Shown in pieces: positions 1-36,951 of a stretch of DNA of 36,951 nt; the stretch's first letter is position 1; every line of letters starts with the position of its first letter. Where the stretch lies: positions 1 through 36,951 of the forward strand of contig JABDFL010000009.1 in NCBI GenBank assembly GCA_013286575.1, written 5' to 3'. Both the position numbers and the translations under genes were made by a program. Origin of the DNA: Candidatus Omnitrophota bacterium (lineage in GTDB: Bacteria; Omnitrophota; Gorgyraeia; Zapsychrales; Fredricksoniimonadaceae). Under the pieces are notes generated by a model that saw nothing but the letters and a program-made list of their open reading frames with translations, ran no database searches and was not told where the DNA came from.

Positions 1-393
1 TTAGCAAAGCCCCAAGCGGTGCAAAGGCCGAATTCCGCCTATTTTTTATTGGGGTTTAATGAACAGCTTTTAGGCCATAGCGACCAGGCGCTGGCTGCCT
101 ATAAGAAGGTTGATCAGCGCCGTGAAGAAGGGAAGTTCTATCTTAGTGCCCTTAAAAATATGGCGATCATTTACCTAAACCAAAATGACACAGCCCAAGC
201 CAGGGCCTATTTTGACCGCTTGATCAGCCAGTCACCTCCTATGGGGGGCCGCGCAGACCAGAATGACCTGCAGTTAAAGACCTATATTTGGGTTTGCAAT
301 GAATATTTGAAGGGCCAGGAATATGATGATGTTTTGCGTATTGCGACCCAGGCTGAAAAAACATTTCCCTCCGCCGCAACTTTTGGAAATTGA
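1..393 (+). CDS. TPR-repeat protein, 5' part (cut by window edge, ends at a frameshift)
   Basis: The frame is open from base 1, so the gene starts outside the window. The protein reads as helical TPR units, with recurring 'A.AYKKV'-type and 'A..YF..L' patterns, as in scaffold proteins of envelope complexes. Reading stops at 391-393, but the protein continues in the +1 frame at about 362. Dropping one A from the A6 run at 356-361 joins the halves smoothly as ...AEKHFPPPQLLEIEYF. Either the gene is broken or the run was miscounted in the assembly. The joined gene overlaps the VWA gene by 4 bp (ATGA), so it is the first visible member of that operon. The TPR family is clear; the precise partner is unknown. 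Confidence 0.7.
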   Translation, partial: LAKPQAVQRPNSAYFLLGFNEQLLGHSDQALAAYKKVDQRREEGKFYLSALKNMAIIYLNQNDTAQARAYFDRLISQSPPMGGRADQNDLQLKTYIWVCNEYLKGQEYDDVLRIATQAEKTFPSAATFGN

Positions 394-865
394 GTATTTC
401 AAGGCCGAAGCGCTGCGGGGGATGGGGCGTTGTGATGATGCGGTCAAGAGCTATTATCTCGTCACATCATCGGCTGTTAAGAATGCGTATACCGGAAGCG
501 CGCATATCGGCGATGGTTTATGTCTGGAAAAGGACAGGAAATTTGATCAGGCCAAGCAGGAGTTCCAAAAATCCCTGGATGAAAATCCGGATGATTATAC
601 GATCACAGCGCACGCCTCCTTTGAGATGGCCAATATTGATGCTTCCCAAGGGGATTTTGATGACGCGCTTAAATTTTATCTTTTGATAGCCACCATTTAT
701 GATGACCCCTATTATTGTTCTGAAAGTTTGCTGCGCGCGGCCCAAATTTCCGAGCAATTGCAGCGCAAGGCAGATGCCTTAAAAATGTATTCAGAGATCC
801 TGGATAAGTATAAAAACAGCACAGCGGCCGTTTATGCCAAGGCAAGGGTCGGTGTTTTAAAATGA
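362..865 (+). CDS. TPR-repeat protein, 3' part (continuation after frameshift)
   Basis: This is the continuation of the TPR protein in the next frame, from the region after the A6 run to the TGA at 863-865. It contains about three further TPR units, with patterns such as 'KFDQAKQEFQKSLDENPDD' and 'RKADALKMYSEILDKY'. An in-frame ATG exists at 323, but the residues between there and about 362 do not look like TPR while the 5' frame does, so I do not think this is an independent gene. Its stop overlaps the start of the VWA gene (ATGA at 862-865), which indicates translational coupling. Confidence 0.65.
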   Translation, partial: HFPPPQLLEIEYFKAEALRGMGRCDDAVKSYYLVTSSAVKNAYTGSAHIGDGLCLEKDRKFDQAKQEFQKSLDENPDDYTITAHASFEMANIDASQGDFDDALKFYLLIATIYDDPYYCSESLLRAAQISEQLQRKADALKMYSEILDKYKNSTAAVYAKARVGVLK

Positions 866-2571
866 ACGACAAGGTCAAAAGACGGATACTGATAGCCCTT
901 TTGGTTTCCCTGTTTGTCCATATCGGATTTTTGGTATGGAGTTATTTTGTCAAAATCCTTCCGGCCATGCCTTTTCCCGAAACCCCTGAAGCTGTTTTTC
1001 ATGTCAAGATCGACAGGCAGGAATTGATAGGCCAGGAAAAGTTGAAATTTGACGTACAGTCTTCCCGTAAATCCCCGAGTCCGGACAATCCTTTTTCCGA
1101 AGAGGTGACAACCAAGCCTTCGATAGAATCCGAAGAGCTGATCAAGAATAATATCGAGTCATCCATCCAGAAAAATAAAATATCGCTCATTCCTTCCTCG
1201 ATCCAGGAAAACCAGGTGCTTAAAAAATCGGACATCAATGATGTGGTGATGACTAAGAAAGTCCGGCGTTCCATCAGGGAAAACCTGGTGGAATTAGGGG
1301 AAGTGCCTACAGAACCCTTTTCTTCCGGGTCTCCGGTGCTCATTTCCGGTGAGGATATTTCAAGGCATTTTCTTGATAAAAGCGCCATCCCTGCCAACAC
1401 TTCCTTGGCAGCGCCCCTGCGCTCCGCCAATACACAGAATGAATTCCAGGTGATGCAAAGGACTTCTTCGGGCCTCGAGCACCAATCCAAGTCAATGGAC
1501 CTGGGCACGGCGTTGACCTATCAGCTTTTTAAATACCGGGACCCTGTTTCAGGCCGGAAATATTTTAAGCTCGTGGTGAAGGTAAGGGATGCGACGGTCA
1601 ATTTCCCGGTCATCCCTAAAGAGATCATTTTCCTGGTGGATGCTTCGGGCAGTATCGGGATGGAGCGTTTGGCCCAGGTGGAAGAAGGCATCATTTATAG
1701 CTTAAAGCACCTAAACCCCGATGACCGTTTTAACATCCTTGTTTTTAAGGATAAAAATGTCCCTTTTAGCCCGGCTTCTGTTAAGCCCAGCGCTGAAAAT
1801 ATTAAAAAGGCCGTTGATTTTCTTAACAACCAGAAATCGTGGTCAACCACCGATATTTATGATGCCCTGCGTACAAGCATTAATTTGCCCAATCCTTTTG
1901 TCCCGTCCTACAGGGTGTTTATCAGTGACGGGTTTCCGACCACCGGCATCATTAATGCCCGGCGGGTGATCAATGAAATTTCAAGCATCAATGATAATAA
2001 GGTGAGTATCTTTACATTCGGCGGGGGAGCGTCAGTTGACCCGTATATGCTGGATTTCATCGCTTTTAAAAACCGCGGCTGGTCAACGGTGGTGGGCCGG
2101 GAATATTTTATGGGCCGTGAATTTGACAGATTTTATGACGAGATCAAAGACCCGCTTCTTTTAAATGTGCGGTATTATGTCAGTGGCCTAAATGATAAAG
2201 AAATCTTTCCCCAAACCATGCCAGATTTCTTTAAGGGCTCCCAATTTGTCATTTATGGCAAATACACGGATGAGGACAAATTTGCCCTTCAAATCAGGGG
2301 GGACATGGTGCAGGATAAAAAAGAATTTATTGTGAGCGCCTCGCTTAAGTATGCCCTTGCGGGCGATAAGCAGATCGCCCGGGACTGGGCGTTCCATAAA
2401 GTTTACTATTTGATCAGTGAATTAAAGTACAATGAAAATAACAGGCCCCTGCTTGAAGCCATTGGTGATTTATGCGCCCAATTTCACATTATCACGCCCT
2501 ATTCCATCAGCATCCCCAGAAAGCCCCAGCCTAAACTGCCAATCAAAAAGCCTGCGGAGGCTAATGATTAG
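862..2571 (+). CDS. Membrane-anchored von Willebrand factor A (VWA) domain protein
   Basis: A 569-residue protein. It has a short basic N-terminus and one membrane segment (about residues 8-33), like TonB-type anchors, then a low-complexity Ser/Glu/Lys-rich linker to about residue 200, then a VWA domain. The MIDAS metal site is complete: DASGS starting at D260, a Thr in 'WSTTDIYDAL' near 331 and 'ISDG' near 356. The C-terminal 'CAQFHIITPYSI' resembles the 'ITPYTS' tail of VIT/VWA proteins of the inter-alpha-trypsin type. It probably mediates metal-dependent protein-protein contacts in the periplasm. It overlaps the TPR gene by 4 bp and the protease gene by 8 bp, so all three are likely made together. 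No substrate can be inferred. Confidence 0.85.
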   Translation: MNDKVKRRILIALLVSLFVHIGFLVWSYFVKILPAMPFPETPEAVFHVKIDRQELIGQEKLKFDVQSSRKSPSPDNPFSEEVTTKPSIESEELIKNNIESSIQKNKISLIPSSIQENQVLKKSDINDVVMTKKVRRSIRENLVELGEVPTEPFSSGSPVLISGEDISRHFLDKSAIPANTSLAAPLRSANTQNEFQVMQRTSSGLEHQSKSMDLGTALTYQLFKYRDPVSGRKYFKLVVKVRDATVNFPVIPKEIIFLVDASGSIGMERLAQVEEGIIYSLKHLNPDDRFNILVFKDKNVPFSPASVKPSAENIKKAVDFLNNQKSWSTTDIYDALRTSINLPNPFVPSYRVFISDGFPTTGIINARRVINEISSINDNKVSIFTFGGGASVDPYMLDFIAFKNRGWSTVVGREYFMGREFDRFYDEIKDPLLLNVRYYVSGLNDKEIFPQTMPDFFKGSQFVIYGKYTDEDKFALQIRGDMVQDKKEFIVSASLKYALAGDKQIARDWAFHKVYYLISELKYNENNRPLLEAIGDLCAQFHIITPYSISIPRKPQPKLPIKKPAEAND

Positions 2572-3175
2572 ACATCTTTTTACTTCATGGCCGATTCTTA
2601 TTTTGTTGATTGTTTCTTCCAATGCCCATGCGGATGACAGCGATATCATTCAGGCGGACCGCCAGGCAGTGGCGGAGGCGAATGCGACCGGTGACTCTTC
2701 AAAGATCATCGCTGCCAAGGAGCAGTTGAGTGATGATCTTTTAATGGAAGAAAACCAAAGGCGCCAGGATTTGGAAGGGATCGTTATACCGCTGGTCCCT
2801 GACGGCCAGGGGCATTTTCTTGCGGATGTGCTTATCAATGGTACTGTTCACGCATCCCTTGTGGTCGATACGGGATCGCCGGTGGTGATGCTGACTTCCC
2901 CGTTTGTCCGGAAATTAGGCCTTGATCTAAGCCAGTCCAATCAGGGGTATGTAGAGGTGCTTAATGGCAAGTATAAAGCAGCCGCGATTTCACTGGATAG
3001 TGTGAAGTTGGGCGATGCGAAAGCCCTGGGTGTTGATGCCACTGTTTTGCTTGAAAACAGCAAGGCAGGGATGAGTGACGGCTTGTTGGGCATGTCATTT
3101 TTGAGCAAATTCCATTTTACCCTGGACCAAACAGGCCAAAAGCTTATTTTAAGAAAAGCTGATTCTTCAATTTAG
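2564..3175 (+). CDS. Secreted retropepsin-like (clan AA) aspartic protease
   Basis: I place the start at 2564 because a GGAGG ribosome site lies at 2556-2560 and the product then opens with a signal peptide (hydrophobic core, cleavage near SNAHA-DD). The frame stays open further upstream, but that part overlaps the VWA gene. The 203-residue product has the clan AA active-site motif 'VVDTGSP' and the closing 'LLGMSFLSKFHFTLD', where retropepsin-like bacterial proteases usually show 'LLGMSFL'. These enzymes act as homodimers because each chain gives one catalytic Asp. The 8-bp overlap with the VWA gene suggests a shared envelope task, perhaps cleaving or maturing a partner. The family is well supported; the substrate is unknown. 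Confidence 0.85.
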   Translation: MIRHLFTSWPILILLIVSSNAHADDSDIIQADRQAVAEANATGDSSKIIAAKEQLSDDLLMEENQRRQDLEGIVIPLVPDGQGHFLADVLINGTVHASLVVDTGSPVVMLTSPFVRKLGLDLSQSNQGYVEVLNGKYKAAAISLDSVKLGDAKALGVDATVLLENSKAGMSDGLLGMSFLSKFHFTLDQTGQKLILRKADSSI

Positions 3176-3232
3176 ATGGAACTTTTGGGTGATTATTGTT
3201 GTCTAAACGGATAGAGAGGCCGAATATAGGCA

Positions 3233-3261
3233 TTGACCTTTAATGCTAAAGGTATTAAAAT
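3233..3261 (+). promoter_or_regulatory. Predicted sigma70-type promoter for the 3334 gene
   Basis: A -35 box TTGACC at 3233-3238, a 17-nt spacer and a -10 box TAAAAT at 3256-3261. Transcription from about 3268 would give a leader of about 66 nt that is almost entirely the RNA motif at 3282-3329. Confidence 0.5.
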
Positions 3262-3281
3262 TAAGGCAGGTTAATAATATG

Positions 3282-3329
3282 TCCCGCCTGGGCTGATGGC
3301 CCAAGCGGCGGGATCCTGTAAGGAGAGGG
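3282..3329 (+). promoter_or_regulatory. Structured 5'-leader RNA motif, copy 1
   Basis: Outer stem CCCGCC (3283-3288) pairs with GGCGGG (3307-3312). Inner stem TGGGC (3289-3293) pairs with GCCCA (3299-3303). The strand returning to the outer stem carries AGC. Next come TCC (3314-3316) and the ribosome site AAGGAGAGG (3320-3328); TCC can pair with GGA of that site. The same architecture recurs at 17645 and 34414 with a different inner-stem sequence. I do not recognise it as a known riboswitch class. Confidence 0.55.
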
Positions 3330-3333
3330 ATTT

Positions 3334-3867
3334 ATGAGGGTCATATTAAAGATAGTTTTTGTATTCTTTGCTTTTAGCTTATTAATCATTCGCCCAACGA
3401 CTTCCTATGCGTATTGGCATGATCGTGGGCATGTGTGGATTGGCGTAGGTTGGCCCGGTCCTTATTATTACGGCGGCTATCCCTATGGTTATCCTTACTA
3501 TGGTGATCCTTATTATTATCCGGGATATGCGGTTGTTGCTTCTTCAAGCTATCAACCGGTTGTTGTCAATGGGACCACTTATTATGTCAATAATGGCGTG
3601 TATTATATTTATACGCAATACGGATATCAGGCTGTGGCAACGCCTGCCGGAGCATCTGCGCCTGTAGTAGTACAGTCAGCTGCGGCCACTGCAGCACCTG
3701 CGGATACCGGCAGTGATGATGCCGTTACGGTCAATATTCCCAATAATAAGGGAGGATATACGGCCGTCATTCTTAAAAAATCCGGGAATGGGTACGTAGG
3801 GCCTCAAGGCGAATTTTATTCCGAGTTCCCGAAAGTGTCCCAACTGCAGACAATGTATGGAAAATAG
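3334..3867 (+). CDS. Tyr/Gly-rich secreted protein of unknown function
   Basis: A 177-residue product with a signal peptide (core FVFFAFSLLII, cleavage near SYA-Y). A stretch of Tyr, Gly and Pro follows (residues about 46-70, repeated 'GYPYY' and 'DPYYYPG'). Then comes a central segment with 'VVNGTTYYVNNGVYY', resembling the short Tyr-rich modules of DUF6515-like proteins, a low-complexity Ala/Thr/Val linker and a small C-terminal domain ('GGYTAVILKKSGNGYVGPQGEFYSEFP', given here as a description of its Gly/Tyr pattern rather than a known motif). It is probably periplasmic or surface-located. It is headed by a promoter and the structured leader RNA, with a strong ribosome site 5 nt before ATG. 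The lipoprotein gene follows 10 bp later. Function unknown. Confidence 0.75.
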   Translation: MRVILKIVFVFFAFSLLIIRPTTSYAYWHDRGHVWIGVGWPGPYYYGGYPYGYPYYGDPYYYPGYAVVASSSYQPVVVNGTTYYVNNGVYYIYTQYGYQAVATPAGASAPVVVQSAAATAAPADTGSDDAVTVNIPNNKGGYTAVILKKSGNGYVGPQGEFYSEFPKVSQLQTMYGK

Positions 3868-3877
3868 GGGATTTGTT

Positions 3878-4255
3878 ATGCAAAAGAAAATATTGTGGTT
3901 AGGTTTAATTGTTTTGGTTTTAGCCGGGTGTGCTACAAGCACCAGGTATGTCAGTTACGCTGCCCAGCGCTTTCCCCCTAAAGATCCGTATTATAATGTT
4001 AGTGTTTATTCTGCGGCACAACCGCTTAGCACCGCCAATCCTTATTATGTGATCGGGCAGGTTTCCATTGAAGGCTTTGCCAGCAATGGGGTCACTCCGG
4101 CGACTTTAACGGCCCAAGCCCAAAAAATCGCCAGGCAAAGAGGGGCGGACGCCATTATCAATGCCAGCACAACAGCCTTCCGTTACTACGGGGGGGATGC
4201 TTTGCTGAGATTCAAAGGCGAATTGATTGTCTTTGCTTCTGCCGCAACAAAGTAA
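3878..4255 (+). CDS. Small lipoprotein of unknown function
   Basis: I start this at 3878, where the product opens MQKKILWLGLIVLVLAGC. This is a textbook lipoprotein signal with lipobox LAGC, and a GGGGA ribosome site sits 6-8 nt upstream. An ATG at 3857 is in frame but overlaps the previous gene and spoils the signal peptide. The mature part (about 108 residues) has 'YYVIGQVSIEGFASNG' and 'LTAQAQKIARQRGADAIIN', the pattern of small alpha/beta lipoproteins related to the YbjQ/RcsF-like fold, where a helix with 'A...GADAVI' precedes a strand. It lies 10 bp after the Tyr-rich gene and is likely co-transcribed. Specific role unknown. Confidence 0.8.
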   Translation: MQKKILWLGLIVLVLAGCATSTRYVSYAAQRFPPKDPYYNVSVYSAAQPLSTANPYYVIGQVSIEGFASNGVTPATLTAQAQKIARQRGADAIINASTTAFRYYGGDALLRFKGELIVFASAATK

Positions 4256-4271
4256 ATATCCTGCAGAACCC

Positions 4272-4300
4272 TTGTAAGTCCATCTGTCTTGCTCTATAAT
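4272..4300 (+). promoter_or_regulatory. Predicted sigma70-type promoter for 4377-7131
   Basis: TTGTAA at 4272-4277, a 17-nt spacer, then a consensus TATAAT at 4295-4300. It precedes the coiled-coil protein and glycogen phosphorylase genes by about 75 nt. The short inverted repeat at 4328-4355 lies within the leader. Confidence 0.55.
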
Positions 4301-4327
4301 TTAATAGTAAAATCAATACAATAAAAA

Positions 4328-4355
4328 TGGATTCCCGCTTTCCCGGGAATGACAT
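4328..4355 (+). repeat. Short inverted repeat (ATTCCCG...CGGGAAT) copy 1
   Basis: A hairpin-forming repeat with arms ATTCCCG and CGGGAAT followed by GACAT. The same unit occurs at 19561-19588 in the cydA-cydB gap. The loops differ by one base (TTTCCC versus TTTCGC). It shares the 'AATGACA' end with the larger repeat family. Confidence 0.75.
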
Positions 4356-4376
4356 TGGCATAATTAAGGGAGAACC

Positions 4377-4667
4377 GTGGAAAATAAAAAGATCAATCTC
4401 TCATTCTATTTGGTAACTATCGCTTTTTTAGTGCTGATCATTGTTTTGCTTAAAGATTTCAAGCGCCTAAGGGCCAATGATTTTAAAGAATATGCGGCCA
4501 CGGTCATGAATATCATAAACCGTGATAATTTTAAGATCAGGATCCTTTCCAATCAATTGGCGGTGGAAGAAAGAGAAAATGCGGACCTGAAAAATACTTT
4601 AACAGAAACAAGAAATGCCCTGGATAATTTAAGTAAAAAATTAGTAAGCCCTACCCATGCCCCCTGA
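4377..4667 (+). CDS. Small single-pass membrane protein with coiled coil
   Basis: A 96-residue product starting at GTG, with an AAGGGAG ribosome site 6 nt upstream. There is one membrane helix (about residues 9-26, YLVTIAFLVLIIVLLKDF). A charged helical tail then runs from about residue 55 ('LAVEERENADLKNTLTETRN'), reading as a coiled coil. The product is small and FtsL/FtsB-like in architecture only; no specific homology is recognised. Its end overlaps the glycogen phosphorylase start by 11 bp, so the two are translationally coupled, an odd pairing for a soluble enzyme. Confidence 0.65.
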   Translation: MENKKINLSFYLVTIAFLVLIIVLLKDFKRLRANDFKEYAATVMNIINRDNFKIRILSNQLAVEERENADLKNTLTETRNALDNLSKKLVSPTHAP

Positions 4668-7131
4668 TCCCAAAAAAGAAGCGGATTGGTTTGTTTCCAC
4701 CAAGGAAATGACCAAGGAAGCTTTAAAATTGTCCTTCCAGATGAACCGGCAATACACGCTTTCCAAGGACCAATACACCGCCACCATGCATGATAATTTT
4801 ATGGCCCTGTCCCTGGCTGTCCGTGACCGTATCGTTGAGCGGTGGATCAAGACCCAGCAGGGTTACCATAAAAAGAATGTCCGGCGGGTTTATTATCTGT
4901 CCATGGAATTCCTGATAGGGCGCCTGATGGGCAATAATATGTATAATTTGGGCATTGAGAAGCAGGCGACCGATGCCCTGGATGAGCTGGGATTGGATAT
5001 GGAACTCGTCCGTGAGCAGGAGGTTGATGCCGGTTTAGGCAATGGCGGCCTGGGGCGGCTGGCTGCCTGTTTCCTGGACTCTATGGCAAGCTTAGGCGTG
5101 CCGGCCCATGGTTATGGGATCCGTTATGACTATGGGATATTCAACCAAAAGATCAAGGATGGTTTTCAGATAGAACTTCCGGATGAATGGCTGCGTTATG
5201 GAAATCCGTGGGAATTCGCGCGGCCCGAGAATACCGTTAATGTCCGTTTTTATGGAAAGATGCAAACGGAACACGATCATAAAGGCAAGGTTAAGCACAA
5301 GTGGGTCAATACTCAGGATGTGATGGCCGTACCCTATGATTTTCCTGTTGCCGGATACAAGAATGATGTTGTCAATACCCTGCGGCTTTGGTCGGCACGG
5401 GGGACCGAAGAGTTTGATTTTGATTATTTTAAATCCGGTGATTACGCGCAGGCTGTTTATAAGAAAATCCTCTCGGAGAATATTTCCAAGGTTTTGTACC
5501 CTGCCGATGATATCAGCCAGGGCAAGGAATTGCGCTTGAAGCAGGAATATTTTTTCACCGCGGCTTCCATGTCCGACATCATCAGGCGTTTCAAATCAGA
5601 GAATTCGAATCTCCATGATCTTCCTCAAAAAATTGCCATTCAATTGAATGATACGCACCCGACCCTGGCGATCGTTGAGCTCATGCGGCTTTTGCTTGAT
5701 GAGTATGATTTTGAGTGGCAGGCGGCCTGGGAGGTGACGGCCAAGGTCTTTGCTTATACAAACCACACCCTGATGCCGGAAGCTCTGGAATGCTGGGGCG
5801 TTGATCTGTTCGAGAAGCTTTTGCCCCGCCACATGCAGATCATTTATGATATTAATGCATTTTTCTTAAAAGGTGTCAGCGCCCGTTACCCCGGGGACAT
5901 TGACCGCCTGCGGCGCATGTCGATCATTGAAGAAGGCTATCCGAAAAAGGTCCGCATGGCTTACCTGGCCATTGTAGGCAGTTCTTTTGTCAATGGGGTC
6001 TCGAAGCTGCATTCCGATCTGCTGCAGGAAAAATTATTCAAAGATTTTTATGATCTTTATCCGGAAAAATTCAATAATAAAACCAACGGGATCACCCAGC
6101 GGCGCTGGCTGCTGAAGGCCAATCCGCGGTTATCGTCCCTGCTGATGGAAAAAGTGGGCGACGGCTGGGTCATGGATTTGGACAAATTGGAAAAGCTCAA
6201 CACTTTTAAGAGTGGCAAGGCCTTTCAAGAGCGGTGGGCGGATATCAAGAAAAAAAACAAGGAATCCCTGGTGCGGTATATCGCCTCCAGCATGAAAATC
6301 GACCTTGACCCTGAGTCCATTTTTGACGTGCAGATCAAGCGTATCCATGAATATAAGCGCCAAATCCTTTTTGCTTTTTATATTATTTCGCAATACCTGC
6401 GCCTGAAGCATGACCCTAAAGAATTTATTTATCCGCGCACCTTCATGATCGGCGGTAAAGCAGCCCCGTCTTATCACATGGCTAAATTAACGATTAAATT
6501 CATCAATAACATTGCGGATATTATTAACCGCGATAAAGGTGTGAATAACAAGATCAAGCTGATATTTTTGGAGAATTACCGGGTGTCCCTGGCGGAGAAG
6601 ATCTTTCCGGCCAGTGATTTATCCGAGCAGATCTCAACGGCAGGGACCGAGGCTTCGGGCACGGGCAATATGAAATTCATGATGAATGGGGCCTTGACCA
6701 TCGGCACCCTGGATGGCGCTAATATTGAAATGGCCCAAAAGGTGGGGGATGAGAACATATTTATTTTCGGCCTCAAGGCCCATGAGGTGGAAGCGCTCAG
6801 GCACAAGGGTTATCATCCTCAAAACACCATTGAGAAAAACCCCATGCTTAAAGAAATCTTTAAGCTTATCCACAGCGGTTTTTTCAGCCCCCATGATGTT
6901 AAGCTTTTTGCCCCTATTGTCCAGTCGCTGACGCACCATGACCACTACCTGGTTTGCGCTGATTTTGAGTCCTATTGCCAAAAACAGGACGAGGTTTCAA
7001 GGCTGTATCTGAATAAGGAAGAATGGACCAAGAAATCGATCACCAACGTGGCCCAAAGCGGCTATTTTTCCTCAGACCGCACCATCCGTGAGTACGCCAA
7101 AGACGTTTGGAATGTCCCTACCGGCAATTAA
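4657..7131 (+). CDS. glgP: Glycogen/starch/maltodextrin phosphorylase (GT35)
   Basis: The enzyme releases glucose-1-phosphate from alpha-1,4-glucans with inorganic phosphate. The 824-residue length matches the family (about 800-850). Hallmarks are 'YYLSMEFLIGR' near residue 80, 'DAGLGNGGLGRLAACFLDS' near 124, 'QLNDTHPTLAI' near 330, and the PLP site 'EASGTGNMKFMMNGALTIGTLDGANIEM' with its lysine at K673. No glycogen synthase or branching enzyme is in the window, so the rest of the pathway is elsewhere. It is co-translated with the small membrane protein upstream. The annotated ATG at 4657 has no strong ribosome site of its own, which fits coupling. A small N-terminal start shift remains possible. 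Confidence 0.97.
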   Translation: MPPDPKKEADWFVSTKEMTKEALKLSFQMNRQYTLSKDQYTATMHDNFMALSLAVRDRIVERWIKTQQGYHKKNVRRVYYLSMEFLIGRLMGNNMYNLGIEKQATDALDELGLDMELVREQEVDAGLGNGGLGRLAACFLDSMASLGVPAHGYGIRYDYGIFNQKIKDGFQIELPDEWLRYGNPWEFARPENTVNVRFYGKMQTEHDHKGKVKHKWVNTQDVMAVPYDFPVAGYKNDVVNTLRLWSARGTEEFDFDYFKSGDYAQAVYKKILSENISKVLYPADDISQGKELRLKQEYFFTAASMSDIIRRFKSENSNLHDLPQKIAIQLNDTHPTLAIVELMRLLLDEYDFEWQAAWEVTAKVFAYTNHTLMPEALECWGVDLFEKLLPRHMQIIYDINAFFLKGVSARYPGDIDRLRRMSIIEEGYPKKVRMAYLAIVGSSFVNGVSKLHSDLLQEKLFKDFYDLYPEKFNNKTNGITQRRWLLKANPRLSSLLMEKVGDGWVMDLDKLEKLNTFKSGKAFQERWADIKKKNKESLVRYIASSMKIDLDPESIFDVQIKRIHEYKRQILFAFYIISQYLRLKHDPKEFIYPRTFMIGGKAAPSYHMAKLTIKFINNIADIINRDKGVNNKIKLIFLENYRVSLAEKIFPASDLSEQISTAGTEASGTGNMKFMMNGALTIGTLDGANIEMAQKVGDENIFIFGLKAHEVEALRHKGYHPQNTIEKNPMLKEIFKLIHSGFFSPHDVKLFAPIVQSLTHHDHYLVCADFESYCQKQDEVSRLYLNKEEWTKKSITNVAQSGYFSSDRTIREYAKDVWNVPTGN

Positions 7132-7135
7132 TATC

Positions 7136-7163
7136 TTGACATCGGGAATTTTAGGAGTACTAT
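7136..7163 (+). promoter_or_regulatory. Predicted promoter of the zur-like regulator
   Basis: Consensus -35 TTGACA at 7136-7141, a 16-nt spacer and -10 TACTAT at 7158-7163 (an alternative TATAAA at 7161 has 19-nt spacing). The operator palindrome at 7164-7184 follows directly, where bound repressor would cover the start site. Confidence 0.5.
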
Positions 7164-7186
7164 AAATAGAAATAATTTCTGTTTAT
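7162..7186 (+). promoter_or_regulatory. Zur-type operator, copy 1 (autoregulation)
   Basis: Half-sites AAATAGAAAT (7164-7173) and ATTTCTGTTT (7175-7184) around a central A, with one mismatch to perfect symmetry; the flanking AT/AT also match. It lies between the promoter and the start of the Fur/Zur-type gene. It is the same palindrome found before znuA and the TonB-dependent receptor. Confidence 0.65.
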
Positions 7187-7189
7187 CCT

Positions 7190-7600
7190 ATGAATGCTGA
7201 TTATCTTAAAAAATTAAAACAGGACCATTTTAAAATCACCCCCAAGCGCCGGGCGATCCTGGACCTTTTTGACAGGGAGGACAAATGCCTGACGCCGGAG
7301 ACCATTTGGGAGCATTTAAAAAAGACTTTCAAGCAGTCAGGGCTGCCCGGCATCTATCGCAATTTGGAGCTTTTTGTAAAACAGGGGATCCTGATTAGGA
7401 TTGACCGCGAAGGGCGTAAGCGCTATTATGCTTTATGCCACGATCACAGCGGCCACCATCACCATCATATTGTCTGTGTTGAGTGCGGCAGGGTGGATGA
7501 TTTTCCTGTTTGTCACTTCCCTGATATTAAGAGCACCAAGGGGTATAAAATCTTGAGCCATTCGATGCAAATAAACGGTATTTGTAAATCTTGTCAGTAG
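7190..7600 (+). CDS. zur: Fur-family metalloregulator, probably zinc-responsive (Zur)
   Basis: A 136-residue Fur-family repressor. An N-terminal winged helix ('KITPKRRAILDLF', then 'GIYRNLELFVKQGIL') is followed by the dimerisation domain, with 'HDHSGHHHHHIVCVECGRVDDFPVC' carrying the metal-binding His cluster and the structural-zinc pair CVEC. A second pair, CKSC, lies at the extreme C-terminus. The neighbourhood (znuACB, zinc-type TonB receptor) argues for zinc rather than iron. An identical palindrome lies in its own promoter and before two zinc-uptake units, indicating autoregulated zinc repression. There is no ribosome site before ATG. Fur-family membership is certain; the metal is inferred from context. 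Confidence 0.9.
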   Translation: MNADYLKKLKQDHFKITPKRRAILDLFDREDKCLTPETIWEHLKKTFKQSGLPGIYRNLELFVKQGILIRIDREGRKRYYALCHDHSGHHHHHIVCVECGRVDDFPVCHFPDIKSTKGYKILSHSMQINGICKSCQ

Positions 7601-7604
7601 TGCT

Positions 7605-7733
7605 AAAAGATTGCTTCGTCGGGCTAAAGCCCTCCTCGCAATGACACTAGGAAACGACGAGCAAGAAAGTACGGCTCAAGCCTTTTGACACTAGGAAACG
7701 ACGAGCAAGAAAGTACGGCAAGCCTTTTGATAC
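7605..7733 (+). repeat. Composite repeat: unit A followed by two B units
   Basis: Unit A (AAAAGATTGCTTCGTCG... to ...CTCGCAATGACAC) covers 7605-7647, with the inner hairpin GGGCTAAAGCCC. Two near-identical B units follow (7648-7691 and 7692-7733), each running from TAGGAAACGACGAGCAAG to AAGCCTTTTGA(C/T)AC; one carries an extra TC. It fills the gap between the zur and ccdA-like genes. Confidence 0.85.
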
Positions 7734-7743
7734 AGGAGAAGTT

Positions 7744-8442
7744 ATGGTCACCTATATACAAAATATCCTCTTAAGGGGAACGTTATTGGAAGTTTTGATA
7801 GCTGTGGCTTTTGCTGGGGCTGTTGCTTCATTAAGCTCCTGCACCATTGCGCGTCTTCCTGTTTTATTGGGGCTTGTTTCTTCGTCTTCAAGTTCAAAAC
7901 ACCGCGGGTTTTTGCTTTCCATCGCCTTTTCCTGCGGCCTCATTATTTCGTATACTTTTATTGGGATGCTTTTTGGGGCGATTGCGAACATAGCTTCCAA
8001 GCTTGTCGCCATCAGCCAATACCTTTATCTTGTACTGGGCTTTTTAATGATTTTAGGCGGTTTGTTTTTTGCCGGATTGATCTCTTTGGGCGGGGGGATC
8101 AATACGCATTGTGAGAATGCGGTCAAGGGCGTTAAAACCCTGCCCTCGGCATTTATATTTGGCATGCTTTTTGCGTTTTTGGAAATGCCGGCCTGTCCCT
8201 GCTGCGGGGCGGTTTTACTGCTTATTGCGAGTTTAATCGCCATTAAAGGCTCCTTGCTGTATTCAGGCGTGGTCTTTTTCAGCTTTGCTTTGGGCCAAAG
8301 CCTTCCTATTTTAGTGATCGGATTTTCGTCCGGCATATTAAAGAACTTGATCCCTAAGACACAAAACCTGGAGGGCATCATCAGTTTTTGCGTCGGGAAT
8401 ATTTTAATTGTTTCGGGGATTTTTCTTGTAACACTTGCTTAA
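7744..8442 (+). CDS. CcdA/DsbD-family membrane thiol-electron transporter
   Basis: A 232-residue protein of six predicted membrane helices. Two cysteine-bearing helices show the CcdA pattern: 'SLSSCTIARLPV' near residue 32 and 'MPACPCCGAV' near residue 153. CcdA proteins carry reducing equivalents from cytoplasmic thioredoxin across the membrane to periplasmic thiol partners (cytochrome c maturation, metal-binding-site reduction). AGGAG lies 6 nt before ATG. It is placed between the zinc regulator and the zinc transporter, and its partner may be the Cys/His-rich protein encoded next. No thioredoxin-fold partner is visible nearby. Family is confident, role inferred. Confidence 0.82.
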   Translation: MVTYIQNILLRGTLLEVLIAVAFAGAVASLSSCTIARLPVLLGLVSSSSSSKHRGFLLSIAFSCGLIISYTFIGMLFGAIANIASKLVAISQYLYLVLGFLMILGGLFFAGLISLGGGINTHCENAVKGVKTLPSAFIFGMLFAFLEMPACPCCGAVLLLIASLIAIKGSLLYSGVVFFSFALGQSLPILVIGFSSGILKNLIPKTQNLEGIISFCVGNILIVSGIFLVTLA

Positions 8443-8455
8443 TTAGGTTCGTGTT

Positions 8456-8574
8456 AAAAGATTGCTTCGTCGGGCTAAAGCCCTCCTCGCAATGACACAG
8501 ACCATACGCCAAACGAAGCAATTGGGCCTTTTGACACTAGGGTTCGACGACCAAGAAACAGGGAATATTGACAC
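8456..8574 (+). repeat. Composite repeat: unit A plus two B-type units
   Basis: Unit A at 8456-8498 (inner hairpin GGGCTAAAGCCC). Unit B at 8499-8537 contains CGAAGCAATTGGGCCTTTT and ends TTGACAC. A B-type variant at 8538-8574 contains CGACGACCAAGAAACAGG and ends ATATTGACAC. An open frame runs through it into the next gene, but these residues are repeat-derived. Confidence 0.85.
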
Positions 8575-8593
8575 AATTAAAAGAATTTTTATA

Positions 8594-9250
8594 ATGGCAC
8601 AACACCCACATACTCATTCACATGCTGAAGGCTGTTGTGATCATGATCACGGGCATAGTCATGACCAGAATTCTTGGCCTCCGGCGAGGCGTTGGCTTTT
8701 GTCGATTTTGATCGTGGGTGTTTTGTTGGTATTATTGCGGCCTTTTATCGTGGGACAGATGATTGTCCGGGTGACGTCTTATTCCGCCAGTTCTTCCTAT
8801 AATGACGCGGTCCGCATATGTAAAAAAATTATCGCCATTGATGGCGGCAATAAACAGGCATGGACATCGTTAGGCTATGCCTATATGGATATGTCGCAGG
8901 TTGACATGGCTATCCCGGCATTTGAGAAAGTCCTTTCGATAGATCCTGAAGATAAGGGAGCTGCTTCTTATGAATTGGGGCAAGCCTATTATGCGAAGGG
9001 TGAATATGTCAGGGCGATCGCGTGCTTCGAACGCGTTAGAAGTGCCGGGCCCCGGGCTTCAGCTTTATTGGAAGCAGATGTCCTTAAATACCGTCATGGT
9101 ACGCTGGGATTCCGTAATTTAAACAGCATGCAGGACCTGCTTGGGCTTTTGCTTGATTCTTATAAAAAGACCGGAAATACCGTTCAAGCCGCAGCGGTCC
9201 AAAAGGAATATGATTTTTATAAGAATAAACATAGCAGGATATTGTTTTAA
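8594..9250 (+). CDS. His-rich, membrane-anchored TPR protein
   Basis: A 218-residue protein starting at 8594; the frame extends upstream only through the repeat. The first 25 residues hold eight His and a CC pair ('HPHTHSHAEGCCDHDHGHSH'), a likely metal-binding tail in the cytoplasm. A membrane helix follows (about residues 33-58), then TPR units ('AWTSLGYAYMDMSQVDMAIP', 'AASYELGQAYYAKGEYVRAI') predicted on the periplasmic side. It sits between ccdA-like and znuA, so a zinc-sensing or zinc-handling scaffold is a reasonable inference; no known family fits. There is no ribosome site. A TTGACA-N16-TATAAT promoter match ends on its ATG, which leaves the true start in doubt. Confidence 0.75.
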   Translation: MAQHPHTHSHAEGCCDHDHGHSHDQNSWPPARRWLLSILIVGVLLVLLRPFIVGQMIVRVTSYSASSSYNDAVRICKKIIAIDGGNKQAWTSLGYAYMDMSQVDMAIPAFEKVLSIDPEDKGAASYELGQAYYAKGEYVRAIACFERVRSAGPRASALLEADVLKYRHGTLGFRNLNSMQDLLGLLLDSYKKTGNTVQAAAVQKEYDFYKNKHSRILF

Positions 9251-9278
9251 AGGGATGATATAAATTTTTTTAAATTGT

Positions 9279-9299
9279 AAATAGAAAGTATTTCTATCT
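9279..9299 (+). promoter_or_regulatory. Zur-type operator, copy 2 (znuA)
   Basis: Half-sites AAATAGAAAG (9279-9288) and ATTTCTATCT (9290-9299) around a central T. It is 26 bp upstream of the znuA ATG and similar to the palindromes at 7164 and 12122. It predicts zinc-dependent repression of znuACB. Confidence 0.65.
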
Positions 9300-9324
9300 G
9301 AATATTGGACAAGGGAGGGGTTTT

Positions 9325-10221
9325 ATGAGGAGGCTTACAATTTTATTGGGTTTAGTTTTAATGTGTCTAGGGATAGCGCCGGTTCACGCGGATACGGCCA
9401 ACGCGACTATACAAGTAGTTGCCGCGGAGAATTTTTGGGGCAGCCTGGTGTCCCAACTGGGCGGAAGCCGTGTCAGTGTGGTAAGTATCGTTTCTGACCC
9501 CAATGCCGATCCGCATGAATATGAAAGCAATGCCGACACCGCAAAAGCTTTTACAACCGCCAATTATGTTATTTTAAATGGTGCCGGCTATGACAGTTGG
9601 GCGGATAAATTACTCAGTGCCGGCACGAATACAAATCGAAAAGTTTTAAACGTTGCTGATCTTTTGGGGAAAAAGGATGGGGATAACCCTCATTTTTGGT
9701 ACAATCCGGATTATGTCAACCGGGTCATCGCCAGGATGGAAGGGGATTTAATTTCTATTGATCCGTCTGATACGGAATATTATAAAGAGCAATATGCGGC
9801 GCTTCAAAAAACACTTGCCCCTTACCAAAACCGCATTGCATCAATCAAAAATCAATTCGGCGGGACACCCATCGCCTGCACAGAAAGCATTTGTGTTTAT
9901 CCGGCGGCTAGCCTGGGGCTCAATCTTGTTTCGCCTGCAGAATTCATGGATGCGGTCGATGAAGGCAATGATCCTCCGGTGCAAAGTGTCGTTAAATTTG
10001 AAGGGCTGATTAAAGACAAGAAAATGCAGGTCCTCGTGTATAATGAGCAGACGGTAACGCCGATCACTGAGACCATCAAGAAAATGGCTGGCGGTGCCGG
10101 CATTCCCGTTGTCGGGATCACCGAAACCATCCAGCCGCCGGATGCGTCTTTTCAGGACTGGATGAATGGCGAATTGATGGCTTTAGAAAACGCTTTGAAT
10201 GCCAAGGCCCTAGGGCAATAA
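9325..10221 (+). CDS. znuA: Zinc ABC transporter, periplasmic binding protein (ZnuA-like)
   Basis: A 298-residue cluster A-I solute-binding protein that captures zinc (or manganese) for the ZnuBC permease. It has a signal peptide (cleavage near VHA-DT). Metal-site positions include H64 in 'ADPHEYE' and H123 in 'DNPHFWYNPD'. The third family histidine (usually in 'T-H-x-A-F-x-Y') is replaced by E187 in 'CTESICVY'. This variant is also seen in a branch of the family with 'STEPV'-type motifs. The His-rich loop typical of proteobacterial ZnuA is missing, and the His-rich neighbour may compensate. GGGAGGGG lies 5-8 nt before ATG. The Zur operator is just upstream, and znuC and znuB follow. Confidence 0.9.
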   Translation: MRRLTILLGLVLMCLGIAPVHADTANATIQVVAAENFWGSLVSQLGGSRVSVVSIVSDPNADPHEYESNADTAKAFTTANYVILNGAGYDSWADKLLSAGTNTNRKVLNVADLLGKKDGDNPHFWYNPDYVNRVIARMEGDLISIDPSDTEYYKEQYAALQKTLAPYQNRIASIKNQFGGTPIACTESICVYPAASLGLNLVSPAEFMDAVDEGNDPPVQSVVKFEGLIKDKKMQVLVYNEQTVTPITETIKKMAGGAGIPVVGITETIQPPDASFQDWMNGELMALENALNAKALGQ

Positions 10222-10264
10222 AAAAAGATTGCTTCGTCGCCCTGCGGGCTCCTCGCAATGACAC
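10222..10264 (+). repeat. Repeat unit A in the znuA-znuC gap
   Basis: A single unit A with the inner hairpin GCCCTGCGGGC. It fills the whole gap between znuA and znuC, and its last bases contain an in-frame ATG (10258) for znuC. Confidence 0.85.
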
Positions 10265-10272
10265 GGTACAAA

Positions 10273-11100
10273 ATGGAAAAACAGAATATTATTACTGTAA
10301 AGAATTTATCGGCAGGCTATTCTTCCAGGCAATCACAAACAATTGTCTTTGAGAACGCCAATTTCTCTATTGCCAAGGGCGAGTTTGTCGGCGTATTGGG
10401 GCCTAATGGCGCCGGGAAAACAACCTTGTTTAAAGTGCTTCTGGGGATCTTAAAGCCGGTCAGCGGAGAAGTAACTGTTTTAGGCGAAAAATGCCAGTCA
10501 AGCAGCTGTGACACTAATTGCAAAATCGGTTATGTTCCCCAGCGCCACACCTTTAGTTTGGATTCAATGATTGAAGCTTTAGAAATTGTGCGCCTGGGCA
10601 TCAACGGAAGAAAAATGGGTTTTAGCCTGCCTGCCACCGCCAGAAGAGAAAAAGAGGAAGCTCTTGAAATGCTTAAAATCGTCGGGGCCCAGGATCTGGC
10701 GCATCGACCGCTGAGCGCTTTATCCGGCGGAGAACTGCAAAGGATTTTTCTGGCGCAGGCCCTTGTCGGCAATCCGGACATTTTATTTCTGGACGAACCC
10801 CTGGCAAGCCTGGACATCCGCCGTGAAAATGAATTTGTAAAACTTATCAAAAAAACCGCCTCAGCCCGGAACATCACTGTTTTATTGATCGCCCACAATA
10901 TAAACCCTCTTTTGCCTGTCTTAAGCAAGGTCATCTACGTGGCCAATCATCGGGTGCTGGTGGGGAATGCCAACGAAGTTTTCACTTCGGCATTTTTAAC
11001 AAAGCTTTATAACTCTCCTGTGGAAGTGCTGCGCGATTCCTACGGACGGATCGCCATTATAGGGGCCCAAGAGGGCGGTCACGACCACAACCATGGATAA
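10273..11100 (+). CDS. znuC: Zinc ABC transporter ATPase (ZnuC-like)
   Basis: This is the ATP-binding subunit that drives the ZnuB permease. Walker A 'GPNGAGKTT', the signature 'LSGGELQR' and Walker B 'ILFLDEPLASLD' are all intact, with a switch His in 'IAHN'. I start at ATG 10273 (MEKQNIITV). An in-frame ATG at 10258 lies inside the repeat and would add five residues; neither has a ribosome site. The C-terminus ends in a His-containing tail ('GGHDHNHG'), common in zinc ABC ATPases. It is followed 5 bp later by znuB. The metal specificity rests on the operator and neighbours. Confidence 0.93.
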   Translation: MEKQNIITVKNLSAGYSSRQSQTIVFENANFSIAKGEFVGVLGPNGAGKTTLFKVLLGILKPVSGEVTVLGEKCQSSSCDTNCKIGYVPQRHTFSLDSMIEALEIVRLGINGRKMGFSLPATARREKEEALEMLKIVGAQDLAHRPLSALSGGELQRIFLAQALVGNPDILFLDEPLASLDIRRENEFVKLIKKTASARNITVLLIAHNINPLLPVLSKVIYVANHRVLVGNANEVFTSAFLTKLYNSPVEVLRDSYGRIAIIGAQEGGHDHNHG

Positions 11101-11105
11101 ATCTT

Positions 11106-11948
11106 ATGTTTAGTTTTAATATTTTCAGCGACCTTAACACCATGTTCCGGTATGATTTTATGCTGCACGCCTTTGAGGCCGGGACAATTGTCGCTGTTAT
11201 TGCGGGCATGATCGGATATTTTATTGTTTTAAGGCGCTCTTCTTTTGCGGCACACGCCTTATCTCACGTGGGCTTTACCGGAGCTGCCGGAGCGGTTTTG
11301 ATAGGGATTAATCCCATATTCGGATTATTTTTATTCACGATGGGCGGGGGATTGTTTATTGGTATTTTGGGGCGCAAGGCTGAAAGCCGCGATGTCCAGA
11401 TCGGGACTGTTTTGGCATTTATGCTGGGCCTGGGGGTTTTATTCATCAGTCTTTATAAAGGATACGCCACAGAAGCGTATTCACTGCTTTTCGGGGAAAT
11501 TTTAGGGATAAGCAGCAGCAACGTTTTGATCACATTGATCGCCGGCATTATTGTTGCCGTCGTATTGGCTTGTTTTTACCGGCCGCTTTTATTTGTTTCG
11601 CTGGACGAAGATGTGGCAGAAGCCAAAGGGCTTTCAGCCTTTTGGATGGGCATTTTATTCATGGTTTTAATTGCCGCCGCAACCTCTATTGCGGTCCAGG
11701 TTGTCGGAGTGCTGCTTATTTTTTCTTTGATGGTGACACCGGCTGCCATCGCCGAAAGGCTGGCTTCCAAGCCGTCGCAGGGCATATTTATTTCCGTACT
11801 GGTTGCGGTGCTGGCAACGTGGCTGGGGTTATTCATTTCTTTTTATCTGCCTTGTCCCGTCAGTTTCTTTATTACAGCTATCGTATTTTTAATTTATATT
11901 TTGGTAAGATTAGTGCCTTATGTCAGGAATTTTTCTTTCCAAAAGTGA
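11106..11948 (+). CDS. znuB: Zinc ABC transporter permease (ZnuB-like)
   Basis: A 280-residue integral membrane subunit of the ABC-3 family, with about eight hydrophobic helices. Family patterns include 'YFIVLRRSSFAAHALSHVGF' in the early part and 'VVGVLLIFSLMVTPAAIAERL' in the late part. It forms the membrane pore for the zinc carried by ZnuA, powered by ZnuC. It starts 5 bp after znuC, so it belongs to the same transcript. A 10-bp-stem hairpin (11954-11994) and a palindromic repeat pair follow and probably mark the operon end. Confidence 0.92.
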   Translation: MFSFNIFSDLNTMFRYDFMLHAFEAGTIVAVIAGMIGYFIVLRRSSFAAHALSHVGFTGAAGAVLIGINPIFGLFLFTMGGGLFIGILGRKAESRDVQIGTVLAFMLGLGVLFISLYKGYATEAYSLLFGEILGISSSNVLITLIAGIIVAVVLACFYRPLLFVSLDEDVAEAKGLSAFWMGILFMVLIAAATSIAVQVVGVLLIFSLMVTPAAIAERLASKPSQGIFISVLVAVLATWLGLFISFYLPCPVSFFITAIVFLIYILVRLVPYVRNFSFQK

Positions 11949-11953
11949 CATGA

Positions 11954-11994
11954 GGACATAAGTTACGGAACGTAGTGACGTAACTTATAAGTCC
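11954..11994 (+). repeat. Hairpin after znuB
   Basis: Arms GGACATAAGTTACG (11954-11967) and CGTAACTTAT-AA-GTCC (11979-11994) enclose an 11-nt loop. There is no T-run after it, so a classic intrinsic terminator is not supported. It may be an RNA 3'-end stabiliser or part of the adjoining repeat block. Confidence 0.6.
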
Positions 11995-11997
11995 GAA

Positions 11998-12106
11998 TGT
12001 CATTGCGAGAAGCGCAGTTCAGCGCAGCCGTAGGCGACGAAGCAACCTTTTTAGTATGATAAAAGATTGCTTCGTCACTCACTACGTTCGTTCCTCGCAA
12101 TGACAC
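11998..12106 (+). repeat. Palindromic repeat: inverted A plus A
   Basis: An inverted unit A (TGTCATTGCGAG... to ...CGAAGCAACC) faces a direct unit A (AAAAGATTGCTTCGTC... to ...CTCGCAATGACAC). The pair can fold as one long hairpin of about 109 nt. It lies between znuB and the receptor operator. Confidence 0.85.
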
Positions 12107-12118
12107 ATTTTTTTAACA

Positions 12119-12147
12119 TGTAAATAGAAATAATTTCTATTTATAAT
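12119..12147 (+). promoter_or_regulatory. Promoter with embedded Zur operator, copy 3 (TonB receptor)
   Basis: A perfect palindrome AAATAGAAAT (12122-12131), A, ATTTCTATTT (12133-12142). It occupies the spacer between a weak -35 TGTAAA (12119-12124) and a consensus -10 TATAAT (12142-12147), with 17-nt spacing. A repressor bound here would directly block polymerase. It is the most symmetric of the three copies. Confidence 0.7.
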
Positions 12148-12159
12148 AAAGGAGGCGGT

Positions 12160-14370
12160 ATGAGGGTATGGTTGTTGGTTGGGTTTTTATGTTGCTTGCA
12201 GCATAGGAAATTATATCTGTATTTACGCAGGCAAGGAATCTTCGCTTTTCTAATAATTCTTTTGATATGTGGCGAAGATTGTTTCTCTATTAGCAGTTAC
12301 GCGGACAACGCAACATCATCAACCCAGCTTAGTGAAGTGGATGTTATCGGGCAATTGGACCAGGAGCGTAACAGCATCCAGCCCAGCCTTGGGGCTACAG
12401 ATTATAATATTACCAGTGACGGGATCGACGATGAAAGCCGGGGGGACAATACCTCATTTGATCAGGTGATATTAAGAGCTCCGGGGGTTGCCGAAGATCA
12501 ATGGGAACAAATGCATGTCCGCGGCGAACATGCCAATTTGCAATACAGGATCAATGATGTCCTGCTTCCTGAAGGGTTGACCGGTTTTGGCGCAGAGCTT
12601 GATCCGCGTTTTGTGGCTAATGTTTCCCTGATCGATGGGACCCTGCCTGCCCAATACGGTTTTCATACGGCAGGTATTGTGGATATCACAACCAAAAGCG
12701 GTGCCTTTGAGAACGGTGGCGACATTTCCATGTACGGCGGGAGTAATAGCGAGGTAAACCCCAGCATGACCTATGGAGGATCTGCCCCGGGGAACATCAA
12801 TTATTTTGTCACTTCCAGTTATTTGGAAGACAATCTGGGTATTGATAATAACACGGGCGGTACATCCGCCATCCATGACCAGACCCAGGAGGCCAAGATG
12901 TTTGCCTATGTCTCTAAAATCATTGATGATGAAAGCCGTATCAGTGTCATGCTTGGCGCTTCCCACAGTGATTTTCAAATCCCTAATGCTCCCGGTGGTG
13001 CTTTATTTAATGACGGGGCCGGAAACCCTTTACCTTTGCCTTATATTCCTTCCCAGGATGTGAATGACCGCCAGATAGAGCAGAATTTTTATGGCGTTGT
13101 GGCGTATCAAAAGTCCGAAGACAAACTTAATTATCAGCTTTCGGCCTTTACCCGTTTCAGTGAGGTCAATTACCTGCCTGATCCTATTGGCGATCTGGAA
13201 TATAATGGGGTAGCATCGACCATTAATGACAGTATTTTTACCAACGGCCTGGAGTTCGACAGCAGTTACGAGTTAAATGACCGGCATACTCTCCGTGCAG
13301 GGTCAATATTTACGATCAGTGACGCCATTAACGAGTCTAACTCTGATGTGTTTCCTGAAGACCCAGGCACCGGTGCTGTCGATGGCCCTGAAGAATCAAT
13401 TAATGCCAATAATCAAAAGCAGGGAGAGACCTATGGCCTTTATTTGCAGGATGAGTGGAAGGTCACGGACCCTTTGACCATCAATTACGGTGTCCGTTTT
13501 GACCAATCTTACCAATATCTCAATGAGTATCAGTTGAGCCCGCGCATTAATGCTGTTTATGAAGTTGATCCGGCCACCAAGGTGCACGTAGGATATGCCC
13601 GTTATTTTACCCCGCCGCCGCTTGAGGAGCAGCAAAACTTTAATCCTGCCATTTTTAACAATACCACCAATGCGACCGCGATCACCACGAATTCACCTGA
13701 CCTGGCAGAGCGTGCCAATTATTATGATGCAGGCATCACCCATGATTTTTCGCCTAAATTCCAGGCCGGTTTGGACGGTTATTTTAAAACCGCGATAGAC
13801 CAATTGGATGATGGGCAGTTTAATGCGGCACCTATAGTGACCCCGTTTAATTATAAATATGGCCAGGTCAGCGGTGTTGAATTGACGATGAATTACAAAA
13901 ATGGGGGATTTACCAGCTACGCCAATGCTGCCTGGAGCCATGCACTTGGGTCACAGTGGATTTCCGACCAGTTCCAATTTTCCCAGGCTGATTTAAATTA
14001 TGTGGCCAATCACTGGATATATTTGGACCATGACCAGGCCCTTACCGTTTCTTCCGGAGTGGCGTATGAATTTCATGGGACCAAGGTTTATGCTGATCTG
14101 CTTTTCGGCAGCGGGTTGCGCCAAAGCAGCGATCCTGGTCAACCTGACAATATTCCAAATGGCAAACGTGTAGGGTCTTATAATCCCGTTAATTTGGGTA
14201 TTGAGCATACCTTTAAACTCAACAGTAAACATGACATCAAGGTCCGTTTTGATATTGTCAACGTCGCGGATGAGGTCTATGAGTTACGGAGTGGTTCCGG
14301 GGTAGGTGTTTTTGCCCCTTCATACGGTCCGCGCCGGGGATTTTATGGCGGGGTCACGTACGATTTTTAA
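12160..14370 (+). CDS. TonB-dependent outer-membrane receptor, probable zinc receptor (ZnuD-like)
   Basis: A 736-residue receptor. The N-terminus is long for a signal peptide (about 48 residues; second hydrophobic stretch 'FAFLIILLICG', cleavage near SYA-DN). The plug domain follows to about residue 180 ('VILRAPGVAEDQWEQMHVRG', 'AQYGFHTAGIVDITTKSG'), then a 22-strand-type barrel ending in aromatic Phe ('YGGVTYDF'). GGAGG lies 5 nt before ATG. A Zur operator in the promoter and the znu operon upstream argue for zinc as cargo, while the fold alone does not say so. A dedicated TonB starts 3 bp after its stop. Confidence 0.88.
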   Translation: MRVWLLVGFLCCLQHRKLYLYLRRQGIFAFLIILLICGEDCFSISSYADNATSSTQLSEVDVIGQLDQERNSIQPSLGATDYNITSDGIDDESRGDNTSFDQVILRAPGVAEDQWEQMHVRGEHANLQYRINDVLLPEGLTGFGAELDPRFVANVSLIDGTLPAQYGFHTAGIVDITTKSGAFENGGDISMYGGSNSEVNPSMTYGGSAPGNINYFVTSSYLEDNLGIDNNTGGTSAIHDQTQEAKMFAYVSKIIDDESRISVMLGASHSDFQIPNAPGGALFNDGAGNPLPLPYIPSQDVNDRQIEQNFYGVVAYQKSEDKLNYQLSAFTRFSEVNYLPDPIGDLEYNGVASTINDSIFTNGLEFDSSYELNDRHTLRAGSIFTISDAINESNSDVFPEDPGTGAVDGPEESINANNQKQGETYGLYLQDEWKVTDPLTINYGVRFDQSYQYLNEYQLSPRINAVYEVDPATKVHVGYARYFTPPPLEEQQNFNPAIFNNTTNATAITTNSPDLAERANYYDAGITHDFSPKFQAGLDGYFKTAIDQLDDGQFNAAPIVTPFNYKYGQVSGVELTMNYKNGGFTSYANAAWSHALGSQWISDQFQFSQADLNYVANHWIYLDHDQALTVSSGVAYEFHGTKVYADLLFGSGLRQSSDPGQPDNIPNGKRVGSYNPVNLGIEHTFKLNSKHDIKVRFDIVNVADEVYELRSGSGVGVFAPSYGPRRGFYGGVTYDF

Positions 14371-14372
14371 CC

Positions 14373-14999
14373 ATGAGCCCTCTATTAATAAATGAAGACC
14401 GAACAATCTGGTTGGCCTTAATCGGGTCATTTTTGATCCATGGTATTTTATTTTCTTTTTCCGGAACAACTTTTATTAAACATGCCCAATTTAGCGTGCA
14501 GCCGTCTGCGCAAATGGTGGAAGTAAGTATTGAAGAGATAAAACAGCCTGCGGGGACATCTTCTGATGCTGTTGTGTCATTGCAAGGAGGTTTATCGGTC
14601 TTACGTTCACCAACGAAACGATCTTTTAAAAAGATTGCTTCGTCGCCTTCGGCTCCTCGCAATGACACAAACCGTGCGATGTCGAAGGGCGTACGGCTCA
14701 AGCCTTTTGACACTGGCGTAAGGGTAAAAGCCAATCCTGACTATTTTCAAAACCCCGCTCCCGGATATCCTGAATTGGCCAGGCAAATGCGGCAAGAGGG
14801 CATTGTCATGCTGTCAGTTGACGTGGATAAGGAAGGTGACCCTGTGAGTGTCGAAATTATCCAAAGTTCCGGTTTTCGTATGCTTGATCAGGCAGCGTTA
14901 AAGGCTGTCAGGCATTGGAAATTCCAGCCGGGAAGTTTAGGCGGTGTTCCTGTGGATTCCACCGTCACCGTCCCTATCAGGTTTAAATTAGAAAAATGA
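14373..14999 (+). CDS. tonB: TonB-family energy transducer carrying a repeat-derived linker
   Basis: A 208-residue protein with a short N-terminal membrane anchor (about residues 9-28) and a central linker. The C-terminal TonB domain covers about residues 128-208 ('NPAPGYPELARQMRQEGIVMLSVDVD', 'AVRHWKFQPG', 'VTVPIRFKLE'). It passes proton-motive energy to the receptor encoded just upstream. The linker from about residue 80 to 118 is translated from repeat units (left-arm remnant, unit A and unit B, 14611-14713), which give 'KKIASSPSAPRNDTN' and continue in frame into the TonB domain. The usual Pro-rich linker is short. The gene is likely functional because linkers tolerate sequence change. 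Confidence 0.9.
   Translation: MSPLLINEDRTIWLALIGSFLIHGILFSFSGTTFIKHAQFSVQPSAQMVEVSIEEIKQPAGTSSDAVVSLQGGLSVLRSPTKRSFKKIASSPSAPRNDTNRAMSKGVRLKPFDTGVRVKANPDYFQNPAPGYPELARQMRQEGIVMLSVDVDKEGDPVSVEIIQSSGFRMLDQAALKAVRHWKFQPGSLGGVPVDSTVTVPIRFKLEK
14611..14713 (+). repeat. Repeat A+B inside the tonB coding sequence
   Basis: A left-arm remnant ('CGAAACGATCTTTT', the reverse complement of a unit A start) lies at 14614-14627, then unit A at 14628-14668 and unit B at 14669-14713 ending CCTTTTGACAC. The reading frame is open across the whole element. Confidence 0.85.
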
Positions 15000-15000
15000 C

Positions 15001-15020
15001 TCGGGGGCTCGCAATGACAC
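15001..15020 (+). repeat. Truncated right end of repeat unit A
   Basis: Only GGGGGCTCGCAATGACAC remains. A similar right end (CGGGGGCTCGCAATGACAC) occurs at 22871-22889. Confidence 0.7.
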
Positions 15021-15044
15021 GGAAAGAGTGCTATAATAATTTTT

Positions 15045-15632
15045 ATGAAATTTCCCCGTTTAAAATCTTTGCGTTGGGTATTTATATGCGCCTGCATCAT
15101 GCTCGCCGCCAATCCGGCCTGGACCCAGGCCTTGCCGAAACTCGGGGCAGCACCCCTAAAATTCGTCAGGAATAATATTGATTATCAGGTGGTTTCTTTT
15201 GATGATTTATATTTCAATTACCAGCCTCCGGTGGATGTTGAACATCCTGATGGAAACATCACTAAAGCCGCTAAAACACCCATGGCGATCCCCAAACAGA
15301 TACAGGACCTGAATGGCAAAAAAGTGGCTATTAGGGGTTTTGTTATTCCCTTGGCCAATAGCGAAGGCCAAAACACAAAAGAATTTTTATTTGCCGATGA
15401 GCTGGTGTCCTGCCTGTTTTGCGCCATGTTAGGCTATGATCAATGGATGGTGGGGGATACCGTGGATCCTAAAGGGTTTAATATCAGTGACGATCAGTTT
15501 GAAGAACCGATCACCATTTACGGCACTCTGGAGGTTGGCCCGGAATTTGAAGATGGTGAGTTTACGGGCATTTACCGCTTTAAAGCAGATGGATGGGAGC
15601 CGGAAAAAAAGAAATTTCTAGGGATTTTTTAG
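15045..15632 (+). CDS. DUF3299 secreted protein
   Basis: A 195-residue periplasmic protein with a signal peptide (core WVFICACIMLAA, cleavage near AWT-QA). The DUF3299 pattern is 'LNGKKVAIRGFVIPL' near residue 89, then 'ELVSCLFCAMLGYDQ' near 120, and 'ITIYGTLEVGPEFEDGEF' near 164. It is predicted to be a small beta-barrel with a conserved CxxC pair that could bind metal or be redox-active. DUF3299 proteins are often encoded next to metal ABC transporters or TonB systems, and here it follows the zinc receptor and TonB by 45 bp. A TATAAT at 15032-15037 only 7 nt before ATG would make any independent transcript leaderless. Function not established. Confidence 0.85.
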   Translation: MKFPRLKSLRWVFICACIMLAANPAWTQALPKLGAAPLKFVRNNIDYQVVSFDDLYFNYQPPVDVEHPDGNITKAAKTPMAIPKQIQDLNGKKVAIRGFVIPLANSEGQNTKEFLFADELVSCLFCAMLGYDQWMVGDTVDPKGFNISDDQFEEPITIYGTLEVGPEFEDGEFTGIYRFKADGWEPEKKKFLGIF

Positions 15633-15640
15633 CTAACAGG

Positions 15641-15762
15641 CTAAACAGCCATTGGGATGAATTTTTTCCGCCAAAATGCTAATTGCTACTTACTGATTCC
15701 TGGATAAGTTAGGAGCAAAAACACGCATTTTGGCTACAAAAATTATCCCAACGTCTGTTTAG
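15641..15762 (+). repeat. MITE-like element with ~38-bp inverted arms
   Basis: The left arm 15641-15679 (begins CTAAACAGCC, ends GCCAAAATGC) and right arm 15725-15762 (begins GCATTTTGGC, ends CTGTTTAG) are reverse complements with a few mismatches. They flank a 45-nt non-coding centre. The element starts 8 bp after the DUF3299 stop and ends 9 bp before the next ATG. No transposase and no clear target duplication were seen. It could also act as a strong transcriptional barrier. Confidence 0.75.
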
Positions 15763-15771
15763 ACGCCAATA

Positions 15772-16134
15772 ATGAAAAAATTAATATTTCCTGTTTCTTG
15801 CTCGGCATGCCTTAGTTTTATTCTTTGGGTACTGCCTTTAGGGTTTTTTATCAATCCCTCTCAGGAGAAGCTTGCCTGTGACGGCCAGCGGGCCTTGTGT
15901 ATGTGCCGTGCGCTGGTCCCCAAGTCATCTGAAAAGGCCATGGAGGCGGGGATAAATTTGAAAGCAGGCGCATCAGCCAATAAAGAAAATTCTTCCGGTG
16001 GTGCTGGTAATTATTTTATTTCTGCCAGGCCCGCCATTGCTTTAAATTTATTGTTTGCTTCCCAATTTGAAAACCAGTTCTTGTCCTACAGAAACCCTTC
16101 CCTCGCAGCGTTGGAATACGTTCCTAAAGTTTAA
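15772..16134 (+). CDS. Small secreted protein with CDGQRALCMC motif, unknown function
   Basis: A 120-residue product with a hydrophobic N-terminus (about residues 8-28), then 'LACDGQRALCMC', a Cys cluster (one single Cys and a CxC) followed by a low-complexity Ala/Ser/Gly stretch. Similar short Cys-bearing products occur near copper and respiratory genes in other bacteria; that is a recollection, not a search. The ATG lacks a ribosome site and lies directly after the MITE-like arm, so its promoter or its native 5' end may have been replaced. It is moderately likely to be a real gene. Confidence 0.5.
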   Translation: MKKLIFPVSCSACLSFILWVLPLGFFINPSQEKLACDGQRALCMCRALVPKSSEKAMEAGINLKAGASANKENSSGGAGNYFISARPAIALNLLFASQFENQFLSYRNPSLAALEYVPKV

Positions 16135-16142
16135 CTCCAATT

Positions 16143-16330
16143 AAAAGATTGCTTCGTCGCCCTTCGGGCTCCTCGCAATGACACTAGCGTTTGACGTCGA
16201 AGCAATTGGGCCTTTTGACACAACTTTACGAAGTCGAAGCAATTTTTTTAACAAGATTGCTTCGTCGCCCTTCGGGCTCCTCGCAATGACACGAACCTTA
16301 AGGTGTCGAAGCAATAGGGCCTTTTGACAC
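16143..16330 (+). repeat. Composite repeat array A-B-A-B
   Basis: Unit A (16143-16185, inner hairpin GCCCTTCGGGC) is followed by unit B (to 16221, ending GGGCCTTTTGACAC), a linker with GAAGTCGAAGCAATT, a second unit A (16252-16292, same inner hairpin) and a second B (to 16330). It fills the gap before the barrel gene. Confidence 0.85.
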
Positions 16331-16360
16331 GGACTAAACACATTTATTAAGGGGGATTTC

Positions 16361-17290
16361 ATGCGGAAAATATTTTTCATATTATTATTTTTAATATTCG
16401 GCTTCTTTAATCTCATGCAAAGCAATTCCTGGGCCTGTGCCTGCGGATGCGGGGTTTTTGACGTAGGCACTGCCTCAATGTTCCCTTCAGGCCAGGGGGG
16501 AACATTTTGGGAAGAATACGATTTTATGGACCAGACCCATAATTGGAGCGGGACCTCTAAAGCGTCTAATGATGATAATAGCGACAAGCAGATCCGCACC
16601 AGTTTTATCAATACGGGTTTCCAGTATATGTTCAACCGTGACTGGGGTATTTCCGTGGAATTGCCCTATGACCACCGTTATTTCAAAACTGATAATGGGG
16701 CCCCCGGCGCGCCGGATATCCAATCTTTTGAACACAGCGCTGTCGGCGATATGCGTGTCAAAGGCATCTATACCGGTTTATCACCGGACATGTCCACCGG
16801 CCTGGAATTTGGTTTTAAGTTGCCGACCGGAGACTGGACCTATCCGAATTTTGACCGGGACACTGAAATCGGTTCCGGCAGCACAGATGCCCTGATTGGC
16901 GCGTATCATCGCGGTCCTATCATGTCGAGCAACTTTGATTATTTTGTCCAGGACTTGCTGGACCAGCCTTTTTTGACCCAGGGCGGGTATCGTCCCGGCA
17001 CTGAGGATGATGCTGCGCTGGGCGCCTACTACAATGGTTGGTCATTGGGCGGTGTAAAGGTCACGCCGGTGGCAGAAGTTGAGAATTCGTACCGCTCCCG
17101 TGACAGAGGCTGGGCTGCCAACCCCAGCGACAGCGGCTATGAACGCATTTTGCTGACTCCCGGAATTGAGCTGGATTATAAAAGGGTTATGGTGTATTTT
17201 GATGTAGGTTTTCCGGTTTATGTATTTACGGAAGGCGACCAGCTGGTTGCCTCAGCGCTTTATAAAGTAACCGTTAGTTATATGTTTTAA
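16361..17290 (+). CDS. Outer-membrane beta-barrel protein with CxCGCG head
   Basis: A 309-residue product with a signal peptide ending near NSWA-CACGCG; the mature N-terminus is Cys-rich (CACGCGVFDVG). The rest alternates short polar and aromatic strands ('INTGFQYMFNRDWGISVELPYD', 'MSTGLEFGFKLPTGDW') and ends in Phe after 'KVTVSYMF', the classic end of an outer-membrane barrel. The multi-Cys head could bind metal or anchor the protein. GGGGGA lies 6 nt before ATG. It is 3 bp upstream of the cytochrome c gene, so the two form an operon. Its role in metal or electron transfer is inferred from neighbours. Confidence 0.78.
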   Translation: MRKIFFILLFLIFGFFNLMQSNSWACACGCGVFDVGTASMFPSGQGGTFWEEYDFMDQTHNWSGTSKASNDDNSDKQIRTSFINTGFQYMFNRDWGISVELPYDHRYFKTDNGAPGAPDIQSFEHSAVGDMRVKGIYTGLSPDMSTGLEFGFKLPTGDWTYPNFDRDTEIGSGSTDALIGAYHRGPIMSSNFDYFVQDLLDQPFLTQGGYRPGTEDDAALGAYYNGWSLGGVKVTPVAEVENSYRSRDRGWAANPSDSGYERILLTPGIELDYKRVMVYFDVGFPVYVFTEGDQLVASALYKVTVSYMF

Positions 17291-17293
17291 AAA

Positions 17294-17644
17294 ATGATCA
17301 AAGTCCTATTTTACTTATTATTGCTTTGGGGTTGTGAAAGTGCATGGGCAGACACAGCTGCTGTGCAGGATAAAGGCAAAGAGCTTTATCTTTCTTACGG
17401 TTGTGCGCTGTGCCATGGCTGGACCGGACACGGGGACGGGATAAACGCGCAGAAATTTGACCCGCCGCCGACCAATTTTCATGACCCCAAAGCATACCTT
17501 CACGGCTTAGACAGGGACAGCATCAGGCGGTCCATCCAATACGGGATCAAAGAAGACAACAGCATCATGCCGGCATTTGAAGACATCCCGCCGGATGAAT
17601 TAGATAAAATAATCACGTATCTGCAGTCTTTGCAGAAAAAATAG
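17294..17644 (+). CDS. Periplasmic class I cytochrome c (single haem)
   Basis: A 116-residue c-type cytochrome. A signal peptide (cleavage near AWA-DT) precedes the haem-binding motif CALCH (about residues 37-41) and a distal Met ligand in 'NSIMPAFEDIPPDELD' near residue 94. The C-terminal helix ('IITYLQSLQKK') is typical of small mono-haem cytochromes. It carries electrons in the periplasm, perhaps linked to the barrel encoded 3 bp upstream. No cytochrome c oxidase is in the window; the only oxidase present is cytochrome bd, which takes electrons from quinol. The structured RNA motif begins right after its stop codon. Confidence 0.88.
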   Translation: MIKVLFYLLLLWGCESAWADTAAVQDKGKELYLSYGCALCHGWTGHGDGINAQKFDPPPTNFHDPKAYLHGLDRDSIRRSIQYGIKEDNSIMPAFEDIPPDELDKIITYLQSLQKK

Positions 17645-17690
17645 CCCCGCCGGGCTGATAGCCCAAGCGGCGGGGTCCAGCAAGGAGAGG
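17645..17690 (+). promoter_or_regulatory. Structured leader RNA motif, copy 2 (before PCuAC gene)
   Basis: Outer stem CCCCGCC (17645-17651) with GGCGGGG (17669-17675). Inner stem GGGCT (17652-17656) with AGCCC (17660-17664). AAGC follows at 17665-17668, then TCC (17676-17678) and AAGGAGAGG (17682-17690). It begins on the base after the cytochrome c stop and ends 3 nt before the PCuAC ATG, so it fills the whole gap. Confidence 0.6.
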
Positions 17691-17693
17691 TTC

Positions 17694-18179
17694 ATGAAAA
17701 TCAGAAATCTATTATGTTTCGCTGTTTTTACCGTCATGTTTTTGGGGGGAGCGTACGCTTATGCTGATGATTTAAGCAAGGGCATTTTGGTCAGTGATGC
17801 CTGGGTGCAGGCCATGCCGCCTTCGCAAACAACCACAGCAGCGTATATGACCATTACGAATAATTCTACAAGGGAAGCTGTTTTGGTATCAGCTTCAAGT
17901 GATATTGCGGGTGCCGTTGAGATCCACCAGATGGGTGAGATGAACGGGATGATGGACATGGCCATGGTTTCCAATATACATATTCCCGCTTGGGCCAAGG
18001 TGACATTGCAGCCGGGTGGTTTCCATATTATGCTGATCAATCTTAAAAAATCGGTCAATAAAGGTGATATAATTCCCATCACGCTCCACTTTCAGGATGG
18101 AAGCGCTGTCATCGTGAGTGCTCAAGCCAAATTGCAGCAGGCAGAAGAGCCTTCAGGCATGCCGGGAATGAAGATGTAA
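17694..18179 (+). CDS. PCuAC-type periplasmic copper chaperone
   Basis: A 161-residue protein. A signal peptide (cleavage near AYA-DD) precedes the PCuAC fold. Its copper ligands fit the H-M-x10-M-x~20-H-x-M scheme: 'VEIHQMGEMNGMMDM' near residues 80-94 and 'PGGFHIMLINLK' near residue 106. A short Met-rich tail (GMPGMKM) adds possible copper sites. PCuAC proteins deliver Cu(I), classically to the CuA site of cytochrome c oxidase together with SCO. Here it lies upstream of cytochrome bd and a SCO gene. Its start codon is 3 nt after the structured RNA motif, so translation may be controlled there. Confidence 0.9.
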   Translation: MKIRNLLCFAVFTVMFLGGAYAYADDLSKGILVSDAWVQAMPPSQTTTAAYMTITNNSTREAVLVSASSDIAGAVEIHQMGEMNGMMDMAMVSNIHIPAWAKVTLQPGGFHIMLINLKKSVNKGDIIPITLHFQDGSAVIVSAQAKLQQAEEPSGMPGMKM

Positions 18180-18193
18180 GGAGAGGTGTTAGT

Positions 18194-19546
18194 ATGGGCT
18201 TATTGATGCTTTCACGTATCCAATTTGCCGTGACCATTATGTTCCATTTCATTTACCCGCCGATGTCCATCGGCCTGGGGCTTATCATTGTGATCATGGA
18301 AAGCATGTATATGATCACCAGGAAACCCCTGTATCACAAAATGACTAAATTTTGGGTCAAGATGTTCGGCCTTAATTTTGCCATCGGGGTCGCTACGGGC
18401 CTTGTGATGGAATTCGAATTCGGCACCAACTGGTCAACGTATTCCCGTTATGTGGGGGACGTGTTCGGTTCTGCCCTGGCCGCTGAAGGGGTTTTTGCTT
18501 TCTTTTTAGAGTCAGGGTTTTTAGCGATCCTTTTATTCGGCTGGGACAAGGTCAGCCCCCGGATGCATTGGTTATCTGCATTGTTGGTCTGCCTTGGCGC
18601 CCATTTCTCTGCGATTTGGATCATTGTCGCAGGTTCCTGGATGCAGACACCGGCAGGCTTTCATATTGTAGGGCAAGGCCTGACAGCCCGCGCGGAGATC
18701 ACCGATTTCTGGGCGATGGTATTTAATCCGTCTTCCATGGAACGTTTGGCGCATGTGCTGGTCGCCTCGTGGCTCACAGGGGCATTTTTTGTATTGAGCG
18801 TCAGCGCCTATTACCTTTTAAATAAACGCCATCTGGAATTTGCCAAGGCCTCCATGCGTGTGGGCCTGACAGTGGCCTTGATCGCCGCTGCAGGGCAAAT
18901 GATCACAGGCCGTATCGGCGCAGAAACTGTTGCCCGCTATCAGCCGACAAAATTGGCCGTGATGGAAGGGCATTTTGCCGCTAATGCGCCGGCGGACATG
19001 TATCTATTTGGGTATGTGGACGAGAAGGGCAGGCAAGTGCGCTACGGCCTTAGAATACCCGGGCTGGTCAGTTATCTCATGCATGGAGACCCAAACGCGC
19101 CGGTGGTTGGGATCAATTCATTTAAGAAAGAAGATCTGCCGCCGATAAATATTGTTTTTCAAACCTACCATTTCATGATCGCTATCGGCGTGTTCCTGCT
19201 CTTATTATCAATAACCTGCCTTGTTTATTTTTTGCGGGGAAAATTGTTTGAGACCAGGTGGCTTTTGAGGATTTTGGTCCCCGCAGTCCTGTTGCCGCAA
19301 ATAGCCAACCAGTGCGGATGGATGACCGCGGAGATCGGCCGTCAGCCTTGGATCGTTTACGGATTGCTGCGGACCAGCCAGGGATTATCCAAGGCCATCC
19401 AGGCCAATGCTGTCCTGGCTTCCCTGATCATGTTTACCTTCATTTATCTTTTATTATTTGTTTTGTATATTTATTTATTCGACAGCAAGATCAGGCAGGG
19501 TCCGGTCGACGCTAATTATGACACTCATGGGCATCGCGCGGATTAA
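18194..19546 (+). CDS. cydA: Cytochrome bd quinol oxidase subunit I
   Basis: A 450-residue, multi-helix subunit that oxidises quinol and carries haems b558, b595 and d. Family signatures are the axial-His region '[17 protein letters not shown]' near residue 10, the conserved Glu pair in '[14 protein letters not shown]' near 95-108, '[15 protein letters not shown]' near 185, and 'GRQPW' near 380. It is shorter than E. coli CydA (522), so it belongs to the short Q-loop class. GTAAGGAGAGG lies 7 nt before ATG. cydB follows after a 78-bp gap. The product contains no copper site. Confidence 0.96.
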
Positions 19547-19560
19547 AAGTAATTTTATTA

Positions 19561-19588
19561 TGGATTCCCGCTTTCGCGGGAATGACAT
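19561..19588 (+). repeat. Short inverted repeat (ATTCCCG...CGGGAAT) copy 2
   Basis: The same repeat as at 4328-4355, here in the cydA-cydB gap. The hairpin arms are ATTCCCGC and GCGGGAAT, followed by GACAT. Confidence 0.75.
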
Positions 19589-19624
19589 AAGAAATTTGAT
19601 AATATTACTTTATCAAGGAGATAT

Positions 19625-20641
19625 ATGGATCTTCATTTAATCTGGTTTATTTTAGTGGGGATTTTGTTGGCGGGCTACGCGATACTCGACGGGTTTGACC
19701 TGGGTGTGGGGGCCCTGCATTTATTTGCCAGGGGAGACAATGAACGCAGGCTGATGATTAATTCCATAGGGCCTGTGTGGGACGGCAATGAGGTTTGGCT
19801 TGTGACCGGAGGCGGGGCCATATTCGCCGCGTTCCCGGACGTGTATGCGACCCTGGCTTCAGGGTTTTATTTAGCTGTTTATCTGCTGATCTTTTCCTTG
19901 ATCTTTCGGGCCGTGGCCATCGAATTCCGTTCCAAGCAGCCTTTTGCGTGGTGGCGACAGTCCTGGGACGTGGCTTTTTCCGTGGCCAGTATTTTGTGCG
20001 CATTTTTGCTGGGGGTCGTTATCGGTAACCTGATCTGGGGGATCCCTTTGGGCGCTGACAAAGAATTTCATGGGACTTTTTTGGGTTTATTAAACCCCTA
20101 TGCCTTATTGTGCGGGGCCACTGTCCTTTCTGTCTGCATGATGCATGGGTCTATTTATGTGGTCATGAAGACCGAGGGGGAATTTCATGACAAGGTCCGT
20201 TATTGGGTCCAGAACTGCATCATTTTCTTTGTGATCTGCTATGTGATCTTGACCATGGCCACCATGCTTTATGCGCCGCACATGGTCGACCGTTTAAAAT
20301 TGTATCCCATTCTTTTTTTGATACCGGTCATCAAACTGTTGGCCATCGCGAATATTCCCAGGAGCATTTCCAAGGGGTGGGATTCTTTTGCATTTTTTTC
20401 TTCCTGCACCGCAATCGTTTTATTCATGCTCCTTTTTGGTTTGGGTATTTTTCCTAACATGGCCCTGTCCAATCCTGGTCCGCAGTTTAGCCTGACAATC
20501 TACAATGCCTCTTCATCCCCCAAGACCCTGGGGACAATGTTGATTATCGCCTTGATAGGCATGCCTATTGTGATAGCATATACCATCAGCATCTACTGGA
20601 TTTTCCGGGGCAAGGTCAAACTGGATGAACATAGCTATTAG
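19625..20641 (+). CDS. cydB: Cytochrome bd quinol oxidase subunit II
   Basis: A 338-residue membrane protein, typical of CydB length (about 330-380), with eight or more helices. The family start 'WFILVGILLAGYAILDGFDLGVG' appears near residues 7-29, with 'IGPVWDGNEVWLV' near 49. Together with CydA it forms the bd oxidase. AAGGAG lies 6 nt before ATG. Its end overlaps the SCO-like start by 17 bp. No CydX-like small subunit is seen in the gap or downstream. Confidence 0.95.
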   Translation: MDLHLIWFILVGILLAGYAILDGFDLGVGALHLFARGDNERRLMINSIGPVWDGNEVWLVTGGGAIFAAFPDVYATLASGFYLAVYLLIFSLIFRAVAIEFRSKQPFAWWRQSWDVAFSVASILCAFLLGVVIGNLIWGIPLGADKEFHGTFLGLLNPYALLCGATVLSVCMMHGSIYVVMKTEGEFHDKVRYWVQNCIIFFVICYVILTMATMLYAPHMVDRLKLYPILFLIPVIKLLAIANIPRSISKGWDSFAFFSSCTAIVLFMLLFGLGIFPNMALSNPGPQFSLTIYNASSSPKTLGTMLIIALIGMPIVIAYTISIYWIFRGKVKLDEHSY

Positions 20642-21257
20642 GACATGCCGTGGCCGTGGCAATTTTTTAAGAGATTGCTTCGCTTCGCTCGCAACGACAC
20701 TACTCGTTATGACCTGGGCAGGGTGTGGAAAGCAGGGGAGCGGTCCGGCAGCGTCTGCCGGTTTGGATGGCGCGCTTAATCCTCAAGCTGATTTTACCCT
20801 CCATGACCAGGACGGGCGGATCTTTCATTTAAAAGACCACCGGGGGCAGATCGTCCTGTTATTTTTTGGATACACCACTTGCCCTGATGTTTGTCCCACG
20901 ACACTTTCAAAATTGGCCCGCGTGTATGCGCTTTTGGGGTCGGGGATGCGGCAAAAACTTTTGACGCTGTTTGTCACAATCGATCCGCAGAGGGACACGC
21001 CGCAGAAACTCAAGGAATACCTGCGGTATTTTAATATTAACGCCGTAGGCCTGACAGGGACCAGGCAGGAAATAGATGCCGTGGTGGACAGCTACAAGGC
21101 CACCTATGAGAAGGTGGTAACTAATTCATCGGCGCTGGGATATATGTTTGACCATACCGACTATCTTTATTTGATAGATGCCCAAGGCAAAACGTCCCAT
21201 CTTTTTCATCCGGAAGATACGCCCCAAGACATGGCCCAAATTATTAAAGGACTTTGA
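20625..21257 (+). CDS. SCO1/SenC-type copper chaperone/thioredoxin-fold lipoprotein
   Basis: A 210-residue protein with the SCO copper-binding motif 'YTTCPDVCPTTL' near residue 88 and the distal His in 'YMFDHTDYLYLID' near residue 178. SCO proteins bind copper and assist CuA assembly or act as redox sensors. The N-terminus is odd: residues about 16-25 come from a repeat unit (20669-20700) and make up half of the hydrophobic core of a lipoprotein-like signal ending 'VMTWAGC'. The start at 20625 overlaps cydB; the native 5' end may have been replaced by the repeat. An ATG at 20709 would leave no signal peptide. Confidence 0.85.
   Translation: MNIAIRTCRGRGNFLRDCFASLATTLLVMTWAGCGKQGSGPAASAGLDGALNPQADFTLHDQDGRIFHLKDHRGQIVLLFFGYTTCPDVCPTTLSKLARVYALLGSGMRQKLLTLFVTIDPQRDTPQKLKEYLRYFNINAVGLTGTRQEIDAVVDSYKATYEKVVTNSSALGYMFDHTDYLYLIDAQGKTSHLFHPEDTPQDMAQIIKGL
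20669..20700 (+). repeat. Repeat unit A at the SCO gene start
   Basis: A shortened unit A (AAGAGATTGCTTCG... to ...CTCGCAACGACAC) lies within the first codons of the SCO-like gene. The usual inner hairpin is reduced to CTTCGC. Confidence 0.75.
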
Positions 21258-21259
21258 TC

Positions 21260-21511
21260 ATGGCTAAAATAAAATTAGATCTGCACGATATCTTTAACCG
21301 GGGGTCTTCCATTGATGCGGAACTCAACCGTGTGATCCGGGAAGCGGTGGATAAGGGCATTACGTTGGTGGAAATTATTCCGGGCAAGGGAAGCGGGCAA
21401 TTGAAAAAACACGTTTTAAGGTTCCTGGAACAAAAGCATATCAAGGCGCTTTATCACCGCATTGAAAAAGATGACAAGAATTTCGGCAGGGTTTTTGTTC
21501 ATTTCAGGTGA
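21260..21511 (+). CDS. Smr-domain protein
   Basis: An 83-residue, stand-alone Smr domain. The 'LDLHDIFNRG' start (usual LDLHG) and the 'EIIPGKGSGQLKKHVLRFL' core (usual HGKG-G-L) match the nicking/RNA-binding Smr fold found at the C-terminus of MutS2. The usual His before GKG is Pro here, so nuclease activity may be lost. Start at 21260: AAAGGA lies 9 nt upstream. It begins 2 bp after the SCO stop. No MutS2 core is present. Family confident, function open. Confidence 0.82.
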   Translation: MAKIKLDLHDIFNRGSSIDAELNRVIREAVDKGITLVEIIPGKGSGQLKKHVLRFLEQKHIKALYHRIEKDDKNFGRVFVHFR

Positions 21512-21535
21512 GTAAGTCTTTAATAGTGATTTTCC

Positions 21536-21564
21536 TTGCCCTTTTGGTATTGTCGGGCTAAAAT
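21536..21564 (+). promoter_or_regulatory. Predicted promoter, giving a leaderless PilZ mRNA
   Basis: TTGCCC at 21536-21541, a 17-nt spacer and TAAAAT at 21559-21564. The expected start near 21571 is only about 5 nt before the PilZ ATG at 21576, and there is no ribosome site. Confidence 0.45.
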
Positions 21565-21575
21565 ATTCAAATTAT

Positions 21576-21956
21576 ATGCTTGAAAATCGTCGTCATTTCC
21601 GTTTAAAAGAATTTATGGACGTTACCTGGAAGCTTGCAGATCAAGATGTTTCAGGTGAGGGGACGGTTGTGAATATTTCTGCCTCCGGCTTCCTATTGCA
21701 GACGGACAGGGTGTTCAGGCCGACGGATAATTGTGTCCTGTCCATTGAATCAGGGGCAGAGACTTTGCCGTTTGCCCCTAAAAAAGGCAGGCTCATGTGG
21801 TTTCGGCGTATTAACACCCCCCACGAACGTTTTCAATGCGGCGTACAGTTTTTGAAAGACCAGACGGACAATGATTTTCAGCAATGGCTTGAAAAGAAGG
21901 TGGCCCGGATCAGTGAGGCGGCAGACGCAAAAATTTTAGATAATTTGGCTTTTTAA
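21576..21956 (+). CDS. PilZ-domain protein (probable c-di-GMP receptor)
   Basis: A 126-residue single PilZ domain. The c-di-GMP binding elements are present: RRHFR at residues 5-9 (RxxxR) and 'VVNISASGFLLQT' near residues 32-44 ((D/N)xSxxG). It probably senses cyclic di-GMP in the cytoplasm and passes the signal to a partner, perhaps the membrane coiled-coil protein encoded 17 bp downstream. A promoter-like sequence ends just before its ATG. The c-di-GMP binding prediction follows from these residues; the output is unknown. Confidence 0.88.
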   Translation: MLENRRHFRLKEFMDVTWKLADQDVSGEGTVVNISASGFLLQTDRVFRPTDNCVLSIESGAETLPFAPKKGRLMWFRRINTPHERFQCGVQFLKDQTDNDFQQWLEKKVARISEAADAKILDNLAF

Positions 21957-21973
21957 TTTCAGGAGGTATGGAA

Positions 21974-22774
21974 GTGGCAGAGACAGTATTAAACCAACAG
22001 GAACCAAAGCTTGGGGAAGGCGTGGACGCCCAACGCCAAAATAATCATTTGATGAAGATAATAGGAATAGTGCTTTCTTTGGTCATGATCGCCCTGACTG
22101 TTTATGTGCTTAATTTACAGCATCAAAATTTTAACATCCTTTCTAAATCAACGGACATAGCGTTGAATGCAGGGCAACGCGCGACGGTCAATTATATGAC
22201 CTATGTCGGTAAATATAAGGAAACCAAAATTGAACTGGATGAAACTACCCGGAAACTGATAGTGGTCAACAACCAGTTAAACCAGGTGACCGCGGATTTG
22301 GCATCAACTAAGGGCATGCTTGTGCAAACCCAGGGAATGCTGTCCCAGGCCCAGGATGAAAATGCAAAGTTAAAGCAGGAATTGCTGGGTTTGGATAATT
22401 TGCAAAATACAGAGAGCGTCCAGAACATGGGCGAGTTACAGGCCAAGATCGCGGCTTTAAGGGAAAGGGATTCCCAGGTCAGTGTCCAGCTGTCGGAATT
22501 AAAGAGCCAGCTGCGCGTTTATCAGGCTGATTTTTCCGATCCTCAGGAAGGCCGCTCTTTAATTATTTTGTTCCAAAACAAGATCAGAATGGTCAAAAAC
22601 CGTATGCATTATTTAAAGCAGCAGGCCTATTTTGCCAGGGTCGCGGCCCAAAAAGAGAAAGACCGCCTGGCTGCCTTAAACGGCAACAGCGGTTTCATGT
22701 TGCGTAATGGCCAGTTGCAAAATCCTAATGGCACCAATAAATCATTTGCCATTGATGTCAAAATTGTCCAATAG
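21974..22774 (+). CDS. Single-pass membrane protein with long coiled coil
   Basis: A 266-residue product. AGGAGG at 21961-21966 is 7 nt before GTG 21974 but only 1 nt before ATG 21968, so I prefer the GTG start (the alternative adds two residues). A short cytoplasmic head precedes one membrane helix (about 27-47). A long heptad-rich region follows (about 70-155, 'LIVVNNQLNQVTADLASTKG', 'LSQAQDENAKLKQELLGLDN'), then a second helical part and a Gly/Asn-rich tail. It could be a periplasmic spacer or a partner of the PilZ protein. No family recognised. Confidence 0.75.
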   Translation: MAETVLNQQEPKLGEGVDAQRQNNHLMKIIGIVLSLVMIALTVYVLNLQHQNFNILSKSTDIALNAGQRATVNYMTYVGKYKETKIELDETTRKLIVVNNQLNQVTADLASTKGMLVQTQGMLSQAQDENAKLKQELLGLDNLQNTESVQNMGELQAKIAALRERDSQVSVQLSELKSQLRVYQADFSDPQEGRSLIILFQNKIRMVKNRMHYLKQQAYFARVAAQKEKDRLAALNGNSGFMLRNGQLQNPNGTNKSFAIDVKIVQ

Positions 22775-22784
22775 TATAAATTTT

Positions 22785-22889
22785 GTGCCATTGCGAGAAG
22801 CGTAGCGACGAAGAAATCTTTTGACATGTTAAAAGATCGCTTCGCGCAGTTTACCCCCGAATGTTTTAATCGGGGGCTCGCAATGACAC
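22785..22889 (+). repeat. Palindromic repeat: inverted A plus A
   Basis: Inverted A (GTGCCATTGCGAGAAGC... to ...AAATCTTTTGACA) faces direct A (AAAAGATCGCTTCG... to ...CTCGCAATGACAC). The direct arm contains the inner hairpin CCCCCGA...TCGGGGG. Confidence 0.8.
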
Positions 22890-22931
22890 TGGGGCGTATG
22901 TATAATACGTCCCTTTTTTAATGGAGGGATT

Positions 22932-23384
22932 ATGCTGTTAGAAGATAAAATCAGCCAGGATTATGTCCAGGCGATGAAAGCCAGGGACCCTTTTACTTCA
23001 TCGGTGTTAAGTTTTTTGCGCGCGCAAATCAAGAATGTCAAGGTCGATAAACGCCTGGAGATTGTCCCCGATGAGGATGTTATCAGCGTCATCAAAAAGC
23101 AGGTCAAGCAGCGCCAGGATTCGATCACCCAATTTAAATCAGGCGGACGTACTGATTTGGCTGAAAAAGAGGAGAAGGAGCTGGTCATTTTGAAGAATTA
23201 CCTTCCCCCTGAAATGTCGGCGGAGAAATTGAAAAGCATTGTTGAGGAAGTGGTTTTAGCCAGCGGGGCCACATCCATCAAGGACATGGGCCGTGTCATG
23301 AAGGATGTTTTGTCCCGCGTCGCAGGCCAGGCGGATAATCAAATGGTCGGCGCTCTTGTTAAGGAACGTTTGTCCGGAATTTAA
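22932..23384 (+). CDS. yqeY: GatB/YqeY-domain protein
   Basis: A 150-residue YqeY protein matching the family length. The conserved helical core shows 'MKARDPFTSSVLSFLRAQIKN' near residue 15 and 'EKEEKELVILKNYLPPEMS' near residue 78, and the tail ends 'VKERLSG'. The domain is related to the C-terminal tRNA-binding part of GatB, but the cellular role is unsettled. GGAGGG lies 4-5 nt before ATG. A TATAAT at 22901-22906 lies 26 nt upstream of the ATG but has only a weak -35. It is isolated between two palindromic repeats. Confidence 0.93.
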   Translation: MLLEDKISQDYVQAMKARDPFTSSVLSFLRAQIKNVKVDKRLEIVPDEDVISVIKKQVKQRQDSITQFKSGGRTDLAEKEEKELVILKNYLPPEMSAEKLKSIVEEVVLASGATSIKDMGRVMKDVLSRVAGQADNQMVGALVKERLSGI

Positions 23385-23399
23385 GGGGTAATTGTTTAG

Positions 23400-23483
23400 G
23401 TGTCATTGCCGGCCCGAAGGGCGAAGTAATCTTTTAAAAGATTGCTTCGTCGCTTCGCTGCGCTACGCTTCTCGCAATGACAC
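23400..23483 (+). repeat. Palindromic repeat: inverted A plus A
   Basis: Inverted A (GTGTCATTGC... GTAATCTTTT) joined directly to A (AAAAGATTGCTTCGTCG... to ...TCGCAATGACAC). It lies in the gap between yqeY and the deacetylase gene. Confidence 0.85.
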
Positions 23484-23500
23484 GATGCTAATAAGGGTAT

Positions 23501-24322
23501 ATGCGGATAATAAAAGATATTTGTTGGGCGCTGCTTTTTGCGTTGGTCATTGGAGGGGTCGGCTTTACTTTTTGGGTCAGGGACCGTTATGTCGTTCCTA
23601 TCCTGATGTACCATCATGTGGGGGTCCCTTCAGGTAAATGGCGGCTTAATACCGTCAGTGAACAATCATTTGATTATCAAATGAATTTTATGAAGCGCCA
23701 TGGTTTCCAGGTCATCAGCTTTGATGATCTGATCACAGGCATGAAACAGGGCCAGGAATTCGCCCGTAATACCGTTGTCATCCAATTTGATGACGGGTAT
23801 GAAGATAACTATAAATATGCTTTCCCTATACTTAAAAAATACGGATTTCCGGCGATAGTATTTTTAATATCGGACAAGGTCGGCACTCCTAATTTCCTGA
23901 CATGGGACCAGGTCAAAGAAATGGAAAAGTATGGTTTTATGGCCGGGGCCCATACGCGGCACCATGCGTATTTGCCCAGATTGACTTTGGCACAGGCCCA
24001 GGATGAAATAGCGGGCAGTAAAAAAGTGATCGAAGACCATTTAGGGCACCCCATTGATTATTTTTGTTATCCTTCAGGAGGATTTACCGAAGACGTTAAA
24101 AGTCTTGTCAAAGAAGCCGGCTATAAGGCGGCTGTGTCCACCAATAGGGGGAAGGACAAATTTAATGTGGACCTCTACGAACTTAAACGCATCCATATGA
24201 ATAATACGGATGACCGGTATTCCGGATTGATTTTATGGTTTAAATTATCGGGTTACTATAATTTATTCCGCCATGCTAAAGAAGGCGGAGGGTTACATCA
24301 TAAAAGGTTTTTGAATGAATAA
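23501..24322 (+). CDS. Polysaccharide deacetylase (NodB-type), membrane-anchored
   Basis: A 273-residue enzyme with an uncleaved N-terminal membrane helix (about residues 7-26) and a NodB domain. The metal and catalytic motifs are present: 'QFDDGYEDN' near residue 98 (motif 1) and 'GAHTRHHAYL' near residue 147 (motif 2, H-x3-H), then 'FCYPSGGFTED' (motif 3). It probably removes N-acetyl groups from an extracytoplasmic glycan. Its stop overlaps the start of the GH94-like gene by 8 bp, so the two are translationally coupled and may act on one glycan. No ribosome site is obvious. Confidence 0.93.
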   Translation: MRIIKDICWALLFALVIGGVGFTFWVRDRYVVPILMYHHVGVPSGKWRLNTVSEQSFDYQMNFMKRHGFQVISFDDLITGMKQGQEFARNTVVIQFDDGYEDNYKYAFPILKKYGFPAIVFLISDKVGTPNFLTWDQVKEMEKYGFMAGAHTRHHAYLPRLTLAQAQDEIAGSKKVIEDHLGHPIDYFCYPSGGFTEDVKSLVKEAGYKAAVSTNRGKDKFNVDLYELKRIHMNNTDDRYSGLILWFKLSGYYNLFRHAKEGGGLHHKRFLNE

Positions 24323-27300
24323 GCCGTATTATTTAGATGACAATGGCGCCTTTGTCATTGAAGATTATCAGCATGCCAAATTATTTGCCGATTTTTTTCC
24401 AGGCGTGTCAGGCCTTTACGGCGTTCCGATGTGGGCTTTTTATGTCAACCGGGGGCAGGCGATCAGTTCCTTCGGTATCGAATCCAAGGACAAGGCCATC
24501 CTGGAATTTTATCCGGCCAATAAAGCCTACCGTTTATCTTCCATCCGCGGTTTCAGGACATTTTTAAAGATCAGCGACGGCAAAAAACAGAAATTTTATG
24601 AGCCTTTTGCCAACAGCCTTGCCTCTGCCTATAAAGTGCACCAGCGCATGCTGGTCACCTCCCACGATCTGACCATTGAAGAGACCAATACGACCCTGGG
24701 GCTCAAGGTCATTGTCAATTATTTTACCATGCCCCAAGAGCCTTTTGCCGGGCTGGTGCGCCGTGTGACCGTTGAGAATACAGGCCGCAAAAAGCTTGAT
24801 ATCCAATGTGTTGACGGCCTGCCTGTCATTAACCCTTACGGGCTTAAAGACTGGCTCAGCAAAAATATGAGCCGCACGGTGGAAGCCTGGGTCAAGGTGC
24901 TTAATGTAAAAAATAAGGCGCCTTTTTACCAGTTAAAAGTCGAGGTGGCGGACACTCCGCAGGTGACCCCTATCACCGAGGGTAATTTTTATTTTGCTTT
25001 TGATGCGGATTCCTGCAAACTCCTTGACGTGATCGTTGAGGCCTCATGTGTTTTTGGCCATGCCAGTGATTTTTTGGTGCCGGAGAATTTTCTGGCACAA
25101 AAAAACTTTTTGGTGCAGGCCCGCCAGGAGACTGCCAACCGCACGCCGTCAGCCATGAGCGCCTGCCGTTTTATCCTGGCAGGAGGCAGGAAACGCTCAT
25201 TTACGGCCATGGCAGGTTTTGCCCATGACCTGGCGGAATTAAAGAAGGTGGTTAAGAAATCTACGGCCCGCGGGTTTATTGAAAGAAAGGCCCAGGCCAA
25301 CCGCCGCATCATTGATGAGATCAAGGATTACGGATTTACCCGCAGCGCATCCAATGAATTTAACCAGTATTGCGGCCAGACCTTTCTTGATAATATTTTA
25401 CGCGGGGGGCTGCCGGTATCGCTGCAGACCGCTGAAGGCCCTGTATCATTTAATGTGTATAGCCGTAAACACGGGGATTTGGAACGCGACTATAATTTTT
25501 TCATGTTGGCGCCGACCTATCTTTCCCAGGGAAACGGCAATTACCGTGACGTCAACCAGAACAGGCGTAATGACGCCTGGTTTAACAGCGACGTCAAAGA
25601 CAGCGGCCTTGTTAATTTCCTGAATTTGATCCAGGCCGACGGGTATAATCCTTTGATCATCAAAGGGACGGCTTTTGTCATTAAGGACGAGGGGGCCATT
25701 GCCGGTATATTTAAGGAGTTCGGCATTACCGAGGGGGCAGAGACGATTGAAGCTGTCCTTAAAAAAGGGTTTATGCCGGGCGACCTGTTGAAGCTTGTTG
25801 CCCGCGAAATTCCGATCAAGGGGCAGGCCGATGATTTTCTGACAAGGGTCCTGGGTGTATGCGCCAAGTATGAATCTGCTGAACCCGGCGAAGGTTTTTG
25901 GAGCGACCATTGGACCTATAACCTTGATCTGATTGAGAGTTATTTAAGCCTGTATCCTGAAAAGCTCAAAGAAATCCTTTTAGAAAAGAAAGTGTTTAGT
26001 TTCTTTTTAAATGATCTTTATGTGCTCCCCCGCGAGGCGCGTTATGTGCTGACCCCGGCCGGTGTCCGCCAATACCATTCGCTGGCGGAAGATGATAAAG
26101 AGGTGCAGGCCAAGGCCAAAGGGTATAAATTGCGCGGCAAAGAAGGGCACGGCGATGTTTACACGACGGGCTTATTGGTCAAATTGCTTTGCCTATTAGC
26201 TAATAAAGCCGCGAGCCTTGATCCCAGCGGTATCGGGATTGAAATGGAAGCCAACAAGCCTAATTGGTATGATGCCCTCAATGGCCTGCCCGGCCTGCTT
26301 GGTTCTTCGATCTCTGAGACTTTTGAAGTCAAACGCTTTGCTGTCTTTGTCAAAGAGGCATTGGAGCAATTAAAACCAGGCGATCACGCTTCGGCCATGG
26401 CTTTTGAAGAGCTGACGGATTTCATCCAGGGGCTTGAGCATGTTTTGTCAACGGAACATGACCCGTTGAAATACTGGCAGAAATCCAATGACCTCAAAGA
26501 GCATTACCGCCACACTATCCGTTACGGCATCAAGGGCGGGGAGAAGCCTTTGGCGTTTGCGGACATTAAGAGATTTTTGAACAGTATTATTAAAAAATGC
26601 GATGAGGGTATCCTAAAAGCCAAATATGGTAATGGCCTTTTTGCCACTTATTTTTATCACGAAGTGACAGAGCATGATCTTTTGGACAAATCACATCACG
26701 GCCCGCACCACGTGCGCGCCAAGGCGTTTAAACGCCATGACCTGCCTTTGTTTTTAGAGGGCTTTGTCCATGCGCTGAGGACTGCAGGCAGTCCCCCGCA
26801 AGCAGAGGCCCTTTATAAAGCGGTCAGGTCCAGCGCCTTATTCGATCGAAAGCTGGGGATGTACAGGGTCAATGCAGACCTGTCCAAAGAATCCGATGAG
26901 ATCGGCCGTACCCGTATTTTTCCGCCGGGATGGCTGGAAAACGGCTCGGTTTGGCTGCACATGGAATATAAATATTTCCTGGAACTGCTGCGCTGCGGCT
27001 TGGTCAAAGAATTTTTTAAAGAGGTCCGTGCCGCCCTGGTCCCGTTTCTGGACCCGGTGCAATATGGCCGCAGCATTTTGCAAAATTCCTCTTTTATTGT
27101 TTCATCAGCGCACGAGGACGAGAATTTGCACGGCCAGGGTTTTGTGGCCCGTTTATCCGGCAGTACGGCTGAGCTGTTACATATATGGCTGGTGATGAAC
27201 ATGGGGACCAGGCCTTTTGCCATGGATGGACAGGGGGCGTTGACATTGACCTTTGCCCCTTTATTGCCCTCGTGGCTATTTACCCGTCAAGCAGAAGGGC

Positions 27301-27530
27301 ATTTCCCGGCACGTACCTATAGTTTTAAATTATTTTCAAAAATATTGGTTACCTACCATAATCCTAAGCTAAAAGATACTTTTGGGCCCCAGGGCGTTAA
27401 ATCCCAAAAAATCGTGCTGAGCTATCCTGACCGCAAGAGCATTGAGATTGAAGGGGCTGTATTGACCCAAGATTGCGCCCTAGACGTCCGAGAGGGCAGG
27501 GTAAAGAGCATTGAGGTGTATTTTAATTAA
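24315..27530 (+). CDS. Very large GH94-like carbohydrate phosphorylase/hydrolase-type protein
   Basis: A 1071-residue cytoplasmic-looking protein with no signal peptide. The first ~280 residues form a beta-rich sugar-binding-like region ('FFPGVSGLYGVPMWAFYVNRG', 'MPQEPFAGLVRRVTVENTGRK'). The rest is rich in helix pairs, as in an (alpha/alpha)6 barrel. 'FWSDHWTYNLDLIESYLSLYP' near residue 530 and 'PNWYDALNGLPGLLGSS' near residue 655 resemble glycosidase active-site segments of GH94 (cellobiose phosphorylase) and related families. I recall relatives annotated as cellobiose phosphorylase, but substrate and direction are unproven. AAAGG lies 8 nt before ATG, inside the deacetylase gene. The hairpin with a T-run at 27531-27562 ends the unit. 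Confidence 0.75.
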   Translation: MNKPYYLDDNGAFVIEDYQHAKLFADFFPGVSGLYGVPMWAFYVNRGQAISSFGIESKDKAILEFYPANKAYRLSSIRGFRTFLKISDGKKQKFYEPFANSLASAYKVHQRMLVTSHDLTIEETNTTLGLKVIVNYFTMPQEPFAGLVRRVTVENTGRKKLDIQCVDGLPVINPYGLKDWLSKNMSRTVEAWVKVLNVKNKAPFYQLKVEVADTPQVTPITEGNFYFAFDADSCKLLDVIVEASCVFGHASDFLVPENFLAQKNFLVQARQETANRTPSAMSACRFILAGGRKRSFTAMAGFAHDLAELKKVVKKSTARGFIERKAQANRRIIDEIKDYGFTRSASNEFNQYCGQTFLDNILRGGLPVSLQTAEGPVSFNVYSRKHGDLERDYNFFMLAPTYLSQGNGNYRDVNQNRRNDAWFNSDVKDSGLVNFLNLIQADGYNPLIIKGTAFVIKDEGAIAGIFKEFGITEGAETIEAVLKKGFMPGDLLKLVAREIPIKGQADDFLTRVLGVCAKYESAEPGEGFWSDHWTYNLDLIESYLSLYPEKLKEILLEKKVFSFFLNDLYVLPREARYVLTPAGVRQYHSLAEDDKEVQAKAKGYKLRGKEGHGDVYTTGLLVKLLCLLANKAASLDPSGIGIEMEANKPNWYDALNGLPGLLGSSISETFEVKRFAVFVKEALEQLKPGDHASAMAFEELTDFIQGLEHVLSTEHDPLKYWQKSNDLKEHYRHTIRYGIKGGEKPLAFADIKRFLNSIIKKCDEGILKAKYGNGLFATYFYHEVTEHDLLDKSHHGPHHVRAKAFKRHDLPLFLEGFVHALRTAGSPPQAEALYKAVRSSALFDRKLGMYRVNADLSKESDEIGRTRIFPPGWLENGSVWLHMEYKYFLELLRCGLVKEFFKEVRAALVPFLDPVQYGRSILQNSSFIVSSAHEDENLHGQGFVARLSGSTAELLHIWLVMNMGTRPFAMDGQGALTLTFAPLLPSWLFTRQAEGHFPARTYSFKLFSKILVTYHNPKLKDTFGPQGVKSQKIVLSYPDRKSIEIEGAVLTQDCALDVREGRVKSIEVYFN

Positions 27531-27562
27531 GATAGAAACGCTTCTATCATCGAAGTTTTTTT
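27531..27562 (+). terminator. Intrinsic terminator after the GH94-like gene
   Basis: A 7-bp stem GATAGAA / TTCTATC with a 4-nt loop starts on the base after the stop, followed by seven T at 27556-27562. The gap of seven bases before the T-run makes it less than ideal. Confidence 0.5.
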
Positions 27563-27579
27563 ATGTCTTCCACACACGC

Positions 27580-27603
27580 TAAAAAATGCCTCTTTTAAGG
27601 CAT
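27580..27603 (-). terminator. Possible minus-strand intrinsic terminator
   Basis: A hairpin ATGCCT / AGGCAT (27586-27591 with 27598-27603) with an A-run on its + strand left side, which gives T6 on the minus strand. No minus-strand gene ends here now; it could have ended the small ORFs at 28467-28215 before the toxin-antitoxin genes arrived. Confidence 0.3.
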
Positions 27604-27636
27604 CACCCATGAGAGCATATTAAGAATATTCCCGGC

Positions 27637-27665
27637 TTGACAATCGTCGTCGTGTAGAGTATCTT
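27637..27665 (+). promoter_or_regulatory. Predicted promoter of the toxin-antitoxin pair
   Basis: TTGACA at 27637-27642, a 17-nt spacer and TATCTT at 27660-27665, 23 nt before the DUF433 start. Confidence 0.5.
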
Positions 27666-27688
27666 TAAATCGTAGAGAAGAAAGGAAG

Positions 27689-27931
27689 ATGTCTATGACT
27701 TATACAAACCGTATTGAATTGAATCCCAAGATAATGTTAGGTAAGCCTGTTATTCGCGGCACACGGGTAACAGTAGAGCTTATATTGAAGAAGTTAAGTG
27801 AAGGGGCTGATGAAGATGACATTCTTGACGCTTATCCACGGATTACCCGTGAGGATATCCATGCGGCCATTCGATACGCGGCGGATACTTTATCACATGA
27901 AGAGACTATTATTTTAACTAAGGCCAAATAA
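27689..27931 (+). CDS. DUF433 antitoxin-like protein
   Basis: An 80-residue DUF433 protein with a small winged-helix-like DNA-binding domain. The family core is 'LGKPVIRGTRVTVELILKKL' near residue 17 and 'ILDAYPRITREDIHAAIRYA' near residue 45. DUF433 genes commonly pair with DUF5615 PIN-like toxins, and that is what follows 9 bp later. AGAAAGGAAG precedes ATG. It probably neutralises the toxin and represses the promoter just upstream. The base composition is a little more AT-rich than the neighbours, consistent with transfer. Confidence 0.9.
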   Translation: MSMTYTNRIELNPKIMLGKPVIRGTRVTVELILKKLSEGADEDDILDAYPRITREDIHAAIRYAADTLSHEETIILTKAK

Positions 27932-27940
27932 AATTTAAAA

Positions 27941-28297
27941 ATGAAATTTTTGGCGGATGAAAGTTGTGATTTTATTGTGGTTCGTGCGTTGCGTGAAGAG
28001 GGGTACGATGTCCTGGCTGTTTGTGAAATGGCCCCTGCAATGGCTGATATTGATGTTATGCAATTGGCCAGCAAGGCAAAAAGAGTTCTCATAACGGAAG
28101 ATAAAGATTTTGGGCAAATTTTTTATTCGTTTCAGGAAAAAGATCGTTCAGTTATTTTGATACGTTATCCGAATAACATCCGTAAAAAACTTGCGCTAGA
28201 CATGGTTAGTTTGATTAAGTTACACGGCAAGAAAATTGACGGATGTTTTGTTGTTGCGCAACCGGGAAGAATGAGATTTTCGAAATCCCGTAATTAA
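27941..28297 (+). CDS. DUF5615 PIN-like toxin
   Basis: A 118-residue PIN-like (Mut7-C/DUF5615) protein. The acidic active-site residues typical of the fold are visible: 'FLADESCD' near residue 3, 'EMAPAMADIDVM' near 29, and 'RVLITEDKDFGQIFY' near 47. It is presumed to be a ribonuclease held inactive by DUF433. It begins 9 bp after the antitoxin stop. No terminator follows. Its 3' end overlaps an antisense small ORF (28391-28215), suggesting the pair landed inside or right beside an older locus. Confidence 0.9.
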   Translation: MKFLADESCDFIVVRALREEGYDVLAVCEMAPAMADIDVMQLASKAKRVLITEDKDFGQIFYSFQEKDRSVILIRYPNNIRKKLALDMVSLIKLHGKKIDGCFVVAQPGRMRFSKSRN

Positions 28298-28391
28298 CCA
28301 ATGACAGCATCCCCAAACCCGCCAATGATAATCTTCCTGCGGTTGCATTAAAGTCAGGGTGATAAAGCATGATTGTCAGGCCGAATACCAT
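28215..28391 (-). CDS. Short minus-strand ORF, probable small membrane peptide (3' end possibly replaced)
   Basis: A 58-residue ORF whose ATG (28391) is preceded by a near-perfect AAGGAGGAG ribosome site. The first 33 residues, 'MVFGLTIMLYHPDFNATAGR' then 'LSLAGLGMLSLV', look like a short hydrophobic peptide. The rest, after 'NYG', is antisense to the toxin gene and looks unrelated. It could be a real small gene truncated by the toxin-antitoxin insertion. Its start lies 1 nt after the stop of another tiny ORF (28467-28393), and both carry an HPD tripeptide. Not a recognised family. Confidence 0.35.
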   Translation of the reverse strand: MVFGLTIMLYHPDFNATAGRLSLAGLGMLSLVNYGISKISFFPVAQQQNIRQFSCRVT

Positions 28392-28392
28392 T

Positions 28393-28467
28393 TTATTCTC
28401 CTCCTTTAAGGTCGGGATGTACGTATATTCCAAGCACAACGAGTAATATTCCTCCAGATCCAACCAT
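28393..28467 (-). CDS. Tiny minus-strand ORF, hydrophobic 24-residue peptide
   Basis: ATG at 28467 to TAA at 28393-28395. The product is MVGSGGILLVVLGIYVHPDL followed by KGGE: a hydrophobic helix ending in HPD and a charged tail. AAGAAAGGTGG precedes the ATG closely. Its last codons contain the ribosome site of the next small ORF, so the two would be coupled. It is too short for statistics and is supported only by this arrangement. Confidence 0.35.
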   Translation of the reverse strand: MVGSGGILLVVLGIYVHPDLKGGE

Positions 28468-28541
28468 AACCACCTTTCTTGAGCACTGTCAAAGACAGGC
28501 TTTACCAAGGGGGGAATGGTGCTTTGTCAATAACAACCCGC

Positions 28542-28570
28542 TTGTCAACCCTCAATCTTTTTGATAGTAT
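28542..28570 (+). promoter_or_regulatory. Predicted promoter for purK
   Basis: TTGTCA at 28542-28547, a 17-nt spacer and TAGTAT at 28565-28570, 45 nt before the purK ATG. Confidence 0.45.
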
Positions 28571-28614
28571 AGCCCCTCACATAATTTATATTAACGTTGC
28601 CGATTATTCCTACT

Positions 28615-29748
28615 ATGTTTAAACGTCACTTAAAACTTGGGCTTATTAAAGGCGGGCAATTAGGGAAAATGCTGCTGCAGGAAGCGCCCAGCTTTGATGT
28701 GCAGAGTTTTGTCATGGATGAGGATCCCGCTTGCCCTTGCCGCCACCTTTGCCACGATTTTACCCAGGGCGATGCCATGAATTTCGATGATGTTTATGCC
28801 TTTGGTAAGAAAGTCGATATATTGACTTTTGAGTATGAGCATATTCACGTGGAAGCCCTTAAAAAATTAAAAGCTGAAGGCTTGGCCATTTATCCTGATC
28901 CGGATATCATTGAATTGGTGCAGGACAAAGGCCGCCAAAAAGAGTTTTACCGCCGCTATGGCATTCCCACCGCGGATTTTCAAATCGTGCCCAACCGCCT
29001 GGCGCTTAAAGCCTGCACTGAATTCTTTCCGGCGGTGCAGAAAACCTGCAAGGCCGGCTATGACGGCAAGGGTATTTTTAAATTGAAAGATGAGGCGGAC
29101 ATCACGGATGCTTTTAATGTGCCCAGCGTGCTTGAAAAGCATATTGATTTTGATAAAGAAATTTCCATTGTCCTGGCGCGCAACATTGAGGGAGAAGTGG
29201 CGGTTTACAGGGCCGTGGAAATGGTTTTTCATCCTGAAAAAAATCTGGTTGAGTTTTTGCGCTGCCCGGCTGATATCGCCCCGGAAGTTGAAAAAAAAGC
29301 AACAGCTATTGCGCTACGTATCCTTCATCAGTTAAACTTAGTAGGTGTCCTGGCCGTGGAAATGTTCGTTACCAAAGAAGGCGAAGTGCTGGTCAATGAA
29401 ATAGCCCCGCGGGTGCATAACAGCGGCCACCATACGATTGAAGGGGCCCTGACCTCGCAGTTTGAACAGCACCTGCGCGCTGTCATGGGCCTGCCTTTGG
29501 GGCTGACGGAGATGACCTTGCCGTCGGTGATGGTCAATCTTTTGGGTGATGAAAATTACGAAGGTAAGGCGGTTTACCAGGGGGTTGAGAGCGCTTTAAG
29601 CTTAGGCGGCGTGTATATTCATTTATACGGCAAGACCAAGACCAAACCTTTTCGCAAAATGGGCCATGCCACCATCGTTGATCAGGATATCAACAAGGCC
29701 TATGAGAAGGCCAAGCGGGTTAAAAAGTTGATCAAAATAGTGAGTTAG
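28615..29748 (+). CDS. purK: N5-carboxyaminoimidazole ribonucleotide synthetase (PurK)
   Basis: A 377-residue ATP-grasp enzyme of purine biosynthesis that makes N5-CAIR from AIR, bicarbonate and ATP. Visible signatures are 'LGLIKGGQLGKMLLQEAP' at the N-terminus (usually IGILGGGQLGRM), 'VDILTFEYEHI' near residue 67, 'AGYDGKGIFKL' near 150, and 'VLVNEIAPRVHNSGHHTIEG' near 265 with the ATP/Mg residues. The start is taken at ATG 28615; a TTG six codons upstream is possible. The usual second-Gly 'GGG' of the dinucleotide-like loop reads KGG. purE follows after 148 bp of repeats, and the two form the usual de novo purine pair. Confidence 0.95.
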   Translation: MFKRHLKLGLIKGGQLGKMLLQEAPSFDVQSFVMDEDPACPCRHLCHDFTQGDAMNFDDVYAFGKKVDILTFEYEHIHVEALKKLKAEGLAIYPDPDIIELVQDKGRQKEFYRRYGIPTADFQIVPNRLALKACTEFFPAVQKTCKAGYDGKGIFKLKDEADITDAFNVPSVLEKHIDFDKEISIVLARNIEGEVAVYRAVEMVFHPEKNLVEFLRCPADIAPEVEKKATAIALRILHQLNLVGVLAVEMFVTKEGEVLVNEIAPRVHNSGHHTIEGALTSQFEQHLRAVMGLPLGLTEMTLPSVMVNLLGDENYEGKAVYQGVESALSLGGVYIHLYGKTKTKPFRKMGHATIVDQDINKAYEKAKRVKKLIKIVS

Positions 29749-29752
29749 TGTG

Positions 29753-29884
29753 AAAAGATTGCTTCGTCGCTTCGCTGCGCTACGCTCCTCGCAATGACAC
29801 AAGCGTTTGACGACCAAGAAAGTATTCACTAAAGCCTTTTGACACAAACTATGCGCCAAACGAAGCAATTGGGCCTTTTGACAC
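29753..29884 (+). repeat. Composite repeat A-B-B between purK and purE
   Basis: Unit A (29753-29800) with an extended inner hairpin CGCTTCGCTGCGCTACGC. A first B contains TTGACGACCAAGAAAGTA and ends AGCCTTTTGACAC (29845). A second B contains AACGAAGCAATTGGGCCTTT and ends TTGACAC (29884). Confidence 0.85.
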
Positions 29885-29896
29885 GGAGAGAGTAAT

Positions 29897-30418
29897 ATGG
29901 TCAAACCATTAGTCGGTATCATCATGGGCAGCCAGTCGGATTTGAATATCATGGGCCTTGCCGCTGATATTTTGGATGAATTTGCCATCGCCTATGAAGT
30001 CACGGTCGTCTCCGCGCACCGCACACCCAAGCGCATGTATGAGTATGCTGCCAAGGCCCAAGCGCGTGGCTTAAAGGTCATTATCGCCGGCGCCGGAGGG
30101 GCTGCCCATCTGCCGGGCATGGTTGCTTCCATCACGACACTGCCGGTCATCGGCGTGCCTGTTAAATCATCCAATTCTTTAGACGGGCTGGATTCATTAT
30201 TATCCATCGTACAGATGCCCGACGGCATACCGGTCGCGACCGTGGCGGTCAACGGGGCCAGGAATGCCGGCATCCTGGCGGCTGAGATCATCGCGACTTT
30301 TGATAAAAAGATTGCGGCAAAATTGAAAACACATAAAGAAAATTTAAAGAAAAAAGTGGAAGCTTCTGTAAAAACGATTGCCAAGCGTGGGCATCGTTCA
30401 TTGCGGGGATTGAACTAG
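29897..30418 (+). CDS. purE: N5-CAIR mutase (PurE, class I)
   Basis: A 173-residue enzyme that converts N5-CAIR to CAIR, using the product of PurK upstream. Class I motifs are present: '[13 protein letters not shown]' near residue 6, '[15 protein letters not shown]' near 37 with the catalytic His, and '[16 protein letters not shown]' near 66. The tail is unusually Lys-rich ('[20 protein letters not shown]'). AGAGAG lies about 5 nt before ATG. The repeat block upstream sits within the purKE unit without disrupting either gene. Confidence 0.95.
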
Positions 30419-30419
30419 T

Positions 30420-30575
30420 ATCATTGCGAGAAGCGAAGCGCAGCCGAAGGCGACGCGGCAATCTTGTTAAAAAGATTGCTTCGTCGGGCTAAAGCCCTCC
30501 TCGCAATGACACGTATAGTAGGTCTCGCAAGGACACAAACTATGTGCCAAACGAAGCAATTGGGCCTTTTGACAC
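30420..30575 (+). repeat. Composite repeat: inverted A, A and B
   Basis: Inverted A (TCATTGCGAGAAGC..., to ...GGCAATCTTG), then A (AAAAGATTGCTTCGTCG... to ...CTCGCAATGACAC, inner hairpin GGGCTAAAGCCC), a partial right end (CTCGCAAGGACAC), and B ending GGGCCTTTTGACAC. It lies between purE and ppc. Confidence 0.85.
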
Positions 30576-30590
30576 TGCCAAGAAATATAT

Positions 30591-33341
30591 ATGTTTAAAC
30601 AAGAACTTATTCCCTTAGCGCCTTCACAAAATCAACTGCGGCAGGACATCCGTTTTTTAAGCAGGCTCCTGGCGGAGATCATCCGTGAGCAGGAGGGGGA
30701 AGATCTTTTGCTGAAAATTGAAGAGATCCGCACCCTGGCCTCCGAAATCCGTGAAAAACATAATCCTTTGATGATCGAGTCGCAGAAGAAACTGATCCGT
30801 TCCCTGTCGCCGGATGAAGCTTACAATATCACGCGCGCCTTCACGATCTATTTCCAGCTGGTCAATATCGCCGAAGAGGTCCAGCGTGTCCGCCGCCTGC
30901 GGGATTATGAACGCTCCCCGGAAGTTTTTCAGGAGATGTCGCTTAGAAAGCTGTTCAAGGACCTGATGGACGAAGATTATACGCCTAAAGAGATCCTGGC
31001 CTTCTTAAGCCAGTGTGATATCGGCCCTGTCCTGACGGCACACCCGACCGAAGCCAAACGCCGCACGGTATTGGACCATTTGTTTTATATCTCCGGCCAA
31101 TTGACCCAGTTAAACCGCCAGGACCTTACACTTGCCGAAGAAGACTCCCTGACCAAACATATCAAGGAAACCCTGGAGGTCCTTTGGCAGACCTCCGAAG
31201 TGCGTAACCGTAAGGTGGAAGTGCTCGATGAGGTCGACCAGACCCTGTATTATTTTGAACGCACCATCATCAGTTTATTGGCCAATATCCACGAAAAGAT
31301 CCACCGGGAATTCGCAAGTCTGGGGGTCGATGAGCAGGATAATATTGACCCGTTTATCCATTTTGGCTCATGGGTGGGGGCGGACCGCGACGGAAACCCT
31401 AATGTAACGCCGGCCATCACCATGACAACAGCCAAAAAACAGAGAAAATTGATTGTTAATTTTTATCTCAACAGCATAGAGAATTTTATCCGCAAGTTCA
31501 GCCAGTCGACGGAATATATCCAGGTGAGCCGTAAATTCCTTGATTCCCTGGAGCTTGACAAAAAAGCCATGCCCCAGCAGGCCCAGGAGCTGGAGCGTTA
31601 TGAAAGCACCGAAATTTACCGTAAGAAATTTTCCTTTATCCATTACAAGCTGGAATGTGTGCTTACGGATAAAAAAGGCAAGTATAAAAACGCCGATGAA
31701 TTTATCGCAGACCTTTTGATCATCCAGGAAAGCTTAAAGAAAAACCAGGGTACCACTGCCTCTGACGGGGACTTAAGGCGGCTTATCGTGCAGGCCAAGG
31801 CTTTCCGTTTTTTCCTGGCCCGCCTGGATTTCAGGGACCACGCCAAGAAAGTGCACGCGACGATCCGTGAGCTTTTGGGCCCTGACGCGTTGGAGACCCA
31901 GGTTTTGTTGAATAAAATTGCCGTGACCAACCCTAAAAAAGGGTCTGTCAGCTCACCCGATGCCAAGGATATTTTGGCGCAATTCAAGACCTTCCGTCAG
32001 CTCAAGGAACAGTTTGACCCGGACATTGTGGATGCCTACATCCTCAGCATGACGCAATCACCGGTGGATATGCTGGCTTTATTGTATTTGGCCAAGAATG
32101 AAGGGCTGGTCCATGTGGCGCATAAAAAGGTCAAAAAGGCAGCTATCGGGATCGTGCCTTTGTTTGAAACCATCGGCGCTTTGCAAAACTGCCATGAAAT
32201 GATGGATGAGCTTTTTGCCATACCTTTATACCGTTCTTATATCAAAGCACGCGGGGACGTGCAGGAAATCATGCTGGGCTATTCGGACAGCAGCAAGGAC
32301 GGCGGGTATCTGGCAGCCAACTGGCATTTATACCTGGCCCAGCAGAATTTATGTGAGACAGCGGAAAAATATGGCGTCAAGATCAAATTTTTTCACGGCA
32401 AGGGCGGCACCATTGACCGCGGGGGCGGGGAATCGCACCGGGCCATTTTAGGCCAGCCGTTTTCAGCGGTGGGGGGGCGCATCAAATTGACCGAGCAGGG
32501 CGAGGTTGTTTCCCAAAAATATGCCACTGCGATGGTGGCCAAGCGCAACATGGAACAGCTGATCACGGCGGTGGCATGGACGAATTTGGTGACCAACCGT
32601 GAAATCAAAAAGAACTCGAAATTGGCGGGATGGGAAAAATTATTGGCCCAATTATCGCAGGATTCATACGTTTTTTACCGTCAATTGGTTTTTGAGACGC
32701 CGGGTTTCCTGGATTTTTATAATCAGGCAACGCCGATCAATATCCTTAAGATTACTAAGATCGGATCAAGGCCGGCGGCCCGCAGCCTCACTCAGGGTGT
32801 TGATCAGTTGCGTGCCATTCCCTGGGTTTTCAGCTGGGTGCAATCCCGTTATATCATCTCTGCCTGGTACGGTGTGGGGCATGCTTTTAAAAAATACATG
32901 GATGAAAATCCCGAAGGCCTGGAAAATTTGAGGCAGATGTACAAGCAATGGCCGTTTTTCACCTCCATTATCCATAATCTGGAGGCTTCCCTGGCCAAGG
33001 CAGACCTTTACATCGCGGAACTATATGCGGGGATCGTTACCGACGAAAATTTGCGCAAAAGGATCCATGAACCCATCGAGCGTGAACAGCATTTGGCCGT
33101 TGAAAGCGTGCTTTTGATCTCGGGCCAGAAAGAATTGCTGGATTACCATAAGGTCCTGCAGGAGTCCATCAAGCTCCGTAACCCTTACGTGGACCCTTTA
33201 AATTATATCCAGGTCAGGTTCCTGCAGGAAAAAAACCAATTAAGCGACACTGCCGCCCATGAAGCCAGGCGCGCCAAGATCGACGAGATATTACTGTTGA
33301 CGGTCAACGGTATTGCGTCTGGCATGAAAAGCACGGGATAA
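30591..33341 (+). CDS. ppc: Phosphoenolpyruvate carboxylase
   Basis: A 916-residue anaplerotic enzyme that makes oxaloacetate from PEP and bicarbonate; the family is about 880-930. The catalytic-His signature 'VLTAHPTEAKRRTVL' lies near residue 148, 'GSWVGADRDGNPNVT' near 258, 'MLGYSDSSKDGGYLAANW' near 560 and 'FHGKGGTIDRGGG' near 601. It has no ribosome site before ATG. Its final residues (GIASGMKSTG) are encoded by a 33-bp segment that occurs again, with three synonymous changes, at 33381-33413 after a repeat unit B remnant. Confidence 0.97.
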   Translation: MFKQELIPLAPSQNQLRQDIRFLSRLLAEIIREQEGEDLLLKIEEIRTLASEIREKHNPLMIESQKKLIRSLSPDEAYNITRAFTIYFQLVNIAEEVQRVRRLRDYERSPEVFQEMSLRKLFKDLMDEDYTPKEILAFLSQCDIGPVLTAHPTEAKRRTVLDHLFYISGQLTQLNRQDLTLAEEDSLTKHIKETLEVLWQTSEVRNRKVEVLDEVDQTLYYFERTIISLLANIHEKIHREFASLGVDEQDNIDPFIHFGSWVGADRDGNPNVTPAITMTTAKKQRKLIVNFYLNSIENFIRKFSQSTEYIQVSRKFLDSLELDKKAMPQQAQELERYESTEIYRKKFSFIHYKLECVLTDKKGKYKNADEFIADLLIIQESLKKNQGTTASDGDLRRLIVQAKAFRFFLARLDFRDHAKKVHATIRELLGPDALETQVLLNKIAVTNPKKGSVSSPDAKDILAQFKTFRQLKEQFDPDIVDAYILSMTQSPVDMLALLYLAKNEGLVHVAHKKVKKAAIGIVPLFETIGALQNCHEMMDELFAIPLYRSYIKARGDVQEIMLGYSDSSKDGGYLAANWHLYLAQQNLCETAEKYGVKIKFFHGKGGTIDRGGGESHRAILGQPFSAVGGRIKLTEQGEVVSQKYATAMVAKRNMEQLITAVAWTNLVTNREIKKNSKLAGWEKLLAQLSQDSYVFYRQLVFETPGFLDFYNQATPINILKITKIGSRPAARSLTQGVDQLRAIPWVFSWVQSRYIISAWYGVGHAFKKYMDENPEGLENLRQMYKQWPFFTSIIHNLEASLAKADLYIAELYAGIVTDENLRKRIHEPIEREQHLAVESVLLISGQKELLDYHKVLQESIKLRNPYVDPLNYIQVRFLQEKNQLSDTAAHEARRAKIDEILLLTVNGIASGMKSTG

Positions 33342-33413
33342 ACCCCCGATGAAGTCGAAGGGCGTACGACTTAAGCCTTTCGGTATTGCATCTGGTATGA
33401 AAAGTACGGGATA
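33309..33413 (+). repeat. 33-bp direct duplication of the ppc 3' end flanking a repeat B remnant
   Basis: Copy 1 (33309-33341) encodes the last 10 residues and stop of ppc. Copy 2 (33380-33412) repeats it with only three third-codon-position changes. The segment between contains GATGAAGTCGAAGGGCGTAC and ends TTAAGCCTTT, which matches unit B as found in tonB. Endpoints are good to a base or two. Confidence 0.75.
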
Positions 33414-34304
33414 ATGAAGAAGATAATCCGTCATAGGGAATGTCTTGGATGCGGCAGGAAATTTATCCCGGTCTATAGCCACACGGAATATTGCCCGACC
33501 TGCGCCGGGTTTGCCATCCGCATGGCTGCCAAAAAACTCCCCTCTGAAGTTGTCAAAGAACTTTGGGATTACGTGCACCGGCATGGGTATGTCTGTTATT
33601 ACACCCATATGGAGCTTGATATGGATGACAGGCATAGCCCATGGTACTGCGTTTTTGACCATTGGAAACCGCGGGACTCGAGCAAAATCGTCATCACCTC
33701 TTCCTTATTAAACGAAATGAAATCGAACCTGCTGGAAGAGGAGTTTTGGTATATCATCATAGCCCTGGCTGAGCACCGGCGCCGGGGGACGCCTTTTAAA
33801 AAGATAAAATTGGCTTGCTGGCCGGGACATGTGATGCCGGAAAAGAATGCCGTTGCCCTCGGACCCCAAGGGTCCAAGGCCATTAAGCCCATTTACAAGT
33901 GCAGCCTTTGCGGTAAGCGGATATTGGCCTATAATGCCAAATATTGCCCCCAGTGCGCCAAATTCGTTGCCCGCCTGCATTCCAAGAATTTGCCGCCCGA
34001 GACCATCACGGCCACCCTGGACTATGTCCGCAAGAGGGGTTTTATCTGTTATTACACAGATATAAAGCTTGTGCTGGATGATCCCTCAAGCCCCTGGTAT
34101 TACGTTTTAGACCATTGGATCCCCCAGGACCCGGGAAAAATTGTGCTGACCTGTGACCTGTTTAATGTCATGAAATCAGACCTCACTGAGAAAGAATTCT
34201 GGTATTTCATTGAAGCTTTTGCGGATTACAAACTCAAGGGCAAAAAGGTGTGCCGCAAGAAGCTGTCCTATTTTTGGCGGCTTTTTCCGGTGGAAGACTG
34301 TTAG
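33414..34304 (+). CDS. Tandem Zn-ribbon + HNH-like protein (two repeat units), unrecognised family
   Basis: A 296-residue protein made of two homologous units (about 10-125 and 160-285). Each unit starts with a four-Cys Zn ribbon (CLGC...YCPTC; CSLC...YCPQC). A helical segment follows, then a block with 'CYYT...L..D..SPWY.V.DHW.P.....IV....L.N.MKS.L...EFWY'. The DHW.P...N.MKS order resembles an HNH/ββα-metal nuclease core (D-H, then N), but the match is loose. The linker (about 126-159) is basic. It starts one base after the duplicated ppc tail, with no ribosome site. It may bind or cut nucleic acid; no family is recognised. Confidence 0.75.
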   Translation: MKKIIRHRECLGCGRKFIPVYSHTEYCPTCAGFAIRMAAKKLPSEVVKELWDYVHRHGYVCYYTHMELDMDDRHSPWYCVFDHWKPRDSSKIVITSSLLNEMKSNLLEEEFWYIIIALAEHRRRGTPFKKIKLACWPGHVMPEKNAVALGPQGSKAIKPIYKCSLCGKRILAYNAKYCPQCAKFVARLHSKNLPPETITATLDYVRKRGFICYYTDIKLVLDDPSSPWYYVLDHWIPQDPGKIVLTCDLFNVMKSDLTEKEFWYFIEAFADYKLKGKKVCRKKLSYFWRLFPVEDC

Positions 34305-34339
34305 GCATGGAAAGCATGGATTAAAATATTCTAACCTGC

Positions 34340-34368
34340 TTGCAATATTTTTCTTCATTTTTTATAAT
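34340..34368 (+). promoter_or_regulatory. Predicted promoter of the moxR unit
   Basis: TTGCAA at 34340-34345, a 17-nt spacer and consensus TATAAT at 34363-34368. Transcription from about 34375 gives a 5' leader of about 90 nt that contains the structured RNA motif at 34415-34460. Confidence 0.55.
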
Positions 34369-34413
34369 ATTTTCCTACTGTGGTATTTCCCATACAATTA
34401 ATTTAAACAATTA

Positions 34414-34460
34414 GCCCCGCCTGCCGTTAGCGGCAAAGCGGCGGGGTCCAGAAGGAGAGG
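34414..34460 (+). promoter_or_regulatory. Structured 5'-leader RNA motif, copy 3 (before moxR)
   Basis: Outer stem CCCCGCC (34415-34421) with GGCGGGG (34440-34446). Inner stem TGCCG (34422-34426) with CGGCA (34431-34435), a different sequence from copies 1 and 2 but still paired. AAGC follows at 34436-34439, then TCC (34447-34449) and AAGGAGAGG (34452-34460), 6 nt before ATG. Confidence 0.6.
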
Positions 34461-34466
34461 CGTACC

Positions 34467-35462
34467 ATGACAAGCACGGGTGTAGGTGTCATTAATGATA
34501 AAGTTAAAAAAGAAGCGGGTGTTATTGATGCGATACGCTTTGAAACATCCAAGGTGATGGTTGGCCAGAGTGTATTGATAGACCGTCTGTTGATCGGCAT
34601 ATTGGCCAACGGCCATGTTTTAGTCGAGGGAGTGCCGGGCCTGGCCAAGACCACCGCCGTCAAGACCCTGGCCCAGACCATACAGGCCAAATTTCAGCGC
34701 CTGCAGTTTACTCCTGATATGCTGCCTGCGGATTTGACAGGCACGCTCATCTATGACCAGCGTACCGGAGCGTTTAATGTTAAAAAGGGCCCTGTTTTTG
34801 CCAATATCATCCTGGCCGATGAAATCAACCGCGCACCTGCCAAGGTGCAGAGCGCCTTGCTGGAAGCCATGCAGGAACGGCAGGTCACCATTGGGGAAGA
34901 GACTTTAAAATTGGATGATCCGTTTTTAGTTTTGGCCACTCAAAACCCTATTGAGCAGGAAGGCACCTATCCTTTGCCTGAAGCCCAAGTAGACCGCTTT
35001 ATGCTTAAAGTGAAAATTACCTATCCCACTAAAGAAGAAGAATTAAAAATCCTCAAACGCATGGCCAAGACCGGCCAGTCGTTTTCTGTGCAGGCGGTTG
35101 CTTCCCCGCAGGACATTATCCGGCTGCGTTCGGTGGTGGATGAAATTTACATGGATGAAAAGATCGAAGATTATATTGTCCAAATTGTAGAAGCGACGCG
35201 TAATCCTGAACAGTATAAACTCAATGATTTAAAGGGATTGGTCCTTTATGGAGCAAGCCCGCGGGCCACGATCAATTTAGCATTAGCTGCCAAGGCCCAC
35301 GCGTTTATCCAGGGACGGGGGTTCGTGACGCCGCAGGATGTCAAGAGCATCGGCATGGACGTCCTGCGCCATCGCGTCATCCCTAGCTATGAGGCAGAAG
35401 CTGAGGGTAAGACATCGGAGGACTTGGTTAAGAGAATATTAGACCAAGTCGAAGTGCCGTAG
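34467..35462 (+). CDS. MoxR-family AAA+ ATPase
   Basis: A 331-residue AAA+ chaperone-like ATPase. Walker A 'VEGVPGLAKTT' lies near residues 53-63, Walker B 'IILADEINRAP' near 114-124 and sensor 1 'VLATQNPIEQEGTYPLPEAQ' near 155. The C-terminal lid ('GASPRATINLALAAKAHAFI') is typical. MoxR proteins work with VWA and DUF58 proteins in envelope or metal-centre assembly; a DUF58 gene lies downstream and a VWA/TPR operon opens this window. Ribosome site AAGGAGAGG is part of the structured RNA leader. Its partner gene is separated from it by 710 bp of inserted material. Confidence 0.95.
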   Translation: MTSTGVGVINDKVKKEAGVIDAIRFETSKVMVGQSVLIDRLLIGILANGHVLVEGVPGLAKTTAVKTLAQTIQAKFQRLQFTPDMLPADLTGTLIYDQRTGAFNVKKGPVFANIILADEINRAPAKVQSALLEAMQERQVTIGEETLKLDDPFLVLATQNPIEQEGTYPLPEAQVDRFMLKVKITYPTKEEELKILKRMAKTGQSFSVQAVASPQDIIRLRSVVDEIYMDEKIEDYIVQIVEATRNPEQYKLNDLKGLVLYGASPRATINLALAAKAHAFIQGRGFVTPQDVKSIGMDVLRHRVIPSYEAEAEGKTSEDLVKRILDQVEVP

Positions 35463-35467
35463 CGTTA

Positions 35468-35620
35468 TATTCGGCCATTGTGTTTTTTTCGAAGGTAGTG
35501 GAAGGCTGCTTGGGCACGGTCCGCGAACGTTCAGTTCGCGGCCAAGCAGCCTGGTGACTAGCGATGCCGCACCGCAGGGTGCGGCGAGCGTGCCTGAGAA
35601 GAAAATACAATGGCCGAATA
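35468..35620 (+). repeat. 153-bp structured element with 14-bp terminal inverted repeats
   Basis: Perfect terminal repeats TATTCGGCCATTGT (35468-35481) and ACAATGGCCGAATA (35607-35620). Inside, GGCTGCTTGG (35504-35513) pairs with CCAAGCAGCC (35542-35551) and encloses a hairpin CCGCGAAC/GTTCGCGG (35521-35541). Another hairpin, GCCGCACC/GGTGCGGC, lies at 35566-35585. GGCACG and CGTGCC (35513-35518 region and 35589-35594) could add a long-range pairing. No ORF with recognisable function. It begins 6 bp after the moxR stop. Confidence 0.75.
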
Positions 35621-35637
35621 GAACACCTAATGTTCAT

Positions 35638-35712
35638 GTGTCATTGCGAGAAGCGTAGCGATGAAGCAATGACACAACTGTTTGACGGCCAAGAAGCAGG
35701 GGATATTGACAC
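35638..35712 (+). repeat. Partial repeat: inverted A remnant and B-type unit
   Basis: GTGTCATTGCGAGAAGC, a shortened right end (GAAGCAATGACAC), then a B-type unit containing TTGACGGCCAAGAAGCAGG and ending ATATTGACAC. It lies before the GIY-YIG gene. Confidence 0.75.
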
Positions 35713-35737
35713 GCCAAACATTATCCAATTTTTTAAC

Positions 35738-36028
35738 ATGCTTACTAAACAATACTATGTATATTTTTTGACGAATTTTACTAATAAAGTTATTTATGTT
35801 GGTGTGACGAATGATTTAAAACGCAGGGTCTATGAACATAAGCATGGTTTAGTTGATGGATTTACCCGAAGCTATCACGTAAATAAGTTGGTTTATTATG
35901 AAGTTGGTCAAGACATTGAAGGGGCAATATTGAGGGAAAAGCAGATTAAAGCTGGATCTAGAAAAAAGAAAGACGGGCTTGTTAAGAAATTTAATCCTGA
36001 TTGGGAAGATTTATATGATCGGTTGTAA
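35738..36028 (+). CDS. GIY-YIG nuclease-domain protein (UPF0213/YhbQ-like)
   Basis: A 96-residue protein starting at ATG 35738; a longer frame upstream is built from repeats and the structured element. The GIY-YIG core is present as 'YYVYFLTN' near residue 6 and 'VIYVGVTNDLKRRVYEHKHG' near residue 20, with the catalytic Arg (LKRR) and a Glu in 'GAILREKQIKAGSRKKK' near 67. Such small proteins are often single-domain nucleases of unknown use and are frequently exchanged between genomes. The gene is AT-rich compared with moxR and DUF58, has no ribosome site, and is flanked on both sides by repeats, which fits an inserted gene. Confidence 0.92.
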   Translation: MLTKQYYVYFLTNFTNKVIYVGVTNDLKRRVYEHKHGLVDGFTRSYHVNKLVYYEVGQDIEGAILREKQIKAGSRKKKDGLVKKFNPDWEDLYDRL

Positions 36029-36068
36029 AAGATTGCTTCGTCGCCCTTCGGGCTCCTCGCAATGACAC
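36027..36068 (+). repeat. Repeat unit A after the GIY-YIG gene
   Basis: Unit A with inner hairpin GCCCTTCGGGC, overlapping the stop codon of the GIY-YIG gene by two bases. It leads directly into the 23-bp tandem array. Confidence 0.85.
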
Positions 36069-36160
36069 GAGTAGTAGTATCACAATGATACGGGTAGTAG
36101 TGTCGCAATGATACGGGTAGTAGTATCGCAATGACACGGGGAGTAGTATCACAATAAGAC
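36069..36160 (+). repeat. Tandem repeat, four units of 23 bp
   Basis: Units start at 36069, 36092, 36115 and 36138 with pattern GGGTAGTAGTATCGCAATGA followed by (C/T)AC. Each ends like the right end of unit A (CGCAATGACAC). There are no spacers between units. The last unit is the most diverged. Confidence 0.8.
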
Positions 36161-36172
36161 GTAGAAACGAAT

Positions 36173-36951
36173 ATGATACCTAAAGATATACTAGAAAAAA
36201 TTCTGCGGATTGATATTACGACCAACCGTTTGGTGACGGATGTGTTTGCCGGGGCCTATCATAGTGTGTTTAAGGGGCGGGGGATGGAGTTTGATGAGGT
36301 GCGGGAGTACCAGCCGGGTGATGATATCCGCTCCATTGATTGGAACGTCACGGCGCGCACCGGCTTTGCGCATATTAAAAAGTACGTGGAAGAGCGTGAG
36401 CTGACTGTCATGATTCTGGTGGACACCTCCGCATCGGTGCATTTTGCCTCCACCGGCCAGATGAAAAATAAATTGGCGGCGGAGATCGCGGCGGTGTTGG
36501 CATTTGCGGCAATACGCAATAATGACAAGGTGGGCTTATTGATGTTCACGGACGAGCCGGAACTTTTTATCCCCCCTAAAAAGGGAAAGTCTCACGTCTT
36601 AAGGGTGATCCGTGAGATCTTGTATTTTAAGCCCCGCGCCAAAGCCACTAATTTGCCCAAGGTGCTGGAATTTTTGACAAAGGTGCTTCGCCGTAAATCA
36701 ACGGTCTTTGTTATTTCTGATTTTCTGGATCCCAATGCGGATTATGGCCCCATACGTAAATCCATGCGCATTGCCGACCAACACCATGATCTCATTGCCA
36801 TCACCCTGACAGACCCGCGGGAGATGGAATTGCCGGATTGTTCCCTGGTTGAAGTCAAGGATGCGGAAACAGGGGCGCGGATGGTCATTGATACTTCTGA
36901 CAAACGCCTGCGTCAGGAATATCATGCAAAAGCGGTTGGCCTTATCAAAAA
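36173..36951 (+). CDS. DUF58 family protein (3' end outside window)
   Basis: The frame runs from ATG 36173 to the end of the window without a stop, so at least 259 residues. The DUF58 signature 'GRGMEFDEVREYQPGDDIRS' with 'IDWNVTARTG' lies near residues 39-70. It is followed by a VWA-like fold with 'MILVDTSASVHFAS' (D-x-S-x-S, MIDAS-type) near residue 82 and 'TVFVISDFLDPNADY' near 181. DUF58 proteins are the standard partner of MoxR ATPases. The gene starts 13 bp after the tandem repeat, with only a weak AGAAACGA ribosome site. No membrane helix lies in the visible part. Confidence 0.9.
   Translation, partial: MIPKDILEKILRIDITTNRLVTDVFAGAYHSVFKGRGMEFDEVREYQPGDDIRSIDWNVTARTGFAHIKKYVEERELTVMILVDTSASVHFASTGQMKNKLAAEIAAVLAFAAIRNNDKVGLLMFTDEPELFIPPKKGKSHVLRVIREILYFKPRAKATNLPKVLEFLTKVLRRKSTVFVISDFLDPNADYGPIRKSMRIADQHHDLIAITLTDPREMELPDCSLVEVKDAETGARMVIDTSDKRLRQEYHAKAVGLIK

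Follow-up and report, generated by a model that had tools for sequence, protein, structure and literature searches.

Palindromic elements have been reported in Wolbachia as well as in Rickettsia, and the Bacillus cereus group carries the bcr1 repeats, which are structured, dispersed, about 155 bp long and provided with a direct TTTAT duplication. The Rickettsia palindromic elements are multi-copy sequences of about 105-150 bp, with terminal inverted repeats and a high degree of base-pairing; they lie both between genes and in frame inside conserved protein genes, and neither their mobilising enzyme nor a duplication is known (PMC2229807, PMC10969869). Prokaryotic MITEs (Correia/NEMIS, ERIC, RUP, QMITE) are small and non-coding, with terminal inverted repeats, an intergenic bias and predicted transcripts that fold strongly (PMC10969869). 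Finally, REPs are 20-40 bp long (PMC3733652).

The element described here, from a Candidatus Omnitrophota bacterium, resembles each of these systems in part. The Rickettsia palindromic elements are its closest working parallel: both are palindromic multi-copy repeats of 100-150 bp, and both are found in frame inside conserved genes (here queA, recG and lnt). However, the hosts belong to different phyla, and the core pattern, which was our means of comparison, picked out no Rickettsia locus among 84,980 species. The Rickettsia elements are moreover described with a conserved peptide frame, whereas ours has none; what it conserves is the core of a three-way junction, specific to one strand and containing tandem GA mismatches. 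As neither the sequence nor the conserved peptide is held in common, we do not file it as a Rickettsia palindromic element.

In the loose sense, the duplication apart, the element is a MITE (terminal inverted repeats, less than 500 bp, no transposase of its own), and it is like the prokaryotic MITEs in size, non-coding nature, ends, strong predicted folding and intergenic bias; but MITE recognition is thought to rest on the terminal repeats and to leave duplications, whereas here the ends diverge and the core is conserved. With bcr1, compared by description only, it has size, structure and dispersal in common, the TTTAT duplication being the difference. Like the REP/RAYT systems it is a dispersed extragenic palindrome with single-strand polarity, but those carry a GTAG or CGTC tag beside one hairpin, while ours is 4-7 times longer, multibranched and without a constant tag. 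With structured RNAs, lastly, it has in common covarying base pairs together with conserved unpaired motifs.

The element and its junction

The window, by which we mean the whole stretch of 36,951 nucleotides that was analysed, contains one copy of the element, whose parts are listed with their neighbours in Table 1. The preliminary description had reported perfect 14-bp terminal inverted repeats and nested hairpins, and these are indeed present: the repeats are TATTCGGCCATTGT (35468-35481) and ACAATGGCCGAATA (35607-35620), nested in a 32-nt arm pair that is 84% complementary; the inner stem, given there as 10 bp, has 11 bp and carries one of 8 bp on top (35521-35528/35534-35541); and the 8-bp hairpin that stands apart lies at 35566-35573/35578-35585. 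A long-range pairing of GGCACG with CGTGCC, put forward there as a possibility, has to be abandoned, for its 5' side varies among copies (GGCACG, GGCATG, TGC-CG, AGC-TG, GGCAAG) against an invariant CGTGCC, and TGCCT pairs instead with AGGYA in 100% of cells. As RNA, the element folds at -96.3 kcal/mol, against -52.6 +/- 4 for dinucleotide shuffles (z = -10.9), and 0/200 shuffles folded as well.

Table 1. Parts of the element and neighbouring genes in the window (cells are alignment pair cells; + is the strand of the conserved fold)
Feature	Position	Strand	Remark
moxR (AAA ATPase), upstream gene	34467..35462	+	Pfam AAA_3, E 2.6e-66
Whole element	35468..35620	+	covariance-model match, 175.8 bits
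P1 5' arm (outer stem / terminal inverted repeat)	35468..35490	+	helix 1
Tandem G-A mismatch (Py-GA-Pu), 5' GA	35491..35492	+	GA/GA in 14/14 genus copies
P1b 5' strand AGGTA (partner TGCCT)	35493..35497	+	100% of cells paired
P2a 5' strand	35503..35513	+	compensatory change in 5/11 pairs, 100% paired
Asymmetric internal loop GCACGGT	35514..35520	+	GGGCAYGGTTC in distant families
P2b apical hairpin, 8 bp	35521..35541	+	sequence and length vary
P2a 3' strand	35542..35552	+	partner of P2a 5' strand
GC-GA at P3 base (second tandem G-A)	35561..35564	+	GYGA-type motif
P3 hairpin, conserved apical CGCAGG/CGCTGG loop	35566..35585	+	4/8 pairs compensated in genus
GAGCG closing P3 base (GA of tandem G-A plus GC)	35586..35590	+	64/66 distant copies
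P1b 3' strand TGCCT	35591..35595	+	pairs with AGGTA
Tandem G-A mismatch, 3' GA	35596..35597	+	partner of 5' GA
P1 3' arm	35598..35620	+	pairs with P1 5' arm
GIY-YIG endonuclease gene	35738..36028	+	Pfam, E 2e-15
DUF58, downstream gene, open at window end	36173..36949	+	Pfam, E 2.5e-80

The placement between moxR and DUF58 is right, as Pfam confirms, but a small GIY-YIG gene also separates the element from DUF58. The moxR stop codon precedes the element by 5 bp, and in four congeners (G001, G002, G005, G006) only 0-5 bp lie between the moxR stop and the DUF58 start. The GIY-YIG gene, absent from the junction in relatives (L135-L138), looks like an insertion separate from the element; palindromes of the form TCATTGCGAG...GAAGCAATGA, in inverted arrangement, bracket it within 35637-36110 (at 35637-35676 and just past its stop), and gene and palindromes together look like a small mobile gene unit of their own. 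In G003 the same junction (L134) carries an unrelated hairpin insertion of about 175-195 bp, AATATGGTTAAGCCGGT...ACCGGCTTAACCATATT, which recurs at L190 and L196. We also considered whether P1 could be an inverted copy of the host flank, and rejected this idea, the moxR flank of relatives having no TATTCGG.

As for coding capacity, the statement that the element has no reading frame of its own is correct if a frame conserved from copy to copy is meant: frames are open in all registers and lengths take all residues modulo 3. It does not hold to the letter, one antisense frame being open in the window copy, and open antisense frames are common across the family.

Copies, insertions and settings

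The genome of the window (1.32 Mb, 52% complete) has eight full copies, 76-100% identical to the one in the window, and blastn found three more in the congener G003, five in G006 and none in the other four, so that three of the seven genomes of the genus, the window's own included, are carriers (2/6 congeners). A covariance model made from 14 genus copies on the + strand recovered a single diverged copy elsewhere in the family, in another genus, and five copies among four other genera of the order. In the class, homologues that have diverged but retain the architecture occur in at least 34 of the 384 genomes, in about 20 families, a lower bound since the class search used strict prefilters. 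The possibility of a single-copy sequence with unconserved stems is clearly contradicted by these results.

When the P3-core pattern was run against 84,980 species, the matches were mostly in records named Candidatus Omnitrophota, the remainder including the MAGs CSMAG_1143 and CSMAG_1977 as well as STA_55, a MAG labelled Patescibacteria. STA_55 has at least five copies (L073, L074, L102, L104, L125) whose upstream flank is conserved over about 70 nt, which could reflect either inter-phylum transfer or a mislabelled bin. Pattern matches in Polyangium, Salinicola, Halobellus, Brevibacterium and others have no covariance-model match and are attributed to chance; a single match in a viral contig likewise lacks one. 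Phages and plasmids gave no copy by blastn. No family among the 4227 Rfam models matches the element, RF01383 overlapping one copy only as a sub-threshold chance match (E 0.47). Absence from a given genome is soft evidence, because most of these genomes are incomplete MAGs. We consider it probable that the 153-bp sequence belongs to a family of small mobile elements in Omnitrophota that had not been catalogued before.

Orthologous junctions were retrieved for 15 other genus copies. Where copies sit at L004, L011, L013, L016, L018 and L020, the genes of relatives overlap or adjoin; as these sites are empty in relatives, the copies are insertions, and the element, present several times at scattered places and missing from the matching junctions of relatives, behaves like a mobile one. 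Several filled junctions carry other repeats too, so the element is not always the sole insertion. A filled/empty pair from a distant lineage (L106 versus L113, flanks 86% identical) likewise points to insertion. The 16 genus copies share no target-site duplication of at least 4 bp at any common offset; in the L106/L113 pair a CTCC-type repeat of 4-6 bp is possible but ambiguous.

Some copies are decayed (L005, L036, L023), and at L036 (1501-1546) a 46-bp remnant consists of P1 only, which fits a deletion between GAAGG direct repeats. At L097, L084 and L119 (STB_56) copies stand in head-to-head pairs, 25-100 bp apart, with a spacer repeat common to at least two loci. At L007 (1501-1689) P2 contains an insertion of about 36 nt similar to CCGAGCAAGCAACAGGGRAT, a short repeat that the genus also has at L146 and L200. 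L150 and the right flanks of L003 and L018 carry a further structured repeat, about 224 bp long, whose ends are GTAAGGNNTAAATTTATTCTTTTCGC and GCAAAAAGAATAAATTTAGTCCTTAC and for which one strand again gives the better fold; congeners have yet another hairpin family, the fourth, which measures about 146 bp (ends GGCTGATATCGATATATTTTT...), at L144, L163 and L189.

The copies are mostly intergenic, in either orientation and often directly behind stop codons. No neighbour gene recurs and the flanking genes have no common function; relative to the element, the flanks are oriented ++ in 23 cases, -- in 32, -+ in 12 and +- in 6. With gene calls that are simple ORF calls near distant copies, 20 of the 39 genes ending at the 3' side of the element have their stop within 29 bp, and 7 of the 27 ending at its 5' side. 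Three copies are antisense inside genes whose frame stays open throughout. The insert occupies residues 275-325 of QueA, where the alignment to a PDB structure stops at 275 and restarts at 327; residues 500-555 of RecG, where the homologue alignment stops at 503 and restarts at 569, at a site that is a variable loop in relatives; and residues 95-147 of Lnt, the alignment restarting at 148. These copies look tolerated rather than encoded, because no frame is conserved across the family.

A three-way junction kept by compensatory change

The fold that unites the copies is a three-way junction, made of P1, the tandem GA, P1b, P2 with its GGGCAYGG loop and P3 with its CGCWGG loop, and it is kept by compensatory change. 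In a sequence-only alignment of the 14 genus copies (719 pair cells), 97.2% of cells hold standard pairs, against 36-44% in slid registers, and both sides have changed in 18 of the 52 pairs, including 6/21 in P1. Covariation scores 0.322, compared with 0.151 in shuffled alignments (0/500 reach it) and 0.045-0.082 for slid registers. Part of the covariation in P1 may be due not to selection but to template switching (quasipalindrome correction), by which one arm is copied from its partner; in one genome group most copies have a private P1 sequence, with both arms agreeing.

What is conserved most is not the stems. Between families conservation is lowest in the terminal repeats and highest in the internal non-paired core, the class core reading GAGCRGGnCGT ... 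CCGAGCGGGCAYGGTTC ... GAGCGAGG ... CCGAGCGAAG-P3-CGCTGG-P3'-CGAGCGTnCCTGCGA, again by alignment of letters only. The tandem G-A mismatches, the GGGCAYGG internal loop and the CGCTGG apical loop are kept across families, the internal loop ranking with the best-conserved columns when the whole class is aligned. By loose patterns, the GYGA-type motif ahead of P3 was found in 66/66 distant copies and the P3 loop motif in 80/80 copies, while P1b has GCAGGG/CCCTGC as its counterpart in distant families. Neither tandem GA/GA mismatch is lost, even though the register of one shifts by 2 nt between subfamilies.

The fold also has a polarity. Of the two strands, the core strand gives the better fold in 79/80 copies, and the + strand has 300 G-U pairs against 17 isolated A-C mismatches, a preference that is somewhat biased, since the model used to find the copies was itself derived from the + strand. 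The outermost varying dinucleotide of P1 is TC/GA in 7 copies, GA/TC in 4, GA/GA in 3 and TC/TC in none.

Explanations for the propagation of the element

The element has been mobile over evolutionary time, its fold is constrained and its strand has a polarity. The preliminary description had suggested that it could be of MITE type, or a structured RNA, or the two at once, which comes close to the data: the copies are dispersed and numerous, and they have a compensated, strand-specific conserved core. In our opinion this is probably a non-autonomous mobile element of about 150 bp, belonging to a class-wide Omnitrophota family, mobilised in trans, whose propagation selects for the strand-specific fold. 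Propagation would pass through a single-stranded form, RNA or single-stranded DNA, and the conserved core would be how a putative factor, encoded elsewhere, recognises the folded strand, which may thus be the recognition or catalytic entity of the process. Only copies that keep the fold would then spawn new ones; the freedom of sequence in the stems would let P1 drift towards subfamily- and copy-specific arms; and selection would spare those insertions that fall behind a stop codon or in a flexible loop of a protein. The size and complexity of the internal loops lean towards an RNA form, while the occurrence of copies in both orientations, with no constant flank that could act as a promoter, leans towards single-stranded DNA.

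The main competitor, which we regard as unlikely, is an ordinary MITE, the terminal repeats of which would be read as double-stranded DNA by a trans-acting DDE transposase, with hairpins that are incidental and arms matched by gene conversion or template switching. The size, the terminal repeats, the intergenic bias and the absence of a gene would all fit (PMC10969869, PMC2229807), and template switching, which copies one arm onto the other, could explain why the arms agree. However, recognition of the ends predicts the reverse of the conservation observed, in which the inner core is kept and the ends are free; the asymmetries of G-U over A-C and of GA/GA over TC/TC are strand-specific and are not predicted by double-stranded recognition; and no common duplication of 4 bp or more accompanies the copies.

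One could also think of a multi-copy functional RNA gene (an sRNA or a ribozyme), kept for the host and only incidentally moved or duplicated, given that the complex junction, the conserved unpaired motifs and the strong covariation are like those of structured RNA classes. We find this rather improbable: the distribution is patchy even within the genus (3/7 genomes, some MAGs being incomplete), the orientation is mixed with neither a constant promoter nor a constant neighbour, copies decay (L005, L036, L023) or lie antisense inside conserved genes, and Rfam has no match.

It is quite doubtful that we are dealing with a REP-like element moved as single-stranded DNA by a Y1 transposase of the IS200/IS605 type (RAYT). 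Y1 transposition would go with strand-specific hairpins and with copies that show no clear duplication, and GTAG lies near the P2 hairpin in most genus copies; but a GTAG or CGTC tag at the hairpin foot is not a feature of the family, GTAG being confined to genus copies and not conserved in other families. The ends of the element pair together instead of forming two separate end hairpins, Y1 is not in excess in carriers, and two genomes lack Y1_Tnp, G006 (94% complete) and G128, which is 95% complete and has at least six copies. Retrotransposition of a structured RNA by a host reverse transcriptase would account for an RNA-like fold kept without conservation of terminal sequence, but it is very improbable, RVT_1 being present in only 2 of the 27 carriers tested and absent from the single-contig carriers G104 and G182. 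With Y1 absent from two element-rich genomes and RVT_1 so rare, neither enzyme is a good candidate. Finally, that the element should be a transcription terminator or a 3' stabiliser of the upstream mRNA is hardly credible, in spite of the many copies 0-60 bp behind a stop codon, because copies occur in both orientations, within operons and inside genes, the stem is not followed by a T-run, and the same junction is empty in relatives.

Returning to the mobile element with a selected fold, we advance, tentatively and as a conjecture we would not bet on, that it may represent a new selfish class in which the folded single strand is the unit of selection. The three-way-junction core with its tandem GA would serve as the signal or the catalytic body for a novel mobilisation system, the terminal stems would need only to pair, and neither Y1, nor reverse transcriptase, nor recognition of terminal sequence would be involved.

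The family adds to the catalogue of structured nucleic acids one that is missing from Rfam, and it documents insertions into the conserved QueA, RecG and Lnt proteins in a little-known phylum. In-frame palindromic elements are described from Rickettsia and Wolbachia; here the many copies per genome, the class-wide diverged homologues and the measurable constraint on the fold make the question of how such elements move testable by structure-guided mutation.
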